DNA of 64,000 nucleotides from Rhodospirillales bacterium (lineage in GTDB: Bacteria; Pseudomonadota; Alphaproteobacteria; TMED109). Shown in pieces: positions 1 to 64,000 of the stretch; the stretch's first letter is position 1, and each line of letters begins with the position of its first letter. The position numbers and the translations under genes were made by a program. The stretch spans positions 62,001 through 126,000 of the forward strand of contig JAPPED010000026.1 of NCBI GenBank assembly GCA_028824295.1, in the 5' to 3' direction. Below the pieces are notes generated by a model, which did not search any database, was not told the DNA's origin, and was given only the letters and a program-made list of their open reading frames with translations.

Positions 1-26
1 ATCGGCACAGAGCTGCAGCTCCTGAA

Positions 27-2300
27 CTACTCTCCGTCTACAGCCCCGTGCGCCGCCAGGATGGCGGCCGTGACGATCTCCGACACGCGTGCGCCCATCC
101 GCGTGATCTGCGCCGAATGCGTCAGGCCCGTCAGCATCGGACCGAGGATCTGGCACCCGCCCGTCTCGCACAGCAGGTGGACGGCAATGCTGGCGGCGTG
201 CAACCCCGGCATTACCAGCACGTTGGCGGGCCCGTCCAGTCGGCAAATCGGGTAATGCTCCTGCAGATCGGTGCGCAACGCGATATCCGGCGCCATCTCG
301 CCGTCGTAGGCGAAATCGGCCTCGCGCTCGTCCAGGATCTCGACAGCCCGTCGCACCCGCTCGGTTTCCGGACTCATGGGCTGACCAAAGTTTGCAAACG
401 ACAGCAGGGCAACCTTCGGTTCATGGCCGAAGCGGCGTGCCGTCGACGCCGCGCCAACCGCGATGTCGGCGAGCTGGGTCGGCGTCGGCGTCTCATGGAT
501 CGTGCTGTCAGCAATGAACAGCGTCCGCCCCCCGGTCACCGCGATCGAGAGGCCGAAGATCTCGCCGTTGGCCGGCGGGTCGATGACCCGCCGGATGTCG
601 GCCAGCGCCGAATACTGATTGCGGGTGGTCCCGGTAACCAGCGCATCCGCATCGCCGAGCGCGACGGCACAGGCGGAGAACACGTTGCGGTTGCGGTTGA
701 CGAGACGTTGGCAGTCGCGCCTCAGGTAGCCCTTGCGGGCGAGGCGCCCGTACAGGAAGTCCGTATAGGCGTCGGTACGCGTGCTGACGGCGGCATTGAG
801 GATTTCCAGGCCCGCGGCCGACCGGATGCCCAACCGGTCCATGCTGGCCAGCACGCGCTCTTCGTTGCCCACGAGCACCGGGGTGCCGTAGCCCTCGTCC
901 CGCCAGCGCGCGGCCGCGCGGATCATCCGGCTCTCGTCCCCCTCGGCAAACACCATGCGCCGCGGCGTGGCGCGCACCCGGTCACCCAGTACCTGCATGA
1001 ATGACGCCGTCCGGTCGAGCCGCGTGGCCAGGGTGCGCTGGTACTCGACTGCATCACGAATCGGGCGCTTGGCAACGCCGGAGGCGATGGCTGCCTCCGC
1101 CACCGCCGGCGGAATCTGCGTGATCAGCCTCGGATCGAATGGCTTGGGAATGATGTGTTCCGGACCGTAACGCAGGGTCCGTCCGGCATAGGCCGCCGCC
1201 ACCTCGTCAGGGACATCCTCGCGCGCGAGCGCCGCGAGGGCCTCGGTGGCGGCGATCTTCATCTCCATGTTGATCGTGGGGGCCCGCACATCGAGCGCGC
1301 CCCGGAAGATGTACGGGAATCCCAGAACGTTGTTGACCTGGTTCGGGTAATCGGAACGGCCGGTCGCGACGATCGCATCTTCCCGCACCTCGGCCAGGTC
1401 CTCCGGCCGAATCTCCGGGTCCGGATTGGCCATCGCAAAGACGACCGGTTTTTTTGCCATCGACCGCATCATGTCCGCGGTGAATGCTCCCTTGGCCGAC
1501 AACCCGAACGCCACGTCCGCCCCCTTCAGGGCATCCGCAAGCGTGCGGTCGCTGGTGCGGACGGCATGGGCGGACTTCCACTGATTGACCCCGTCCCGTC
1601 CCTGGTAGATGACACCGGAGCGGTCGCAGAGCACGGTGCTGCCCGGCTGGCACCCCATGGCCTGGAGCAATTCGGCGCACGCGATCCCCGCCGCCCCGGC
1701 GCCGTTGATGACGATGCGCGTGTTCTCGAGGGTCCGACCGGTCAAATCGAGCGCGTTCAGCAGCCCGGCAACCGCGATGATCGCCGTGCCATGCTGGTCA
1801 TCGTGAAAGACGGGAATATCGAGCGCGGCGGACAGCTGCTGCTCGATGATGAAGCACTCGGGCGCCTTGACGTCCTCGAGGTTGATCCCGCCCCAGCTGC
1901 GGGCAACCGTCCGAATGGTCTGGACAAACTCGTCCACGTCTTCGGTATCCACCTCGATATCGATCGCGTCGATGTCCGCGAAGCGCTTGAACAGGACGGC
2001 CTTGCCCTCCATGACGGGCTTCGAGGCCAGGGCTCCGAGATTGCCGAGACCGAGCACCGCGCTGCCGTTGGAGACCACGGCCACGGTGTTGCCCTTGGAC
2101 GTCAGGTCAAAGGCCGCACTCGGATCACGCTCGATTTCCAGGCAGGGAATGGCGACGCCGGGAGAATATGCGAGCGAGAGATCCCGGGCCGTCACCAGGG
2201 GCTTGGTGGGAGCGATTTCCAATTTGCCCGGCTTGCCGCGACGATGAAACTCGAGCGCCTCCTCGGTGGTGTAGCTGTGAAGCGGCGTCTGGTCGGTCAT
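27..2300 (-). CDS. maeB: NADP-dependent malic enzyme, malic enzyme-phosphotransacetylase fusion
   Basis: Oxidative decarboxylation of malate to pyruvate in the cytosol, feeding gluconeogenesis and NADPH supply. The 757-residue protein has the MaeB layout: a malic enzyme half (about 1-430, with GNLGALASKP near 86-95, HDDQHGTA at 166-173 and a GAGAAG dinucleotide loop near 200) followed by a phosphotransacetylase-like half, which in this family is usually regulatory and not catalytic. The ATG at 2300 begins MTDQTPLHSY, which fits family N-termini; the frame stays open upstream to 2405 but that part looks non-coding. It is transcribed divergently from pepA and ends 26 bases from the window edge. 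Confidence 0.95.
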   Translation of the reverse strand: MTDQTPLHSYTTEEALEFHRRGKPGKLEIAPTKPLVTARDLSLAYSPGVAIPCLEIERDPSAAFDLTSKGNTVAVVSNGSAVLGLGNLGALASKPVMEGKAVLFKRFADIDAIDIEVDTEDVDEFVQTIRTVARSWGGINLEDVKAPECFIIEQQLSAALDIPVFHDDQHGTAIIAVAGLLNALDLTGRTLENTRIVINGAGAAGIACAELLQAMGCQPGSTVLCDRSGVIYQGRDGVNQWKSAHAVRTSDRTLADALKGADVAFGLSAKGAFTADMMRSMAKKPVVFAMANPDPEIRPEDLAEVREDAIVATGRSDYPNQVNNVLGFPYIFRGALDVRAPTINMEMKIAATEALAALAREDVPDEVAAAYAGRTLRYGPEHIIPKPFDPRLITQIPPAVAEAAIASGVAKRPIRDAVEYQRTLATRLDRTASFMQVLGDRVRATPRRMVFAEGDESRMIRAAARWRDEGYGTPVLVGNEERVLASMDRLGIRSAAGLEILNAAVSTRTDAYTDFLYGRLARKGYLRRDCQRLVNRNRNVFSACAVALGDADALVTGTTRNQYSALADIRRVIDPPANGEIFGLSIAVTGGRTLFIADSTIHETPTPTQLADIAVGAASTARRFGHEPKVALLSFANFGQPMSPETERVRRAVEILDEREADFAYDGEMAPDIALRTDLQEHYPICRLDGPANVLVMPGLHAASIAVHLLCETGGCQILGPMLTGLTHSAQITRMGARVSEIVTAAILAAHGAVDGE

Positions 2301-2710
2301 GTGCGATTCCGGGTGCATCGGGCCAAACTGGCCGCACCCGTGCCCTGTCCTGTCTTCGGAGATTCCTGGGTGCCCGGGTACCACGCGCGGAACAGGGTCG
2401 CACATCCGCCTTCAGAGCAGGCAGGCAACCGAATCCGGCCCAAGCGCCTCATTGCACCTTGCATCGTAGCGAAAACTCCGCTTCCCTGCCGACCGGTGTG
2501 GGTTCGGCTGCTGTGCCTCTCCTTCACGTCGCGTGTCGCCGGGCGCCTTCGGTCGGCACGAGCGTGAACGCCGCGATCCGGGGCGCGGCGGTATCGTGGC
2601 CCGGCAGCGTGCCTTGAAAGTTGCGGCCCCGGCTTCCATTCTGCGAACCGCTGGCCCCGTTTCTCGGGCGAGCCGTACCACGCAGCAACGCCGATGACAG
2701 GGAACCTCTC
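2301..2710. other. Intergenic region between maeB and a small membrane ORF
   Basis: About 410 bases between divergent genes. It should hold the promoters for maeB (minus) and for pepA and its upstream small ORF (plus). Open frames cross it on both strands but none resembles a protein family. No tRNA or clear hairpin seen. Confidence 0.5.
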
Positions 2711-2818
2711 ATGGCTAATTCACCTTCCAACGACCGGAGCCTGGTTTGGGTCACAATCGGCACGATCGTGTTCGCCGCAGCGGCCATTTACGTGCTGGTA
2801 CAGGTCCTCAACTACTGA
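2711..2818 (+). CDS. Small single-pass membrane protein, 35 residues
   Basis: A 35-residue ORF starting with ATG, about 8 bases after an AGGGA-like ribosome-binding site. After a polar N-terminus (MANSPSNDRS) the rest is one hydrophobic helix (about residues 11-33) ending in Asn-Tyr. It lies 48 bases before the chosen pepA start and could be co-transcribed with it. I do not recognise a family. The frame is open upstream to 2621, but the Met at 2711 immediately precedes the only protein-like part. The hydrophobic pattern supports it; length makes the call uncertain. Confidence 0.5.
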   Translation: MANSPSNDRSLVWVTIGTIVFAAAAIYVLVQVLNY

Positions 2819-2866
2819 TCCAGGAACGTGCCGGACACCTTCCGGCCCACCATCGGAACTTCGCCC

Positions 2867-4363
2867 ATGTCCATTGACTTAAGTTTCATCAAGCCGTCGC
2901 TGCCCCGGAGCGGTGCGGTTGTCGTCGCCGTCGGCAAAGGCGGCAAGCTTTCCGCCAGCGGTCGAGACCTTGACCGGCGCCTCAAGGGAGCGCTGCTGAA
3001 AGGGGCCAAGGCCCACCGCTTCCAGGCGAGCTTCGGCAAAACCATGCTGTTTCCGGCGCCGACCGGAATCGCGGCGGACAGCGTCATGCTGGTCGGACTG
3101 GACGATGTTGCAAAGATCGATGCGGAAGCCGTGGCCCGGATCGGCGCGGCGATTGCGCAGGCGCTTGACCGGCACCGGGTAGCGCGGGCGACGGTGTTCT
3201 CGGACCTGCCGGCCGGGGTGACGGTGGACGCGCCCGAGGCCGCCGCCCAGATCGCCTACGGCATCCGCCTGCAGAGCTACCGTTTCGACCGGTACCAGAC
3301 CCGGCTCAAGGACGAGCAGAAACCCGTCATCAGCGCCGTCGCCGTGACAGCTGACCCGGTCGGCGCGGCGGAAAAACGTTTTTCGGCACTCGACCGGATC
3401 GCCGACGGGGTCTTCTTCACGCGCGACCTGGTCTCCGAACCGGCCAACATCCTGACCCCCGTGCAACTCGCCGCGGCTGCCCGCAGCCTCCGCCCACTCG
3501 GGGTCGAGGTGGACGTGCTGGCGCCGGCTCGTTTGAAAGCGCTGGGCATGGGCGCCCTGCTCGGGGTGGCCCAAGGCAGCGCCAACGAACCGAGGGTGGT
3601 GACTCTCCGCTGGCGCGGGCGCCGAACCACACGGCCCGATCTCGCACTGGTCGGCAAGGGCGTGACGTTTGATACGGGCGGGATCTCGATCAAGCCATCG
3701 GCGTCGATGGAAGACATGAAGTGGGACATGGGGGGCGCCGGCGTGGTGCTCGGCACCATGAAGGCGATCGCGGGCCGGAAGGCGAAAGCACATGTCGTGG
3801 GCGTGGTCGGACTGGTGGAGAACATGCCGTCCGGCACGGCGCAGCGTCCCGGCGATGTCGTCACCACCATGAACGGCCAGACGATCGAGGTGATCAATAC
3901 GGACGCGGAGGGTCGGCTCGTGCTCGCCGACGCCCTGTGGTTCGCTCAGCAGAAGTTCAAGCCGAAGGCGGTGATCGACCTCGCGACGCTGACTGGCGCC
4001 ATCCTCGTGGCGCTGGGTCAGGAGCGGGCCGGGCTGTTCTGCAACGATGACCAGCTGGCTGACCGCCTCGGTGCGGCCGGCGACGCGGTCAATGAGAAAA
4101 TCTGGCGTTTCCCGCTCGACAGCGAATATGACCGGCACATCGAGTCGCGCATCGCCGATATGAAGAATGTGGGCTCCGGCCGTTACGCCGGCAGCATCGC
4201 GGGCGCCAAGCTCCTGGAGCGCTTCATCGACGGCATCCCGTGGGCCCATCTGGATATCGCCGGCGTCACCTGGCGGACCCGCGGTCGGCCCCTGGTTCCG
4301 CCCGGAGGGACCGCCTTCGGCGTGCGCCTGCTGGATCGCTACGTCGCGGACAACCTTGAATGA
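2867..4363 (+). CDS. pepA: Leucyl aminopeptidase (M17 family)
   Basis: Cytosolic two-metal aminopeptidase that releases N-terminal residues from peptides; some family members also bind DNA. The 498-residue length matches PepA. The M17 signature NTDAEGR is at 344-350, followed by LVLADAL, and the metal-site segment VTFDTGGIS(I)KPS is present. An in-frame GTG at 2828 would add 13 residues, but the ATG at 2867 begins [11 protein letters not shown], which looks like a normal N-terminus. The stop overlaps the next start as ATGA (4360-4363), so translation of the downstream HolC-Ndk protein is probably coupled. Confidence 0.95.
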
Positions 4364-5343
4364 GTGGACCGCAGATCCACCTCTACGGCTGCACGCAGCC
4401 CGTCGGATCGGTAGTCCCGAAGCTGCTGCACGCGGCCTTGCGGCAGGACATGCGGGCCGTGGTTCGCTCCCCGGATGCGGAGCGGATCGAGGCACTCAAT
4501 GCCAGTCTGTGGGAGGGAGGAACCGCGTTCCTTCCGCACGGTGCGGACGGCGACGATCATCCCGAGGAGCTGCCTGTCTTCCTCACCACAACCACAGCCG
4601 TGCCCAACCGTGCGCAGTTGCTGGTGCTGCTCGACGGTGCGGACGATTCGGATGCCGATGCGTTCCAGCGGGTCTGCATGCTCTACGACGCGACCGACCC
4701 GGAAGCCACGCGGTCTGCCGAGGCGTTCGGACGGGCTCGCTCGGAGACCGGCGGCCTGCAGTGGTCGGTCCAGACCGACGAGGGCCGGTGGGAGCGCGCG
4801 GCAGCGGCGGCCGAGGCTGCCCCCCCGGCCGCGACGGAAGTGTCCGAGGCTGACGAGTCCGACGCCGACGATGCCGCGGCCAGCAAATCCGGTGACGGCG
4901 GGCCGCCCCCCCGCGATCCGCCGTCCGTCGAACGCACCCTGTCGATCATCAAGCCCGACGCCACACAGGCCAACGTGACCGGCAGCATCGTTGCCCGGCT
5001 AGAGGAAGCGGGTCTGCGCGTCGTCGCACAGCGACGCCTCCAGCTCACGCGGGCCGCCGCCGAGGGCTTCTATGCGGAGCACCAGGAGCGCCCGTTCTTC
5101 CAGTCGCTTTGCGACTTCATGACCTCCGGACCGGTGGTGGTCCAGGTGCTGGAAGGCGAGGACGCGATCGTGCGCAACCGCCAGGTGATGGGTGCCACCG
5201 ATCCAGGCGACGCCGACCCCGGGACGCTTCGGAAGGACTTTGGATCCTCGATCGAGCAGAACGCGATCCACGGGTCGGATTCGCCTGCGTCGGCCGCACG
5301 CGAGATCGCCTACTTCTTCTCCGCGCTCGACATCGTGGGCTGA
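4360..5343 (+). CDS. holC-ndk: Fusion of DNA polymerase III chi subunit (HolC) with nucleoside diphosphate kinase (Ndk)
   Basis: One open frame of 327 residues encodes two proteins that are normally separate neighbours. Residues 1-147 match the HolC chi fold ([10 protein letters not shown], the helix around KLLHAALRQ, then QLLVLLDG), which in the clamp-loader complex contacts SSB. Residues about 148-189 are a low-complexity Ala/Pro/Asp/Glu linker. Residues 190-327 are a complete Ndk beginning [10 protein letters not shown], with the phospho-acceptor His304 in NAIHGSDS. The usual Met at the start of Ndk is absent; the codon there is GTC. The only nearby in-frame alternative start is a GTG at 4840 (Val161) with no visible ribosome-binding site. 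The 5' end overlaps pepA by 4 bases; the 3' end overlaps convergent purN by 34 bases. Confidence 0.9.
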
Positions 5344-5957
5344 ACCGGCCCACCAGGCCCGATTCCTCCGGGATCGCTGAGCCGACCGGCGGCGATAGCG
5401 GCCACCACCTCCGGATAGAGCCCGTGCTCGGCGGACAGGACGCGGGTGGCCAGAGTCGCGGGATCGTCGCCTGGCCGAACCGGTACTGCCGCCTGGGCAA
5501 TAACGGGACCGGCATCCACCTCCGAGCGGACCCAGTGCACCGTGCACCCGTGACGTCGAACGCCGTCACGCAGCACGCGTGCGTGCGTGTCCAGCCCCGG
5601 ATACGCCGGCAACAGCGATGGATGGATGTTGATCAGCCGGCCGCGCCAGTGATCGACAAAGCCCGGTCCGAGAATCCGCATGAAGCCCGCCAGGCAAATC
5701 AGCTCCACGCCCGCGCGTTCAAGGGCCTTGGAAAGCCGGGTGTCAAATGCCGCGCGCCGCTCCCCTGCCGCGCGCTCGATGACCACCGCGGAAACACCTG
5801 CCGTTGCGGCGCGCTCGAGCGCCGCCGCGCGCGGTTGATCAGACACCACGAGAGCAATCCGAAACCCGGCACCGGCCGCGATGGCGGCCCGGTCGAGCAG
5901 CGCCTGCAGGTTGGAGCCGCGCCCGGAGACGAGCACGGCCACGTTCAGTACTGCCAC
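5310..5957 (-). CDS. purN: Phosphoribosylglycinamide formyltransferase
   Basis: Third step of purine synthesis: transfers formyl from 10-formyl-THF to GAR. The 215-residue protein has the N-terminal [10 protein letters not shown] phosphate-binding loop, the catalytic Asn-Ile-His-Pro-Ser stretch (INIHPSLLP) and the later catalytic Asp in [15 protein letters not shown] chose a GTG at 5957 ([14 protein letters not shown]); no ATG fits the family N-terminus. The start lies 13 bases inside the end of purM, so the pair is coupled. The 3' end overlaps the convergent holC-ndk gene. Confidence 0.93.
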
Positions 5958-7012
5958 GCGGACTCCGGGTGCTCGATGGCCACTGCCGGCCCATCGCCCG
6001 TGCTCACCGTTCCCACCGGCCAAGCACGCATCCCGTTCCCTTCAAGGTCTTGCTGAATCCGCTCGGCCGCGGCGGATGGCGCGACGAGCAGCATCCCGGC
6101 GCCGCAATTGAACGTGCCGAACAGAGTGTCGGCGTTCAGCCCGCCAGCCACGCGGAGCCAGTCGAACAGTGGTGGCAGGCGCAGGGCGGCGCCGTCGAGC
6201 GTGACCTGCGTGCCGGTCGGAAGTACGCGCGCCAGATTGGCAGCGATGCCGCCGCCGGTGATATGCGCCAACGCCTTGACAGTGCCAGTGGCCAGCACCG
6301 GCAGGAGCTGGCGCACATAGATCCGGGTCGGATCGAGGAGCGCCTCGCCCAAGGACCGGTCCGGCGCGAAGGGGGCCGGGCCAGCCAGGTCGAATCGTTC
6401 CCCAGCGACGATCGCCCGCACCAGCGAGAAGCCGTTGGCATGCAGTCCGTCGCTCTCCAGCGCCAGGACGATATCCCCCGGCTCGAGATCATCGCGAGGG
6501 AGCACGCTGTCCCGTTCAACCGCCCCCACCGCGAAACCGGCAAGGTCGTAGGCCCGGCCCGAATAGAGGCCAGGCAATTCGGCCGTTTCGCCACCCGCCA
6601 GCGTGCATCCTGCCTGCCGGCAACCCTCAACCACCCCCTGCAGCACCTGAAACGCGTGCTCGGGGTCGAGGCGGCCGGTCGCGAAGTAGTCGAGAAAGAA
6701 GAGCGGCTGCGCGCCCTGCACCAGGAGATCATTGACGGACATCGCAACGAGGTCGATCCCGATTCCGTTGTGCCTGCCGACCGATTCCGCGAGCAGCAGC
6801 TTGGTCCCAACCCCGTCGGTCGCGGCCACGAGCAACGGGTCCCGGAATCCCTCGCGCTGGAGATCGTAGACCGCGCCGAAGCCGCCGAGGTCGCCGGTCG
6901 TCCCGGCCCGGGCGGTCGTACGGACCAGCGGCGCCAGCCGGGCCACCAGCTGCTCTGCGGCGCTGGTGTCGACGCCCGCTCCTGAATAGGTGTACTGCTT
7001 GGAACCCGTCAT
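5945..7012 (-). CDS. purM: Phosphoribosylformylglycinamidine cyclo-ligase (AIR synthetase)
   Basis: Fifth step of purine synthesis, ATP-dependent closure of FGAM to AIR. The 355-residue protein shows the PurM N-terminus (YTYSGAGVD), the dimer-interface and nucleotide-binding run VATDGVGTKL, the segment MSVNDLLVQGAQPLFFLDY, and HITGGGIAANLAR. The ATG at 7012 (MTGSKQYTYSG) is preferred over an upstream in-frame Met at 7045. It is the first gene of a purM-purN pair and diverges from the DUF2066 gene, with about 100 bases of shared promoter space. Confidence 0.95.
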   Translation of the reverse strand: MTGSKQYTYSGAGVDTSAAEQLVARLAPLVRTTARAGTTGDLGGFGAVYDLQREGFRDPLLVAATDGVGTKLLLAESVGRHNGIGIDLVAMSVNDLLVQGAQPLFFLDYFATGRLDPEHAFQVLQGVVEGCRQAGCTLAGGETAELPGLYSGRAYDLAGFAVGAVERDSVLPRDDLEPGDIVLALESDGLHANGFSLVRAIVAGERFDLAGPAPFAPDRSLGEALLDPTRIYVRQLLPVLATGTVKALAHITGGGIAANLARVLPTGTQVTLDGAALRLPPLFDWLRVAGGLNADTLFGTFNCGAGMLLVAPSAAAERIQQDLEGNGMRAWPVGTVSTGDGPAVAIEHPESAWQY

Positions 7013-7112
7013 CGACGCACGTGGTCGCTCCGTGGCGATCCCCAAAGGGCTAGGCTGGCGTCGGCCGTCGGCACGGCCAACGGCGAATCACCATGCATTT
7101 ATATTTGCTGCC

Positions 7113-8300
7113 ATGCAAAATATGACGCGAAGTCGAGCGCTTCCGACGCTTGTCGGCGCCTGGCTGTTCTGGATGGCGGGCAGTCTCTGCAGTCCCGCTG
7201 CAGCCCAAGGTACCGCCGACATCTACACGGTCGGGGGCATCGCGGTCGACGAGACCGGAACCGACGGCAGTTCGGCACGAGCCGCCGCACTCCACGCCGG
7301 CGAGCGTGTGGCGTTCGACCGACTGCTGCAGTGGCTGCTCCTGAAAGAAGATGTGGGCCGGATCCCTGACGATGTCCGCGCAAACCCGTCCCGGTTCGTC
7401 ACCGGCTATTCGGTGCAGAACGAGCGGATTGCGGCCAATCGCTACCGCGCAACGATTGAAGTGCAGTTCGATCGCGACCGGGTGCGCAACCTGATGGGCG
7501 AGCTGGGTCTCGTCTTCGAGGAACACCGTCCCCCCACCCACCTGCTGATCCCGCTCCTCGGCCAAGGCGGCCAGCTGACCTTGTGGGACAACAACCCGTG
7601 GCTCGACATCTGGGCAAACCGACCGAGTGCAGGTGACTTCATTCCGTTGCTGGTGCCGCACGGCGAACTCGGCGATGTCTCCGCGCTCTCCGTTGCCGAA
7701 GCTGCGGGCGGACAGGCGGACCGGATCGCGGGACTCGCTCGACGCTACGGTGTCACCCACGCCCTGCTGGTCCGGGCCGACCAGGCTGCCGAAGGGAGGC
7801 AGGTGACCGTGTCCGTAGTCCTTACCGATCGGGGGCAGCCGATCGGGGACCCGCTGCGGTTTCAGTCGCGCCGGGCTGTCGATGAATCGGGCGCAGACTT
7901 TCTTGGGCGCACGGCCATGACCACCGCCCGGGCGGCAGCGGACCTCTGGATCCAGTCGGTTCGCGACCGGCGCGCCGCCGACGGGGTCCTCGCCGTACGC
8001 GCGGAGTTTGGAGATTTCCGCGAGTGGCGGCGTCTGCTGACCGAGGTCCAGCGCTCCAGCCGCCTTGCTCACGTTACGATCCGGCGCCTGACAACGCGGC
8101 ACTCGGACCTCTTGCTCCATTACAGCGGTACTGTTGATGCCGTGCGCGAAGCTCTGACAGCCATCGGACTGGACGTCGAAACCGCCGGTGACCCGTGGCT
8201 GCTGCGGTTCGCGGCCACGGAGGACCCCCCGCCCGTCGCAGCACCCGTTCCCGATGTGCCGGTCGAGCCTGAGCCACCGGCGCCGCCCGTCGTCGATTGA
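7113..8300 (+). CDS. DUF2066 domain-containing exported protein
   Basis: A 395-residue exported protein. It starts with a signal peptide (TRSRALPTLVG, a hydrophobic stretch, then a SPAAAQ cleavage region) followed by a DUF2066 domain beginning IYTVGGIAVDETG. The C-terminus is a Pro/Glu/Ala-rich tail. The function of the family is unknown; its place between purM and a perM-like permease with hda is conserved in alphaproteobacteria (recalled, not checked). Start is ATG 7113 or ATG 7122; both leave the signal peptide intact. Confidence 0.85.
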   Translation: MQNMTRSRALPTLVGAWLFWMAGSLCSPAAAQGTADIYTVGGIAVDETGTDGSSARAAALHAGERVAFDRLLQWLLLKEDVGRIPDDVRANPSRFVTGYSVQNERIAANRYRATIEVQFDRDRVRNLMGELGLVFEEHRPPTHLLIPLLGQGGQLTLWDNNPWLDIWANRPSAGDFIPLLVPHGELGDVSALSVAEAAGGQADRIAGLARRYGVTHALLVRADQAAEGRQVTVSVVLTDRGQPIGDPLRFQSRRAVDESGADFLGRTAMTTARAAADLWIQSVRDRRAADGVLAVRAEFGDFREWRRLLTEVQRSSRLAHVTIRRLTTRHSDLLLHYSGTVDAVREALTAIGLDVETAGDPWLLRFAATEDPPPVAAPVPDVPVEPEPPAPPVVD

Positions 8301-8305
8301 GTCCC

Positions 8306-9373
8306 ATGTCCCTTGTGTCCGGCACTCGTGGCGTGATCGCGATCTGGCTGGCGTTTTTCGTGGCGGCCTCCGCAATCCTCTGGCTGTTCTCCTCCATTCT
8401 TCTGCCGTTCATCCTTGGCGCTGCCATCGCCTATCTGCTCGATCCTGTCGTCGACCGGTGTGAGGACCTGGGGCTGGGACGTAGCCTCGCCACCACGCTG
8501 GTTCTGATCGTCGCCACCCTGGCGGCGTTCGCCATCACCGGTTTGCTCCTCCCGGTGGTTGTCGACCAGGCGCAATCATTCGCCGCCAAGGCGCCCGACC
8601 GGATCGGACGGATCCTGGCGTGGTTGGACCAGATCCGACACCTGCTGACGGAACGCTTTGGCTGGGAGCTTGGCAGCAGCGCGCAGGATCTGCTGCCGCT
8701 CCTCAGTGGGGAGATCGGCGTCTGGGCGCTTACGACGCTGCAAAACCTTTTTCGGTCCGGCGCCGCCATCATCAACGTCAGCGGGCTGCTGCTGGTAACC
8801 CCGTTGGTGGCCTGGTACCTGCTCCGGGATTGGGACGAGCTGGTGGCGCGGATCGACTCGCTGCTGCCGCGCCGCAACTTGGCGGCCGCGCGCGCCCGCT
8901 TCGTCGAAATCGACCGGGTCCTGGCCGGGTTCGTCCGCGGACAATCGACGAGCTGCGCCCTCCTTGCAGGTTTCTATGCCCTTGTTCTCGGCCTGATCGG
9001 CATCCCGAACGGCGTGCTCATCGGCCTGTTCGCGGGCCTCATTTCGTTCGTGCCCTACGTCGGGACGATACTCGGCCTGCTGCTTTCGGTGGGCCTGGCC
9101 GCCCTTGAGTTCGGCGCAGCATGGCAGACCGTGGTCGCCGGCATCGTCTTTGCCGCCGGTCAGCTGGTTGACGACTACGTGCTGCGCCCCCGGCTTGTCG
9201 GCGAACGCCTGGGCCTGCACCCCGTCGGCACCATCTTTGCCCTCTTCGCGGGCGGTGCCCTCCTGGGCTTCGTCGGAATTCTCGTCGCCGTGCCGGCCGC
9301 AGCTGTCATCACGGTTCTGCTTCGGTCCGCGCTGGCGTGGTACCGCGAGAGCGGATTCTACCGGGAGACATGA
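8306..9373 (+). CDS. AI-2E family (PerM-type) membrane permease
   Basis: A 355-residue polytopic inner-membrane protein with about seven to eight hydrophobic segments. The AI-2E/PerM-family features are the N-terminal WLFSSILLPFILGAAIAYLLDP and the C-terminal region LIGLFAGLISFVPYVGTILG. Members move small solutes, in some cases AI-2 or ions; the substrate cannot be read from sequence. A TTG at 8297 overlaps the DUF2066 stop as TTGA and would add three residues; ATG 8306 is taken here. The stop overlaps the hda start as ATGA. Confidence 0.9.
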   Translation: MSLVSGTRGVIAIWLAFFVAASAILWLFSSILLPFILGAAIAYLLDPVVDRCEDLGLGRSLATTLVLIVATLAAFAITGLLLPVVVDQAQSFAAKAPDRIGRILAWLDQIRHLLTERFGWELGSSAQDLLPLLSGEIGVWALTTLQNLFRSGAAIINVSGLLLVTPLVAWYLLRDWDELVARIDSLLPRRNLAAARARFVEIDRVLAGFVRGQSTSCALLAGFYALVLGLIGIPNGVLIGLFAGLISFVPYVGTILGLLLSVGLAALEFGAAWQTVVAGIVFAAGQLVDDYVLRPRLVGERLGLHPVGTIFALFAGGALLGFVGILVAVPAAAVITVLLRSALAWYRESGFYRET

Positions 9374-10050
9374 CGCCAGAGTTCCAATACACGTTTGCCT
9401 TCGACGTGCGCGAGGCGCAGGACCGTGACGATCTGGTCGTCGGCCCGGCGAATGCGGCCGCCGTCGCCTGGGTGGACCGGTGGCCCGACTGGCATCCGCC
9501 TGGCCTCGTTCTGATTGGCCCGCCGGCCGCCGGGAAATCGCACATTGGTGCCGTGTGGTGCCGTCGCTCGGGCGCGGCCCGGCACCCGGCGGCGCGGTTG
9601 CACCCGGCACTCGAGGCCGCGCGGGGGGGCGCGCGGGCGCTTCTGATCGAGGATGTCGATGGCGCCGCCGACGAGGACAGCCTGTTTCGCCTTGTCAATG
9701 CGATGATCGAGGCGCGCGGCCACCTGCTCGTGACCTGCCAGCGGCCCCCGGCGCAATTGGGCTTGCGCGTGCCGGACCTCCTGTCACGGCTTCGCGCCAT
9801 GCAATCGGTCTTCCTGGGCCAACCGGACGACGAACTGCTCGGCCGCGTGATCAAGAAACAGTTCGGTGACCGCGGGGTACGCGTCGACAACGAAGTGATA
9901 CTCTTCCTTCTGCGGCGCATGCAGCGGTCCTTCGTTGCGGCCCGGCGGCTGGTCGCAGAACTCGATGCTGCCGCCCTTGCGCGTCGTCGCAAACTCACGA
10001 TCCCGTTCGTGCGGGCATGGTTCGCAGACACCGTGAACCGACACGCCTGA
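9370..10050 (+). CDS. hda: DnaA regulatory inactivator Hda/HdaA-like AAA+ ATPase
   Basis: A DnaA-paralogous ATPase of 226 residues that in this family works with the sliding clamp to stimulate DnaA-ATP hydrolysis and limit re-initiation. It has a Walker A at 50-57 (GPPAAGKS), Walker B LLIEDVD, and an arginine-containing LLSRLRA segment, but no DnaA DNA-binding domain IV. The N-terminus (FQYTFAF) is a plausible degenerate clamp-binding motif. It begins inside the stop of the permease gene (ATGA), so expression is coupled to it. Confidence 0.88.
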   Translation: MTPEFQYTFAFDVREAQDRDDLVVGPANAAAVAWVDRWPDWHPPGLVLIGPPAAGKSHIGAVWCRRSGAARHPAARLHPALEAARGGARALLIEDVDGAADEDSLFRLVNAMIEARGHLLVTCQRPPAQLGLRVPDLLSRLRAMQSVFLGQPDDELLGRVIKKQFGDRGVRVDNEVILFLLRRMQRSFVAARRLVAELDAAALARRRKLTIPFVRAWFADTVNRHA

Positions 10051-10079
10051 CACGACCGTCAGACTGCTGGGAGACACGC

Positions 10080-10865
10080 ATGGATCTTCAAATTGCCGGA
10101 CGCACAGCGATTGTGTGCGCCTCCAGCCGCGGATTGGGGCGTGGCTGCGCACTAGCTCTCGCCGAAGAAGGCGTGCATGTCGTCCTGAACGGCCGCGACC
10201 CGGAGACACTCGAACGGACGGCAGCCGACGTGGCCAAGGTCGCAACACAGGGCGCCACGGTCAAAATGGTTGCCGCCGACGTGACTACTCCCGAGGGCCA
10301 GACCGCCTTGCTCGAGACCTGCCCCGACCCTGACATCCTGGTGAACAACGCCGGTGGACCGCCGCCCGGCGACTTCCGTGACTGGACGCGCAAGGATTGG
10401 ACCGCTGCTTGCGCCGCCAACATGTTCACGCCGATTGAGCTGATCAAGGCCACCGTCGACGGTATGACGGCGCGGCGATTCGGGCGGATCGTCAACATCA
10501 CCTCGAGCGCCGTCAAGGCGCCGATTGACATTCTCGGGCTGTCGAACGGAGCGCGCAGCGGGCTGACCGGTTTCGTCGCAGGCATCGCCCGCAAGACCGT
10601 TGCCTACAACGTAACCATCAACAATCTGCTCCCGGGGCCATTCGACACCGACCGGCTGCGCGGAACGATCGAGTTCGAGGCCAAGAAGCGGCAGACCGAC
10701 GTCGACGTAGTGGCCGCCGAACGGGCCGGGAGCAATCCGTCCGGCCGCTTTGGGACTCCCGAAGAGTTTGGCGCCGCCTGTGCGTTCCTGTGCAGCGCCC
10801 ATGCTGGCTACATCACTGGGCAGAATCTCCTGCTGGACGGCGGCGGCTACCCGGGTACGTTCTGA
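10080..10865 (+). CDS. Short-chain dehydrogenase/reductase lacking the usual Tyr/Lys
   Basis: A 261-residue Rossmann-fold SDR. The cofactor loop (ASSRGLGRG, 14-22) and NNAG (89-92) are intact, and the end (ITGQNLLLDGGGYPG) is typical. The active site is not: where S-x12-Y-xxx-K is expected, Ser143 is followed by Ser155 and Arg159 (LSNGAR). I recall a subgroup of FabG-like SDRs with an LSN-x-x-R sequence here, so this may be a subfamily trait and not decay. The ATG at 10080 gives the normal N-terminus MDLQIAGRTA. Substrate unknown; 29 bases downstream of hda. Confidence 0.88.
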   Translation: MDLQIAGRTAIVCASSRGLGRGCALALAEEGVHVVLNGRDPETLERTAADVAKVATQGATVKMVAADVTTPEGQTALLETCPDPDILVNNAGGPPPGDFRDWTRKDWTAACAANMFTPIELIKATVDGMTARRFGRIVNITSSAVKAPIDILGLSNGARSGLTGFVAGIARKTVAYNVTINNLLPGPFDTDRLRGTIEFEAKKRQTDVDVVAAERAGSNPSGRFGTPEEFGAACAFLCSAHAGYITGQNLLLDGGGYPGTF

Positions 10866-10896
10866 CAGCCCGGAATTGTCCGGGTTAGGGGTGCCC

Positions 10897-13101
10897 ATGC
10901 AGGCTGAGACCGCTGTAGTTGTGCAACCCGTTGCCGTGTCACGGACTCGGCGACCGCAGACGGAGCAGAGCCCGCTTCCGGCCATCGGGCTCGGCCCGGA
11001 CCGGTTCGTGAACCGGGAACTCTCCTGGATCGCGTTCAACCGGCGTGTCCTCAGCGAAGCCAGCAAGCCTCATCATCCGTTGCTGGAGCGCGTGAACTTC
11101 CTCTCGATCTCGGGCACGAACCTCGACGAGTTCTACATGGTCCGGGTGGCAGCGTTGATGGGCCAGATTTCCGCCGGCGTGAAGCGGCGGTCGCCAGATG
11201 GACGGTCACCGGCCGAAACCCTGGTTGAGGTCAATGCCGCCGCCGCCCAACTCATGGCCGAACAGCAGGCTTGCTGGCGACAGCTGCGCGCCGAACTGGC
11301 GGCGGCCGACGTGCACGTGATCGACCCCGACGAGCTCACGGCGAGCGAGCATGACTGGCTGTCCGACCACTTCGGGAGCGAGATCTTTCCGATGCTGACG
11401 CCGCTCGCGATCGATCCCGCCCATCCGTTCCCGTTCATTGCCAATCTTGGGTTCGCGCTGGTGATGAGCCTGCGGCCGCGCATGTCCGGCGCCCGCAATC
11501 TGCACGCGCTGATCCCGATTCCCGCCGTGCTCCCGCGCTTCATCCGGCTACCCGGTTCGCCATTGCGGTTCGTGATGCTGGAGGACGTGATCCGGACCTT
11601 CGTCGACCGGGTCTACAACAATTGCGAACTGCTGGGCTACGGCACATTCCGGATCATCCGTGACAGCGAGATCGAACTGCACGAGGAAGCAGAAGACCTC
11701 GTTCGGTCATTCCAGACGCTGCTGCGAAAGCGGCGGCGCGGCAATGTCGTGCGGCTCAAGATCAATGCGCAGATGCCGTCGGATCTCCGGGAGACGGTGC
11801 TCCAGGAACTGCGCGTCGACCCGGCCAACGTCGTCGAAGCCGATGGCATCATCGGGGTCGCCGCGCTCGCCGAGATTGTGGAGTGCGGCCGGGATGATCT
11901 GCGTTTCGAATCCTTCGAGCCGCGTTTCCCTGAGCGGATCCGGAGCACGGGCGACGACTGCTTTGCCGCCATTCGCAAGAAAGACCTGATCGTCCACCAC
12001 CCGTACGAGAGTTTCGACGTGGTCGTCCAGTTCCTGCGCCAGGCGGCACGCGACCCGGAGGTGTTGGCGATCAAGCAGACGCTTTACCGAACGCCGCGCG
12101 AGGACTCCCCGGTGGTGGACGCCCTGATCGAGGCCGCCGAGGCCGGGAAGTCGGTGACAGCCCTGGTCGAACTCAAGGCCCGGTTCAACGAAGAGGCGAA
12201 CATCAAGCTGTCGCGTGACATGGAGCGTGCCGGGGTTCATGTGGTGTACGGCTTCATGGGACTGAAGACCCATGCGAAGGCCTCTCTCGTGATCCGGCAG
12301 GAGCCCAACGGTCCCATCAGCTACGTCCACTTCGGGACCGGGAACTACCATCCTGCAACCGCGAAGATCTACACCGATTTGTCACTCTTCACCTGCGATC
12401 CGGCCATCGGACGCGATGCCAGTGCCTTGTTCAACCTGCTGACCGGCTACGCCGAACCCGAAACCTGGCAAGCGATCAAGGTGGCACCGGCTCACCTTCG
12501 AAGAACGCTGCTCGGTCTGATCGAACAGGAAGTCACGCATGCTCGCGCTGGCCGTCCCGCATCGATCTGGATCAAGGCCAATGCCCTGGTTGATCCGGAG
12601 GTGATCGATGCGCTGTACGGCGCCGGACAAGCCGGCGTCGCCATCGAGCTCGTGGTTCGCGGCGTGTGCTGCCTGCGCCCCGGGGTCCCCGGCCTGTCCG
12701 ACAACATTCGCGCAAAGAGCATCGTCGGTCGTTTCCTCGAGCACGCCCGGATCTATTGTTTCGGCAACGGTCGGAAACTGCCGTCGCGCCGCGCCAAGGT
12801 CTTCATCTCCTCGGCCGACCTGATGCCCCGCAACCTCGATCGTCGCTGCGAGACCATGGTGCCGATCCTGAATCCCACCGTGCACCAGCAGGTCCTCGAT
12901 CAGATCATGGTGGCCAACCTGAACGATCGCACGCAGAGTTGGGAAATGCAGGGCGACGGGACCTACCGACCGATGCAGGGCGATGCCAAGTCGGAGTCGG
13001 CGCACCAGTACTTCATGGACAATCCCTCGCTCTCCGGACGCGGCAAGGCACTGCGCACTGGGGCACCGCGCTCCGTGCCGCTCGACAAGTCCGCCAACTA
13101 G
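10897..13101 (+). CDS. ppk: Polyphosphate kinase 1
   Basis: Reversible polymerisation of ATP gamma-phosphate into polyphosphate. The 734-residue protein starts PPK1-like (FVNRELSWIAFNRRV) and carries the two conserved histidines, His459 in KTHAKASL and His616 in EHARIYCFGNG; these match E. coli His435 and His592 with a constant 24-residue offset. HFGTGNYHP and the KxFISSADLMPRNLDRR segment are also present. The start is ATG 10897, preceded by AGGGG. The partner gene ppx follows after 17 bases, so synthesis and degradation are probably co-transcribed. Confidence 0.97.
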   Translation: MQAETAVVVQPVAVSRTRRPQTEQSPLPAIGLGPDRFVNRELSWIAFNRRVLSEASKPHHPLLERVNFLSISGTNLDEFYMVRVAALMGQISAGVKRRSPDGRSPAETLVEVNAAAAQLMAEQQACWRQLRAELAAADVHVIDPDELTASEHDWLSDHFGSEIFPMLTPLAIDPAHPFPFIANLGFALVMSLRPRMSGARNLHALIPIPAVLPRFIRLPGSPLRFVMLEDVIRTFVDRVYNNCELLGYGTFRIIRDSEIELHEEAEDLVRSFQTLLRKRRRGNVVRLKINAQMPSDLRETVLQELRVDPANVVEADGIIGVAALAEIVECGRDDLRFESFEPRFPERIRSTGDDCFAAIRKKDLIVHHPYESFDVVVQFLRQAARDPEVLAIKQTLYRTPREDSPVVDALIEAAEAGKSVTALVELKARFNEEANIKLSRDMERAGVHVVYGFMGLKTHAKASLVIRQEPNGPISYVHFGTGNYHPATAKIYTDLSLFTCDPAIGRDASALFNLLTGYAEPETWQAIKVAPAHLRRTLLGLIEQEVTHARAGRPASIWIKANALVDPEVIDALYGAGQAGVAIELVVRGVCCLRPGVPGLSDNIRAKSIVGRFLEHARIYCFGNGRKLPSRRAKVFISSADLMPRNLDRRCETMVPILNPTVHQQVLDQIMVANLNDRTQSWEMQGDGTYRPMQGDAKSESAHQYFMDNPSLSGRGKALRTGAPRSVPLDKSAN

Positions 13102-13118
13102 GCGAGGTCGCACTCGCA

Positions 13119-14615
13119 ATGACCAATCGGCGGACGTTCGGGTCCGGAGACGGGCTCGACCGCCCGGTGGCCGTGGCCGACCTGGGCTCCAATTCGTTTC
13201 GCCTGGTGGTCTACCGCCCGCCCGCCCGCGCACCGGTGGTTCTCTACAACGAACGTGTGATCGTGGGACTTGCCCGGACCCTGGGCAGCACCGGAAAACT
13301 GCAGCGCCGTGGACGCGACGTCGCGCTGGCGACCGTCCTGCGGTTCCACCGCCTGGCCGAAGCCATGGACGCTCGGCACATCCGCACGGTGGCCACCGCA
13401 GCCATCCGGGAGGCGGCCGACAGCGGGCCGCTCATCGAATCGATCCGCAAGCGCACAGGTATCGATGTCGAGGTGATGGACGCCCGCGAGGAGGCTCGGC
13501 TGGCCGCAAGCGGGCTGATGGCCGGAATTCCCGGTGCCAACGGGATTCTCGGGGATATGGGGGGCGGTAGCATCGAGTTCGCGCGTGTCTGCGAGGGGAA
13601 CGTACTGGCGGACGGATCGCTGCCGGCGGGAATGCTCCGCCTCATGGACATGAGTCGTCGCGTCGCCGCCGATGCCGGACGCGTGCTGGCGCGCGAACTG
13701 ACGCCGCTCGACTGGCTCAAGGATGGTCGCGGTCGGCCCTTCTTCGCGATCGGCGGATCTTGGCGGGCCCTGGCGCGCGCGCTGCAGAGCCGCACCAAGC
13801 ATCCGCTCCCGATCATTCACGGGTACCGGCTGGATCGACGTGAGCTGGTCGACCATCTAACCGAACTCGTCCATCTGCCTGCCCGGAAGCTTCCGCATTC
13901 CGTCCCGAGCCACCGCCGGCCGGGATTGCCGTTTGCCGCCGCGGCCATGCTGGCGGTGATGAAGGCGGTTCAGCCGTCACGGGTTGTCTTCTCCGGGTTC
14001 GGTCTGCGGGAAGGGATTCTTCTCGAACTGCTCGAGGAGCCAGCGGACCAGCCAGTTTCACCGCTTCTGGAGGCCACCGCTTCGCTTGAACCCGCGAACC
14101 GGCCCTTCGTCGGCAACCCCGACACCATCGCCAACTGGATTCAGCCAATCCTGGGGGACGCGGGTTTCGTCAACAAGAACGGGGAGTTTCTGGCTGCCTG
14201 CGCCCGCCTCGTCGATCTTGCCTGGAATGAACACCCGGAACACCGGGCTCGGTATGCCTTCGATCGCGTGGCACTGCGCCCGCTCTTGCCGGTCAGCCAA
14301 ACGATTCGCATCCGCATGGCACTGGCGCTGCACGCTCGCTACACGGGTGCGGCGGTCACTGGACGGATGCGGTCGATTGCCCAGCTGATCCCGGACTCGC
14401 ACGCGCGCTGGTCACGGATCGTGGGGCTGGCCCTGCGCCTTGCCATGACGATCGGCGGGGGAGCAGGGCATACGCTGGAGGCGTGCCGACTGGAGCTGCG
14501 CGGCGACGTCCTGACCCTCACCCTGCCGCATTGCCTCGACGCCCTGGTCGTGCGGGCGCGTCTCAAGACTCTCGCCCAGGCGCTCGGACGAAGGCATCAC
14601 ATCATCTACGCCTGA
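13119..14615 (+). CDS. ppx: Exopolyphosphatase / GppA family phosphatase
   Basis: Removes terminal phosphate from polyphosphate, and in some members from pppGpp. The 498-residue protein has the ASKHA phosphate loops VADLGSNSFRLVV and ILGDMGGGSIEF, and the family segment VATAAIREAADS. A C-terminal helical extension of about 190 residues resembles the longer alphaproteobacterial Ppx form. It follows ppk by 17 bases. Its stop lies only two bases from the stop of convergent rnd, leaving no room for separate terminators. Confidence 0.95.
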   Translation: MTNRRTFGSGDGLDRPVAVADLGSNSFRLVVYRPPARAPVVLYNERVIVGLARTLGSTGKLQRRGRDVALATVLRFHRLAEAMDARHIRTVATAAIREAADSGPLIESIRKRTGIDVEVMDAREEARLAASGLMAGIPGANGILGDMGGGSIEFARVCEGNVLADGSLPAGMLRLMDMSRRVAADAGRVLARELTPLDWLKDGRGRPFFAIGGSWRALARALQSRTKHPLPIIHGYRLDRRELVDHLTELVHLPARKLPHSVPSHRRPGLPFAAAAMLAVMKAVQPSRVVFSGFGLREGILLELLEEPADQPVSPLLEATASLEPANRPFVGNPDTIANWIQPILGDAGFVNKNGEFLAACARLVDLAWNEHPEHRARYAFDRVALRPLLPVSQTIRIRMALALHARYTGAAVTGRMRSIAQLIPDSHARWSRIVGLALRLAMTIGGGAGHTLEACRLELRGDVLTLTLPHCLDALVVRARLKTLAQALGRRHHIIYA

Positions 14616-14617
14616 AG

Positions 14618-15805
14618 TCAGCCGTGCTCGTCGAGCGGAATCTCCCGCAACTTGCCGCCATCCACGCCCAGCGCGATGCGCCCTTCGCAGAGTGCCGCCG
14701 CCCGTTCCCCGAACACCCGGTTTCGCCAGCCCCGAAACGCCGCCATGTCCCGGTCACCGGCCGCAATGCGATCCAGCTCCTCCGTGCTCGCCAGCAGCTT
14801 CGGCGCGATGCCGTGCTCGGCCGCCACTTGGCGAATAAGCGCACGCAGTAGTACGGCGGCCGCGGGCGACTTGTGTCTTGACTTTGGACGGCTTTCGGCC
14901 TTCGGAAGCGTCGCTGCCCGACCTTCCCGCACGGCTTCCAGGAGCCTGCTGCCGGTCCGGCCCCGCGCGACCGTCTCCGAAACGCCCCTGATCTCCGCGA
15001 GTTCGCCCGCGCTGGAAGGGCCGGTTCGTGCTATCTGCACCAGCGCCTCGTCTGACAAGATCCAACGCCGCGGGCGATCCGCCTTCTTGGCCATCTCTTC
15101 CCGTGCCGCCGCCAGGAACTGAGCGACCAGCTGCTGTCGGGGCGGCAACGGCGGGAGCTTGGCCCGTCGCCACGCCTCTTCCGCCCGGAGCCGGTACGAG
15201 TCCGGGTCCGTCAGCGACTCCATCTCCTCGTCAAGCCACTCCCAGCGGTCCGCCTCGTCAAGCCGGTCGGCGAGCTTTTGGTAGATGGCCGGCAAGTGGG
15301 TCACGTCCGCAAGCGCATAGGCCAATTGAGCCGGCGACAGGGGCCGGCGCGACCAGTCGGTGTAGCGATCTGCCTTGCTGATTGTCACACCCGCGATGGC
15401 CTGCGCAAGGCTTGCGTAGCTGGCCGCTTCCCCGTAGCCGCACGCCATTGCCGCCACCTGCGTATCGAACAGGGGCGTGGGTACGCGGCCAGTCGCCAGA
15501 AAGAAGATGCCGACGTCCTGGCGGCAGGCGTGGAACACCTTGATCGGCGGCGCCTCGTTCAGCAGGCGATAAAGCGGTTCAAGGTCCAACTCGGCCAGGG
15601 CGTCGACCGCGTGCCCCTCGCCGTCCGAGCCGGCGAGCTGTACCAGGCACAGTTTCGGCCAGAACGTCTGGCCGCTCAGAAACTCTGTATCGACGCAGAT
15701 GAACGGCTCATCGGCGAGATGTTCGCAAAGCCGTTCGAGTTCGGCCGTCTCACTGATCAGCAGGTCCCGGGCAGAAGGGTGCCGCCGACCGCTCCGAGAC
15801 TTCAA
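14618..15805 (-). CDS. rnd: Ribonuclease D
   Basis: 3'-5' exoribonuclease of tRNA and small RNA maturation. DEDD motifs are visible: FICVDTEFLSG (Exo I), then KVFHACRQDVGIF (Exo II) and the SPAQLAYALADVTHL segment (Exo III, Tyr form), followed by two HRDC-like helical regions. The start is uncertain. The frame is open without a stop to 16033, but homology-like sequence begins only at LLISETAELERLC (about 15763). I chose a TTG at 15805 with a GGGGTG upstream, giving 395 residues. Convergent with ppx; overlaps nothing. Confidence 0.88.
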   Translation of the reverse strand: MKSRSGRRHPSARDLLISETAELERLCEHLADEPFICVDTEFLSGQTFWPKLCLVQLAGSDGEGHAVDALAELDLEPLYRLLNEAPPIKVFHACRQDVGIFFLATGRVPTPLFDTQVAAMACGYGEAASYASLAQAIAGVTISKADRYTDWSRRPLSPAQLAYALADVTHLPAIYQKLADRLDEADRWEWLDEEMESLTDPDSYRLRAEEAWRRAKLPPLPPRQQLVAQFLAAAREEMAKKADRPRRWILSDEALVQIARTGPSSAGELAEIRGVSETVARGRTGSRLLEAVREGRAATLPKAESRPKSRHKSPAAAVLLRALIRQVAAEHGIAPKLLASTEELDRIAAGDRDMAAFRGWRNRVFGERAAALCEGRIALGVDGGKLREIPLDEHG

Positions 15806-15923
15806 GGCGAGCGCACCCCAACCAGTGCTTGATCCGATGCTGCTGCCAATGGGCCCAGAACCGTACACGCGAGATGAGGGACGTTTGCCCGGCCGCAGTT
15901 TCCTCGGCGCCCACCGGCATGTG

Positions 15924-16289
15924 TCATGACGGAACCGTCCACCATCCCAGGTCCTCCTGGGCCCGGGCGCCGGCGTCCCAACGAGCGGGGTGCGCCGGGG
16001 GCCGAATCGAATTCGCGGTGGTTCGGTGTTCAATCCCCGTGTCCAGCCATGGCACCGCCCCCGGAAGGGGCCGCGGCAGATGCATCCGAGCGTCGGTCAG
16101 GAGCTGATCGCAGACATCAGTCCCGGGCGCGGCGGGGGCAGCCGCCGTGCCGCCCATCAACCGCAGCGCGGCCGGAATCGGCGGGCGGGCGAATCCCACC
16201 GCCCTCCGGAGCAGGAACCCGTCACCATCCGCCGGTGCGACCCACACTCGGCGCCGTTCGGAGCGGTCACTGATCTGGACAAGCCGCAC
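15924..16289 (-). pseudogene. Remnant of an AraD1-family (FAH-like) protein, N-terminal part only
   Basis: A minus-strand frame from a GTG at 16289 reads MRLVQISDRSERRRVWVAP, which closely resembles the start of AraD1/fumarylacetoacetate-hydrolase-family proteins (MRLVQFRD...GRRRV in my recollection). Further on, QLLTDARMHLP and VPWLDTGIEHRTTAN resemble the family's later ARLLPP and TGTGLTH segments, with insertions and lost spacing. Everything after about residue 90 is missing; the frame ends 119 bases from the proposed rnd start. AraD1 proteins act in acid-sugar catabolism, matching the genes that follow. Identification is by eye from short matches; a random GC-rich frame is the alternative. 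Confidence 0.4.
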
Positions 16290-16445
16290 GACTCAACATA
16301 GGCCGTTGCCAAGCACCGTTGCAAGCTTGGACGCCTGTCGGCGCCTGCAGGCTGGGTCCCGGTCCCTATCATCATCGGGCGCGCCGAACCGGTCGGCTGC
16401 GGCAGTTCCCGAGACCCGGGCAGGTGGGTCTCCGGTGTCGCCGCG

Positions 16446-17504
16446 CTATCCATCCGGCCGATCCCATGCCACGCCGTCGAATTGGCAAACGAAGTCAGCG
16501 CCGTAGGCCAAGGAAGGCGTCTGGTAACCGAGCCTGACGTCGCCCTGCAGGACCCGCGCGGCAATGGCGACCACTGCGGCCGCGGTGAACCCGTACGGAT
16601 CGGCCACGCGCAGGCGTGACGTCACGCGTTCACCGTCGGCATCCTCGATCTCGGCCACGAAAGTGGCATGACTGGTCCGTCGCTCCCGTTCGCCGGGGCC
16701 GGCCGGCCCTTGCCGGATCACCGCGTCCAGCAGCCTCCGCGGCCACCGCATGGTCAGCAACCCCCCGAACCGCCGCGCCGTCCACATCAGCAGTTCGACC
16801 GGTCGGGACGTCTGGCTGTAGGTTTCGATATTGGCGATTCCGGTCGACCGATAAGCGGTGGCGACATCGCCCAGCACGCTGACCAAGGCGGTGTTCGGCC
16901 CCTCCCCGAAGTCAAAGTCGTGACGGAGGCTGCCGGCCTCGACCCGCACGATCGCACCGTCGCGTCGAATGCGAAAATTGTCGAGGCCGTCAAGGACCGT
17001 GCGCAACGTGCCCTGGGAGAAACCGCTGTGGGCTGCGAGGCCGAGCCGGAGACATCGACCGCCGGGATTCCGCGCTGCCAGGTCGGCGATCAGGCAATCG
17101 CTCGGCAAGACGTCACATCCTGCGCCCGGCAGGACCATGATCTTCGCCTGCCTAGCCGCGGCATCACAGGCCGCCAATGCTTCGAAGACCGCCAGTTCCC
17201 CCGTAATGTCCAGGTAGTGCGTCCCTGTCTTGCAGCACGCTTCGACCACCGGTTGGGCCGTGCGCGAGAACGGCCCCGCACAGTTCACAAGCACGGTGAT
17301 GTCCTCCAGGGCGGAGGTCAGCCCATCCGCATCACCCACTGCCACCGTTCGCTTGTCGAGCGTCGACCACCGGGTCAGCGCAGCGAGTTTTTTCGGGCTG
17401 CGTCCCGCCAGCACGGGACGCAGCCCGCCCGTGACAGCCTCAGCCACCACCAACTGGCCGGTGTAGCCCGTAGCGCCGTAGATCATCAATTTCGGCCGCG
17501 ACAT
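16446..17504 (-). CDS. Saccharopine dehydrogenase-like NAD(P)-binding protein
   Basis: A 352-residue protein with an N-terminal Rossmann domain (MIYGATGYTGQLVV, then LAGRSPKKLAAL and VLVNCAGPFSRTAQPVVEACCKTGTHYLDITGE in outline) typical of saccharopine dehydrogenase-like reductases and trans-acting enoyl reductases. The C-terminal half ends in a VADPYGFTAAAVVAIA helix, also seen in that group. Substrate unknown. It is the downstream member of a minus-strand pair with a beta-hydroxyacid dehydrogenase 164 bases upstream, inside the patch that separates rnd from aspS. Confidence 0.85.
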   Translation of the reverse strand: MSRPKLMIYGATGYTGQLVVAEAVTGGLRPVLAGRSPKKLAALTRWSTLDKRTVAVGDADGLTSALEDITVLVNCAGPFSRTAQPVVEACCKTGTHYLDITGELAVFEALAACDAAARQAKIMVLPGAGCDVLPSDCLIADLAARNPGGRCLRLGLAAHSGFSQGTLRTVLDGLDNFRIRRDGAIVRVEAGSLRHDFDFGEGPNTALVSVLGDVATAYRSTGIANIETYSQTSRPVELLMWTARRFGGLLTMRWPRRLLDAVIRQGPAGPGERERRTSHATFVAEIEDADGERVTSRLRVADPYGFTAAAVVAIAARVLQGDVRLGYQTPSLAYGADFVCQFDGVAWDRPDG

Positions 17505-17668
17505 CGATCAGCCCCTCTAGGGCGCAGCCGGGAACAGGCCGTCAGTCCGGGCAACCCCGTCCACTGCGCGGTCTGCACTAGGCCGGCACCCACCCACCCG
17601 TTCTGCATGGTTCATCGGCTCGGTCGGGCCCGGCCGCCGGCAGCTCTCGCGTTCCATCGGCCATCCGA

Positions 17669-18583
17669 TCAGTCCGCACCGCCGCGGCCGGAAAAACGTA
17701 CCGGCTCGATGCCGGCGCTCTCGCAGAGAGCATCCAGCAGGGCAGAAAAATCCTGCCCGCCCCAGCCACGCGCCCGGGCGAGGCTAAGGCATTCGCGCGC
17801 CGCCGCCGCAACCGGCATCGGCACGCGGTTGGCATTCGCCGCCTGCGTCACGAGGGATAGGTCCTTGTGGGCGAGATCAATCTGAAACCCCGGCGTGATA
17901 TCGCCCTTGAGAACCTTGGTGGCGTAGTTGATCCGCAATTGACCGTTGGTTGCGGTGGTGCCGTGGAGGACCTCTAGGGTACGTTCCAGATCCAGCCCGA
18001 AGCGGCGCGTGAGCGCAAGCGCCTCCGCGTTGATCTGGCAAAGCGTGATGGCGAGGTAGTTGTTGACCAGCTTGGTGCGAATACCGGTGCCGACCGGGCC
18101 GCAGTGATGAATGGACGTCCCCATTGCTTCCAGCATCGGCCGGATGGCGTTGAACTCGACTTCCTCGGCACCGACCATGAAGAGGCTCTCGCCGGCATCC
18201 GCGTGGCTGGCGAGTCGCCCGATCGGAGCATCGATGCAGTGCATCCCCGAGCTCGCAAGTGCTGCGGCACAGCGATCGGTGACCTCGGGATCAATGGTGC
18301 TCATTTCCACGATGGTGGTGCCGGGTGCAGCGTGTGCGATCAGCCCATCGGGTCCCAGGATGACGCCCTCCACTTCGACGTGCGAAGGAAGACAGGTGAA
18401 GATGGTGCGCGCCTCCTTCGCGACCCCTGCGACGGAGTCCGCTACCGAGGCGCCAAGCTCCGCCAGCGCATCGCACGGCGAACGGGCGATATCAAAGACG
18501 ACAAGCCCAAAACCCTTGCGCTGCAGGTTGGAGGCCATCGGGCGGCCCATCCGCCCCAGCCCAATGAAACCGATCCGGTCCAT
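17669..18583 (-). CDS. Beta-hydroxyacid dehydrogenase, YihU (3-sulfolactaldehyde reductase)-like
   Basis: A 304-residue NAD(P)H-dependent dehydrogenase of the 3-hydroxyisobutyrate family. Seen: cofactor loop GFIGLGRMGRPMA (5-17), catalytic Lys171 in RTKLVNNYL, and the C-terminal DITPGFQIDLAHKDLS. It resembles E. coli YihU more than generic HIBADH: the substrate loop is DAPIGR (118-123) instead of DAPVSGG, numbering is collinear, and YihU's Arg123 and Asn174 (as recalled) are present. The recalled sulfonate-contacting Ser178 is Ala here. It may therefore reduce sulfolactaldehyde, succinic/tartronic semialdehyde or a related acid. No other sulfoglycolysis gene is adjacent. Confidence 0.85.
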   Translation of the reverse strand: MDRIGFIGLGRMGRPMASNLQRKGFGLVVFDIARSPCDALAELGASVADSVAGVAKEARTIFTCLPSHVEVEGVILGPDGLIAHAAPGTTIVEMSTIDPEVTDRCAAALASSGMHCIDAPIGRLASHADAGESLFMVGAEEVEFNAIRPMLEAMGTSIHHCGPVGTGIRTKLVNNYLAITLCQINAEALALTRRFGLDLERTLEVLHGTTATNGQLRINYATKVLKGDITPGFQIDLAHKDLSLVTQAANANRVPMPVAAAARECLSLARARGWGGQDFSALLDALCESAGIEPVRFSGRGGAD

Positions 18584-18860
18584 GCATGTCTCTCCTGGGC
18601 AACATCCCGGGCGGCGCAGCGTAGACGATGGGGCCCCCTGATGCTCCGGAGGTCAGACTGCATCACCGTGGGACCGGGCGTGTCAGGTGGCAGGCCGATG
18701 GACGCGACCGTCCCAGCATCGGTGCGGCAACTAGGGCATGGGCGTCAAGCCGAGTAACCCGGGGCGTGTGGACACCAAATCGCGGAACACAACGTGGAGC
18801 GAAAACTCCGTAAGATTGCGCGGGCGCGACCGAGCGCGACGGACTGTCCGGAAACCCGCA
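18584..18860. other. Divergent intergenic region
   Basis: About 280 bases between the YihU-like gene (minus) and a small membrane protein gene (plus). It should contain both promoters. No recognisable gene, repeat or strong hairpin was seen. Confidence 0.4.
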
Positions 18861-19130
18861 ATGTCAGCTATTTTGCAGCCGCATATTCTCGCCATCGTCA
18901 GTGGCACGATCCTTGCCGCCGGGCTCATCTTGATCTTTTGCGGAAGAATGACGCTGCAGCGGCTGCAGATTCCTGATCGTGAAGACGATACAGCCGGGTT
19001 CGAGAAGGCGGACCGCATCCTGGAGCGAGGAATGTTTCTGTTGCGGGCTGGTGACGTGATCGGCGTGGTGGGCGGCATTTGCGTGATTCTCACCATGCTC
19101 GTCTACGCCGGCATCATCCCAGGTCTCTGA
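18861..19130 (+). CDS. Hypothetical two-helix membrane protein, 89 residues
   Basis: Starts MSAILQPHILAIVSG and has two hydrophobic helices, about residues 8-27 (ending LILIFCG) and 63-84 (VIGVVGGICVILTMLVYAG), separated by a charged loop rich in Asp, Glu and Arg (PDREDDTAGFEKADRILERG). The ATG at 18861 is chosen because sequence before it is Arg-rich and unlike a membrane-protein N-terminus. I do not recognise the family. It lies 214 bases before the acid-sugar dehydratase-like gene and may share its transcript. Confidence 0.6.
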   Translation: MSAILQPHILAIVSGTILAAGLILIFCGRMTLQRLQIPDREDDTAGFEKADRILERGMFLLRAGDVIGVVGGICVILTMLVYAGIIPGL

Positions 19131-19344
19131 CCCGCACCGCAGCGGCGCCGCCGGCCGCGCAGATTGCCGGTGCAGGCGGTCCCGGACTGGTCGGCTGGAT
19201 TCGTCGGCGCGGTCGGACACCGTCTGCCGATATCTGCGCATGGCGGGTCGCAAACCATGACGTAGGATGGGCTCAGAGGACGTCCGCGGCCGGCATGCCC
19301 GCGGACGGACACTGGAACTTCCAATCTGAACGGACTGAATTGCC

Positions 19345-20544
19345 ATGAAGCTCACTGGTTTTGAGATTCTCCACGCGGACGGCGGGTGGCGCGTACTGTC
19401 GTTCCTGAAGGCCACTACCGACGAAGGAATCACCGGCTGGGCGGAGTTCAACGAGAGTTACGGAAGCGCCGGTCTCAGCGCCGTGATCATGGCGCTCGGA
19501 CAACACCTGGTCGGCAAGGACCCACGCCCGGTCGAGCGGCACAGCGCGATGCTGTACGCACGCACTCGCCAGGCTCCCGGAGGTGTCAACCAGCAGGCGA
19601 TTGCCGCCATCGAGAATGCCCTGCTCGACATCAAGGCGCGCGCGTTGGGCGTCCGCGTTTGTGAGCTGTTCGGTGGTCCGGTGCGCGAGGAGCTGCGTCT
19701 TTACTGGTCCCATTGCGGCACGTACCTGCTGGGGCACGCGGACTTGATCGGCCAACCTCCCCTGACCAGTCTCGCCGACGTCGAGACCTTGGGCGCGCGC
19801 GTCCGCGGCGAGGGCTTCACCGCACTCAAGACCAACATATTCCTGTTCGATGGTGAGCGGCCGCAACTCTACATGCCCGGCTTCGGAGTGGGAGCAAGCA
19901 GCCCCCAGCTCTCTCCCGACCTCTCCGTGGAGCGCGCGCTCCGTGCCCAGGTGGAGGCCTTTCGCGCGGGCGCTGGACCGGATGTAGAAATCCTCGTGGA
20001 CCTGAACTTCAACTACCGGCCGGAGGGCTACCGGCGCATCGTCCGGGCCCTTGACGATCTGGGCCTGATGTGGGCCGAAATCGACCTCTTCGACGCGACG
20101 GCACTGGCCGGTATCCGCGAAGCCGTGAGCACGCCGATCGCCTCGTGCGAGTCGCTCTACCGCCGGCGTGAATTCAAGCCGTTCTTCGAACGCCGCGCCG
20201 TCGATGTCTGCATCATCGACGTGGTCTGGAACGGCCTCGCCGAAAGCCTCAAGATCGCGACCATGGCGGATGCGTACGAAATCAACGTCGCGCCGCACAA
20301 CTTCTATGGACATCTCTCGACGCTGCACAGCGCGCACTTCTCGGCCACCGTCCCGAACTTCCGGGTGATGGAAATCGACATCGACGAGGTTCCGTGGAAG
20401 GATGACTTGGTAACGACCGTGCCCGTCATCCGGGACGGCAAGCTGGTGCTGCCCAAGGAGCCTGGCTGGGGCACGGAAGTCAACGAAGAAGCCGTTCGTG
20501 CGCACCCGCCGCGGCCGAGCACGGACCGGCATTGGACGAACTAG
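19345..20544 (+). CDS. Enolase-superfamily (mandelate racemase/muconate lactonizing) acid-sugar dehydratase-like enzyme
   Basis: A 399-residue cytosolic enzyme of the enolase superfamily, which abstracts the alpha-proton of carboxylate substrates. The three Mg ligands are readable: Asp219 (VDLNF), Glu245 (WAEID) and Glu269 (SCESLY). His318 in APHNFYGH fits the C-terminal general base. At the usual KxK site it has KTN (162-164). This pattern points to acid-sugar dehydratases and not muconate cycloisomerases; the exact sugar cannot be told. It sits beside a YihU-like dehydrogenase, consistent with an acid-sugar or sulfo-sugar route. Start ATG 19345. Confidence 0.87.
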   Translation: MKLTGFEILHADGGWRVLSFLKATTDEGITGWAEFNESYGSAGLSAVIMALGQHLVGKDPRPVERHSAMLYARTRQAPGGVNQQAIAAIENALLDIKARALGVRVCELFGGPVREELRLYWSHCGTYLLGHADLIGQPPLTSLADVETLGARVRGEGFTALKTNIFLFDGERPQLYMPGFGVGASSPQLSPDLSVERALRAQVEAFRAGAGPDVEILVDLNFNYRPEGYRRIVRALDDLGLMWAEIDLFDATALAGIREAVSTPIASCESLYRRREFKPFFERRAVDVCIIDVVWNGLAESLKIATMADAYEINVAPHNFYGHLSTLHSAHFSATVPNFRVMEIDIDEVPWKDDLVTTVPVIRDGKLVLPKEPGWGTEVNEEAVRAHPPRPSTDRHWTN

Positions 20545-20569
20545 GGGCGGCCCCGGTTCCCGGTCTGCA

Positions 20570-20587
20570 GCCGCCACCGGTGGCGGC
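20570..20587. terminator. Terminator-like GC palindrome after the dehydratase-like gene
   Basis: A perfect 18-base palindrome with arms GCCGCC/GGCGGC around ACCGGT, 26 bases after the stop at 20544 and 62 bases before aspS. No T-run follows, so a Rho-independent role is only suggested. Confidence 0.4.
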
Positions 20588-20649
20588 AGTGCCCGACAGC
20601 CCTATCATCGGCGCGCCCTAGCAGCGGACGGCCCACGGGAAACCTCGCC

Positions 20650-22431
20650 ATGCATCCGTACCGGACCCACAACTGCGGCGAACTCCGCGCCGAACACGTC
20701 GGCACGACCGTGCGCCTGTCGGGATGGGTGCACTCGAAACGTGATCACGGCGGGCTGCTGTTCGTGGATCTTCGCGACCACTACGGCTTGACCCAGATCG
20801 TGGTGGCCGGCGATGCCGAATTCTTCGCCGCCGTTGAATCCGTACGTGTCGAAAGCGTGGTGACCGTCACCGGGCCGGTCGTCGCCCGTTCGGAGGACAC
20901 GGTGAATCCAACGCTGGCGACGGGGGACGTGGAAGTCCGGATCCAGACATTCAACGTTGAATCGCCTGCTGCAACGCTGCCGCTCCAGGTGGCGGGCGGG
21001 CAGGATGCCGGCGAATCGGTCCGTCTCGCGTACCGGTTCCTGGACCTCCGTCGCGAGAAGATGCAGCGGAACCTGCGCCTGCGAGCCGATGTCATCGCAA
21101 TGATCCGTCGGCGCATGACCGAACAGGGCTTCCTCGAGATCCAGACACCCATCCTCACTGCGTCTTCACCGGAAGGCGCTCGAGACTTTCTGGTCCCGAG
21201 TCGCTTGCATCCTGGACAGTTCTATGCCCTGCCGCAGGCTCCACAGCAGTTCAAGCAGCTTCTGATGACCTCGGGCTTCGACCGCTACTTCCAGATTGCT
21301 CCCTGCTTCCGAGACGAAGATGCCCGGGCCGACCGAAGTCCCGGAGAGTTCTATCAGCTCGATGTCGAGCTGGCGTTCGCAACGCAGGATGACGTGTTCG
21401 AAGCCGTAGAGCCGCTCCTCCGCGACGTGTTCGCCGAACATGGAAGCCGACCCGTTGCTGGCGGCAGCTTCCCGAGGATCGCGTGGCGTGACGCGATGCT
21501 GCGCTACGGAACCGACAAGCCCGACCTTCGAAACCCGCTGGAAATCGCCGACATTACCGCTGCGTTCGAGCTCGATGGCGTCACGTTCCGCGCATTCCGG
21601 AGCCAAATCGAAAAGGGAGCCGTCGTGCGCGGCATTCCTGCCCCGAACGCAGCCCAGCGTCCAAGGAGCTTTTTCGACGGGCTCAATCGCTGGGCCCGAG
21701 AGCAGGGCGCGGCCGGGCTTGGCTACGTCATCTACGACGACGAGGGCGGCAAGGGCCCGATTGCGAAGTTTCTGGTTCCCGAAGCCGAAGCAGCGATTCG
21801 CGATGCGACCGGGGCTGGCCCCGGAGACGCTGTCTTCTTCGTGTGCGACCAGCCCGCCCGGGCGGCAACCTTCGCGGGCGTAGCCCGCACCAAGCTCGGC
21901 GAGGAACTCGATCTGATCGATGACAGCGCATTTCGTTTCTGCTGGACCGTAGATTTTCCGATGTACGAGCGTGACGCGGACACGGGCAAGATCGAGTTCA
22001 GCCACAATCCGTTCTCGATGCCCCAAGGGGGCCTTGAAGCACTGGAAACTGCGGCCGATCCGGAAGACATCCTGGCCTGGCAGTACGACATCGTCTGCAA
22101 CGGCGTCGAACTCTCCTCCGGAGCCATCCGAAACCACCGGCCAGACATCATGATCAAGGCGTTCGCCATCGCCGGATACAGCCTGGACGAACTTGAGCGG
22201 CGTTTCCCCGCCCTGCTTCAGGCATTCCGCTACGGCGCTCCGCCGCACGGCGGCATCGCTCCCGGCATTGACCGGATCGTGATGCTGCTGGCCGACGAGC
22301 CGAACATCCGAGAAGTCATCCCGTTTCCATTGAACCAGCAAGCGGAAGACCTGCTGATGGGCGCGCCGGGGCCGGTCTCCGCCCAGCAGCTCCGGGAAGT
22401 CCATCTCCGCGCCGTCACGCCGCCAGCGTAA
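20650..22431 (+). CDS. aspS: Aspartyl-tRNA synthetase, probably non-discriminating (AspRS/AsnRS-type)
   Basis: Class IIb synthetase of 593 residues in the bacterial layout: N-terminal OB fold, catalytic core, inserted GAD domain, motif 3 ([14 protein letters not shown]). Motif 2 is in [17 protein letters not shown]. The anticodon-domain loop reads KRDHGGLLF with His33; in P. aeruginosa the equivalent His31 marks AspRS that also charges tRNA-Asn, whereas discriminating enzymes have Leu. This implies that Asn-tRNA is made by GatCAB amidation (inference). Start ATG 20650. In related genomes aspS lies close to rnd (recalled); here about 5 kb of accessory genes intervene. Confidence 0.96.
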
Positions 22432-22550
22432 CGGCGGCCACGTTGTCTGTTCAGCAGGCCGCTACCATATACTTCGGAGCGTAATCGCTTGCGGTCGCGA
22501 TCCGAATCGCGCGCTTGCGCAGCCCTGTCAAATTTTCTGGGAGCGTGCCC

Positions 22551-23294
22551 ATGGCCTTAGGCCACTACACCAACAATTCCTTCGTTCGCCAGCAGGCGTC
22601 CCAGCTGTCTGCTGTCGATGCGGGCCTGCGGTCTTACATGCTGCGGATCTACGGCTACATGACGGCGGGCCTCGGCATCACTGGCGTCGTCGCGTTGGCA
22701 ATTTCATCCCTGGCCGTCACCGACGGGCAGCTGACATCGGTTGGCCTCGCACTCTACACGCCGCCACTTGCATGGATCGTGATGTTTGCGCCGCTGGGTG
22801 TGGTCCTGTTGATGAGCTTCCGCGTGCACCGGTTGCAGGCCGCCACGGTACAGATGCTGTTCTGGGTCCTCGCGGCCTGTTACGGCGTTTCGCTTTCCTC
22901 GATTTTCCTCGTCTACACCGGCGAGAGCATCGTTCGCGTCTTCTTCATCGCGGCATCCATGTTCCTCGCGATGTCGGTTTGGGGTTACACGACCAAGCGG
23001 TCGCTCTCCGGTCTCGGGTCGTTCCTCTTCATGGGAATGATCGGCATCTTCATCGCGATGCTGGTGAACCTGTTCCTCGCATCCAGCGGACTCCAGTTCA
23101 TGATCTCGGTACTTGGGGTACTGATCTTCGCAGGACTTACTGCCTACGACACGCAGAAGCTCAAGGAGATGTACGTCGCCGGACAGTCAGGTGAGCTGGC
23201 GGTCAAACAGGCGGTCATGGGTGCGCTGAGTCTCTACTTGGACTTCCTGATGATCTTCGTGTTCCTGCTTCAGCTTCTCGGAAACCGGGAATAG
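22551..23294 (+). CDS. Bax inhibitor-1 (BI-1)/YccA family membrane protein
   Basis: A 247-residue inner-membrane protein with seven hydrophobic segments and the BI-1 family features: a short cytosolic N-terminus, LRSYMLRIYGYMTAGLGITG, and the C-terminal FAGLTAYDTQKLKEMY with its conserved Tyr-Asp. Bacterial members are linked to calcium leak or to modulation of FtsH; the role here is not known. ATG 22551 is preceded by GGGAG at good spacing; an upstream in-frame start at 22515 is less likely. A strong hairpin follows the gene. Confidence 0.93.
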   Translation: MALGHYTNNSFVRQQASQLSAVDAGLRSYMLRIYGYMTAGLGITGVVALAISSLAVTDGQLTSVGLALYTPPLAWIVMFAPLGVVLLMSFRVHRLQAATVQMLFWVLAACYGVSLSSIFLVYTGESIVRVFFIAASMFLAMSVWGYTTKRSLSGLGSFLFMGMIGIFIAMLVNLFLASSGLQFMISVLGVLIFAGLTAYDTQKLKEMYVAGQSGELAVKQAVMGALSLYLDFLMIFVFLLQLLGNRE

Positions 23295-23330
23295 CTCAGG
23301 CGGAGCAAGGCACACACTAGCGGGCATGCT

Positions 23331-23369
23331 CGGCCACTCGGCGCTTCCCGACGGAAGCGCCGTTGGCCG
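23331..23369 (+). terminator. Terminator-like hairpin after the BI-1 gene
   Basis: Perfect 10-bp stem (23339-23348 with 23353-23362, CGGCGCTTCC and its complement) closed by CGAC, extended by outer arms CGGCCA/TGGCCG (23331-23336, 23364-23369). It begins 36 bases after the BI-1 stop. No immediate T-run. Confidence 0.6.
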
Positions 23370-23428
23370 GGGCTTGCCGAGCAATCTTTCTGCCTATCGT
23401 TGACGAGTTCGCTCCGGGGAGGACTGGC

Positions 23429-25327
23429 ATGTCCGGTTCGTATGAGGCGCTCTACCAGGGCTGGGTGGCTGACATGGAAGCGTTCTGGGCCGAGCGGGTT
23501 CCCCTGCTCGACTGGAGCCGGGCCCCGAGTCGCATGCTGGACGCCGACGAGCCGCCCTTCTACCGCTGGTTCCCGGACGGCGAACTGAACACTTGTCACA
23601 ATTGCCTGGACCGGCATGTCGAGGCAGGCCACGGCAACCGCCCGGCGCTGATCTACGACAGTCCCGTAACCGGAACCCAGCAAACCTTCACGTTTGGCGA
23701 ACTGCTCGACTGCGCGGCCCGCGCGGCCGGCGCGTTTCGTGATCTCGGTGTCGACCAAGGGGATCGCGTCTTGATCTACATGCCGATGATCCCTGAAGCG
23801 GTGATCGCAATGCTGGCCTGTGCCCGCATCGGCGCCGTTCACTCAGTGGTATTCGGAGGGTTCGCAGCGCCCGAGCTTGCTTCCCGGATCGACGATGCAA
23901 CCCCCAAGCTCGTGGTCGCGGGAAGTTGTGGGATCGAGCCGAATCGCATCGTGGCCTACAAGCCGATGCTGGACCAGGCATTGGAGTTGGCTGAGCACGC
24001 TCCGGCCCACTGCCTGGTCAAGCAGCGGCAAGCTTCGCCGGCCACCATGATCGAGGGCCGCGATCTGGATTGGGACCAGGCGCTCGCGACTGCCGACCGC
24101 GCGGACTGCGTGACAGTTTCTGCCGTCGACCCACTGTACATCCTCTATACGTCAGGCACGACCGGCGACCCCAAGGGCATCGTCCGGGACCAAGGCGGGC
24201 ACGCTGTGGCGTTGGCCAACAGTATGGCGATGACCTACGGACTCCGTCCCGGCGAAGTGTTCTGGGCCGCTTCCGACGTCGGGTGGGTGGTAGGGCATTC
24301 CTACATCGTCTATGCGCCGCTTCTCCACGGCTGCGCCAGCATTCTCTATGAAGGCAAACCCGTGGGTACACCTGACGCTGGCGCTTTCTGGCGCGTGATT
24401 TCCGAGCACAATGTCTCGGTGCTGTTTACGGCCCCAACGGCGTTCCGGGCAATCCGACGGGCGGACCCCGAAGCAAAGCTTCTGCAAGCGTACGACCTCA
24501 ACAGTTTTCGCGCCCTTTTTCTGGCCGGGGAACGGGCCGATCCCGACACCGTCCGCTGGGCCGAAAAGGTCTTGGGGGTTCCGGTATTCGACCATTGGTG
24601 GCAAACGGAAACCGGCTGGTCGATCACCGGCTACTTTGCGGGAACCCAAGGTTTTTCGGTACGCCCCGGCTCAGCCGGCAAGCCGGCGCCAGGGTACGCC
24701 CTGAAAGTGCTGGATGACGACGGGCAGGCGGTTCCGGCCGGTGAAATCGGGGCCCTCGTCGCGAGATTGCCGATGCCGCCCGGCTTTAGTCCGACCCTAT
24801 GGGGCAATCAGGAACGTTTTCGCAAGGTCTATCTGGACGTGTTTCCCGGCTACTACAGCACCGCCGACGCCGGAATGATCGATGAGGACGGTTACGTGTG
24901 GGTCATGGCGCGGACCGACGACATCATCAATTGCGCGGGACACCGGTTATCCACGGGTGCCATGGAAGAAGTTCTGACCCAGCATGCAGACGTCGCCGAA
25001 TGCGCCGTCGTAGGAGTGCACGATCGCCTCAAGGGACAAGTTCCGATCGGCTTGCTGGTGCTCAATGCCGGCGTGACCCGGGAGTCGGATGCGATCGCCG
25101 CCGAGACCGTGCAAATGGTACGTGATGCGATCGGCGCAGTTGCGTCCTTTCGGACGGCCGCTGTCGTACAGCAGCTTCCCAAGACGCGCTCAGGCAAGAT
25201 TCTGAGAAATGTCATTGCGGCAATCGCGGACGGGCGAACTCCGAAGGTCCCGCCGACGATCGAGGATCCGTCCGTCCTTGACGGCATCAAGTCCGCACTG
25301 GGAGCCGTTGGCTTGCCTCACCAATAG
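23429..25327 (+). CDS. prpE: Propionyl-CoA synthetase-like acyl-CoA synthetase
   Basis: AMP-forming acyl-CoA synthetase of 632 residues. The A3 loop YILYTSGTTGDPKGIVRD followed by Gly-Gly-His is the PrpE/ACSS3 form and not that of acetate-specific Acs. WWQTETGW (A5), YYSTADAGMIDEDGY (A7), DDIINCAGHRLSTG (A8) and the catalytic Lys in TRSGKILR (A10) are intact. It activates propionate, and probably acetate, for entry to central metabolism. ATG 23429 follows a GGGGAGG ribosome-binding site. The Nudix gene starts 6 bases after its stop, so the two are one unit. Confidence 0.92.
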   Translation: MSGSYEALYQGWVADMEAFWAERVPLLDWSRAPSRMLDADEPPFYRWFPDGELNTCHNCLDRHVEAGHGNRPALIYDSPVTGTQQTFTFGELLDCAARAAGAFRDLGVDQGDRVLIYMPMIPEAVIAMLACARIGAVHSVVFGGFAAPELASRIDDATPKLVVAGSCGIEPNRIVAYKPMLDQALELAEHAPAHCLVKQRQASPATMIEGRDLDWDQALATADRADCVTVSAVDPLYILYTSGTTGDPKGIVRDQGGHAVALANSMAMTYGLRPGEVFWAASDVGWVVGHSYIVYAPLLHGCASILYEGKPVGTPDAGAFWRVISEHNVSVLFTAPTAFRAIRRADPEAKLLQAYDLNSFRALFLAGERADPDTVRWAEKVLGVPVFDHWWQTETGWSITGYFAGTQGFSVRPGSAGKPAPGYALKVLDDDGQAVPAGEIGALVARLPMPPGFSPTLWGNQERFRKVYLDVFPGYYSTADAGMIDEDGYVWVMARTDDIINCAGHRLSTGAMEEVLTQHADVAECAVVGVHDRLKGQVPIGLLVLNAGVTRESDAIAAETVQMVRDAIGAVASFRTAAVVQQLPKTRSGKILRNVIAAIADGRTPKVPPTIEDPSVLDGIKSALGAVGLPHQ

Positions 25328-25332
25328 CGCCC

Positions 25333-25740
25333 ATGCGAGGACCTGCCAATCTTCGTTCCTACGGCCTGCTGGTACGCGACTATCAAGTCTTGATCGCCCG
25401 GGAAATGGTCGGCCCGGTACTGGCGCGGAAATTCCCGGGCGGCGGCGTCGAGGACGGGGAAACGCCGGAAACAGCCCTGGTGCGGGAGTTCCGCGAAGAA
25501 ACCGGTCTCAAGGCGCACGTGCTTCAGCTGCTCCACGCGCCAGGGACGCTCATGTCGCCTTGGACAGATGCGCCGTATACGCCGTTGTACTACGCCGTTA
25601 CAGCAGATGGCGAGCCTGCCCCACAACCGCCCGAATTTCTTCCCCTCCGGTTCGTAGAGGCACAAGCACTGTTTGGCGCAGAGGACGTGGCCGAACCTGA
25701 GCAAGTAGCTCTCAGGCGCGCCCTGGACCTGGCGGCCTGA
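25333..25740 (+). CDS. Nudix hydrolase
   Basis: A 135-residue protein with a full Nudix box, GGGVEDGETPETALVREF continuing into REETGL (consensus Gx5Ex7REUxEExGU), which binds Mg and hydrolyses nucleoside diphosphates linked to another group. N-terminal (YGLLVRDYQVLIAREM) and C-terminal beta/alpha segments fit a single-domain enzyme. Substrate not predictable. It starts 6 bases after prpE and is probably translated from the same message. Confidence 0.9.
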   Translation: MRGPANLRSYGLLVRDYQVLIAREMVGPVLARKFPGGGVEDGETPETALVREFREETGLKAHVLQLLHAPGTLMSPWTDAPYTPLYYAVTADGEPAPQPPEFLPLRFVEAQALFGAEDVAEPEQVALRRALDLAA

Positions 25741-26085
25741 CGCGAGGAAGTCCTCCGCTTCGCACACGTGCGGCCAACGTCGCCTGAGACAACCAGAGCC
25801 ATCGGATACCCTCGCCACAGCCGGTTCGGCCGATTGCCGTCCATGCAGCCAAGCGTTGTGGCCACGCTCGGGCAACAGGACGACGCGAAGCCGTCGACCG
25901 CTTCCGGTCGCGTCGCGTTCCGGTATCCGGCTGTCTCCGGGCAGGGCGACGCCGAAGCCGTCGCAATGTCGGGTGCTGGGCAGCCGTCACTCCGGCCGAA
26001 TGGTGTCAGCACTCGTGCATGCGAACACCCGCCATGGTGCTCTTGCACATGATCTCGACGCCGGCCTCCGAAGTCGCTGACCCCG
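25741..26085. other. Convergent intergenic region, no gene seen
   Basis: About 345 bases between the ends of the Nudix gene (plus) and the DUF3574 gene (minus). Open frames exist on both strands but are Arg/Pro/Ala-rich without family resemblance. No strong terminator hairpin was recognised. Confidence 0.4.
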
Positions 26086-26523
26086 TCAGAATGATGCACA
26101 AACGGTGCTGATCGTCCGCAGCACGGCCTCTTGAGCAAATGCTTCCTTGTACGCCCGCACAATCTCGTCGGTCCGCTTCAATCCCGAGTCTTCGGCCCCG
26201 GTAAGGACCACGACAAGCTTGGACTTTTCCCGGACAATCGCGCCTGCCTTGTCGCGCCACTGCCCGGCAGCATCGACGACAGTCAAGCCATCGCCAAAAC
26301 GCGGCGTAATCTCATCCGACAGGAAAGCGCTCCAAGCCGCATCGCTCACGACTTCGACGCTCCCCAGGTTACGGCCGAAATACAGTCGATATTCCGTGAA
26401 TTGCTCAGTTCCCTCCGGGCAGACCTCGGCCCCATCATCCGCGCGCGCATGCGGCGAACCCCCCGCTGCCACGATCAACATGATTGCTGCCAGCCAGCAG
26501 CATTGGTCTAGTCGTCGCACCAT
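26086..26523 (-). CDS. DUF3574 family exported protein
   Basis: A 145-residue protein with a signal peptide (MVRRLDQCCWLAAIMLIVAAGG, cleavage near SPHARA) and a DUF3574 domain with the recognisable run FTEYRLYFGRN, FLSDEITPRFGDGLTV and DAAGQW. The function of the family is not known. The ATG at 26523 is used; an in-frame Met at 26610 would place a polar stretch before the signal peptide. It diverges from aapJ across an AT-rich intergenic stretch. Confidence 0.85.
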   Translation of the reverse strand: MVRRLDQCCWLAAIMLIVAAGGSPHARADDGAEVCPEGTEQFTEYRLYFGRNLGSVEVVSDAAWSAFLSDEITPRFGDGLTVVDAAGQWRDKAGAIVREKSKLVVVLTGAEDSGLKRTDEIVRAYKEAFAQEAVLRTISTVCASF

Positions 26524-26705
26524 CTTTTCTTCTATCACGAAGTATCGGACTTCGGCATTGTCAGATGACGTCACCGTCCAGAAGATAGAACACTTGTCAA
26601 TCCTGTCCAACTAGTATGACACAAGAGTAAAGGAAAGTTTAAATTTAATTGGCCTATTGTACCAGTTCTGGCGATATCAGCATTGTGAAAATAGATATAA
26701 CTATG

Positions 26706-26734
26706 TTGACATTAAGTACGAATTTCCCTATGGT
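26706..26734 (+). promoter_or_regulatory. Sigma70-type promoter upstream of aapJ
   Basis: A perfect -35 TTGACA (26706-26711), a 17-base spacer and -10 TATGGT (26729-26734, four of six consensus bases). It sits in an AT-rich pocket (about 26590-26740) that stands out from the GC-rich surroundings. The aapJ start codon is about 100 bases downstream, leaving a leader long enough for regulation. Confidence 0.65.
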
Positions 26735-26832
26735 TGACTCGTCTTGGACAGCTTCTGTCAAGCGGTATGGAAGCGTTTGAAGCAGAAGCTCGTCAACGGC
26801 AGGCAATCTTCGCGCGATATGGAGAACTTACG

Positions 26833-27873
26833 ATGATCGCAACGACACGACGGGTGTTGTCTTGTGCAGTGTTGGCCGCGTTCGCGTTGCCGGGAATCGC
26901 GGGCACAGCCCATGGGGCCACGCTTGACGACGTCCGCGCTGCCGATGAGTTGAAATGCGGAATCAATACCGGCCTCGCCGGTTTCGCAAACACCGATGAC
27001 GCAGGAAATTGGGTTGGGTTCGACGTCGACTACTGCAAGGCGCTGGCTGCCGCCGTGCTGGGAGATGCCAGCAAGATCCAGTACGTCAGCCTCACGGGGA
27101 AGAACCGCTTCCCGGCGTTGCAGGCAGGCGAGATCGAAGTGCTGGCACGGAACACCACCTGGACATTTTCGCGTGACGTGGACCTGGGGTTGACGTTCGT
27201 AGGGGTCAACTACTACGACGGCCAGGGCTTCCTTGGGCCGAAGAGCCTAGGTGTTTCCAGCGCGACGGAACTCGATGGTGCATCGGTTTGCATTCAAACC
27301 GGCACGACGACCGAGCTGAACCTGGCGGATTTCTTCCGAACGCACAACATGGCGTACGAGCCCGTTCCCATCGAGACCAATTCTGAAGCCCGTGCCGCGT
27401 ACGAGGCCGACCGGTGCGACGTCTATACCTCTGACGCGTCAGGGCTCGCCGCCACGAAGGCGACGTTCGACAATCCGGACGATCACATGGTTCTTCCCGA
27501 AATCATCTCGAAAGAGCCGCTCGGACCGGTGGTGCGCCAAGGCGACGACCAATGGGCAGATATCACTCGCTGGGTGCTCAACGCTCTCATCTCGGCAGAG
27601 GAATTGGGCGTTACTCAGGCGAACGTCGAGGCACTGGCACAAGACGGCGGATCTGACAATCCGGAAGTCCAGCGCCTTCTCGGCAGCGAAGGCAGCATGG
27701 GCGCCATGTTGGGGCTTGATGCCGACTGGGCGGCCAGAGCCATCATGGCCGTTGGGAACTACAGCGAGATTTTCGAACGCCACCTCGGACCCGACACTCG
27801 GCTCGGTTTGGAGCGTGGCTTGAACGCCTTGTACTCCGCGGGCGGGATCCTGTACTCTCCTCCGTTCCGTTGA
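26833..27873 (+). CDS. aapJ: General L-amino acid ABC transporter, periplasmic binding protein
   Basis: Captures a broad range of L-amino acids in the periplasm for AapQMP. The 346-residue protein has a signal peptide (MIATTRRVLSC, then AVLAAFALPGIAG, cleavage near AHG-ATL) and the SBP family 3 fold: LKCGINTGLAGFA, GFDVDYCKALAAAVLGD and NRFPALQAGEIEVL. The tail NALYSAGGILYSPPFR is typical of AapJ. ATG 26833 is preceded by GGAGAA. It is the first gene of aapJQMP. Confidence 0.95.
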   Translation: MIATTRRVLSCAVLAAFALPGIAGTAHGATLDDVRAADELKCGINTGLAGFANTDDAGNWVGFDVDYCKALAAAVLGDASKIQYVSLTGKNRFPALQAGEIEVLARNTTWTFSRDVDLGLTFVGVNYYDGQGFLGPKSLGVSSATELDGASVCIQTGTTTELNLADFFRTHNMAYEPVPIETNSEARAAYEADRCDVYTSDASGLAATKATFDNPDDHMVLPEIISKEPLGPVVRQGDDQWADITRWVLNALISAEELGVTQANVEALAQDGGSDNPEVQRLLGSEGSMGAMLGLDADWAARAIMAVGNYSEIFERHLGPDTRLGLERGLNALYSAGGILYSPPFR

Positions 27874-27901
27874 CGATACGATCAACGGCATAACATTGTC
27901 G

Positions 27902-27936
27902 TGGCTGCCGAGGGTCCGGGCGACTCTCGGCAGCCA
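27902..27936 (+). promoter_or_regulatory. Intergenic mRNA hairpin between aapJ and aapQ
   Basis: Perfect 11-bp stem (27902-27912 TGGCTGCCGAG with 27926-27936) and a 13-base loop, 28 bases after the aapJ stop and 30 before aapQ. Such hairpins often protect the binding-protein message and lower read-through into the permease genes; that role is inferred. Confidence 0.65.
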
Positions 27937-27965
27937 ACGTGATGTGAGCCGGATCGAAGCAGGTA

Positions 27966-29150
27966 ATGGCCACCCCGTCCAGCACCCGAATTGAACAGCT
28001 TGGCTATCTTTGGACCGATGAACGGCTTCGGGGGATCGCCTTTCAGGTCCTCGCGGTTGCTGGCCTCGCGCTCTTCTTCGCGTTCATTATCTGGAATACC
28101 GCTGCCAATCTGAAACACGCCGGTCTTGCGTCCGGATACGGCTTTCTCCTAGACCCTGCGTCGTTTGACATCAACCAGCGGCTCATTGACTACGAGTCGA
28201 CGTCAAGCTACGGGCGGGCGTTTCTCGTTGGCGGGCTCAACACGGTTCTCGTCGCTTCGCTCGGGATTATGGCGGCGACAGGTATCGGTTTTGTCGTCGG
28301 CCTGATGAGGCTTTCGAACAACTTCCTGGTAAGCCGTATCGCCACGGTCTACGTCGAGCTGACCCGCAACGTCCCGCTGCTTCTGCAGATCATCTTCTGG
28401 TGGGTTGTCATCCTGGCCCTGCCAAGGGTGCGCGACAGCATTTCCATCGCGGATGTCGTGTTTTTCAACAATCGCGGCATCCGGATGCCGCAACCGATAT
28501 TCGAGGACGCGTTCCAGTTCATCCTCGCACTCTTCGTTGCAGGATGTGTCGGCACGTTTGTCCTCGCTCGGTGGGCTCGAAGACGACACGAACAGACAGG
28601 ACGGACGTTTCCTGTGGGCTGGAGCGCGATCGGTCTGATCTTCGGGCTCCCGGCCTTGTCGACCCTGTTTCTCGGACTGCCGGTCGATCTGGACATCCCC
28701 CTCTTGGGAAGATTCAACTTCGAGGGGGGGTTCAATGTCACTCCGGAATTGATCGCACTGTGGCTGGCGCTGTCCCTCTACACCGGCGCATTCATCTCTG
28801 AAGTCGTTCGTTCAGGCATACTTGCGGTCGACAAGGGACAAATTGAAGCGGCGCGAGCCGTGGGACTGCCGCCCGGCCTGAGAACCCGCAAGATCATTCT
28901 CCCGCAGGCCTTGCGCGTCATCATTCCGCCCCTCACGAACCAGTACCTGAATCTGACCAAGAATTCTTCGTTGGCGGTGGTAATCGGCTATCAGGACATC
29001 GTGTCCATTGGAGAAACCGTCCTGAATCAAAGCGGCCAAGCCCTTGAAGTCATTTCAATTTACATGGCGTTCTATCTGACCCTCAGTCTCTTAACCTCGG
29101 TCTTGATGAATTGGTACAACAAGCGCACCGCCTTGGTGCGCGAGCGGTAA
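27966..29150 (+). CDS. aapQ: General L-amino acid ABC transporter, permease AapQ
   Basis: Inner-membrane permease of 394 residues. The long form with an extra N-terminal helix and an enlarged periplasmic loop is characteristic of AapQ. The EAA loop that docks the ATPase is visible near the C-terminus (KGQIEAARAVGLPPGLRTRK region, then ILPQALRVIIPPLTNQYLN), as is the His/Glu/Gln permease segment VELTRNVPLLLQI. Follows aapJ after 92 bases containing a hairpin; aapM starts 8 bases after its stop. Confidence 0.95.
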   Translation: MATPSSTRIEQLGYLWTDERLRGIAFQVLAVAGLALFFAFIIWNTAANLKHAGLASGYGFLLDPASFDINQRLIDYESTSSYGRAFLVGGLNTVLVASLGIMAATGIGFVVGLMRLSNNFLVSRIATVYVELTRNVPLLLQIIFWWVVILALPRVRDSISIADVVFFNNRGIRMPQPIFEDAFQFILALFVAGCVGTFVLARWARRRHEQTGRTFPVGWSAIGLIFGLPALSTLFLGLPVDLDIPLLGRFNFEGGFNVTPELIALWLALSLYTGAFISEVVRSGILAVDKGQIEAARAVGLPPGLRTRKIILPQALRVIIPPLTNQYLNLTKNSSLAVVIGYQDIVSIGETVLNQSGQALEVISIYMAFYLTLSLLTSVLMNWYNKRTALVRER

Positions 29151-29158
29151 ACGACCAG

Positions 29159-30259
29159 ATGTTTTTCCGAGACCAAAGCGAGATGCTTCCTGCGCGCCCG
29201 GCGCCGATCACAGAGGTCGGCGTCATCGGCTGGCTCCGCATCAATCTGTTCTCGAGCTATGCCAACACGGCATTGACGCTGGTTTCGGTGGCGCTACTCG
29301 TGCTGATCATTCCGCCATTCGTCGCCTGGGGATTGATCGACGCGCAATTCTCCGGCGACAGCGGGACTGCGTGTTCGGGAATCGGCGCGTGCTGGGCCTG
29401 GCTCGATCAGCGTCTGGGGCAGTTCTTCTACGGGTTCTACCCCGCTGACGCGCACTGGCGGGTCAACGTCACCGCATTGCTTCTCGTTCCAGCGCTGCTG
29501 TATGTGCTGGTCGACAACATGCCTGGGGCCAAGTTCGGTCGCTGGTTCTCGTATGTCTACCCGTTGCTTGCGGCCTATCTCCTCGTCGGCGGCTTTGGCC
29601 TCGAGGTAATTTCAACAGACAAATTCGGCGGCTTCATGCTCAACATGGTTGTTGGGCTTACCGGCATCGTGCTGTCTCTTCCCGTCGGAATTCTGCTGGC
29701 ACTGGGCCGCCAGTCGCGTCTGCCGGTCATCCGACTTCTCTCGATCACCTTCATCGAGGCCGTTCGGGGCGTCCCGCTGATTACGCTCCTGTTCGTCGCC
29801 ATCGTGCTCTTGCAGCTGTTCCTCCCACCGGAAGTATCGCTCGATCAGCTGCTGCGGGTGATCATCATGGTGACGCTGTTTGCCTCGGCCTACATGGCGG
29901 AAGTCGTGCGCGGCGGCCTGCAGGCCATTCCAAAGGGACAGATCGAGGGGGCACAGGCCGTGGGGCTGGGGTACTGGCAGACCATGCGGCTCATCGTTCT
30001 GCCGCAGGCGCTACGGATCTCAATTCCGGGGATCGTCAACACGTTTATCGGCTTATTCAAGGACACCACGCTGGTTATCATCATCGGCTTGTTTGATCTC
30101 CTGGGCCATGCCCGCTTGCTGCAGACCAATCCGGACTGGATCGGTGATGTCGACCATGAGGCCTACTTGTTCTCGGCCGCGGTGTTCTTCGTCATATGCT
30201 TCCTCATGTCTCGCTATTCGGTCTCACTGGAAAAGCAGCTGAGCCAGGACCGTCACTAG
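29159..30259 (+). CDS. aapM: General L-amino acid ABC transporter, permease AapM
   Basis: Second permease subunit, 366 residues, pairing with AapQ. Several hydrophobic helices, the segment FIEAVRGVPLITLLF, and a docking loop (GGLQAIPKGQIEGAQAVGLG, then LPQALRISIPGIVN) identify the family. ATG 29159 (MFFRDQSEMLPARP) is preferred to an upstream start at 29111 that would overlap the end of aapQ by 40 bases. Confidence 0.94.
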   Translation: MFFRDQSEMLPARPAPITEVGVIGWLRINLFSSYANTALTLVSVALLVLIIPPFVAWGLIDAQFSGDSGTACSGIGACWAWLDQRLGQFFYGFYPADAHWRVNVTALLLVPALLYVLVDNMPGAKFGRWFSYVYPLLAAYLLVGGFGLEVISTDKFGGFMLNMVVGLTGIVLSLPVGILLALGRQSRLPVIRLLSITFIEAVRGVPLITLLFVAIVLLQLFLPPEVSLDQLLRVIIMVTLFASAYMAEVVRGGLQAIPKGQIEGAQAVGLGYWQTMRLIVLPQALRISIPGIVNTFIGLFKDTTLVIIIGLFDLLGHARLLQTNPDWIGDVDHEAYLFSAAVFFVICFLMSRYSVSLEKQLSQDRH

Positions 30260-30271
30260 GAGCGCCGCGCC

Positions 30272-31045
30272 ATGTCGACCGCAACCCCCGAGTCCTCCAA
30301 CGCGCCGGCCGCCCCGCTTATCCAGATCTCGAACCTCAACAAGTGGTTCGGAGCATTCCACGTCCTTCGCGACATCAACCTGTCAATCGCGTCCCAGGAA
30401 CGCGTCGTCATCTGCGGTCCGTCGGGATCCGGAAAATCGACGCTGATTCGGTGCATCAACCGGCTGGAAGACCATCAAGAAGGTTCCATTACCGTCGATG
30501 GCACGCAACTGACGCGGAACCTTAAGAACATAGATCTGGTTCGGCGCGATATCGGGATGGTATTCCAACAGTTCAATCTCTTCCCGCACCTGACCGTTCT
30601 CGAGAACTGCACCCTAGGTCCGATTTGGGTTCGGCACATGCCGCGTCAGGAGGCTGAAGAGACCGCCAAGAGACTTCTCGACCGCGTGCAAATTCTCGAC
30701 CAATCCACCAAATATCCCGGTCAGCTGTCGGGAGGCCAGCAGCAACGAGCGGCCATTGCCAGGGCTCTGTGCATGGAACCGCGCGTGATGCTGTTTGACG
30801 AACCGACTTCAGCGCTGGATCCCGAAATGATCAAGGAAGTTCTTGATGTCATGACGGACTTGGCCGAAAGCGGCATGACGATGATCATCGTGTCGCACGA
30901 AATGGGGTTTGCTGCACAAGTAGCCGATCGCATGATCTTCATGGATGACGGGCAGATCGTGGAGGAAAACACCCCGGACGCTTTCTTCAACAATCCGCAG
31001 TCCGACCGGACGAAACTGTTCCTCAGCCAGATCCTCAGACACTAA
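30272..31045 (+). CDS. aapP: General L-amino acid ABC transporter, ATP-binding protein AapP
   Basis: The 257-residue ATPase that powers AapQM. Complete motifs: Walker [11 protein letters not shown]-loop [10 protein letters not shown], signature [15 protein letters not shown], Walker [15 protein letters not shown], and switch His in [13 protein letters not shown] 30272 follows TAGGAG. Last gene of the aap operon; convergent with lolA about 250 bases away. Confidence 0.96.
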
Positions 31046-31295
31046 GGCGCCACGCCTGGCGCCGGCCCCGTCGCTGGCGTACTCCTGAACTCCTGTCCGA
31101 CGCTCTGACAGGGACAGCCAACAACTTCGCGCATATGGGCCCGGATGGTCCCGTACAAGCGTGTGCCCGGCCGCGCGACCCGCGCGCAATCAGGCAGCGA
31201 ATACGACGCCACCCGGGAGCGTTCCTTCACGGGCTTGAGCGCGCCGGTGGTGGCGGCAGTCAGGTGCGGAGCCGCTCAAGCGCTGCGTCCGACGT
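31046..31295. other. Convergent intergenic region, aapP/lolA
   Basis: About 250 bases. It holds small inverted repeats only: GGCGCC twice just after the aapP stop, and CCTGTC/GACAGG near 31095-31112. These could end transcription from either side. No gene seen. Confidence 0.35.
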
Positions 31296-31970
31296 CTAGC
31301 GTATGCCGCGAGGGTTGCTCGGCAATACCCTCCGCTGAGCCCACGGCCCGCGCCACAGATCGCCCCGCTGAATCATGTCGTCCGTCAGGCTGAACATGTC
31401 GTGCGCAGCGAATTCGGCCGCCGCCAGGTCTTCCAGGATCACGACCGTCGAGCGCTGCTGCACGTCAACCAGCTTCCAACCGGCGAGGCCAAAGGGTTGC
31501 TGCAGGAACACGAGCTCAATCCAGCCAGGAATCTGGACGCCGTCATCATCCAGCGCAGCAATCCGAACGGCAAGAAATTCATTGCGTTCAGCCACTTGCA
31601 GGATCTGCAGGTTGTCGTCCGCAGTCGGACGCCGGCCCTCGAACAACACCCGCAACGGCAATTGGTCCAACGAGAAGTGTGCCGTCTGACCTGCATCGGG
31701 ATTGTGGTAGACCAGATACGTTCCGTTGGCCACCAGCACGGTGTTGTCGGGAGGCTCGTACTCAATGCGGGCCCGCCTTGGCGGAGACACCGCGATCCAG
31801 CCCTTTCGGAGTGTTCCGTCCGGATCCTGCTGGATAAACCGAGCGGTCAGTGGCGGAAGCGTCTCGAGGAACGACCAGACCCGATCCAGACGCGGGTCGG
31901 CCTGCGCGGCGTCGACGTGGCCGCCGCCGAGCAGCCAGCACAGCAGCAGTGCGCCGAGGACCGGCCTCAC
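31296..31970 (-). CDS. lolA: Outer-membrane lipoprotein carrier LolA-like protein
   Basis: Periplasmic carrier taking lipoproteins from LolCDE to the outer membrane. The 224-residue protein has a signal peptide (MRPVLGALLLCWLLGGGHVDA) and the LolA beta-barrel segments TARFIQQDPDGTLRKGWIAV, PRRARIEYEPPDN, and LVYHNPDAGQTAHFSLDQLPLRVLF in outline. It starts 13 bases after the ftsK stop, an order common in alphaproteobacteria, so it is probably co-transcribed with ftsK. Confidence 0.9.
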   Translation of the reverse strand: MRPVLGALLLCWLLGGGHVDAAQADPRLDRVWSFLETLPPLTARFIQQDPDGTLRKGWIAVSPPRRARIEYEPPDNTVLVANGTYLVYHNPDAGQTAHFSLDQLPLRVLFEGRRPTADDNLQILQVAERNEFLAVRIAALDDDGVQIPGWIELVFLQQPFGLAGWKLVDVQQRSTVVILEDLAAAEFAAHDMFSLTDDMIQRGDLWRGPWAQRRVLPSNPRGIR

Positions 31971-31983
31971 ATTCGCATCCCGG

Positions 31984-34278
31984 TCAACCTATCACCTCGC
32001 GCTTACCGGTGTGGTCGGCTGGACTCACGATCCCGTCGCTTTCGAGTTGGTCGATCATGCGGGCGGCACGGTTGTACCCGATCTGGAGATGGCGTTGCAG
32101 AAAACTGGTCGAGGCTTTGCCCTTTTGCCGCAACAGGGCGACCGCGTCGTCGTAGAGTGCATCGCGCCCGGCTTCCTCGGAAAAGTCCAGGGGTTGGGCA
32201 TCACCGACTTCTTCGGTTACTTCGAGGTTGTATGCCGTCGATATTCCCAAGTTCCTGAGGAAGTCGGCTACCCGTTCAACCTCTTCGTCACTGACGAACG
32301 GCCCATGCACCCGCTGCATTTTCCCGCCAGCCTGCAGATAGAGCATGTCGCCCTTCCCGAGCAGTTGTTCGGCTCCCTGGTCTCCGAGAACGGTTCGGCT
32401 GTCGGTGGCGGACGACACCTGAAAGCTGATCCGGTAGGGAAGGTTTGCCTTGATCGTGCCAGTCACGACGTCCACTGACGGTCGCTGGGTTGCGACGATC
32501 AGGTGGATGCCGGCAGCGCGTGCCTTCTGCGCCAGCGCCTGGATGGCAAGCTCGAAGTCCTTGCCCGCGCTGAGCATCAGGTCAGCCATTTCGTCTACGA
32601 CAATGACGAGATATGGAAATGGCTCGGGCTCAATGGCCTGAGTCTCGTAGACCGGTTTGCCGGTCTCGGCATCGAATCCGGTCTGCACCTCGCGCGACAA
32701 CTTTCGTCCGCGTGCGACAGCTTCCTCGACCTTGCGGTTATAGGCTTCGACGTTGCGGACCTGGAGCAGCGACATGGTCTGATAGCGCGAATTCATTTCA
32801 CGCACCGCCCAGCGCAGCGCGGCAACCGATTTCTTCGGGTCTGTCACCACCGGGTGCAGAAGATGCGGAATCCCCTCGTACACGGTGAACTCAAGCATCT
32901 TCGGGTCAATCATGATCAGTCGCAGTTGATCCGGGGGAAGCCTGTAGAGCAGAGACAAGACCATTCCATTCACGCCGACTGATTTCCCCGAACCCGTTGT
33001 GCCGGCAATCAGCAGGTGTGGCATTCCCGCCAGGTCAGCGGTGACGGGCTCGCCGTTGATGTCCTTGCCCAACGCAATGATCAGGCTGCCGCGCTGTTTT
33101 TCGAACAACTCTGAGCCGAGAATCTCACGAAGGTAAACGGTCTCTCGCTTGGCATTCGGGAGTTCGATGCCGATGGCGTTGCGATCGGTCACCACCGACA
33201 CCCGTGCCGCCTGCGCCGACATCGACCGGGCAATATCCGGCGCCAGCGAAATCACCCGACGCGACCGTATCCCTGGCTCCGGCTCAAAATCGTAGCGGGT
33301 GACGACGGGCCCTGACAGAATCCGCTCGATGACGCCTGCGATCCCGAACTCGGCAAGCACCGTCTCCAGCATCCGCGCGTTTGCCTCTTGGCCCTCGGCG
33401 CTGCCACGAACAGGTCTCGGCGGTTTGCGCAGCAAGCCAAGCGGTGGGAGCCGGTAGCCCTCCTCGTCCATCCCCAGTGTGGCCTGCCGTTCGTCATCCT
33501 CACGCTGGCCGATGCGCGTCGGGCCGGCAGTCTGAACCCGCCGGCGTTTTTTCTTGGGTGATCGTTCCTTCGAGGCCTCCATCGCGGGCCCTAGCGTCGG
33601 AGCAACCCGTTGCGCCGGGGCGTTTGCCTCGTCACTGGAAATACCGGCGGTCAGTTTTCGGACAGCTGCGTAAACCGCACGGAGTCCCTTGACCAGTCCC
33701 GCCCAGTCCGACGCCTGCATGGCAGAGGCGTATAACCAGGCGATCGAGGCCAGCGCCATGCAGACCGTGACCATGATTGCCTGAAACCATGACGTATCGG
33801 CCAGTTCCGTCCCGACCTGCGCCTTGAATGCTCCCACAACTTCCGCAGCGCCCAACACCGCGGAACTTGGCCCTTCACCAAGCTGAAACCATGCAGCTGT
33901 CAGGGTCGCGAGTACCAAGGCAAGCGCAAGCGCAAGCAGCCGCCAACCAAACCGGACCAGCGATTGCGAACGAACCATCCGCCAGCCCCAGGCCAGCACT
34001 GCCAAAGTCGCCACCAATGCGGCGGGCATGCCGATCCACGTTCTGAGCTCGGCGCTTACCAGTGCACCCGGCATGCCAAACCAATTGACGGGCGCCCGGT
34101 CCACGTGGACCAACCTTGACGGATCGCCTGGGTCCGACGAAAGCAGCGTGAGCAGCAGGACTCCGCCGACCGCCAACAGGCAAATTCCCAGCAACCGCCG
34201 CATCAACCCCCATACGGGGTCGGTCCACTGACGGCGCCACTTGTTTCGACCTGCCTTGTTCGCCGCAGTATCCGTCAA
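31984..34278 (-). CDS. ftsK: DNA translocase FtsK
   Basis: Septum-anchored DNA pump that clears chromosome termini. The 764-residue protein has about four N-terminal membrane helices (residues 25-190), a short charged linker, a motor domain with Walker A GTTGSGKS (Lys432) and Walker B YLVIVVDEMADLM, the RISFQVSSATDSRTVL segment, and a C-terminal gamma winged helix (TSFLQRHLQIGYNRAARM). The start is a TTG at 34278; no ATG or GTG fits before the first helix. The linker is short compared with E. coli, as in other alphaproteobacteria. Confidence 0.94.
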   Translation of the reverse strand: MTDTAANKAGRNKWRRQWTDPVWGLMRRLLGICLLAVGGVLLLTLLSSDPGDPSRLVHVDRAPVNWFGMPGALVSAELRTWIGMPAALVATLAVLAWGWRMVRSQSLVRFGWRLLALALALVLATLTAAWFQLGEGPSSAVLGAAEVVGAFKAQVGTELADTSWFQAIMVTVCMALASIAWLYASAMQASDWAGLVKGLRAVYAAVRKLTAGISSDEANAPAQRVAPTLGPAMEASKERSPKKKRRRVQTAGPTRIGQREDDERQATLGMDEEGYRLPPLGLLRKPPRPVRGSAEGQEANARMLETVLAEFGIAGVIERILSGPVVTRYDFEPEPGIRSRRVISLAPDIARSMSAQAARVSVVTDRNAIGIELPNAKRETVYLREILGSELFEKQRGSLIIALGKDINGEPVTADLAGMPHLLIAGTTGSGKSVGVNGMVLSLLYRLPPDQLRLIMIDPKMLEFTVYEGIPHLLHPVVTDPKKSVAALRWAVREMNSRYQTMSLLQVRNVEAYNRKVEEAVARGRKLSREVQTGFDAETGKPVYETQAIEPEPFPYLVIVVDEMADLMLSAGKDFELAIQALAQKARAAGIHLIVATQRPSVDVVTGTIKANLPYRISFQVSSATDSRTVLGDQGAEQLLGKGDMLYLQAGGKMQRVHGPFVSDEEVERVADFLRNLGISTAYNLEVTEEVGDAQPLDFSEEAGRDALYDDAVALLRQKGKASTSFLQRHLQIGYNRAARMIDQLESDGIVSPADHTGKREVIG

Positions 34279-34454
34279 CTCGACCTACAATCGAACGCGG
34301 CTCGCCGAATGAGCATCCGGCGAAAACTCTGACGAGCCGTAGTCCCGGTGCGCTGGAAACCCGTTCATTTCCCTCGTCGCAAGGTGCGCCTACGAAACGC
34401 TTCCGTCAAGTGCGGCCATCGCCCGGCGGTCGGCGCGGCCGCATCGATTTCCGC

Positions 34455-35642
34455 TCACCCGAGCGCATCGGACAAACGTTCCAGGCCTTTCCGTACAACA
34501 TCGGCAGGCGGCACTAACGCCACACGAATGTGCCGGTCTGCTTCCCCGGCTTCACTGGAGAGGAAGCCTCCCGGCATCACCTTCACGCCGGCCGAGTCCC
34601 AGAGAGTCCGAGCGGCTCGCTCACCGTTCCCGACATCAAGCCAGAGAAAGAACCCGCCGGCCGGTTGATAGAACTCGAATCGACCCGCCAAGATGGCTCC
34701 AGCCGCTTGGAATTTCTGGCGGTAGAGGGCTCGGTTGTCTTCGACGTGGGAATCGTCGTTCCAAAGTTCGGTGGCGGCCGCCTGCACCGGAAGGGGCTGC
34801 TGACCCCCGCCATAGGTACGCATCCGCAGAAAGGCCTCGAGGAAGGCAGCATCCCCGGCGACAAATCCGGAGCGCAGTCCAGGGACGTTGGAGCGCTTGG
34901 ACAGCGAGTGAAAACTGACCACGTTCGCAAGGTCACCCCCAAGCTCCCGGGCCGCTTCCATCACGCCGAACGGCGGAGTTTCACAGTAGATTTCGGCATA
35001 ACACTCGTCCATGACCAAGAGCGCGCCGACCGACCGTACTAGCGCGATCAATCGCCTCAAATACTCGCCGTCAGCCACCGCACCCTGCGGATTGGCCGGT
35101 GAACAGAGATAAAAGAGCGCTGTGCGCTCCCACACGCCCTGCGGTATCGCGTCAAGATCCGGCAGAAACCCGCTAGCCCGGTTGCATGGCAGGAACACCG
35201 GATCCGCGCCGGCGATTACCGCAGCGCCCCGGTACACCTGATAGAACGGGTCCGGCATCAAGACCAGCGGCGTTTCGCCGCTCTTGCGTTCCGGCATAGC
35301 AGCAAGGGCCACCGCGAACAGTCCCTCGCGCGTACCTCCCACTGGCAACACATGTCGATCAGGGTCGATCATGCCCGCGGGTAGCCGATAGCGCCGCATC
35401 AGCCAGTTTGCGCAGGCAGCACGAAGCGCGTCGGTCCCGCGGGTTGGAGGGTAGCGGCCCCACTCGCCCGCGTGCCGTTGCAACGTCTCGACAAGAACGG
35501 GCGGCGGCGCGTGTTGCGGCTCGCCGATCGACATCACGATTTGCCGATCGGCTGCAGGCGCCAATCCCGCCAGCAGTCGATCCAGCCGCCTAAACGGATA
35601 GTCGACCAACCGGGACAGGCGGGGGTTGACGGGTACAGACAT
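34455..35642 (-). CDS. Class I/II aminotransferase, N-succinyldiaminopimelate aminotransferase-like
   Basis: PLP-dependent fold-type I aminotransferase of 395 residues. The Schiff-base lysine is in SLSKRSNVPGLRSGF, the cofactor Asp/Tyr in VMDECYAEIY, and the substrate Arg near HIRVALVPP. Family resemblance is to DapC-type enzymes, which act in lysine/peptidoglycan precursor synthesis; the exact substrate is not certain. It lies upstream of ftsK (176 bases) and downstream of amtB on the same strand. Confidence 0.88.
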   Translation of the reverse strand: MSVPVNPRLSRLVDYPFRRLDRLLAGLAPAADRQIVMSIGEPQHAPPPVLVETLQRHAGEWGRYPPTRGTDALRAACANWLMRRYRLPAGMIDPDRHVLPVGGTREGLFAVALAAMPERKSGETPLVLMPDPFYQVYRGAAVIAGADPVFLPCNRASGFLPDLDAIPQGVWERTALFYLCSPANPQGAVADGEYLRRLIALVRSVGALLVMDECYAEIYCETPPFGVMEAARELGGDLANVVSFHSLSKRSNVPGLRSGFVAGDAAFLEAFLRMRTYGGGQQPLPVQAAATELWNDDSHVEDNRALYRQKFQAAGAILAGRFEFYQPAGGFFLWLDVGNGERAARTLWDSAGVKVMPGGFLSSEAGEADRHIRVALVPPADVVRKGLERLSDALG

Positions 35643-35693
35643 CAGCAGGGCTGGGTGCAGGTCACTTCGTCAGGGTACTGCGTTCTCGCCGGA

Positions 35694-35728
35694 CCGACGC
35701 CGGCCGGGCAGGACCCGGCCGGCGTCGG
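35694..35728 (-). terminator. Strong hairpin downstream of the first amtB copy
   Basis: A perfect 15-bp inverted repeat (35694-35708 with 35714-35728, arm CCGACGCCGGCCGGG) and a five-base loop. It begins 53 bases after the amtB stop at 35781 on the minus strand. No T-run follows, so it may act in Rho-dependent termination or 3'-end protection. Confidence 0.65.
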
Positions 35729-35780
35729 GACGCTGTCGCAGCCCCTGATTTGGATAACCGGTTCCGACCGGCTTGGCCGA

Positions 35781-37085
35781 CTATGTGGCGCGACCCGGCA
35801 CGAACTCTGGGTAAGACACGAGCCCGATTTCCACCGCATCGGAACCCTGCATCTCGTCCTCGTCATCGAGACGAATTCCCATGGCGAGCTTCACCACGTA
35901 CCACGCCAGCGCACTCACGAGGAACGCAAATAGCCCGACAGCGATGATCCCGGTCAGCTGGGTGCCGAAACTGGCGTCGGGATTGGTGAGGCAAACCGCG
36001 ATCGTGCCCCAGATCCCGCAGAACAGATGCACGGGAATGGCGCCGACGACATCGTCCAGCTTGACCCGGTCCAGGAACGGAACGCCAACGGCGACGATGA
36101 CTCCACCGACACCGCCGATGAGAATCGCTTGAATGAATGTGGGCGTCAGTGGCTCGGCCGTGATGCTCACCAAGCCGCCCAGCGCACCATTCAGAATCAG
36201 TGTGACGTCAAGACGGCGATAGAACCCGTAGTACACCGCGGTCGCTGCCAGCGCCCCGCCGCAACCGGCTAGGTAGGTGTTCGCGTAGACGCGCGACATC
36301 GCGCTGGCGTCCTCAACCGACGCCAATGCCAGTTGCGAGCCGCCGTTGAATCCGAGCCAGCCAAGCCACAGCACGAAGGTGCCGAGTGCAACCAACGGCA
36401 CGGCCGACGCTTGCATCGGATTCACGGTGCCGTCCGCCGAGTACTTGCCACGCCGCGCGCCCAGCAGGATCACGCCCGAAAGCGCGCACCAGCCGCCAAC
36501 GGAATGCACGATGGTGGAGCCGGCGAAATCGGAGAATCCCAATTCGCTCAACCAGCCGCCGCCCCATGACCACGCACCCTGAATCGGGTAGATCAGCGCG
36601 ACGATCACGAACGCTACCCACAGAAACGCGGACACTTTGACGCGCTCTGCCACCGCTCCGGACACGATCGATGCCACGGTGCCCACAAACACCATCTGGA
36701 AGAACCAGTCGGAAGCGACCGAATAGGAGGCTTCCGCCGTCTCCGACGCGGGATCCGCGATTTCGAACAAGCTCAATGAACCGAAGTACCCGCCGTCGAC
36801 ACCGTCGTACATCAGGTTGTAACCCAGCAGCGCATAGGTAACGGCGGCAAGCGAGTAGAGCCCGACCTTCTTCATGCAGATGGCGCCGGCTGACTTGGTG
36901 CGCACCATGCCGCATTCCAGCATGCAGAAGCCGATGGCCATTGCGCACACCAGCGCTCCGTTCACCAGAAACGACATCGTGTTGAATATGAATGCCATCT
37001 CGTCCGGTGACGGTGCGGCGAGGGCCGCGGTCGGCCCGAGCAGAACGGCAGCAGCAGCCGTTCCGGACACACGAAATGTTTTCAC
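35781..37085 (-). CDS. amtB: Ammonium transporter AmtB, copy 1
   Basis: Trimeric inner-membrane ammonium channel, 434 residues with a cleavable N-terminal leader (VKTFRVSGTAAAAVLLGPTA, cleavage near ALA-APS). Signature segments include GWLGFNGGSQLAL and the twin-His regions TIVHSVGGWCAL and GAIPVHLFCGIWG. The start is GTG 37085: it aligns with the ATG of copy 2, and both are preceded by CGGAGNATCGC. No glnK is adjacent. Length is identical to copy 2 at 39846-41150, and most segments are the same, indicating a duplication. Confidence 0.94.
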   Translation of the reverse strand: MKTFRVSGTAAAAVLLGPTAALAAPSPDEMAFIFNTMSFLVNGALVCAMAIGFCMLECGMVRTKSAGAICMKKVGLYSLAAVTYALLGYNLMYDGVDGGYFGSLSLFEIADPASETAEASYSVASDWFFQMVFVGTVASIVSGAVAERVKVSAFLWVAFVIVALIYPIQGAWSWGGGWLSELGFSDFAGSTIVHSVGGWCALSGVILLGARRGKYSADGTVNPMQASAVPLVALGTFVLWLGWLGFNGGSQLALASVEDASAMSRVYANTYLAGCGGALAATAVYYGFYRRLDVTLILNGALGGLVSITAEPLTPTFIQAILIGGVGGVIVAVGVPFLDRVKLDDVVGAIPVHLFCGIWGTIAVCLTNPDASFGTQLTGIIAVGLFAFLVSALAWYVVKLAMGIRLDDEDEMQGSDAVEIGLVSYPEFVPGRAT

Positions 37086-37422
37086 GCGATACTCCGATGG
37101 AAAGAGTTTTTGACAAACTGGAAAATCGGGCCAGAGCACAACCATCGTGGACACGTCACGACTGTTGGCAGAACCAGCGCCCAGAGATGCCTACTCTAGT
37201 TGGGAAATCCCGTCCCGGTCTATCCGACCTGGCACTAGAGAACGGTCTTCCCCTGATCGGGGACAAGACGCCGAGCTCGGGACGCCCTTCACATGCGCAC
37301 CCGTCCTCGGTCCTCGGCATCGTGCACGATCGTCCTGGGGCGCGATGCTGCACGCGAGGATCACGGCACCGTTCACGCGCCAAGTTGCGTTACCTGTGCC
37401 GCCGGCGCACGGGCAGCGTCCG
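37086..37422. other. Upstream region of amtB copy 1
   Basis: About 337 bases between the alpha/beta hydrolase stop and the amtB GTG. On the minus strand it has the GGAG ribosome-binding site and a weak sigma54-like element (37168-37182, GG-N10-GC spacing kept). No gene seen. Confidence 0.4.
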
Positions 37423-38256
37423 CTACGTCTTGCCGGCCTCGACGTCTGCCAAGAATCCTTCAAGCACCATGTTGAACAGCGCCGGATCTTCCAGATTGAG
37501 TACGTGACCTGTATCCGGCATCACGAACAGGCGCGCCCTGCTGACACACCGCTTCAGGAACAGACCCGGTACCAGGCATCGCTGGTCGTCATCCCCGGAA
37601 ACGATCAGCGTCGGAAGCTGAATGGCTCGAATTCGATCTTCCAGGTCCCACAAGCCGGGACGCTCCGCCTGGACGCCTCGCTGTGTCAGCGCGGACCCGG
37701 CGTCTGAGTGCTCGGCAAGTCGTGCAACGAAGGCCCGCCAACCACGCGGGTCCTTCCGCATGAAGTTCTCCCGCCCCGGCCCCGAGCCATATTCCTCGGC
37801 GAATCCGGCCGCTCCTTGCTTCTCAAAGCTGCTTGCCACATCCAGCGAGAGGGCCCGGAATTCGTCGCGTGTCTCAGGCTCCGCGCCGTAACCACAACCA
37901 CAGACCGTGAGCGACAGGGCGCGGTCGGGATAGGCCAAACCAAAATGAAGCGTGGCGAACCCGCCCATCGACAGCCCGACGATATGTGCGCGCTCGACTT
38001 CCAAGTGGTCCAGGACGGCAAGCGCGTCATCGCGGGCCAGTTCCTGTGAATAGCTTCCAGGGTCCGGCGGAATGTCGGAATTCGGGTAGCCGCGTGCCGA
38101 ATAGACGATACATCGTCGCCGTCGACCGAAATGCCCCAATTGCGGTTCCCACGCACGGTAGTCGCCTGCGAACTCGTGAATGAACAGGATCGGCACTCCG
38201 GTACCGGTCTCTTCGTAGTACAGCTTGACACCGTCGCGCGCGGTTGCATGGCCCAC
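37423..38256 (-). CDS. Alpha/beta hydrolase
   Basis: A 277-residue cytosolic hydrolase. The nucleophile elbow is GLSMGGFA, the oxyanion-side segment FIHEFAGDYRAWEPQL, the acid in LIVSGDDDQRC and the catalytic His in PDTGHVLNLEDP. It resembles the 3-oxoadipate enol-lactonase group, but the family is too broad to give a substrate. The start is GTG 38256 (VGHATARDGVKLYYEE) preceded by GGGGGAAC; an upstream ATG at 38388 would overlap the methyltransferase gene by 56 bases. Confidence 0.88.
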   Translation of the reverse strand: MGHATARDGVKLYYEETGTGVPILFIHEFAGDYRAWEPQLGHFGRRRRCIVYSARGYPNSDIPPDPGSYSQELARDDALAVLDHLEVERAHIVGLSMGGFATLHFGLAYPDRALSLTVCGCGYGAEPETRDEFRALSLDVASSFEKQGAAGFAEEYGSGPGRENFMRKDPRGWRAFVARLAEHSDAGSALTQRGVQAERPGLWDLEDRIRAIQLPTLIVSGDDDQRCLVPGLFLKRCVSRARLFVMPDTGHVLNLEDPALFNMVLEGFLADVEAGKT

Positions 38257-38332
38257 GGTCAGTGTTCCCCCATCTGCGCGGTTCGTTGGCGGCCGGAAGC
38301 GGCCCCGCGCCTGATCCGACGTCGGAACGGGT

Positions 38333-39370
38333 CTAGCACATCGCTGTGTGCCGCTCCACCACATGGCCGAAGGCCGGCCGGCCGTCATCGGTGCGCGCCG
38401 GCAGATCGGTCGTAAACGTCACGTCCTCGGTGAACAGACGGCGTTGGCCCGCGGTCCCTTCGGCAAGAAGACCCTCGCGGCCCAGTCGCTGGAGGACCAC
38501 GGCCTTGGCATTACACCAGATATCGATGCCCACCCATTGTCGCTTGAGCCGCTCGGCGGCCACCAGCGTGGTCGCGCATCCGGCGAAGGGGTCGAGAACC
38601 ATGTCCCCTTCATCACTGCTGGCGAGAATCATGCGTTCATAGAGGGCGATTGGTTTTTGCGTCGGATAGCCAAGGCGCTCGCCGTGAGTCGTGGAAAGCA
38701 TCGACATATCCCACCAGTCCCGAGCAGAAACGATGGAATACGTGCCCTGACCATCGCGGAAATACTTTACGGCGCCGCCTTGCCCGCCACCGGTTCGGCC
38801 GTACGACTTGACCTTGAGAACGTTGAAACGGCAGAGTTTTTCCGCTTTGGCGTAGAACAGAATGATGTCGTGCTTCCTGGCAAATTGCCGTTTGCTCACT
38901 CCCCCCGACTTGTAGCACCACACGACTTCGTTCTTGAAATTCCGGTGCCCGAACACCGCGTCCAAGAGCTGTTTGAGGTAGTGGCTCGCGGTCGGATCGC
39001 AGTGGAGGTAGACGCTCCCGGTCGGCTTCAGGATCCGCCGCATGGCCAAGAGGCGCACGGCCATGAAGCACAGGAAAGCTCCCATACCGTCGCTGTACGT
39101 GTCCCTCGCGGCGGCGATGAGGCGCATGAGACCCGGATGGCTATCGGTGATCTGGTCTACCCAGTCCCGTTGCACGTCCTGCTCCCACGACCATCTGTCC
39201 TGAAACTTCGCGCCCGCCGCCAGGCTGTCAGGCGTGGCGCGAAAATCGCGCCCTTTGTTGAATGGTGGATCGGTTGCGATGAGGTCAACGGATTCGCTGT
39301 TCATCGCCTCCAGGAACCCCAGATTGTCACCGAGGAAAAACGTCCGATTCTTCCAGTTGGGCTCAGCCAT
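38333..39370 (-). CDS. Site-specific DNA methyltransferase (beta-class, adenine-N6 or cytosine-N4)
   Basis: A 345-residue AdoMet-dependent DNA amino-methyltransferase. The catalytic motif IV DPPF (34-37 in IATDPPFNKGRDF) precedes the AdoMet motif (LDPFAGCATTLVAAERLKRQW), the order that defines the beta class. Between them is a probable target-recognition region (FKNEVVWCYKSGGVSKRQ). No restriction endonuclease is adjacent, so it is an orphan. The tail after the fold (LPARTDDGRPAF) resembles the point where, in some relatives I recall, an HNH nuclease domain begins; here it ends 11 residues later. Start ATG 39370. Confidence 0.88.
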   Translation of the reverse strand: MAEPNWKNRTFFLGDNLGFLEAMNSESVDLIATDPPFNKGRDFRATPDSLAAGAKFQDRWSWEQDVQRDWVDQITDSHPGLMRLIAAARDTYSDGMGAFLCFMAVRLLAMRRILKPTGSVYLHCDPTASHYLKQLLDAVFGHRNFKNEVVWCYKSGGVSKRQFARKHDIILFYAKAEKLCRFNVLKVKSYGRTGGGQGGAVKYFRDGQGTYSIVSARDWWDMSMLSTTHGERLGYPTQKPIALYERMILASSDEGDMVLDPFAGCATTLVAAERLKRQWVGIDIWCNAKAVVLQRLGREGLLAEGTAGQRRLFTEDVTFTTDLPARTDDGRPAFGHVVERHTAMC

Positions 39371-39845
39371 CACCTCGTTCCGTCAGATCGCAGGGGGCGG
39401 CTCCGTTCGAACGAAGCAGTTGGTTGCGCAAACGATCGCCAGCCGAACGCGCTCGTTGCCGAGGCCGTTGACCAAGTCCCAGATTGGCCGGGATCCCGTG
39501 AGATGTCCGTGACCCCGTGCAGCTCGCGAAAGGGCGCGAAGTCCTTCGCGACTGCGGTGCTTGGCTACCTCCCGCAGACCGGCGCCGATCTGGCTTCATG
39601 TCCGACCGGCACCTGAACCGCGCCGTCTCGAACGGCGGAACGCGACGACCATCAGAGGACGACCTCCTATGGCAGTGCCGCACCCTGCCCGCGCCGCTCG
39701 AGACTCCTTCCGAGGATCCGCACATGGGTCCAATGCTTCCCGGCGTCCGGGCCGTCGCGACGGAAGCGCCGGATGAGATTCCCTCATCCGGCGCCATGCC
39801 TTCACGTCGGTTGGTCGGTCTCAAGGGCCGTTCCGGCCACCGGGA
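39371..39845. other. Gene-poor region between the methyltransferase and amtB copy 2
   Basis: About 475 bases. It contains a terminator-like hairpin near its right end (39766-39794) and presumably the methyltransferase promoter. The open frames here are Arg-rich and not family-like. Confidence 0.4.
39766..39794 (-). terminator. Hairpin downstream of the second amtB copy
   Basis: Perfect 12-bp stem (39766-39777 GCGCCGGATGAG with 39783-39794), loop ATTCC, about 52 bases after the amtB stop on the minus strand. The distance matches the hairpin after copy 1, although the stem sequence differs. Confidence 0.6.
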
Positions 39846-41150
39846 TCACCCGGAGCGACCGGCGACGAACTCGGGGTACGACGCCACTCCGACTTCGGTT
39901 AGGTCAGAACCGTGCATTTCATCCTCCTCATCGAGGCGGATGCCCATCACGAGCTTGACCACGTACCACACCAGCAGGCTCGCGAGGAAAGCGAACGCGC
40001 CGATGGCGACGATGCCGATCAGTTGGGATAGGAGGCTTGCCTCGGGGTTGGTAAGGCAAACGGCGATGGTTCCCCACACTCCGGCAAACAGGTGAACGGG
40101 AACCGCCCCGACCACGTCATCAAGCTTGATTCGATCGAGGAAGGGCACACCGACCGCCACGATCACGCCACCGATGGCGCCGATCAAGATCGACTGTACG
40201 AATGATGGGGCCAATGGCTCCGCAGTGATGCTGACCAAGCCACCGAGCACTCCGTTGAGAATCAGCGTGATGTCGAGCTTCCGGAAAACGGCGAAGTACG
40301 TCGCCGCTGCCGCTAGCGCTCCCCCGCATCCGGCGAGGTACGTGTTCGCGTAGATCCGCGACATCGCGCTGGCGTCCTCAACCGACCCCAAGGCCAGCTG
40401 CGAACCGCCGTTGAATCCCAGCCACCCGATCCACAGCACGAAGGTGCCGAGCGCCACCAGCGGAACGGCCGATGCCTGCATCGGATTGACCTTGCCGTCG
40501 GCCGCGAACTTCCCCCGCCGTGCGCCGAGCAGGATGATCCCGGCCAGCGCGCACCAGCCGCCAACGGAGTGCACGATCGTAGAGCCGGCGAAATCGGAGA
40601 AGCCCAATTCGGCCAGCCAGCCGCCGCCCCATGACCACGCGCCCTGAATCGGATAGATGACGGCCACCAGCACGGCAATCACCAGAACGAACGGAATCAC
40701 GCGAACCCGCTCGGCGACAGACCCTGACACGATCGAAGCGGTCGTCGCCACAAACACAACCTGGAAGAACCAGTCCGACGCCGCCGCATAACCGCCATCG
40801 GAAGCTTCGGAAGCCGGGTCTGGCGTATCGAAGAGTCCCAGAGACCCGATGAAGCCGCCGTCGACCCCGTTGTACATGAGGTTGTAGCCGACGATCGCGT
40901 AGGTGACGCCGGCGATCGAGAACAGCCCAATGTTCTTGACGCAAATCGCGCTCGTTGACTTCGACCGCACCATGCCAGCTTCAAGCATGCAAAAGCCGAT
41001 AGCCATCGCGAACACCAGGGCTCCGTTCGCGAGGAACGACAAGGTGTTGAAAATGAAGGCCGCATCTTCTGGCGAGGGCGCCGCCAAGGCCGCAGCAGGT
41101 CCGAACAGGACGGCCGCAACGGCCACCCCGGAAACAAGGAATAGTTTCAT
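39846..41150 (-). CDS. amtB: Ammonium transporter AmtB, copy 2
   Basis: Second ammonium channel, 434 residues, collinear with copy 1: leader MKLFLVSGVAVAAVLFGPAA, IVHSVGGWCAL, GWLGFNGGSQLAL and GAVPVHLFAGVWG. It differs by scattered substitutions throughout, so it is a diverged paralogue and not a recent identical copy. The start is ATG 41150 with CGGAG upstream. Neither copy has a neighbouring glnK, unlike the usual glnK-amtB pairing. Confidence 0.94.
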   Translation of the reverse strand: MKLFLVSGVAVAAVLFGPAAALAAPSPEDAAFIFNTLSFLANGALVFAMAIGFCMLEAGMVRSKSTSAICVKNIGLFSIAGVTYAIVGYNLMYNGVDGGFIGSLGLFDTPDPASEASDGGYAAASDWFFQVVFVATTASIVSGSVAERVRVIPFVLVIAVLVAVIYPIQGAWSWGGGWLAELGFSDFAGSTIVHSVGGWCALAGIILLGARRGKFAADGKVNPMQASAVPLVALGTFVLWIGWLGFNGGSQLALGSVEDASAMSRIYANTYLAGCGGALAAAATYFAVFRKLDITLILNGVLGGLVSITAEPLAPSFVQSILIGAIGGVIVAVGVPFLDRIKLDDVVGAVPVHLFAGVWGTIAVCLTNPEASLLSQLIGIVAIGAFAFLASLLVWYVVKLVMGIRLDEEDEMHGSDLTEVGVASYPEFVAGRSG

Positions 41151-41581
41151 GCGATTCTCCGACGCATCCCCGGAACTCCGCTCACGCGACGAAGAGAGGC
41201 GCCAAGCGAATGGCCGCCTCCGTTCCGCTTCCGGCTTGGATGACCAAAACTCCCTGACAATGCCCAGCGTCCAGCAAGGGCCTTACGGCGGCCGAGCCGC
41301 AGAAGAACCCGGTTCAGTTGACCGCGGGTTTGCGGCAGAGGGCACGTGTGAGCAGGTGCGAGCCCCCGCAATAGTTACAAACAAGAATCATGCCAATTTT
41401 GCCGGAGGGCACCGGTCAGCACCGCTGACGCTACAACTGCCTAACTTATAGCCGTGTTGTGTTCAGTAGTGATGAAATTATATGCGGTTATGTCGATAGG
41501 CTGCTTGCGGAACCGCCAAAGCATGGCGCCGTCAGCGTACGCGCGTCGACGCCCGAGCGGTCCTGATGACCAGCCCAGGTC
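41151..41581. other. Upstream region of amtB copy 2
   Basis: About 430 bases between the ends of yggS and amtB, both minus strand. It becomes AT-rich near 41370-41510. A sigma54-like element reading TTGGCAT-GATTC-TTG on the minus strand lies at 41382-41396, with the -12 GC changed to GT. No gene seen. Confidence 0.4.
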
Positions 41582-42274
41582 CTATGTCCGAGGGCGTGGG
41601 CCGAACACGGCGGTTCCGACCCGGACATGGGTCGCGCCCATTTGAATTGCGGCCTCGTAGTCGGCGCTCATCCCCATACTCAGTTCCGCCAGGCCGATGC
41701 GGTCCCGCAACGTCCGTAACAGCCCGAAGTACGGAACCGGATCCGTATCTTTGGGGGGGATTCCCATGACACCCGAAACGCGCAGTCCCAGCTCCGCCTG
41801 ACACCAGGTGATGAAGCGGCCGGCTTCGGCCGGCGGGCAACCGCCCTTCTGTGGCTCCTCACCGACATTGACCTGGACCAGCAGCCGCACGGCACGGTCG
41901 CGAACCGCACTGCAGTTCGACAAGGCGCGAGCCACGGATTCGCGATCTACGCTCTCGATGACGTGTGCGAGCCCGGCTGCAGCCGTGACCTTGTTGGACT
42001 GCAGCCGTCCTACGAAACGGAGTTCGGCAGCTGGGTAGCGCTCCAGGAGCGGCGGCCATTTGGCCTGCATTTCCTGAACGCGGTTTTCCGCGAAGGCGCG
42101 ATGGCCGACTGCCAGCAGTGTCTCGATGGTGTCAGCGGCCACGCCCTTCGAGACGGCAACCAGGGAGACGCCGTCGGGATCTCGCCCAGCCTCCCGCTCG
42201 GCCGCACGGACGGTGGCCAGCACCGATTGCCAGCGCGAGACAAGCCCAGAGGTAGCGGCAGGCCGTGCGCGCAT
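41582..42274 (-). CDS. yggS: YggS/PROSC family PLP-binding protein
   Basis: A 230-residue single-domain PLP protein with alanine-racemase-like barrel, involved in PLP homeostasis. The lysine that binds PLP is in LVAVSKGV, followed by FAENRVQEMQAKW, FVGRLQSNKV, and the phosphate site LSMGMSADYEAAIQMGATHVRVG in outline. It starts 19 bases from the divergent ThiE-like gene, so the two promoters must overlap their 5' ends. Confidence 0.93.
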   Translation of the reverse strand: MRARPAATSGLVSRWQSVLATVRAAEREAGRDPDGVSLVAVSKGVAADTIETLLAVGHRAFAENRVQEMQAKWPPLLERYPAAELRFVGRLQSNKVTAAAGLAHVIESVDRESVARALSNCSAVRDRAVRLLVQVNVGEEPQKGGCPPAEAGRFITWCQAELGLRVSGVMGIPPKDTDPVPYFGLLRTLRDRIGLAELSMGMSADYEAAIQMGATHVRVGTAVFGPRPRT

Positions 42275-42293
42275 GACCTAGATTGCGAGCGCC

Positions 42294-42977
42294 ATGACGA
42301 TTGATCCTAGCAAACCTCCCCGCCTGCCTCGGCTGTGGTTTCTCAGCGCCGAGGAGCGCGGCATCGACTCCCGTGAGATCGTACCCACGCTGCCCCGAGG
42401 CATGGGCGTGATCTATCGCGATTACCGCAATCCTGAGCGACGTCTCCGCGCCCGCGAGCTTGCCCGGCTATGCCGACGACAGGGATTGGTGCTGCTCGCC
42501 GGGATGTCGAAACCCCGGTCGTCGTCATCGGTGACCGCAGGCGTGCACGTCCCGAGCTGGTCCCGGCGCCCGCCGTGCGCCAGAGGTTTGGTCACGCTGT
42601 CGGTGCATCGGGCCGGCGACCTGCGCCGGGCCAGGGCCAGCGGCGCCCACTTGTTCATCGTCGCGCCCGTGTTCCGCACCGAAGCTCATCCGGAGGCTGT
42701 TCCCCTCGGGCCGCTGCGTCTGGGTCTGCTTGCTCGCCGGCTCCCGGGTCCGGTCGCCGCGTTGGGTGGCATCACGCCGATATCGGCCCGCCGCCTGACG
42801 GGTCTGGGTGTCTACGCACTATGCGGGAGCGGTCTGTTCGCGCACGCGGGCGCGCACAGAGAATTGGCCGGGCTCCGTGTATGGTGTGGGCCGCCCTCCA
42901 CCCGACCTCAGGTCCGGCCCGCGAATCCGCGCGACGCACGACGGTTCCGAACGTATGTCCGCTTACAATCCCGCTGA
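42294..42977 (+). CDS. Thiamine phosphate synthase-like (ThiE/TenI family) protein
   Basis: A 227-residue TIM-barrel protein. The C-terminal phosphate-binding part is ThiE-like ([50 protein letters not shown] in outline). The N-terminal half has an odd stretch [20 protein letters not shown] where ThiE has a DVAAA-like region, so it may not be a true synthase. Its 3' end overlaps leuS by 23 bases. Such a protein before leuS is recurrent in alphaproteobacteria (recalled). Confidence 0.7.
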
Positions 42978-45516
42978 ACTTGAAGCCAAATGGCAAGAGG
43001 CTTGGGAAGCGGCGGAGGTCTACCGCACGCCACCGCCGTCAGATGCACCGGACCGGTACGTCCTGGAGATGCTCCCGTATCCGTCGGGACGCATTCACAT
43101 GGGTCACGTCCGGGTCTACACGCTGGGGGACGTGCTCGCCCGGTACTCGCGGGCCCGCGGGTACAGCGTGCTGCATCCGATGGGCTGGGACGGATTCGGG
43201 CTCCCGGCCGAGAACGCCGCCATGGAGCACGGCATCCATCCGGCAAAGTGGACGTGGTCCAATATCGACACGATGCGCGCCCAGCTCCGGTCGATGGGCC
43301 TCAGCTACGACTGGGACTGCGAGGTGGCGACCTGCAGCCCGGTGTACATGCGCGAACAGCAGCGTCTCTTTCTCAAGATGCTGGACGCCGGCCTGATCTA
43401 TCGGGCCGAGGCGTGGGCCAACTGGGATCCTGTCGAGCACACGGTCCTTGCCAACGAACAGGTGATTGACGGGCGGGGCTGGCGCTCAGGAGCCCCGGTC
43501 GAACGGCGTTTGCTGCCGCAATGGTTCTTCCGCATCACCCGCTACGCGGGCGAACTCCTTGATGCACTCGATCATCTGCCGCGGTGGCCAGAGCGCGTAA
43601 AGACCATGCAGCGGAACTGGATCGGACGGTCGGAGGGGGCCCGGCTGCGCTTTCAGGTGCTGGGCGGCAGCGAAGAAGTCGAGGTTTTCACGACGCGGCC
43701 GGACACGATCTTTGGAGCCACCTTCATAGCGCTGTCCCCGGATCACCCTCTCAGCAGAACCTGTGCCGACACGAATCCGACCGTGGCCGCGTTCATTCAG
43801 GAATGCACGCGCGATCCCGGCCGGCGGAACCGGGAGGCGGCGGGCCCTGCCGGAAAGACCGGCGTCGACACGGGACTCCGCGTGCAGCATCCCTTCCTTG
43901 AGCGCTCACTCCGTGTCTTCGTCGCCGATTACGTCCTGATGGAATACGGCACCGGCGCCATCTTCGCGGTGCCCGCACACGACCAGCGCGACCTCGATTT
44001 CGCCCGCGCCCACGAACTCGATGTGGTTCCCGTCGTGGACCCGCCGCCCGGCGTCGAGCGCCCCGGGCCGGACGAGGCATACGTTGGCGATGGCACGCTC
44101 AAGAATTCCGAATTCCTCGACGGACTCGACGTGACCGCGGCGAAACAGACGGTCATCGACCGACTCGGAGAGCACGGAGAACGCAGCATTCAGTACCGAA
44201 TCCACGATTGGTGCGCGTCGCGCCAGCGCTACTGGGGCTGCCCGGTGCCGGTCGTCTTCTGCCAGGACTGCGGTGTCGTCCCGGTGCCTGATTCCGATCT
44301 TCCGGTAACGCTGCCCGACGACGTCAAGTTCGACCGGCCGGGCAACCCACTGGAGCGGCACGCGGAATGGAAGACGGTCGACTGCCCGACCTGCGGCTCG
44401 GCCGCAGAGCGCGAAACCCAGACCCTCGACACCTTCGTCGATTCCGCCTGGTACTACTACCGGTACATTTCCGCCCAAGCCGATCAGCCGCTCGACCGCG
44501 AGGCGGTTGCCCGATGGTGCCCGACGTTCCAGTACGTGGGCGGCATCGAACACGCCATTCTCCACCTCCTGTACGCACGCTTCTTTACGCGCGCGCTTCG
44601 CGATATCGGCGAACTGCCCTTCGACGAGCCGTTCGACGGCCTCTACTGCCAGGGAATGGTCTGCCACCAAACCTATCGGGAACCAGCGGAAGGCACCTGG
44701 CTTTACCCGGAAGAGGTCGAGGCGAGTGGCAACGGCGGCTTCCGGCGCCGTTCCGACGGGGCGCCGGTCGTCGCTGGGCGAGTCGAAAAAATGTCCAAGT
44801 CGCGCCGCAACGTCGTCGATCCCGTCGACATCATCGCCACCTACGGGGCTGACGTCGCGCGCCTCTTCATGCTTTCAGACAGCCCGCCCGAGCGCGATCT
44901 CGAATGGACAACCTCCGGCGTGGAGGGCGCCGCCCGCTACCTGCAGCGAATCTGGCGAGCGTTCGACGAACTTGAGCCCGGACCGGTCGGAGCTGCCCAG
45001 CCGACCCGGTTTGCCCCGGCCGCCCACGCGCTGAGACAGACCACCCACCGTACGATCCGCGCGGTGGAAGAAGACATCGAAGCATTCCGCCACAACCGGG
45101 CCGTCGCCCACCTGCGTGCCCTGTCCAACGCGTTCCTTCGTTTCGATGTGGCGACAGCCGGAACCGGCGGTGCGTGGGCGCTGCGGGAGGCGCTCGAGAC
45201 CTTCGTGCGGTTGTCTGCCCCCCTGATCCCGCACCTCGCGGAGGAACTTTGGCAGCGACTGGGACGCGACGGATTCATCTGCCAAGGTGCCTGGCCGGAA
45301 GCTGACCCCAATCTGCTTGCCGAGGAGCGGGCGACCATCGCGGTCCAAGTAAACGGTAAACTTCGGGGCACGATCGAACTTGCCCTCGGGGCCGGCGAGG
45401 CAGACACTCGGGAAGCAGCACTCCAGTTGCCGAACGTGATCCGTGCGATCGAGGGCGCGGAGGTGCGCAAAGTGATCGTTGTCCCGGACAGGGTAGTCAA
45501 CGTCGTTGCCCGGTAG
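42955..45516 (+). CDS. leuS: Leucyl-tRNA synthetase
   Basis: Class Ia synthetase of 853 residues. The HIGH-equivalent HMGH is at 48-51 ([13 protein letters not shown]) and KMSKS at 612-616. The CP1 editing domain is present, with [13 protein letters not shown] and the Asp-containing [18 protein letters not shown]. The start ATG 42955 ([14 protein letters not shown]) gives the standard N-terminus; an open frame back to 42808 lies inside the ThiE-like gene. Downstream lptE overlaps its end by 11 bases. Confidence 0.97.
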
Positions 45517-46012
45517 GGTCTTCAGGAGCTTGGCAGCGGCCGCCGTACTCGCCGCGGCAACCTCAGGGTGTGGCTTCGAACCGCTTCACGGGGCCTCTGT
45601 CAACGCTGCGCTCAGCGCAGTCGACGTCTCTCCGATCCAAGGCGGGCCCGGCGAACTGGTGTATCGGGCGCTGGTTGAACGGTTGCATCCCGCGGGCAAG
45701 TCGTCGGCCCCTACCTACCGACTGAACGTGACGCTCCGGTCCGTCAGTTCGCCACTGATTATCGACCAGTCGACGTTTGTCCGCCGTTACGACGTGCATC
45801 TGCAGGCGCAGTATCAATTGATCGAGATTTCCACGGGCCGTGAGGTCGGCGGCGCGGAACGGGATGCCCACGCGAATCACGGCGTGATCCCCAATGAGAT
45901 CTACGGCACGCTGATCGGTTCACACGCAGCTCTGGAACGGGCCGCAAACGTCCTTGCAAACGTCATTGCGACTGATGCCGCACTGTTGATTCGTGCGGAT
46001 CAGCGCGGATGA
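45506..46012 (+). CDS. lptE: LPS-assembly lipoprotein LptE
   Basis: Outer-membrane lipoprotein partner of LptD, 168 residues. A signal peptide with lipobox LAAATSGC is followed by GFEPLHG, the characteristic LptE start. [20 protein letters not shown] and the conserved late Asn/Tyr segment follow. The start is a TTG at 45506, 11 bases inside leuS; there is no in-frame ATG before the lipobox. It is followed by holA with an ATGA overlap, the usual leuS-lptE-holA order. Confidence 0.9.
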
Positions 46013-47016
46013 AACTGCAAGCCCATCAAGTCGAGGGGTTTTGTGCCAACCCCTCTCCGGAACCACGGGCGATCCTGCTGTACGGGCCTGATCAGGGTCT
46101 CGTTTCCGAACGGTTTACGCAGATTTCGCTGTCGCTTGCGCCCAACCAGGATGATCCGTTCCAAGTGGTCTCCCTCGATGGCGACGACGTCGCATCCGAT
46201 ATGGCCCGTTTCCTGGATGAAGCTGCGCAAATATCGCTCGACGGGACGCGGCGCGTCATCCGGATCCGCCACGCTGGCGAAGCCGTGACCACCGCCCTGG
46301 ACACATTTCTCAATTCCGAGGGAGAGGATTCGGTGGTCCTGGTTCAGGGCGGCGATCTCGGGCCCAGATCTGGCCTGCGCCGGCTCTTTGAACGCGCCAA
46401 GGACGCAGCAGCAGCGCCCTGCTACGCGGACGACAGCCGGACGATCGAGCGACTGCTGCGCGACGTTCAGGAATCGCATCGCATCGAGATCGACCCGGAT
46501 GCCTACGCCTATCTGGTTGTCCGCCTCGGGCGTGACCGTGGCGTCACCAGGAACGAGCTTGAGAAGCTCGTGCTGTTCGCGGGAGATGGCGGGATCCTCG
46601 ACTATGAAGCCGCCGCCGCGCTGTCCGGTGACAATGCGCTACTGGGGGCAGACGCACTCGCCGATGCGGTCGGGCTGGGCCGGGCGGGTGACGCGTTTCG
46701 AGCCCTTCGGCGACTGCACGAGGAAGGACTGAGTGATGTCGCGGTGATCCGGCGTCTGCTCCGTCACTTTCAAACCCTGCACATGGTGACGGCGGCAGCG
46801 GATCCACTCCAGGCCGTCGATAGCCTTCAGCCACCCGTCCATTTCAAACGCAAAGAGGCCGTCGAAACGCAAGCCAGACAGTGGTCGCCGCTGCGCGTTG
46901 AGCACGTGTTGCGGCTCCTCGGGCGCGCCGAGCAGACGTGCAAGCGAACCGGAACGCCGGGCCGGGAAGTCGTGCGGGAAACCGTGCTCCGGATCGCCCG
47001 CATCGCTGGTCCCTGA
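46009..47016 (+). CDS. holA: DNA polymerase III delta subunit
   Basis: Clamp-loader delta subunit that opens the beta clamp, 335 residues. The N-terminal AAA+-like fold begins AILLYGPDQGLVSER and lacks a functional Walker A, as in all delta subunits; RRVIRIRHAG and the C-terminal collar-domain helices (ADALADAVGLGRAGDAFRAL) follow. It overlaps lptE by ATGA. Its 3' end faces parB with a 16-base gap. With chi encoded at 4360, two clamp-loader components lie in the window. Confidence 0.94.
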   Translation: MKLQAHQVEGFCANPSPEPRAILLYGPDQGLVSERFTQISLSLAPNQDDPFQVVSLDGDDVASDMARFLDEAAQISLDGTRRVIRIRHAGEAVTTALDTFLNSEGEDSVVLVQGGDLGPRSGLRRLFERAKDAAAAPCYADDSRTIERLLRDVQESHRIEIDPDAYAYLVVRLGRDRGVTRNELEKLVLFAGDGGILDYEAAAALSGDNALLGADALADAVGLGRAGDAFRALRRLHEEGLSDVAVIRRLLRHFQTLHMVTAAADPLQAVDSLQPPVHFKRKEAVETQARQWSPLRVEHVLRLLGRAEQTCKRTGTPGREVVRETVLRIARIAGP

Positions 47017-47032
47017 CCGCGGTCTCCAGCGC

Positions 47033-47929
47033 CTATTCGCGCCGCAGACGTCTGAGGATTTCTTCCAGCTGTGCGCTGCGCTGATAGCGGATTCTGACTT
47101 CGCCGCGGTTACCTCTGGCCCGAACCGCCACTTCCATTCCGAGCGTTTCTTGGAGTTCCCGCTCGAGTTCCTCCAGATTGGGGTCCCGCCGGGGCGGCGT
47201 GCGGCCACGGCGTTCGCGACGCACGAGCTGCTCCGCAGCACGGGAATTGAGACCGCGCTGCACGATCACGCGGGCCAGTTTCAACGCGTCCGGTGACCCG
47301 ATGAGCGGACGGGCTGAGCCCGCACTCAGTTCGCCGCTGCGGACCATCTGCTGTACCGGTTCCGGAAGCGACAGCAGCCGAACGGAATTGGCTACGTAGC
47401 TCCGGCTTCGACTGACCGTTTCGGCCGCCTGCGCCTGCGTGAAACCAAACTCGTCCATGAGCCGGGACAGCCCGCCAGCCTCCTCAATCGCATTGAGGTC
47501 AGCCCGCTCCATGTTCTCGATCAGCGCCAGGCCCACGGCCTCCTGATCGCTTGCGGCCCGAATCCGGACCGGGACGCGGTGCAGGCCAGCCTTCTGAGCG
47601 GCCCGCCATCTCCGCTCGCCGGCCAGGATCTGATAGCGGCCGGACTGCGCGGGATCGGGGCGGGCCAGGATCGGCTGCAGCATGCCCGAACGCCGGACCG
47701 AATTCGCCAACGTGTTGAGGTCATCCGGATCGAAGTCGGAACGCGGCTGAAACGGGTTCGGGACCAGGTCGGTGATGGGCAGTGTGGCGTCTGGGGCCGC
47801 TCCGGGCTCGGCCCCGCGGGCTTCCGGCACCGTGCGGGTGTCTGCAGTTGCGGCACGCTCCGCGACCAGGGACTCGAGCCCGCGAGAGAGGCCTCGGCGC
47901 ATCCGCGTCCCGCCGGTTTTCTGGGTCAC
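47033..47929 (-). CDS. parB: Chromosome partitioning protein ParB
   Basis: parS-binding CTPase clamp, 298 residues. The CTP motif GERRWRA is at 104-110 and ENMERADLN at 138-146 (canonical ENIQREDLN). A helix-turn-helix follows ([19 protein letters not shown]), then a C-terminal dimerisation segment. The start is GTG 47929, overlapping the parA stop as GTGA. No full parS palindrome was noticed near it. It is the last gene of the lutABC-smr-parAB run. Confidence 0.95.
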
Positions 47930-48729
47930 GACCGCATCCGATACGCCTCGTGTGTCAGCAGCTCCCGGGCGAGCGATACGTAGGCCTGCGACGCAGGCGA
48001 GTTCCGATCGTACAGGAGTACAGGCTCGCCGGCGGAAGGCGCTTCGGCAACGCGCACGCTCCGGGGGATTTCGGTCTTGAATACCTTGGATCGAAGGTGC
48101 TCGCGCACATCGCGCTCAACGTCGCGTGCGAGATTCGTGCGGCCATCGATCATGGTCAAGAGCACGCCATCCAGCGCAAGACTCCGATTGGGTCCCGCCC
48201 GCACCAATTCGATCGTCTCCAGCACCTGTGCGAGCCCCTCCATCGGCAAGAACTCGCACTGCAGCGGAATGATGACACCGTCGGCCACCGCCAGCGCTCC
48301 CAGTGTCAGCCAGCCGAACGACGGCGGACAGTCGAAGAAAATGTCGGTATGCGTGGTGCGAAAGGCGGCCACAGCGGATCCCAGGTGCCCTGCATCGATC
48401 TGCCGACGGACCTCGTCGACCCGGGCCAGGGCAGAAGTGGCCGGCACAAGTTGGAGGTTGTCGACCAGCGTGGAGCGGATCGCGTTGGCCGGTCCCGTTC
48501 GGCCCTCCAGGAGTTCCGTGACGCCGGGGTTCCGGTCTCCCAGCGCCACCCCGAGGCTGGTCGACGCATTCCCCTGTGGATCCATGTCCACCAGCAACAC
48601 CCGTCGCCCTGCAGCGGCAAAAGCCGTGGCGAGATTGACGGCCGTCGTGGTCTTGCCAACGCCACCTTTCTGGTTGGCGATCGCGACCACCCGCCCGTGG
48701 CCGGGAACCGGTCCCGACGGACGGGTCAC
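47926..48729 (-). CDS. parA: Chromosome partitioning ATPase ParA
   Basis: Deviant-Walker ATPase of 267 residues that positions ParB-parS complexes. The deviant P-loop KGGVGKTTT has the signature Lys21 and Lys26; [13 protein letters not shown] is the A' motif and FFDCPPSFG the Walker B. The start is GTG 48729, which overlaps the smr stop as GTGA. In most alphaproteobacteria parA follows rsmG/mnmG; here its upstream neighbour is an Smr protein and lutCBA. Confidence 0.96.
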
Positions 48730-49247
48730 CGGGTTGGGCGGATTCGGATTAGCAGGTGAAATGCCCCGTCACCCCCGTGACGTGTCGGTGCCGGTTCGCA
48801 ACCCAGTACTACCCCGCGGAGTGCCGGCGAGCGGACGATCTCCGGCAGGGCTTCTCTGAGCGCTCCGGTGGGGCCGGCCTCCCCGAGCTTCCGCCCGGTC
48901 ACCACGCGGACACAGCGGTGCCCTCCTGCCTGCGCGTCCAGCACGAATTCACGCACGGCCACCCACGCCTCGGACACGCGAAAGCCGTGCAGATCGAGCG
49001 TTCGGGTCGGCGCGATCCGGCCCCGCCGAAGTTTCTGCCGCGTCGATCGATCGATCCCGTTGTGCGGCCGCTTCGAAACTGCGGCTCGCTTGATCACCGT
49101 CGGGCGCGCCGGGGGCGTGCCGGCGGCGGCGGGGTCGAGGAGACCGCCGCGCGCCGACCGTGAGTGCGGCCCCTTCAGGCTGGCCTCGAATTCCGCAATC
49201 TCCTCCGGAGTCGCGATTGAGGACGTGCGGCGCTTGAAACGCGTCAT
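48726..49247 (-). CDS. Smr/MutS2-domain protein
   Basis: A 173-residue protein with a basic, disordered N-terminal half ([14 protein letters not shown]) and a C-terminal Smr domain. The Smr marks are [18 protein letters not shown] (LDLHG) and VRVVTGRKL (normally VxIVTGKG). Smr domains nick or bind branched DNA, or cleave RNA in stalled-ribosome rescue. Start ATG 49247, overlapping the lutC stop as ATGA. The frame is open to 49406 but that part is inside lutC. Confidence 0.88.
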
Positions 49248-49852
49248 TTCTTGGTCACCAGCACGTGAAGCGAGCGCGGACCGTGCGCTCCGAGCTCGAT
49301 ACGCTGCTCGATGTCGCCGGTTCGGGATGGCCCCGTAATCAGGCAGACGGTGCGTGGCATCGACGCGCTCGACGCCGCTGAAAACGCGGTCTCGAGATCG
49401 GCGCACACCGCGTCTTCGGCCACCACGGCGATAGCGTGATCGGGCAGGAAATGGTTGGTGGTCGGGTTATCGCCGGCCGAAACGTGGACCAGACTGCCCG
49501 TTTCGGCGACCCCAAGGACCGCCGGGACGACCGCCGCCGCATCGTCGAGATCGGCGACTCCGAAGGCGGTTTCCAACAGCGGCTCGGCATCCCAACCAAG
49601 CTTCGCCAGCGCCGGGGACACCCTGATCCGTGCTGCCAGGTTGCGCTGCGTAAGATATTGGGCGACTGCCTGTGGAACCGCGTCTTCGGGAATCCGCTCG
49701 ACAGTCGCTCCGGCCGCCTCCAGACGCCGGCAGAACACGCCCACGTCTCCGGCGCGCGCCGGCGAGGCCACCGATTGGCGCGGGGATTCCTGCGATCCCT
49801 CCCCCAGACGATCCCGAAGACGGCCCAGAATCCGTTCGCGTGCCGCACTCAT
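49244..49852 (-). CDS. lutC: L-lactate utilization protein LutC (LUD domain)
   Basis: A 202-residue LUD-domain protein, third member of the LutABC iron-sulfur L-lactate dehydrogenase system. Family marks are the N-terminal RERILGRLRDRL helix, AVLGVAETGSLVH (a Glu-Thr-Gly-Ser loop) and LPDHAIAVV, ending LHVLVTKK. Start ATG 49852 overlaps the lutB stop; its own stop overlaps the smr start. Confidence 0.92.
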   Translation of the reverse strand: MSAARERILGRLRDRLGEGSQESPRQSVASPARAGDVGVFCRRLEAAGATVERIPEDAVPQAVAQYLTQRNLAARIRVSPALAKLGWDAEPLLETAFGVADLDDAAAVVPAVLGVAETGSLVHVSAGDNPTTNHFLPDHAIAVVAEDAVCADLETAFSAASSASMPRTVCLITGPSRTGDIEQRIELGAHGPRSLHVLVTKK

Positions 49853-51267
49853 GATCGGCGCTTCCAGCTGTTGAGAAACGTTCTACCGGCAGGCGCAGGA
49901 AAGTCGCGCGATCGGGTCCACCCGTTCGCCAGGACCAGATTCCGATAACGGCGGGACCGGCCAGCCAGCCGCGACAGCATCCACATTGCCACCCCCGTCC
50001 CCAACCGGTACAGCCGAGGATGTGCGGCGAGCCAGCCCCAGAGTGCGAGCGCCACCCGCGTCCGGACCGTGTTCAGGCGCGCTTCATGTTCCTTCGCCCG
50101 CCAATAGCGGAAGATCTTCGGAAGCGGGATCCGCATCGGACACACCTCTTCGCAGCGCCCGCACAGACTGGAGGCATTGGGAAGATGACGGGCGGCTTCG
50201 ACGCCGAGCAAGGCAGGGGTCAACGCTGCACCGATCGGGCCGGGATACACCCAGCCATACGCGTGACCGCCCACGGCGCCGTACACAGGACAATGGTTCA
50301 TGCAGGCCCCGCAACGGATGCAGCGCAGCACGTCCTCGGCCGGTGTGCCCAATAGGCTTGACCGGCCGTTGTCCAGCAGGATCACATGGTATTCCGAAGG
50401 CCCGTCGATATCGGTCGATCGCCTAGGCCCGGTCGAGACCGTCGTGTAGGCGGACATGTCCTGACCGGTGGCGGACCGGGCCAGGACCCTCAGGATGGCC
50501 GCGCCGTCGGCCAGTGTCGGTACCACTTTCTCGATCGTGGCCAGCACGATGTGCAAACGCGGGAGCGTCTGAGTGAGGTCGCCGTTGCCTTCGTTCGTAA
50601 CGATGACCGAACTCCCCGTGTCGGCGACCAGGAAATTCGCGCCGGTGAGGCCGGCATCCGCCTCCAGGAACCGCCGTCGAAGCACGGCGCGCGCCTCGGC
50701 GACAAGGTCGGCGGGCGTGTGACGCGGGAACGGCTCCGCCTTGTGGTGGTGGTGCTGCCGGAAGAGTTCGACGACTTGCGGCATCGTCTTGTGGATGGCT
50801 GGGGCAATAATGTGGCTGGGCACCTCGTCGGCGAGCTGGATGATGTATTCGCCGAGATCGGTTTCGACCACCTCGATGTCATGTTCCTCCAGGAAGCCGT
50901 TGAGGCCGATCTCCTCGGCCACCATGGTCTTGCCCTTGCTCAGCACCCGCACGCCGCGGGAGGTCAGCAGCTCCAGCACGATCTGGCGAGCGTCTGCAGG
51001 GGTTTCCGCCCAGTGCACCACCCCGCCCTGTTCCTGGCAGCGCGCCTCGAAGTTCTCCAGATGATGGTGCAGCTGACGGAGGGTGCGCGTCTTTGCATCC
51101 ACGGCCGCATCGCGCGCATCCTCGAACTCGGAGAACCGCTCCACAGCATCGGTGCGGCGGGCCTGAAACCCGTCCCCGAGCAGCCGCAGCGCTGCCTGCA
51201 GATTTTCGTCTTCGAGAGCCCGAGCGCTCGCTTCAGGAAACTGCGCGATCTCGCGTCCGTCGAACAT
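49849..51267 (-). CDS. lutB: L-lactate utilization iron-sulfur protein LutB
   Basis: A 472-residue protein combining a LUD domain (with AETPADARQIV, KGKTMVAEEIGLN and VADTGSSVIVTNEGNGDL) with a ferredoxin-like domain holding two 4Fe-4S motifs, CIRCGACMNHCPVY and CGRCEEVCPMRIPLP. The C-terminal helical tail is typical of LutB. Start ATG 51267 (MFDGREIAQFPEAS), two bases after the lutA stop. It transfers electrons from lactate oxidation in the cytosol. Confidence 0.93.
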   Translation of the reverse strand: MFDGREIAQFPEASARALEDENLQAALRLLGDGFQARRTDAVERFSEFEDARDAAVDAKTRTLRQLHHHLENFEARCQEQGGVVHWAETPADARQIVLELLTSRGVRVLSKGKTMVAEEIGLNGFLEEHDIEVVETDLGEYIIQLADEVPSHIIAPAIHKTMPQVVELFRQHHHHKAEPFPRHTPADLVAEARAVLRRRFLEADAGLTGANFLVADTGSSVIVTNEGNGDLTQTLPRLHIVLATIEKVVPTLADGAAILRVLARSATGQDMSAYTTVSTGPRRSTDIDGPSEYHVILLDNGRSSLLGTPAEDVLRCIRCGACMNHCPVYGAVGGHAYGWVYPGPIGAALTPALLGVEAARHLPNASSLCGRCEEVCPMRIPLPKIFRYWRAKEHEARLNTVRTRVALALWGWLAAHPRLYRLGTGVAMWMLSRLAGRSRRYRNLVLANGWTRSRDFPAPAGRTFLNSWKRRS

Positions 51268-51269
51268 GA

Positions 51270-52046
51270 TCAAACCGGGACGACGGGGTCCGTGTTCTCC
51301 GCGCCGGCCAGAACTTCGGCCACGTGCAAGCAAGCGATTGGTCGCCCCTCACGGGCCAGTCTCCCGGCGATGTTCAAGAGGCAGCCGAGATCTCCGGCAA
51401 GCACGGTCTCCGCACCGGTCCCGGCGATCGAAGCTGTCTTGTCTGAGACCATCTTCGTGGAAATGTCCGGGTACTTGACGCAGAACGTGCCGCCAAACCC
51501 GCAGCACGCGTCGCGATCCGGAAGTTCCACGAGCTCCAGCCCGTCCACCCGCGCCAACAGGGCACGAGGCTGGTCACGTACCGCCATCTCGCGCAGCGAC
51601 GAGCAGGAGTCGTGGTAAGTCACGCGCTGCGGAAACGTGGCTGAAATGTCGGTCCAACCGGCCACGTCCACCAGAAAGCTGGTCAGTTCGTGGGTTCGAC
51701 CGGCAAGCCTCTCTGCGCGCGCTGCCTCGTCCGGCTCCGATGCGAACAGCCGGCCCAGGTGTAGCCGCAGCATTCCGGCGCAACTCCCTGACGGCGCGAC
51801 GACGTACTCGAATGGCTCGAAGGCATTCAGGAACCCGCGGGCAACGCGGCGCGCTGTGCGCAAGTCCCCTGAGTTGTACGCGGGCTGGCCACAACAGGTC
51901 TGACGGTCGGGGACTTCCACCCGGAACCCCGCCCGTTCCAGCAGCTTCACCGACGCCCAAGCCACTGACGGCCTGAACAAGTCGGCGAGGCAGGTCACGA
52001 ACAAGCCGACGCGCCCGCGATGGGACTCGCTGCTGGGGACAGACAC
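51270..52046 (-). CDS. lutA: L-lactate utilization protein LutA (CCG-domain oxidoreductase)
   Basis: A 258-residue protein with two CCG (cysteine-rich) domains: DRQTCCGQPAYNSGD and DRDACCGFGGTFCVKYPDIS, plus YHDSCSSLRE. It resembles GlpC/LutA subunits that bind noncubane or 4Fe-4S clusters. The start is GTG 52046. First recognisable gene of the lut run; no lactate permease (lldP/lctP) is adjacent, so uptake must be encoded elsewhere. Confidence 0.92.
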   Translation of the reverse strand: MSVPSSESHRGRVGLFVTCLADLFRPSVAWASVKLLERAGFRVEVPDRQTCCGQPAYNSGDLRTARRVARGFLNAFEPFEYVVAPSGSCAGMLRLHLGRLFASEPDEAARAERLAGRTHELTSFLVDVAGWTDISATFPQRVTYHDSCSSLREMAVRDQPRALLARVDGLELVELPDRDACCGFGGTFCVKYPDISTKMVSDKTASIAGTGAETVLAGDLGCLLNIAGRLAREGRPIACLHVAEVLAGAENTDPVVPV

Positions 52047-52062
52047 GACCAGGATCGGCCGA

Positions 52063-52458
52063 TCAGGAAACTCGACGGGCGTTGGTCAGAGCGTAAGCGC
52101 AGAGTCCGGTCGACACCCCGTCGCCGATCGGTTCGACCGTCCCGTCAGGCATGATTGGCTCCAATGCGCCGTCGATCGCTTCCCGCGCTTCCACCTTGAC
52201 TGTGATCTCAGGCCCGCCGGGCAGGGAGTGGGGGCGCGGCGGTGCCATGAGACTGAGGAGACGTCTGCGGTCGGAACTGGCGAGCGGGATCTTGCAGCCG
52301 TCGGCGGGCGCCACCGCCGTCATGGGGTCCGCGTACTGCTGCCCGTCATCCTGCACGGAGACTGAAACCGCCCCCCACATGGACAGCACCGAGTATCCGG
52401 AAACCGGGAATAACCGAGAGGGCTGCATGCCTGGCCTCCGTACTACCGCCTCGACCAC
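52063..52458 (-). CDS. Unrecognised ORF immediately upstream of lutA
   Basis: A 131-residue frame ending 16 bases before lutA. From about residue 20 it is protein-like: SVLSMWGAVSVSVQDDG, then YADPMTAVAPADGCKIPLAS, SDRRRLLSLMAP, and EITVKVEAREAIDGALEPI, with the late PDGTVEPIGDGVSTGLCAYAL. The alternation of strand-like segments and charged turns argues for a real or formerly real protein; I do not recognise the family. It could be the C-terminal part of a broken gene, as a decayed permease adjoins it. Confidence 0.45.
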   Translation of the reverse strand: MVEAVVRRPGMQPSRLFPVSGYSVLSMWGAVSVSVQDDGQQYADPMTAVAPADGCKIPLASSDRRRLLSLMAPPRPHSLPGGPEITVKVEAREAIDGALEPIMPDGTVEPIGDGVSTGLCAYALTNARRVS

Positions 52459-53189
52459 CAGACAATACCCGTGGAATGTCGGTTCGGGCCGCCAGGACGC
52501 CCGAGCCCAAGTACTGTCAGGACCAGCATGGCCTCGCCGCCAACCCAGGCAAAGGGCACCAGAAGTTGCTTGTGCTCCCCACTACCACAGGCTCGCGCCG
52601 CAGGCCACGCGGTGGGCTGTGGCCAAGCCGAGACCTGCACCAGCGACAATCAATATAAGGCTCTCCGCCATGATCTGCCAGAACAGCTGCAACTGGGTAG
52701 CGCCCGGCGCCCGTATGACGGCAAGGTCCTCCTGCCGTTCCTCGAGTACCTGAACGAGCGCAGCAAACAGGCCCAGGACTGCGCCAACCATCAAGATGGC
52801 CGTGAACGCGCGCACCGCATCAGCGCCGAACCCGACAAGCCGAAACCGGCGTCGGACATGGAGCGCCGGGCGCGCCGCCTGAGTCACCGTCGACTGATTG
52901 ATCTCGCGCGGTAACAAGACGGTCTCCATCGGTGCGAAACGATCAATGAGAAGTGCCGTGATTTCGCGGGCCAAAGACTGGCGGAAGCCTGTTGCGGGTA
53001 GGTCTCGTGGTCGCCGGCGGCGTGCCCCACACGACCCACGACCTCGCAATCATCATCGTGCCCAGGGCTGGGCGCCGGTTCCGCGGGCTCGGCATGGTGA
53101 TCGTGCTCGGTGGCGGCGCCCCGACCCAGACCTTGTCCGGGAGCCATACCGTGCACCGCCGGTACCGTTGCCGGGATCGACCCAGGCAA
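52459..53189 (-). pseudogene. Decayed FtsX-like ABC transporter permease
   Basis: Pieces of one protein lie in different minus-strand frames. At 52884-53189 a His-rich loop (VHGMAPGQG, EHDHHAEPAEPAPSPGHDDD) resembles the periplasmic region of FtsX/MacB-type permeases. In a second frame (52582-53049) REITALLIDRF, LPREINQST and RRFRLVGFGADAVRAF lead into two membrane helices (AILMVGAVLGLFAALVQVLE and SLILIVAGAGLGLATAH) with the EERQEDLAVIRAPGAT coupling loop. A third segment (about 52480-52580) holds a last helix (EAMLVLTVLG). The N-terminal half and the ATPase partner are missing. Confidence 0.65.
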
Positions 53190-53243
53190 CTGAGGAGTTT
53201 CAGACCGTCAGGGCGCGTCGGAGCGGCTCATCGTGCGCTGGGC

Positions 53244-53981
53244 TCACGGCCCATCCAGTCGCCGTTTCAAGTTTCGAAGATCATTCCAGGCATCTGCCTT
53301 CCGAGCCGGCTGACGTAGCAGGAAAGCCGGGTGAAACGTCGGGAGCACCGGGACAGGCGGAATGCCCTCGATCGGAATCTCCCGCCACTGCCCACGCAAC
53401 TTGCTGATCCCCAGCCGGGTCCCGAGCAGGACACGGGCCGCGGCCGCCCCGAGCAGAAGAATTGCCTGCGGGCGGACCAGGGCGACGTGAGTCCGCACGA
53501 ACGGCAGGCAGGTGGCCATTTCCTCGTCGGTGGGGGTCCGGTTGTTGGGGGGGCGCCAGAACACAACGTTCGTGATGTACGCGCTGGTCCGGTCGCGGCC
53601 GATTGCGGCCAGCATCTGGTCGAGGAGTTTGCCGGCGGATCCGACGAACGGGAGACCGATTCGATCTTCTTCGCGACCGGGGGCCTCGCCGATCAACATC
53701 AACCCCGCTTCCGGATTGCCGTCGGAAAACACGGTTCGGGTTGCATCCGTCCGCAGCGCGCAGCCCCGAAAGCTCTCTACCTCGGCGCGAAGTTCTTCGA
53801 GGTTCGTGGCCGGAACCCGCTGGCCCGCGACTGCTGCGGCAGGTTCGCCCGGAACCTGCTCTTGTGGGGGGGAACTCGCCGCCAGACGATTCAACGGTTC
53901 CGGTGCCAGCGCTTCGTCCGCACCCATGTCGACATACCAGCGCAGCAGTGCGGTCGCGGCTGCACGATCACCGGCCGACAT
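53244..53981 (-). CDS. Uracil-DNA glycosylase, family 4/5 type
   Basis: A 245-residue base-excision enzyme. Motif A is GEAPGREEDRIGLPFVGSAG, a second motif is VFWRPPNNRTP, and the His motif is PTFHPAFLLR. A single Cys in FRGCALRTDATRTVF is seen where iron-sulfur members have a CxxC; alphaproteobacterial relatives often have this form. The first about 65 residues are a variable Ala/Pro-rich leader. Start ATG 53981, 13 bases after the stop of a small upstream ORF. Confidence 0.9.
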   Translation of the reverse strand: MSAGDRAAATALLRWYVDMGADEALAPEPLNRLAASSPPQEQVPGEPAAAVAGQRVPATNLEELRAEVESFRGCALRTDATRTVFSDGNPEAGLMLIGEAPGREEDRIGLPFVGSAGKLLDQMLAAIGRDRTSAYITNVVFWRPPNNRTPTDEEMATCLPFVRTHVALVRPQAILLLGAAAARVLLGTRLGISKLRGQWREIPIEGIPPVPVLPTFHPAFLLRQPARKADAWNDLRNLKRRLDGP

Positions 53982-53994
53982 CCGGACTAGCTGA

Positions 53995-54198
53995 CTAGAG
54001 CGAAGCGAAGGGGACCGGTCGGCCCTTGGAATCGCGGACCAAGGCTCCTGACTCGTCCTGAGCGGCTACGTAGCGGCCATGCCCGACCCACTTACCAACG
54101 TAAAGCACCGGCTTTACCGGTTTCCCGTCATACGTCTTCTCGCGACGGTTGCGATTGGCTTCAGCCCGAATCGCGGGATTGTTCTTGGTGAGCGGCAT
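53995..54198 (-). CDS. Small conserved-looking hypothetical protein, 67 residues
   Basis: A basic, soluble 67-residue protein: MPLTKNNPAIRAEANRNRRE, then a beta-rich half with VLYVGKWVGHGRYVAAQDESG and KGRPVPFASL. The Gly/Tyr/Trp pattern is protein-like and codon use matches the neighbours, but I cannot name the family. It precedes the uracil-DNA glycosylase gene by 13 bases on the same strand, so co-transcription is likely. Confidence 0.65.
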   Translation of the reverse strand: MPLTKNNPAIRAEANRNRREKTYDGKPVKPVLYVGKWVGHGRYVAAQDESGALVRDSKGRPVPFASL

Positions 54199-54617
54199 CG
54201 TTTGCTCTCTCCGTAGCCGGGCCTACCGAATGTATCCGCGGCGCCTCGCAACGCCAGTCAAGAAGCCACAAACTAGCACACGAAGGCGTAGGTACGAGTC
54301 TGCGGAAGGAACTGCCGGCGTGACGCTGCGCCGACGCCCGATCACCGCCACCTGTCGGCACCCGTGCAGCTCGAGCCGGTTCAGCGAGCCTGCCTGTCTC
54401 CGCCGATGCTAAGGAATCAGCAGTTTGGCTGCCCCGGCTCCGGTTGGGACGTCAGGGAACCCGCTCGCAAGGGTCCTCGCTTCCCCGGGTTCCTGGCCGC
54501 GACTGCTTTACGGGACAGACGGTCTCGATCATGCTGCCCAAGCCGAGTGTCGCTGCCCAGCGAACCTGTTCGTCCAGCACCCTGGCGGCGGCATGATGCA
54601 GTGCGGAGAACCGCTCG
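54199..54617. other. Divergent intergenic region
   Basis: About 420 bases between the small minus-strand ORF and the plus-strand amidotransferase. Should contain both promoters. No tRNA, gene or clear repeat was seen. Confidence 0.4.
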
Positions 54618-55340
54618 GTGTCGACTGACCGACCGCTCATTGGACTGACCCTCGACCACGAAACGGCCCAGACGTATTCCAGGTTTCCCTGGTACGCGTT
54701 GCGCCAGAATTACGTGGACTGGATGACCGCATCCGGGGCCGTGCCGGTCGCGCTCCCACACGAAACCGACCTCGTGGCTGATCTGTTGGAGCACCTGGAC
54801 GGTCTCGTCGTGACCGGCGGGGCGTTTGACGTGGATCCGGCCTTGTTCGGCGCGAGCGAGCGCCACGCGAGCGTGACCACGAAAGATCGACGCACCACGT
54901 TCGAGGCCGACATCACGCGCCGGGCCCTGTCGCGGGATCTTCCGGTCTTGGGAATCTGCGGCGGCGAGCAGCTGCTCAACGTCGTGCTGGGCGGCACGCT
55001 GCTGCAGCATATCCCGAGTGCGATCAGCGAAGCGCTGGAACACGAACAGCCCAATTCTCGTGACGAACCCGGTCATTCGGTCAGGGTCATCGATGGCACG
55101 CGGCTCGGAACCATCGTGGGTTCCAGCCGACTGGATGTAAACAGCGCCCACCATCAGGCAGTCGCTGAGTTGGGAGAGGGCGTGATCGTCAATGCCGTCG
55201 CGCCAGACGGCGTGATCGAGGGCATCGAGCACCCGGGTTTTCGGTTTTGCATCGGGGTGCAGTGGCACCCTGAATTCATGTTGCAGGATGGGGACCGCCG
55301 GTTGGGTAGGGCATTTGTGGAGGCAGCTGCGAAAACGTGA
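54618..55340 (+). CDS. Class I glutamine amidotransferase, gamma-Glu-GABA hydrolase (PuuD)-like
   Basis: A 240-residue peptidase C26 protein. The nucleophile Cys is in LGICGGEQLLNV and the His-Glu pair in GVQWHPEF; LVVTGGAFDVDPALFG and VNSAHHQAV are also typical. Members hydrolyse gamma-glutamyl amides such as gamma-Glu-GABA in putrescine catabolism; no other puu gene is nearby, so the substrate is open. The start is GTG 54618 with GGAGAA upstream. The stop overlaps the next start as GTGA. Confidence 0.9.
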   Translation: MSTDRPLIGLTLDHETAQTYSRFPWYALRQNYVDWMTASGAVPVALPHETDLVADLLEHLDGLVVTGGAFDVDPALFGASERHASVTTKDRRTTFEADITRRALSRDLPVLGICGGEQLLNVVLGGTLLQHIPSAISEALEHEQPNSRDEPGHSVRVIDGTRLGTIVGSSRLDVNSAHHQAVAELGEGVIVNAVAPDGVIEGIEHPGFRFCIGVQWHPEFMLQDGDRRLGRAFVEAAAKT

Positions 55341-56056
55341 CGGCGGAGCGCATAGGCCGCCGCATCGCGAGGTCCGGGCTGTGTTCGCGCCGAACGGCCG
55401 AGCGATGGATTGCCGCGGGCCGTGTCCACGTCAACGGCGAGCCCGTCTTCCTCCCCGGCCGCAATGTGGTCGCCGAAGATACGGTCACGGTGGACGGAAC
55501 AGTGCTGCCCGCACCTGCGCCTGCACGATTGTTCCGCTTCCACAAGCCCCCGGGCTTTGTCACCACACGCGCCGACCCGGCCGGGCGGCAAACGGTCTTC
55601 GACCTCCTCCCAGACGGCCTCCCGTACCTTCACCCGGTTGGCCGCCTCGACCTAGCCTCGGAGGGACTCCTGCTCCTGACAACCGACGGCGCGCTGAAAC
55701 GACGGCTCGAACTTCCGCGGACCGGCCTCCCCCGGCACTACCGGGTTCGCGTCCATGGCCGGATCGACCCCAATCGCCTAGCTGCCCTCGCAAGGGGCAC
55801 GCAAGTCGACGGCGTCCGCTATGGCCCCATCGCCGTTGAGGTCGCGCGTGGCGGAAGGACGAACGCCTGGCTGGAGGTCACCTTGCGCGAAGGCAAGAAC
55901 CGCGAAGTACGCCGCGTGCTCCAGCATGTCGGGCTGCTGGTCAACCGCCTGATTCGAACAGCCTATGGGCCAATCCAGCTCGGTTCACTGCCGCGCGGGG
56001 GCTTCGTGGAAGTGCCGGCGGCAACGTTGCACGAGCACTTCGGCGGCTCTCGTTGA
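55337..56056 (+). CDS. RNA pseudouridine synthase, RluB/RsuA family
   Basis: A 239-residue enzyme with an N-terminal S4 RNA-binding domain (RIGRRIARSGLCSRRTAERWIAAGRVHVNG in outline) and a catalytic domain with the nucleophilic Asp in GRLDLASEGLLLLT. KNREVRRVLQHVG is the family's late motif. Target is probably 23S rRNA (RluB-like), though RluE/RsuA cannot be excluded. The start is GTG 55337 overlapping the amidotransferase stop; its stop overlaps rsmD as TTGA. Confidence 0.92.
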   Translation: MTAERIGRRIARSGLCSRRTAERWIAAGRVHVNGEPVFLPGRNVVAEDTVTVDGTVLPAPAPARLFRFHKPPGFVTTRADPAGRQTVFDLLPDGLPYLHPVGRLDLASEGLLLLTTDGALKRRLELPRTGLPRHYRVRVHGRIDPNRLAALARGTQVDGVRYGPIAVEVARGGRTNAWLEVTLREGKNREVRRVLQHVGLLVNRLIRTAYGPIQLGSLPRGGFVEVPAATLHEHFGGSR

Positions 56057-56613
56057 GCGGGCTCACCATACTCGCCGGCCGCCACCGCGGTCGGCGTCTC
56101 GAAACGCCGCCAGGCTCGAGCGTACGGCCAACTCAAGCCCGGGTCCGCAAGTCCCTGTTCGATTTGCTCGAGCATTCTCCGCGCGTCGACCATCGGCTCG
56201 CCGGCGCCTCGATCCTCGACCTGTTCGCCGGCACCGGAGCGCTTGGAATCGAGGCGCTTTCGCGGGGGGCAGCCGTCGTCACCTTCGTGGAACGGGACCC
56301 GGACGCGGTCTCCGTACTCAGCCGAAACGTCATGGCGCTGGGCGAGGAGCGCCGGGCCCGGATCCTCCAGGCAGACGCACTGCGGTTGCCGGCGTCCACG
56401 TTCGCCGCGGAGTTCGTGTTCGTCGACGCTCCCTACGGGGAAGGGCTCGCGGAGCCTGCCCTCAACGCAGCGCGGACCGTCGGGTGGGTGATCGCGGACG
56501 GCATTGCTGCCGTCGAACTGGGCCGCCGCGAGACGTTTCCGATTCCTTCCGGCTGTCGGCTCATCGATGAGCGCGTCTACGGCACGACCAGGATTTGCCT
56601 GCTCCGGACCTGA
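56053..56613 (+). CDS. rsmD: 16S rRNA (guanine-966-N2)-methyltransferase
   Basis: A 186-residue AdoMet methyltransferase acting on 16S rRNA G966. It starts ILAGRHRGRRLETP and has RPTQARVRKSLFDLL and the AdoMet loop LDLFAGTGALGIEALSRGA. The catalytic D/N-PPY motif reads DAPY (125-128), with Ala instead of the first Pro. The start is TTG 56053, overlapping the upstream stop. Its 3' end overlaps convergent ispE by 53 bases. Confidence 0.92.
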   Translation: MSGLTILAGRHRGRRLETPPGSSVRPTQARVRKSLFDLLEHSPRVDHRLAGASILDLFAGTGALGIEALSRGAAVVTFVERDPDAVSVLSRNVMALGEERRARILQADALRLPASTFAAEFVFVDAPYGEGLAEPALNAARTVGWVIADGIAAVELGRRETFPIPSGCRLIDERVYGTTRICLLRT

Positions 56614-57550
56614 TCGAGCGCAACGCCCGCCCCCGAGGCAGGAACGAAGCGGCGCGCAGCCACCAGCCGGGACGGGCGCGGCGAAGCTGACGGGCAGCCG
56701 CTTCAGCCTGACACCGGCGAGCGAACAGTGCGAACACCGCCGTCCCGCTTCCCGTCATCCGCACACCATCGGCACCAGGAACGGAAGCCAACGTCATCTC
56801 GACGCTGCGGATCACCGGGGCAAGGCGAGCAGCCGAGGTCGCGAGATCGTTGGTCGTACGCGCGACGTGTTGCCGGACCGGCATCCGACGCCTGGAGGCC
56901 GGGCGGGACCCGGGGCCTTGCCAGCCGGCGTAGACACTTGACGTCGCCAGCTCGGTTCCTGGCCAGGCAATGAGCACGCCGCCGGTCGGTGCCGGCATCG
57001 ATGCAAGGTCGGCGCCGGTCCCGCCAGCCCAACAGGCCTGCGACTCCAGGCACGCGGGCCCATCGGCGCCCAGCGCGGACGCCGCGCCCAGCATGGCTGA
57101 ATCATGGCGGCTGATCCCCCAGAGGCGGCCCAAGGCCCGCAGGGCCGCGGCCCCATCGGCCGTGCCCCCTGCCAATCCCGCCCCGGGAGGGATGTGCTTC
57201 TCCAAATGAAGGGCTGCGCCGGCGCTGACCCCCGCGCGCGTGCGGAGTTCCGACGCCGCCTGCATCACGTAGTTGGCAGCGCCGAGGGAGTCCACGGTGC
57301 TGGCCATCGGGCCCGAGACGGAGAGCGACAGGCCGGGCGCCGGCGAAACCCGGACGATGTCAAAGATGTCCACAAATGCCAGTGCCGAATCGATTCGATG
57401 AAGCCCGGAAGGAGTCCGTCCGAGCACATGAAGATGCAGATTGATCTTGGCAGGGGCGGCCTCGATTTCGGAACCGAAACGTCCGGCGATCAGATCTCGT
57501 GCTCCTCGACGACCGGCGGCAGTTCGTCGAATCCGTGTTCCAGCTTCCAT
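56561..57550 (-). CDS. ispE: 4-diphosphocytidyl-2-C-methyl-D-erythritol kinase
   Basis: GHMP kinase of the MEP isoprenoid pathway. Key segments: EAAPAKINLHLHVLGRTPSG, ATP loop HIPPGAGLAGGTADGAA, and RMTGSGTAVFALF. The start is unclear. The ATG at 57550 gives 329 residues and overlaps the TPR gene by 61 bases; a CTG at 57493 gives 310 residues, overlaps the TPR stop as CTGA and has GAGGAG eight bases upstream. About 20 residues after GWWLRAASFLP look like read-through into rsmD, suggesting loss of an earlier stop. Confidence 0.9.
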   Translation of the reverse strand: MEAGTRIRRTAAGRRGARDLIAGRFGSEIEAAPAKINLHLHVLGRTPSGLHRIDSALAFVDIFDIVRVSPAPGLSLSVSGPMASTVDSLGAANYVMQAASELRTRAGVSAGAALHLEKHIPPGAGLAGGTADGAAALRALGRLWGISRHDSAMLGAASALGADGPACLESQACWAGGTGADLASMPAPTGGVLIAWPGTELATSSVYAGWQGPGSRPASRRRMPVRQHVARTTNDLATSAARLAPVIRSVEMTLASVPGADGVRMTGSGTAVFALFARRCQAEAAARQLRRARPGWWLRAASFLPRGRALRSIRSGAGKSWSCRRRAHR

Positions 57551-59265
57551 TCAATCTCGGCCGCGAGTTCCGGGTCGGGGTCCGCCCGGAGCGCATTGCG
57601 CCATTGCATGCGGGCTTCCAGTTTGCGCCCGGTACGCCACAGCGCGTCCCCGTAATGACTCGTGATCACCGGGTCTCCGGGTTGCGCCGCCATGGCCCGT
57701 TCCAGCGTTTCCACGGCCAGCTCGTAATCACCCAGCCGATAGTGCGCCCAGCCGAGGCTGTCGATGATGAACCCGTTGTCAGGACGGAGCCTGGCGGCCA
57801 GGGCCGCCATCGCCTTGGCCTCTTCGAGCCGCTGGCCCTGCTCAATCCAGGAGTACGCCAAGTAATTGAGGATGAACGGTTGATCAGGCGACAGTTCCAG
57901 CGCCCGCTGCAGGTCTTCCTCTGCCCGCTCCCAGAGGCCTGACCGCTCGAAGGCCGCACCGCGACCGTAAAGCAGGGGCCAGTGGTGGGGTTCCAGCCAT
58001 TCGAGGCGGTCGAGCGCCTCGGAATAGGCGGTGATCGCTTGATCGTACCGCTTTTCCGTGGCCATCAGCTGGCCCAGCGCGCTGAGGGCTCCCACTCTGC
58101 CAGGGAAGCGTTCACCGAGCAGCTGAAGTTCCGAGCGCGCTTCCTCGACCCGGCTCAGCCGGCCGAGCAGACTGCCAAGCGCCAGGCCTGCATCCCACGA
58201 TTCGGGAGCATCCGACGGGACACGCCGGTAGGACGCCAGCGCAGAGTCGTTCGCACCGAGCTGCTCCTGGACCTGCGCGACCAGGAGGCGAGCCGCCAGA
58301 AAGTCCGGCTCCAGGTACAGCGCGATCTGCACGTACGCCAGTGCACCACGATAGAACTGCTGCGAAAACAACATGCGGGCGCCGTCGAAGAACGTTTCGG
58401 CGACCCCGATGGCCACGTCGCGCTGATCCAGACCTTTCGCCTGGCTCTGATTCCCGTCGGAACGACCGGCGCCGGCTGCCGGCGGCACGGCAAGATTGAC
58501 CGGGCCGCCCAGGGACCGGAGTTCTGCCCCCTCCTGGAGCGCCAGCACCGTGCCGCTCGCTGGACGACGTCCCGCGAGGCTGGTCCGCGCCCGGATGGCG
58601 TCATCGGTCTGCCCGGTCGCCGAAAAGTGGGCAAGGGCAGCCAACGCCATGCGGTCGGGGATCGCCGCTTCCTGAATCGCCGCTCGATAACGCTGGCCCG
58701 CCGCCTCCTGCTCGCCCCAGTGATCAAGAATGCGGGCGGCGTGATAGTTGAAGAAAGAAATGAGTACGCCGCGCTCGGCAATGCGGTCGATCTGTTCGAA
58801 GGCCGCACTCGGCGGGCCCCGGGAACCCGAGATCCAGGCGCGCAGCACCGGGACCAAGTATCCGTCCAGACCGCCCACGGTAGCCATTGGGTCCAGCAGC
58901 GCCTCCGCAGACGCCATGTCGTTCCGGAGAACATCGCCCGCGAACCGGAGGAAAATCGCGAGTCCCCAGGGCCGTGTTCCGTTCTGAACCAGTTCCCGGG
59001 ACAGCTTCTCAGCCGTCGCGACCTCGCCGCTGGCGACGAAAGCCTTGATAGCATCAGCGATGACGGCAGCCTTTTGGTCGCTCCCGATCAGCGCGTGGAA
59101 GTAGGCTGAGGCCGTGGAATAGTCGCCTGATTTCGCGGCGTGTTGTGCCGCTAGATAGGCGCCGAACGGTGACGCCGCCTTAAGCTGGTCGCCCGCCGCA
59201 CTCGCAGTCCCACCAGTTCCCAGGACGGCCGCGGCAGTGATCGCAGCGACTACGCGGATGATCAC
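57490..59265 (-). CDS. TPR-repeat exported protein
   Basis: A 591-residue protein with an N-terminal signal peptide (VIIRVVAAITAAAVLGTGG, cleavage near ASA-AGD) and tandem tetratricopeptide repeats. The clearest are in the C-terminal third: AITAYSEALDRLEW, AEEDLQRALELSPDQP and AVETLERAMAAQPGDP. TPRs mediate protein contacts; it probably scaffolds in the periplasm or at the outer membrane. GTG 59265 follows GGAGG at 10-base spacing and is preferred to an upstream start at 59322. Upstream of ispE in many alphaproteobacteria (recalled). Confidence 0.85.
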   Translation of the reverse strand: MIIRVVAAITAAAVLGTGGTASAAGDQLKAASPFGAYLAAQHAAKSGDYSTASAYFHALIGSDQKAAVIADAIKAFVASGEVATAEKLSRELVQNGTRPWGLAIFLRFAGDVLRNDMASAEALLDPMATVGGLDGYLVPVLRAWISGSRGPPSAAFEQIDRIAERGVLISFFNYHAARILDHWGEQEAAGQRYRAAIQEAAIPDRMALAALAHFSATGQTDDAIRARTSLAGRRPASGTVLALQEGAELRSLGGPVNLAVPPAAGAGRSDGNQSQAKGLDQRDVAIGVAETFFDGARMLFSQQFYRGALAYVQIALYLEPDFLAARLLVAQVQEQLGANDSALASYRRVPSDAPESWDAGLALGSLLGRLSRVEEARSELQLLGERFPGRVGALSALGQLMATEKRYDQAITAYSEALDRLEWLEPHHWPLLYGRGAAFERSGLWERAEEDLQRALELSPDQPFILNYLAYSWIEQGQRLEEAKAMAALAARLRPDNGFIIDSLGWAHYRLGDYELAVETLERAMAAQPGDPVITSHYGDALWRTGRKLEARMQWRNALRADPDPELAAEIEWKLEHGFDELPPVVEEHEI

Positions 59266-59704
59266 GAAACTGCAGCCTCCTGCCCCCTCATCGAGCGAGG
59301 GCCTCTTCCCATACGCCACCATAAATATAGGCGGTACAAGTCAAATTGTAGTCAGCCGCCGTTCCGTCGCAGGGGGTCGCAGCGATGCGCGCGAAGTTCG
59401 GAGCGGCCTGGCGCATGCAAGTCCAAATCGGATGGCTACGGCTGTATCATCGCCAGATCGCATGGTCCCGGCCATCCGGCCAGGTGTCGGGATTTCGCGG
59501 CGCTCATGCCCTACATCATGGGTGCCAAGTTCTTTCTGCCCCGGGCCGTCCTGGACGCGACCGGTGCAACGTGCCGTCCGGCGCGAGCGTCGGCGGCCGA
59601 TCCCGTATGCTTGGTGCCATCACCAAACCTGCCCGCCGTCGTTCGTGGGAGTCCACGCAGGGATGGGCCAATGGCCCGCCGATACATGCCAGGAGGTCGA
59701 CGCC
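59266..59704. other. Divergent intergenic region, TPR protein/nfu
   Basis: About 440 bases with an AT-rich patch near 59310-59350 that may hold the TPR gene promoter. Open frames cross it but have no family resemblance. No RNA gene seen. Confidence 0.4.
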
Positions 59705-60262
59705 ATGTTCATCCAGACAGAAGGCACGCCGAATCCGGAAACCCTCAAGTTCCTGCCCGATCAGGCCGTGCTGGACCGCGGCACGGCTTCCTTCAACCGT
59801 CCGGACGAAGCCGAACGGTCGCCGCTGGCCGCCCGGCTCTTCTCCGTCGAGGGGGTAGCGGGCGTCTTCCTCGGACGTGACTTCATTACCGTCACGCGTG
59901 CCCCCGAAGTTGAATGGCAGCCGCTGAAGCCGTTATTGCTCGCGGCGATCATGCAGCACTACGCGTCCGGCGAGCCGACCGTGGCCGCTCCCGCCGAACC
60001 GACGGCGGAAGCCGCGGTGAGACCGGAAGACGCGGAAGTGGTGGCGGAAATCCGCGACCTCATCGACACACGGGTGCGGCCCGCGGTTGCCGGCCATGGC
60101 GGCGACATCGTGTTCCACGGCTATCGCGACGGTGTTGTGATGCTGGAACTGCACGGTGCCTGCTCCGGCTGCCCGAGCTCCATGACGACCCTGAAGATGG
60201 GCGTAGAGAACATGCTGCGGCACTACATTCCGGCGGTGCAGGAAGTCCGCGAGGTCGCCTGA
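59705..60262 (+). CDS. nfuA: NifU-like iron-sulfur scaffold/carrier (NfuA type)
   Basis: A 185-residue protein with an N-terminal Nfu domain (MFIQTEGTPNPETLKFLP, FSVEGVAGVFLGRDFITVT) and a C-terminal NifU domain whose CSGCPSS supplies the cluster cysteines. It carries 4Fe-4S clusters to apoproteins; likely clients nearby are MiaB and LutAB. ATG 59705 follows AGGAGG. tsaB begins 9 bases after the stop. Confidence 0.95.
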   Translation: MFIQTEGTPNPETLKFLPDQAVLDRGTASFNRPDEAERSPLAARLFSVEGVAGVFLGRDFITVTRAPEVEWQPLKPLLLAAIMQHYASGEPTVAAPAEPTAEAAVRPEDAEVVAEIRDLIDTRVRPAVAGHGGDIVFHGYRDGVVMLELHGACSGCPSSMTTLKMGVENMLRHYIPAVQEVREVA

Positions 60263-60271
60263 ACCGGGCAC

Positions 60272-60964
60272 GTGCGATTCCTGTTCTTTGACACGGCGCT
60301 GGACCACCTGACCGCGGGGCTGGCTCAAGGGGAACGGGTCATTGCCAAGCACTGCGAGCCTTGCCCGCGCGGACACGCCGACCGGCTAGTTCCGTTGCTG
60401 CGCGACCTGATGGCTGCGTCAGGGGTTGGTTTCGGGGACCTGGAAGGAATCGGCTGTACCCGCGGACCCGGCACCTTTACCGGCATCCGGTCCGGGATCG
60501 CCGCGGCACGGGCGATGGGGCTGGCAGCGGACCTGCCCGCGGTGGGGGTTCCAACGTTGGATGCGCTCGCCCGCACGGTCATCACTGGGCGATCCGCCGA
60601 AGCCCCCGTTACCGCGGCGATCGATGCGCGCCGGGGCGAACTCTACCTCCGTCATTTCCGGCCGGACGGCACACCGGTCGGACCGCCGTTGCGTTCGGCC
60701 GCGGAAACCGCCGGGTCGCTGTGCCCTGAGGGGATGCGGCTCCTGGTCGGAAGTGGCGCGACCATACTGCGGGACATCCTGGGACGCGGGATACCGCGGT
60801 CCGACATCTCCACCCCGAGTCCAGAGGCCCTGGCCGTGACCCTCAGCCAAGCCCTTCGGGGGCGCCGGGGGCATGGCTACACGAGTGGGCCAAAGCCGCT
60901 GTATCTCCGGCCCGCAGACGCCACCCCGCCCGCCGATTGGCGTCAGCCGCCGGCGGTCGCCTGA
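60272..60964 (+). CDS. tsaB: tRNA threonylcarbamoyladenosine biosynthesis protein TsaB
   Basis: A 230-residue ASKHA-fold partner of TsaD needed for t6A37 on tRNAs. Seen: FLFFDTALDHLTAGL, CTRGPGTFTGIRSGIAAARAMG (the family signature) and the interface segment IDARRGELYLRHF. The start is GTG 60272. The rimI gene that often follows tsaB is absent here. Its end overlaps the convergent TusA-like gene by 22 bases. Confidence 0.93.
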   Translation: MRFLFFDTALDHLTAGLAQGERVIAKHCEPCPRGHADRLVPLLRDLMAASGVGFGDLEGIGCTRGPGTFTGIRSGIAAARAMGLAADLPAVGVPTLDALARTVITGRSAEAPVTAAIDARRGELYLRHFRPDGTPVGPPLRSAAETAGSLCPEGMRLLVGSGATILRDILGRGIPRSDISTPSPEALAVTLSQALRGRRGHGYTSGPKPLYLRPADATPPADWRQPPAVA

Positions 60965-61230
60965 GACTGGTGGCGGATGGTGATCCGCCAAATCCCGGAC
61001 CCAGGGGGATACGGCTCGGGCGGGTCCACTCGGTATCCGAGCTCCGCTGCAGAACGTGGCACGTTCTCAAGCGGCTCTCCGTCGGTCAGCAGGACTACAA
61101 GAACACCGTCGACGGGCAATCGGTCCAGCGCGATCCGCGTGCGGACGAACGTCATCGGACAGACGTCGTCAGTGATATCTAGCGTTACAACCGAAACTGT
61201 CGGCGGAATCTCGGCGGAGGAAACAGGCAC
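60943..61230 (-). CDS. TusA/SirA-family sulfur-carrier-like protein
   Basis: A short protein (95 residues from GTG 61230; 111 if ATG 61278 is used) with the TusA fold: LDITDDVCPMTFVRTRIALDRL and LLTDGEPLENVPRSAAELGY. The sulfur-accepting Cys is present, but the CPxP motif is CPMT, a form that I recall in an alphaproteobacterial subgroup. It probably relays sulfur for tRNA or cofactor thiolation. It diverges from fur; convergent overlap with tsaB. Confidence 0.82.
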   Translation of the reverse strand: MPVSSAEIPPTVSVVTLDITDDVCPMTFVRTRIALDRLPVDGVLVVLLTDGEPLENVPRSAAELGYRVDPPEPYPPGSGIWRITIRHQSQATAGG

Positions 61231-61320
61231 AATATCCCAGTATATCGCCCAGGTTTTCTGCTCACGGGCACATCCCATCTATACTGTGGGTCCCGGACAC
61301 AAACGGAACTGCTAGGAACG

Positions 61321-61752
61321 TTGTCCTCCACCGCTTCAGACTTGGAAAAACTCTGCACTGACAGAGGCCTCAAGATGACCTCGCAACGCCGGGTCATCGT
61401 GCAAGTTCTCGCTGAATCGGACGACCACCCGGCAGCCGAAGACGTCTACCGAAGAGCGTCGCGGATCGAAGGGCGCATCAGCCTAGCGACGGTGTACCGA
61501 ACCATGCGGCTGCTTGAGGAAGCGGGAATCCTGGAGAAGCATGACTTCGGCGATGGTCGAGCGCGCTACGAAGAGATCCAACGCGCCCATCATGACCATC
61601 TGATCGATGTCGACACCGGCGAAGTCATAGAGTTCGTGAACGAAGAGATTGAGGACCTGCAGGAAGCCGTCGCCCGCAAGCTGGGGTACCGCCTGACCGG
61701 CCATCGGCATGAGTTGTACGGAACCCGGATCAACAAGCCGGAGCAGGATTGA
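61321..61752 (+). CDS. fur: Ferric uptake regulator family protein (Fur/Mur)
   Basis: A 143-residue metal-dependent repressor. The winged helix comprises KMTSQRRVIVQVL, HPAAEDVYRRAS and ISLATVYRTMRLLEEAGIL; the metal site includes the AHHDHLIDVDTGEVIEF His cluster. It lacks the C-terminal CxxC zinc pair, as in many alphaproteobacterial Fur/Mur proteins, so it may sense Mn or Fe. The start is TTG 61321 with AGGAA close upstream; the next Met (61375) would truncate the first helix. olsB starts 3 bases after its stop. Confidence 0.92.
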   Translation: MSSTASDLEKLCTDRGLKMTSQRRVIVQVLAESDDHPAAEDVYRRASRIEGRISLATVYRTMRLLEEAGILEKHDFGDGRARYEEIQRAHHDHLIDVDTGEVIEFVNEEIEDLQEAVARKLGYRLTGHRHELYGTRINKPEQD

Positions 61753-61755
61753 GGG

Positions 61756-62568
61756 ATGCCGCCGTGCGCTCCCCGCCACAGCGCAGTGCCAGTCGCGCGG
61801 GCCGGAAATCTTGAGGTACGCCTAGCCACAAAGGCCGATGAGGTGGACGCCGCGCAAGCGCTGCGGTACCGGATCTTCTACGAGGAAATGTCGGCCAAGC
61901 CTTCGCCAGAGATGCGGAAACGCCAGCGCGATTTTGACCATTATGACCCGCTATGGGAGCACCTGCTGGTGCTCGATCATGGCTCGGGCGGGTCCGTCAT
62001 CGGCACATACCGGCTGCACCGCTGCGGCGCGGAAACACCCTCGAGCGAGCTCTACACCAATACAGAGTACGACCTCGCGCCGATTCTCGAACAGACCGGG
62101 GTTCTCGTCGAGCTCGGCCGCATGTGCATCCACCCAAGCTACCGAAACGGGGCCACGGCCCAACTGCTGTGGCGCGGCATCGCCCACTACGTCTTCCACC
62201 ACGACGTGCAGCTGATGTTCGGATGCGCCAGCCTCAGCGGGACCGATCCGGACGAACTCGCGCTTCCACTCAGCTACCTGCACCACGCCCATCTGGCGCC
62301 CCCGGACCTGCGTCCCCGGGCACTCGAGAACCTCAGGGTTCCGATGGACCGCCTGGCACCGGACGCATTCACGTCGCGCGACGGCCTGAAGGCGCTGCCG
62401 GGACTCGTCAAGGGCTACATCCGGCTTGGCGGGTTCGTCGGAGATGGCGCCGTCATCGACTGGCAGTTCGGCACGGTCGACGTCTGCATGGTTGTGAAGA
62501 CCGAACTGGTCAGCAAACGGTACCGCCAGCACTACGAGCGGGAAGCCGGAGTGAGCGAGTACAACTAG
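61756..62568 (+). CDS. olsB: Ornithine-acyl-ACP N-acyltransferase OlsB-like (hemolysin-like GNAT)
   Basis: A 270-residue acyltransferase of the OlsB/hemolysin group that forms lyso-ornithine lipid from ornithine and 3-hydroxyacyl-ACP. Family marks: AQALRYRIFYEEM, RDFDHYDPLWEHLLVLD, VGTYRLHR-like IGTYRLHR, LVELGRMCIHPSYRNG, and the late KGYIRLGGFVGDGAVID. It is followed after 3 bases by olsA and preceded by fur, one compact plus-strand unit. Confidence 0.9.
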   Translation: MPPCAPRHSAVPVARAGNLEVRLATKADEVDAAQALRYRIFYEEMSAKPSPEMRKRQRDFDHYDPLWEHLLVLDHGSGGSVIGTYRLHRCGAETPSSELYTNTEYDLAPILEQTGVLVELGRMCIHPSYRNGATAQLLWRGIAHYVFHHDVQLMFGCASLSGTDPDELALPLSYLHHAHLAPPDLRPRALENLRVPMDRLAPDAFTSRDGLKALPGLVKGYIRLGGFVGDGAVIDWQFGTVDVCMVVKTELVSKRYRQHYEREAGVSEYN

Positions 62569-62571
62569 GCG

Positions 62572-63393
62572 ATGGCAGAAGACCTCGCGCCCTCGCATGC
62601 GCGCGCGATGTTTCGGAGTGTTGCTTTCTTGATCTGGTTCCTGCTGCTCCTTCCCGTGCACCTGGTGGCGCTTGCCGGCGGTTCTCGCCTGTCGCGCCGG
62701 ATACCGGTCTTCTTCCATCGGGGACTCCTGCACCTGTTCGGGGTCCGGGTCCGTCGCATCGGCCGCCCCAGCAACAAACCCCCTACCCTGTTTGCCAGCA
62801 ACCACACCTCTTGGCTGGACATTGTCGTGCTCTCGTCCTTGGCACCGGTGTCGTTTGTGGCGAAGGCGGAAATCGCCGGGTGGTTCTTCTTCGGGTGGCT
62901 CGCGAAACTTCAGCGAAGCATCTTTATCGACCGTCGACGCAGCCAGGCGGTCGCCCACGGTGCCGAACTAACCCGTCGACTGGCGGACAGCGACAACATT
63001 GTCCTCTTTCCTGAAGGCACCAGCGGTGACGGCAATCGCGTTCTTCGCTTTCGGTCCGCGCTGTTCAATTTCGCGGAACGAGAGGTTCTACGCAGCCTGA
63101 CGGTGCAGCCGGTCTCAATCTGCTACAGCGGGCTCAACGGCCTGCCTCTCGACCGCAGAAATCGCCCGCTCATCACTTGGTACGGTGGCATGGACCTGCT
63201 CCCACACGTTTGGAAGCTGCTGGGACTCGGGCACATGGAGGTCACCGTGAGCTTTCACCCGCCGCTGCCCAAGATTTCGGATCGGAAGCAGCTTGCTCGA
63301 CTTGCGGAACGGAGCGTCGCCGATGGGCTAGCGCGGGCGCTGGCCGGGCGCGCCCGGGGTGCCGCAACCAAGGGTCAGCCGTCCACCGCATGA
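62572..63393 (+). CDS. olsA: 1-acyl-glycerol-3-phosphate / lyso-ornithine lipid acyltransferase (OlsA/PlsC type)
   Basis: A 273-residue membrane-associated acyltransferase with an N-terminal helix ([19 protein letters not shown]). The catalytic NHTSWLD (HX4D) and FPEGTSGDG motifs and SIFIDRRR are intact. Placed directly after olsB, it probably adds the second acyl chain to ornithine lipid; PlsC activity on lysophosphatidate is the alternative. Its stop overlaps miaB as ATGA. Confidence 0.9.
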
Positions 63394-64000
63394 CTGAACC
63401 GTCAACCGCACGCCAAGTGTACATTCGTACGTACGGCTGCCAGATGAACGTCTACGACTCGGAGCGGATGGCAGAGATGCTGGCCCCGCTCGGATACACC
63501 CGCACCGACGCCCCCGAGGCTGCCGACCTGATCGTCCTGAATACCTGCCATATACGCGAGAAGGCTGCGGAGAAGGTTTACTCCGACCTGGGCCGGCTTG
63601 TGCCGCTCCGGGCTACCGCCCGCCGCGCGGGTCGCCGCGTGCGCTTCGTCGTCGCCGGCTGCGTGGCCCAGGCGGAAGGGGCGGAAATCCGCCGTCGGCG
63701 CCCCGAGGTCGACATCGTGGTCGGCCCACAGACTTACCACCGGCTGCCGGAGCTCTTGGCCCAAGCCGACCGCGCGGGCAAGGCGCCGGTCATCTGTACG
63801 GACTTCCCGGCAGTGCGCAAGTTTGACGAATTGCCCTCCCGCAGCGGTTCGGGGCCGGCAGCGTTCCTCTCTGTCCAAGAGGGGTGTGACCGGTTTTGCA
63901 CGTTTTGCGTGGTGCCGTACACGCGCGGAGCGGAATACTCGCGGCCAGTCGAAGACGTGGTCCGAGAGGCGGAGTCGCTCGTGGACCAAGGCGCCAGCGA
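63390..64000 (+). CDS. miaB: tRNA-2-methylthio-N6-dimethylallyladenosine synthase MiaB, 5' part
   Basis: Radical-SAM methylthiotransferase acting on i6A37 of tRNA. About 203 codons are in the window, open to the right edge. The N-terminal UPF0004 domain has the auxiliary-cluster cysteines in [23 protein letters not shown] and [11 protein letters not shown]. The radical-SAM CxxxCxxC is in [20 protein letters not shown] 63390 overlaps the olsA stop. The remaining radical-SAM and TRAM parts lie beyond the window. Confidence 0.96.

Follow-up and report, generated by a model that had tools for sequence, protein, structure and literature searches.

The window is the whole 64,000-nucleotide stretch of DNA that was analysed. 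Within it, an island of ~4.8 kb separates rnd from aspS and carries the genes for a saccharopine-dehydrogenase-like (sacDH-like) reductase, a YihU-like dehydrogenase, a small membrane-type protein and an enolase-superfamily enzyme. The features of the locus are as follows:

14618..15832, minus strand: rnd (ribonuclease D), left flank; TIGR01388, 335 bits (cut-off 298.95), scored on the frame 14618-16033
15924..16289, minus strand: open frame, previously described as an AraD1-like remnant; gene status not supported, no family match
16190..16345, minus strand: contains a conserved block of 75-100 bp, kept in 7/7 genus genomes
16446..17504, minus strand: sacDH-like NAD(P) reductase, 352 aa; PF03435 (Sacchrp_dh_NADP), 48.3 bits (cut-off 25.1)
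17669..18583, minus strand: YihU-like beta-hydroxyacid dehydrogenase, 304 aa; NAD_binding_2 and NAD_binding_11, clade next to Escherichia coli YihU
~18861..19130, plus strand: small protein, 89 aa, with two hydrophobic stretches by eye; conserved in 7/7 genus genomes
19345..20544, plus strand: enolase-superfamily enzyme (mandelate racemase group), 399 aa; MR_MLE_N/C, family of PDB 2OO6
20650..22431, plus strand: aspS, right flank; NF001750, 799.5 bits (cut-off 443)

The start of rnd at 15832 is provisional (the open frame extends to 16033). For the small protein, the listed frame opens at 18738 and the start at 18861 was read from conservation. The left two island genes are co-oriented with rnd and the right two with aspS.

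Outside the genus, rnd and aspS were closely spaced in 12 of 20 stretches (gap of 77-259 bp between tblastn alignment ends), and seven of these 12 came from other genera of the same family; the gap was wider in two stretches and rnd was undetected in six. None of the 20 stretches (up to 6 kb each) contained any island gene. This agrees with the preliminary description, in which the genes had been placed as an insertion at the rnd-aspS junction. An intact metabolic island would have been acquired in the gap between the divergent rnd and aspS genes, no later than the genus itself arose, and would have been retained since. As also described before, no transporter or regulator was present among the scanned frames (ppk, ppx, rnd, the island, aspS and two frames beyond aspS); a 259-aa frame at 22515 was without NCBIfam match at E ≤ 1e-20. 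The search of the island for known RNAs returned a single sub-threshold match (E 0.93), located inside aspS.

Within the genus, one of uncultured Alphaproteobacteria, the YihU-like, small protein and enolase genes formed a core whose order was identical in all seven genomes, the window included. The aligned island copies of the relatives were stop-free and under purifying selection: dN/dS was 0.03-0.09 for the YihU-like gene and 0.01-0.06 for the enolase gene, near the aspS values (0.05-0.07), 0.00-0.13 for the small protein gene and 0.18-0.27 for the sacDH-like gene (four relatives). The latter was not found in two of the seven genomes (L029 and L030) and would be an optional passenger of the island; among the Pfam matches of its product at E ≤ 1, the saccharopine dehydrogenase C-terminal domain was missing. 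The reductase, YihU-like and enolase-superfamily assignments of the preliminary description were all recovered in the family searches. The small protein, which had gone unnamed there, had no NCBIfam match at E ≤ 0.01 and no Pfam match above cut-off.

The AraD1 label did not hold. The frame 15924-16289 exists, but it had zero Pfam matches at E ≤ 1 and zero NCBIfam matches at E ≤ 0.01, and FAH homology was not detected by tblastn with one FAH probe protein (best E 1.1). Past the first ~25 codons, no frame conservation was visible by eye against six relatives. The conserved block had its sole strong match at this site in each of the seven genus genomes; its birth by partial duplication was rejected, other matches in these genomes being weak and short (E 0.016 or worse). 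Over 24 codons of the block, third-position changes were the commonest in six of six comparisons (L030, with a deletion there, was excluded), and its first codons resemble what we take to be AraD1-type protein starts. By eye, the block carries a sigma-70-like arrangement (TTGCAA, 18 nt, TATGTT) with 8 of 12 consensus positions; a consensus scan of 15600-20800, in which at least 9/12 were required, found no promoter-like site. The block may be a leader, a regulatory element or a fossil 5' end. Because frame conservation downstream of it was not visible by eye and the frame has no family match, the claim that one gene is decayed is unproven.

The YihU-like protein has the two domains of a beta-hydroxyacid dehydrogenase (PF03446, 147.5 bits; PF14833, 97.6 bits). 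Its top PDB sequence match was E. coli YihU, a 3-sulfolactaldehyde reductase (6SM7; 218 bits, runner-up 177; 41% identity over 292 residues), and its top NCBIfam match was likewise YihU (NF012005/PRK15461), but at 277.1 bits, under the curated cut-off of 348. In the tree, YihU grouped with the clade at 100/99, its own branch being 1.47 changes per column long; the clade excluding YihU itself was supported at 91/91, under the mark of the tree tool. Five rows were left out of the tree: L133, L168 and three doubles of E. coli rows (L159, L160 and L161). Both proteins share the GIR-KL and IDLAHKDL motifs, together with Gly-Arg 122-123 and Asn-Asn 174-175, which were present in 39/39 clade rows (including eight genus rows, one of them duplicating the window's protein) and missing as a set from GarR, YgbJ and five other listed own-genome relatives. 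In the YihU structure of Sharma 2020, the sulfonate pocket is reportedly made up of Arg123 (backbone), Asn174 and Ser178. Position 178, which is Ser in YihU, is Ala in the window's protein, and the 39 clade rows have A (33), V (4), I (1) or L (1) and never Ser. L006, an own-genome relative, has Ser at 178 yet no Gly-Arg, therefore Ser178 alone is no family marker. The residue triad goes unnamed in the available portions of two reviews (PMC12890257; PMC9594981). A predicted structure of the YihU-like protein was set aside (pLDDT 39, from seven near-identical sequences).

The enolase-superfamily enzyme belongs to the 2OO6-type group by full-length similarity (430 bits to 2oo6 by sequence), by fold (structure comparison with 2oo6, 3go2, 3sn0 and 3sn1: Z 60-61, 1.1-1.4 Å) and by active-site residues. 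K162, N164, D219, E245, E269, D292 and H318 were invariant in 32 enolase sequences; we take K162 to be the strand-2 Lys, D219, E245 and E269 the metal carboxylates, and D292-H318 the Asp-His dyad. Judged from these residues, the enzyme is probably catalytically competent and would act on a hydroxy acid, as a dehydratase or an epimerase. The Burkholderia xenovorans protein of 2OO6, 3GO2, 3SN0, 3SN1 and 3SN4 is 51% identical over 389 aligned residues (2oo6: Z 60.1, 1.1 Å); the PDB deposit title is putative L-alanine-DL-glutamate epimerase, and a literature search found no function-assigning paper. Fifteen NCBIfam families matched the window's enzyme at E ≤ 0.01, none above its cut-off (best: galactonate dehydratase, 163.3/311 bits).

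The neighbourhoods of the best 80 of 222 enolase relatives were surveyed with ad hoc gene calling, which misses genes (the anchor itself was uncalled in six loci), so the survey is a sample. YihU-like or sacDH-like genes were found in 0/74 homologue loci outside the genus, of which 60 span at least 10 kb; the L096 locus has a distant relative at 29% identity. The neighbours included CaiB with HMGL-like, GMC, GlnD, molybdopterin-dehydrogenase, AMP-binding and ApbA genes, each type scanned in one neighbourhood, as well as ABC genes, and no consensus partner emerged from the sample. On a Ponticoccus plasmid, a relative (53%) lies in a gene run with a different beta-hydroxyacid dehydrogenase; in L193, a YihU-like gene is close to an unrelated enolase-superfamily gene. 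The neighbours of YihU-like genes also varied among loci in the sampled survey. Scattering in relatives, against which the proposal of a joint patch had been set, was seen outside the genus, where the homologues in the surveyed loci lie apart, and not within it, where they stay together in 7/7 genomes.

Genome-wide, ComE-like genes (E ≤ 1e-25) were present in 26/28 genomes with a YihU-like match (E ≤ 1e-75) versus 99/357 others, kinship and genome size being ignored in this count. The figures were 23/25 with the genus removed and 13/14 by family (counted by hand); the ComE class is broad (125/385 genomes, nine above the curated cut-off). Genome size alone as the cause was tried as an explanation: 12 non-genus genomes with a sacDH-like gene (2.0-5.6 Mb) contributed 0 to the ComE list (only G036 is named as match-free), which counts against it. 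ComDE-like pairs adjoin the YihU-like gene in 3/26 loci (L148, L149 and L198) and were not nearby in 23/26. For the pairs of these three loci and of L239, ComDE (TIGR03845/TIGR03846) were the best or second-best NCBIfam matches, but all eight proteins fell under the curated cut-offs. Sulfopyruvate is the classical substrate of ComDE-type decarboxylases, and these pairs could be a 2-oxoacid decarboxylase other than sulfopyruvate decarboxylase. In the window's genome, the pair is on a separate contig from the island, directly before panC. Since panC was beside such pairs in 2/2 genus stretches and in 0/20 other stretches (several of them short), this is a local arrangement.

We lean, with slightly more confidence than doubt, towards an intact, genus-kept island with a YihU-like enzyme for a C3 semialdehyde and with separate functions at a shared site. 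The YihU-like protein would be an NAD(P)(H)-dependent beta-hydroxyacid dehydrogenase whose reaction most likely links an acid semialdehyde of three carbons to the corresponding hydroxy acid, with malonate semialdehyde/3-hydroxypropionate and a sulfo-analogue as the candidates. A C3 acid semialdehyde is our best guess because of the clade, the motifs and the co-occurrence, across genomes, with a ComDE-like 2-oxoacid decarboxylase. The island genes are probably separate functions at one site rather than steps of one known pathway; the YihU-like and enolase genes, together in every genus genome, could form a joint pathway after all.

The gene observations of the preliminary description were in this way partly confirmed and its interpretation partly supported, and both the sugar-acid and the sulfo-sugar readings are weakened. 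A C3-sulfonate step, with the YihU-like protein acting as a sulfolactaldehyde reductase (like YihU) or a DHPS dehydrogenase (like DhpA) that feeds or drains a sulfonate pool, appears unlikely. The top matches to YihU and the kept Gly-Arg and Asn-Asn speak for it, as do two annotated relatives and L198, which adjoin ComDE-like genes with the sulfopyruvate decarboxylase subunits as top NCBIfam matches, in some loci with an aldehyde dehydrogenase close by. DhpA of Desulfovibrio sp. DF1, an assayed DHPS dehydrogenase that shares a COG with YihU and acts on C3-sulfonates in the oxidative direction, is only 27% identical to YihU (available text of PMC6278857), so low identity is no bar to such a role. 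The score under the YihU cut-off, the clade without Ser178 and the ComDE-like proteins under theirs argue against it, however, and the island is without yihS, yihT and yihV genes. YihS was found in 0/7 genus genomes, in a search without positive control, and Xsc above cut-off in 0/11 genomes and likewise in 0/14 controls; a single PF04295 protein was found in the window's genome, and it comes closest to full-length galactarate dehydratase (369/731 bits, under cut-off) and is not SuyAB-like in length. 'YihU-like' need not imply sulfoglycolysis in Alphaproteobacteria, if the pocket role of Ser178 is as reported.

Non-phosphorylative acid-sugar breakdown, in which the enolase enzyme would dehydrate an aldonate or aldarate and later steps would fall to the two reductases, is quite improbable. 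Fold matches below the 2OO6 group do include galactarate, mannonate and galactonate-type enzymes (Z 42-44), and the Ponticoccus relative adjoins kdgD, NADP aldehyde dehydrogenase, ABC transporter and hydroxyacid dehydrogenase genes. Against this, every NCBIfam acid-sugar cut-off was missed, the sampled relatives share no acid-sugar partner, and the island frames scanned with Pfam and NCBIfam held no FAH/AraD1-type, KdgD/KGSADH-type, 2-keto-3-deoxy-acid or semialdehyde-dehydrogenase partner, and no lyase or dehydratase for the downstream steps. That the island is what remains of a larger operon now in decay, its AraD1 frame dead and its other genes being lost, is very improbable: the patchy sacDH-like gene and the codon-like changes and apparently AraD1-like start of the block fit such a history, but the low dN/dS, with the core near aspS, the stop-free copies and the undetectable FAH homology do not. 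The island is an intact, well-preserved enzyme set with little resemblance to a sugar pathway in decay.

As a small accessory set of well-known enzyme folds, the island under the favoured reading is of mild significance. The ComDE-like decarboxylase is a testable partner of the YihU-like enzyme. As a speculative extension that we would give little credence, the YihU-like clade would form, with the ComDE-like pair, an unrecognised two-part alphaproteobacterial module: the decarboxylase would turn a 2-oxo acid that carries another acid group (our guess is oxaloacetate) into an acid semialdehyde, the redox state of which would be set by the YihU-like enzyme. In the genus, whose seven genomes yielded no PanD and in which the pair precedes panC, malonate semialdehyde made in this way would supply beta-alanine for coenzyme A, and the YihU-like enzyme next to aspS would balance it against 3-hydroxypropionate. 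The ComDE-like decarboxylase might help to explain beta-alanine synthesis in bacteria without PanD: in a 2020 study, according to its available text, putative aspartate decarboxylases occurred in only 37/204 alphaproteobacterial genomes, and pyrimidine degradation was proposed as the main substitute route to beta-alanine (PMC7142369).

Orphan enzymes form an ordinary but well-kept accessory island at one precise site between rnd and aspS. The window's genome comprises 3.02 Mb in 35 contigs, and the nearest named records were bins of uncultured Alphaproteobacteria or Rhodospirillales (92-99% identity for the enolase-superfamily protein). The island and its flanks were arranged as follows:

14618 to about 15832, minus strand: rnd, left flank
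16446-17504, minus strand: sacDH-like reductase, between rnd and aspS
17669-18583, minus strand: YihU-like dehydrogenase, between rnd and aspS
about 18861-19130, plus strand: small protein, between rnd and aspS
19345-20544, plus strand: enolase-superfamily enzyme, between rnd and aspS
20650-22431, plus strand: aspS, right flank

The insertion site was compared with 20 aspS stretches from other genera (up to 6 kb alongside aspS). None of these stretches showed any island gene: the rnd and aspS matches were spaced by 77-259 bp in 12 of them and by 0.9 and 1.8 kb in two, and rnd was not found within the same span in the remaining six. The island splits rnd and aspS in the window and in six further genomes of the genus, so it would have been acquired no later than the point at which the genus, as sampled, arose. 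The two wider gaps are those of L224 and L229, stretches from two other families (1.8 and 0.9 kb, respectively); the junction may accept insertions more than once. Two genes past aspS (23363-25327), the window encodes a propionate/acetate--CoA-ligase-like protein, scoring 724 bits against PrpE (cut-off 955).

Pairwise dN/dS was calculated for the window genes versus six relatives, or versus the four carrying the gene in the case of the sacDH-like reductase. Values were 0.03-0.09 for the YihU-like gene, 0.01-0.06 for the enolase-superfamily gene and 0.00-0.13 for the small-protein gene, compared with 0.04-0.11 and 0.05-0.07 for the flanking rnd and aspS, and no stop codons were present in the relatives' aligned gene copies. 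Judged by these substitution patterns, the island core behaves as functional genes do. The sacDH-like gene gave 0.18-0.27 and was not found in two genus genomes (L029 and L030); its loss there is the simpler reading, because L028, which has the gene, pairs with L029 in the YihU tree (support 99/84).

The preliminary description had placed an AraD1-like remnant in the 121-codon frame at 15924-16289 and considered one gene decayed. The frame matched no Pfam or NCBIfam family and had no significant similarity to an Azospirillum FAH protein (best E 1.1), and conservation across the genus (six relatives) was limited to 75-100 bp around its start, so that neither claim was borne out. Most of the sequence downstream of this block was absent or unalignable in three more distant relatives. 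Coding of 24 block codons is equivocal: third-position differences were the most frequent in 6/6 comparisons (L030, which has a deletion, was left out), and dN/dS for the same codons of the frame was approximately 0.3 to 0.9. On this sequence evidence, the frame was treated as a conserved block, within 16190-16345, rather than an established decayed gene. The block lies on the minus strand, upstream of rnd, and a 156-base probe gave a single strong match per genome, at this site, in 7/7 genus genomes, without a second strong match.

The same description had read the region as an acid-sugar or sulfo-sugar patch. The model of the enolase-superfamily enzyme (pLDDT 92.6) matched 2OO6, 3GO2, 3SN0 and 3SN1 at 50-51% identity (Z 60-61), after which Z fell to 48, and the residues that we take to be the catalytic Lys, the metal ligands and the Asp-His dyad were invariant in 32 sequences. 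The gene was detected (E<=1e-60) in 16 of 97 relatives, own genome counted, nine of them outside the genus. Neither a YihU-like nor a sacDH-like gene occurred within the stretches searched at 74 enolase loci outside the genus, drawn from the best 80 of 222 relatives; in one locus, L096, a 29% relative lay 8.7 kb from the enolase gene. The neighbours differed from locus to locus (CaiB and HMGL-like genes in L031, ABC genes with hydroxyacid dehydrogenases, and others), and the enzyme looks like a widespread orphan rather than a member of a fixed acid-sugar operon. Xsc exceeded its cut-off in 0/11 genomes and likewise in none of 14 controls, and YihS was found in 0/7 genus genomes by a search that had no positive control. 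Each genus genome encodes one PF04295 protein, that of the window's genome being:

L236:7695-12236 region, contig C23: PF04295 protein, whose closest full-length resemblance is to galactarate dehydratase (369 bits; cut-off, 731)

This gene adjoins KduD-like and glyoxylate-reductase-like genes, all scoring below their respective cut-offs, and the locus is perhaps the genome's better acid-sugar pathway candidate. Both the acid-sugar and the sulfo-sugar readings of the island are weakened.

YihU itself was the closest solved-structure sequence to the YihU-like protein (218 bits; next 177) and the closest NCBIfam model (277 bits, below the cut-off of 348). All 39 clade rows, eight of them from the genus, share with YihU a Gly-Arg pair (122-123) and an Asn-Asn pair (174-175). 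Positions 122-123 are Ser-Gly in GarR, YgbJ and four of five other own-genome relatives, and Ala-Arg in the fifth; only the combination of both motifs is telling, because Asn-Asn is also present in three of these five. Sulfonate is reportedly bound in YihU by Asn174, Ser178 and the Arg123 backbone. Position 178 is Ala in the window protein (Ala 33, Val 4, Ile 1 and Leu 1 across the clade), and Ser also occurs there in L006, an own-genome relative lacking Gly-Arg. YihU and the clade grouped with support of 100/99, in a tree whose non-reference rows had all been found via similarity to the window protein or its Pfam domain and are thus a biased sample; YihU fell outside the other 37 rows on a long branch (1.47), with support of 91/91 that was not marked firm.

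The part worth following is the link between this clade and ComD/ComE-like decarboxylase genes. Such a pair adjoins the YihU-like gene in annotated Methylobacterium and Paracoccus plasmid relatives and in L198, i.e. at three of 26 YihU-like loci (from six of 41 plasmid records and 20 of 28 genomes), and the proteins of all three pairs scored below the curated cut-offs for sulfopyruvate decarboxylase subunits. Aldehyde dehydrogenase and branched-chain ABC genes lie near the YihU-like gene on Paracoccus, Variovorax and Azospirillum plasmids; acyl-CoA dehydrogenase and crotonase genes do so on Azospirillum and Sphingobium plasmids, without the pair. Among 385 genomes of the class, 28 had YihU-like matches (E<=1e-75; three from the genus) and 125 had ComE-like matches (E<=1e-25). 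Of the 28, 26 also had a ComE-like match (Fisher p 6e-12), as did 23 of 25 with the genus excluded (p 1e-10), both tests ignoring relatedness and genome size.

The window's genome has its own pair, 46-52% identical to the three that adjoin YihU-like genes:

L239:8446-9596, contig C11: ComDE-like pair, directly upstream of panC (pair and panC, 8446-10490)

The panC gene also follows the pair in a second genus genome (L240), and was near it in 0/20 stretches from other genera. All seven genus genomes gave a ComE-like match of 115-126 bits, none over the cut-off. PanD was found in 0/7 genus genomes by a search that was positive in 8/14 control genomes; one survey records it as scarce in the class (37/204 genomes; PMC7142369). 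The pair's position beside panC and the missing PanD match suggest that it could possibly make malonate semialdehyde toward beta-alanine, as an alternative route. In a separate YihU-like locus (L193:1541-3682), a CT_A_B carboxyltransferase-domain gene stands between the YihU-like gene and, two genes away from it, another kind of enolase-superfamily gene.
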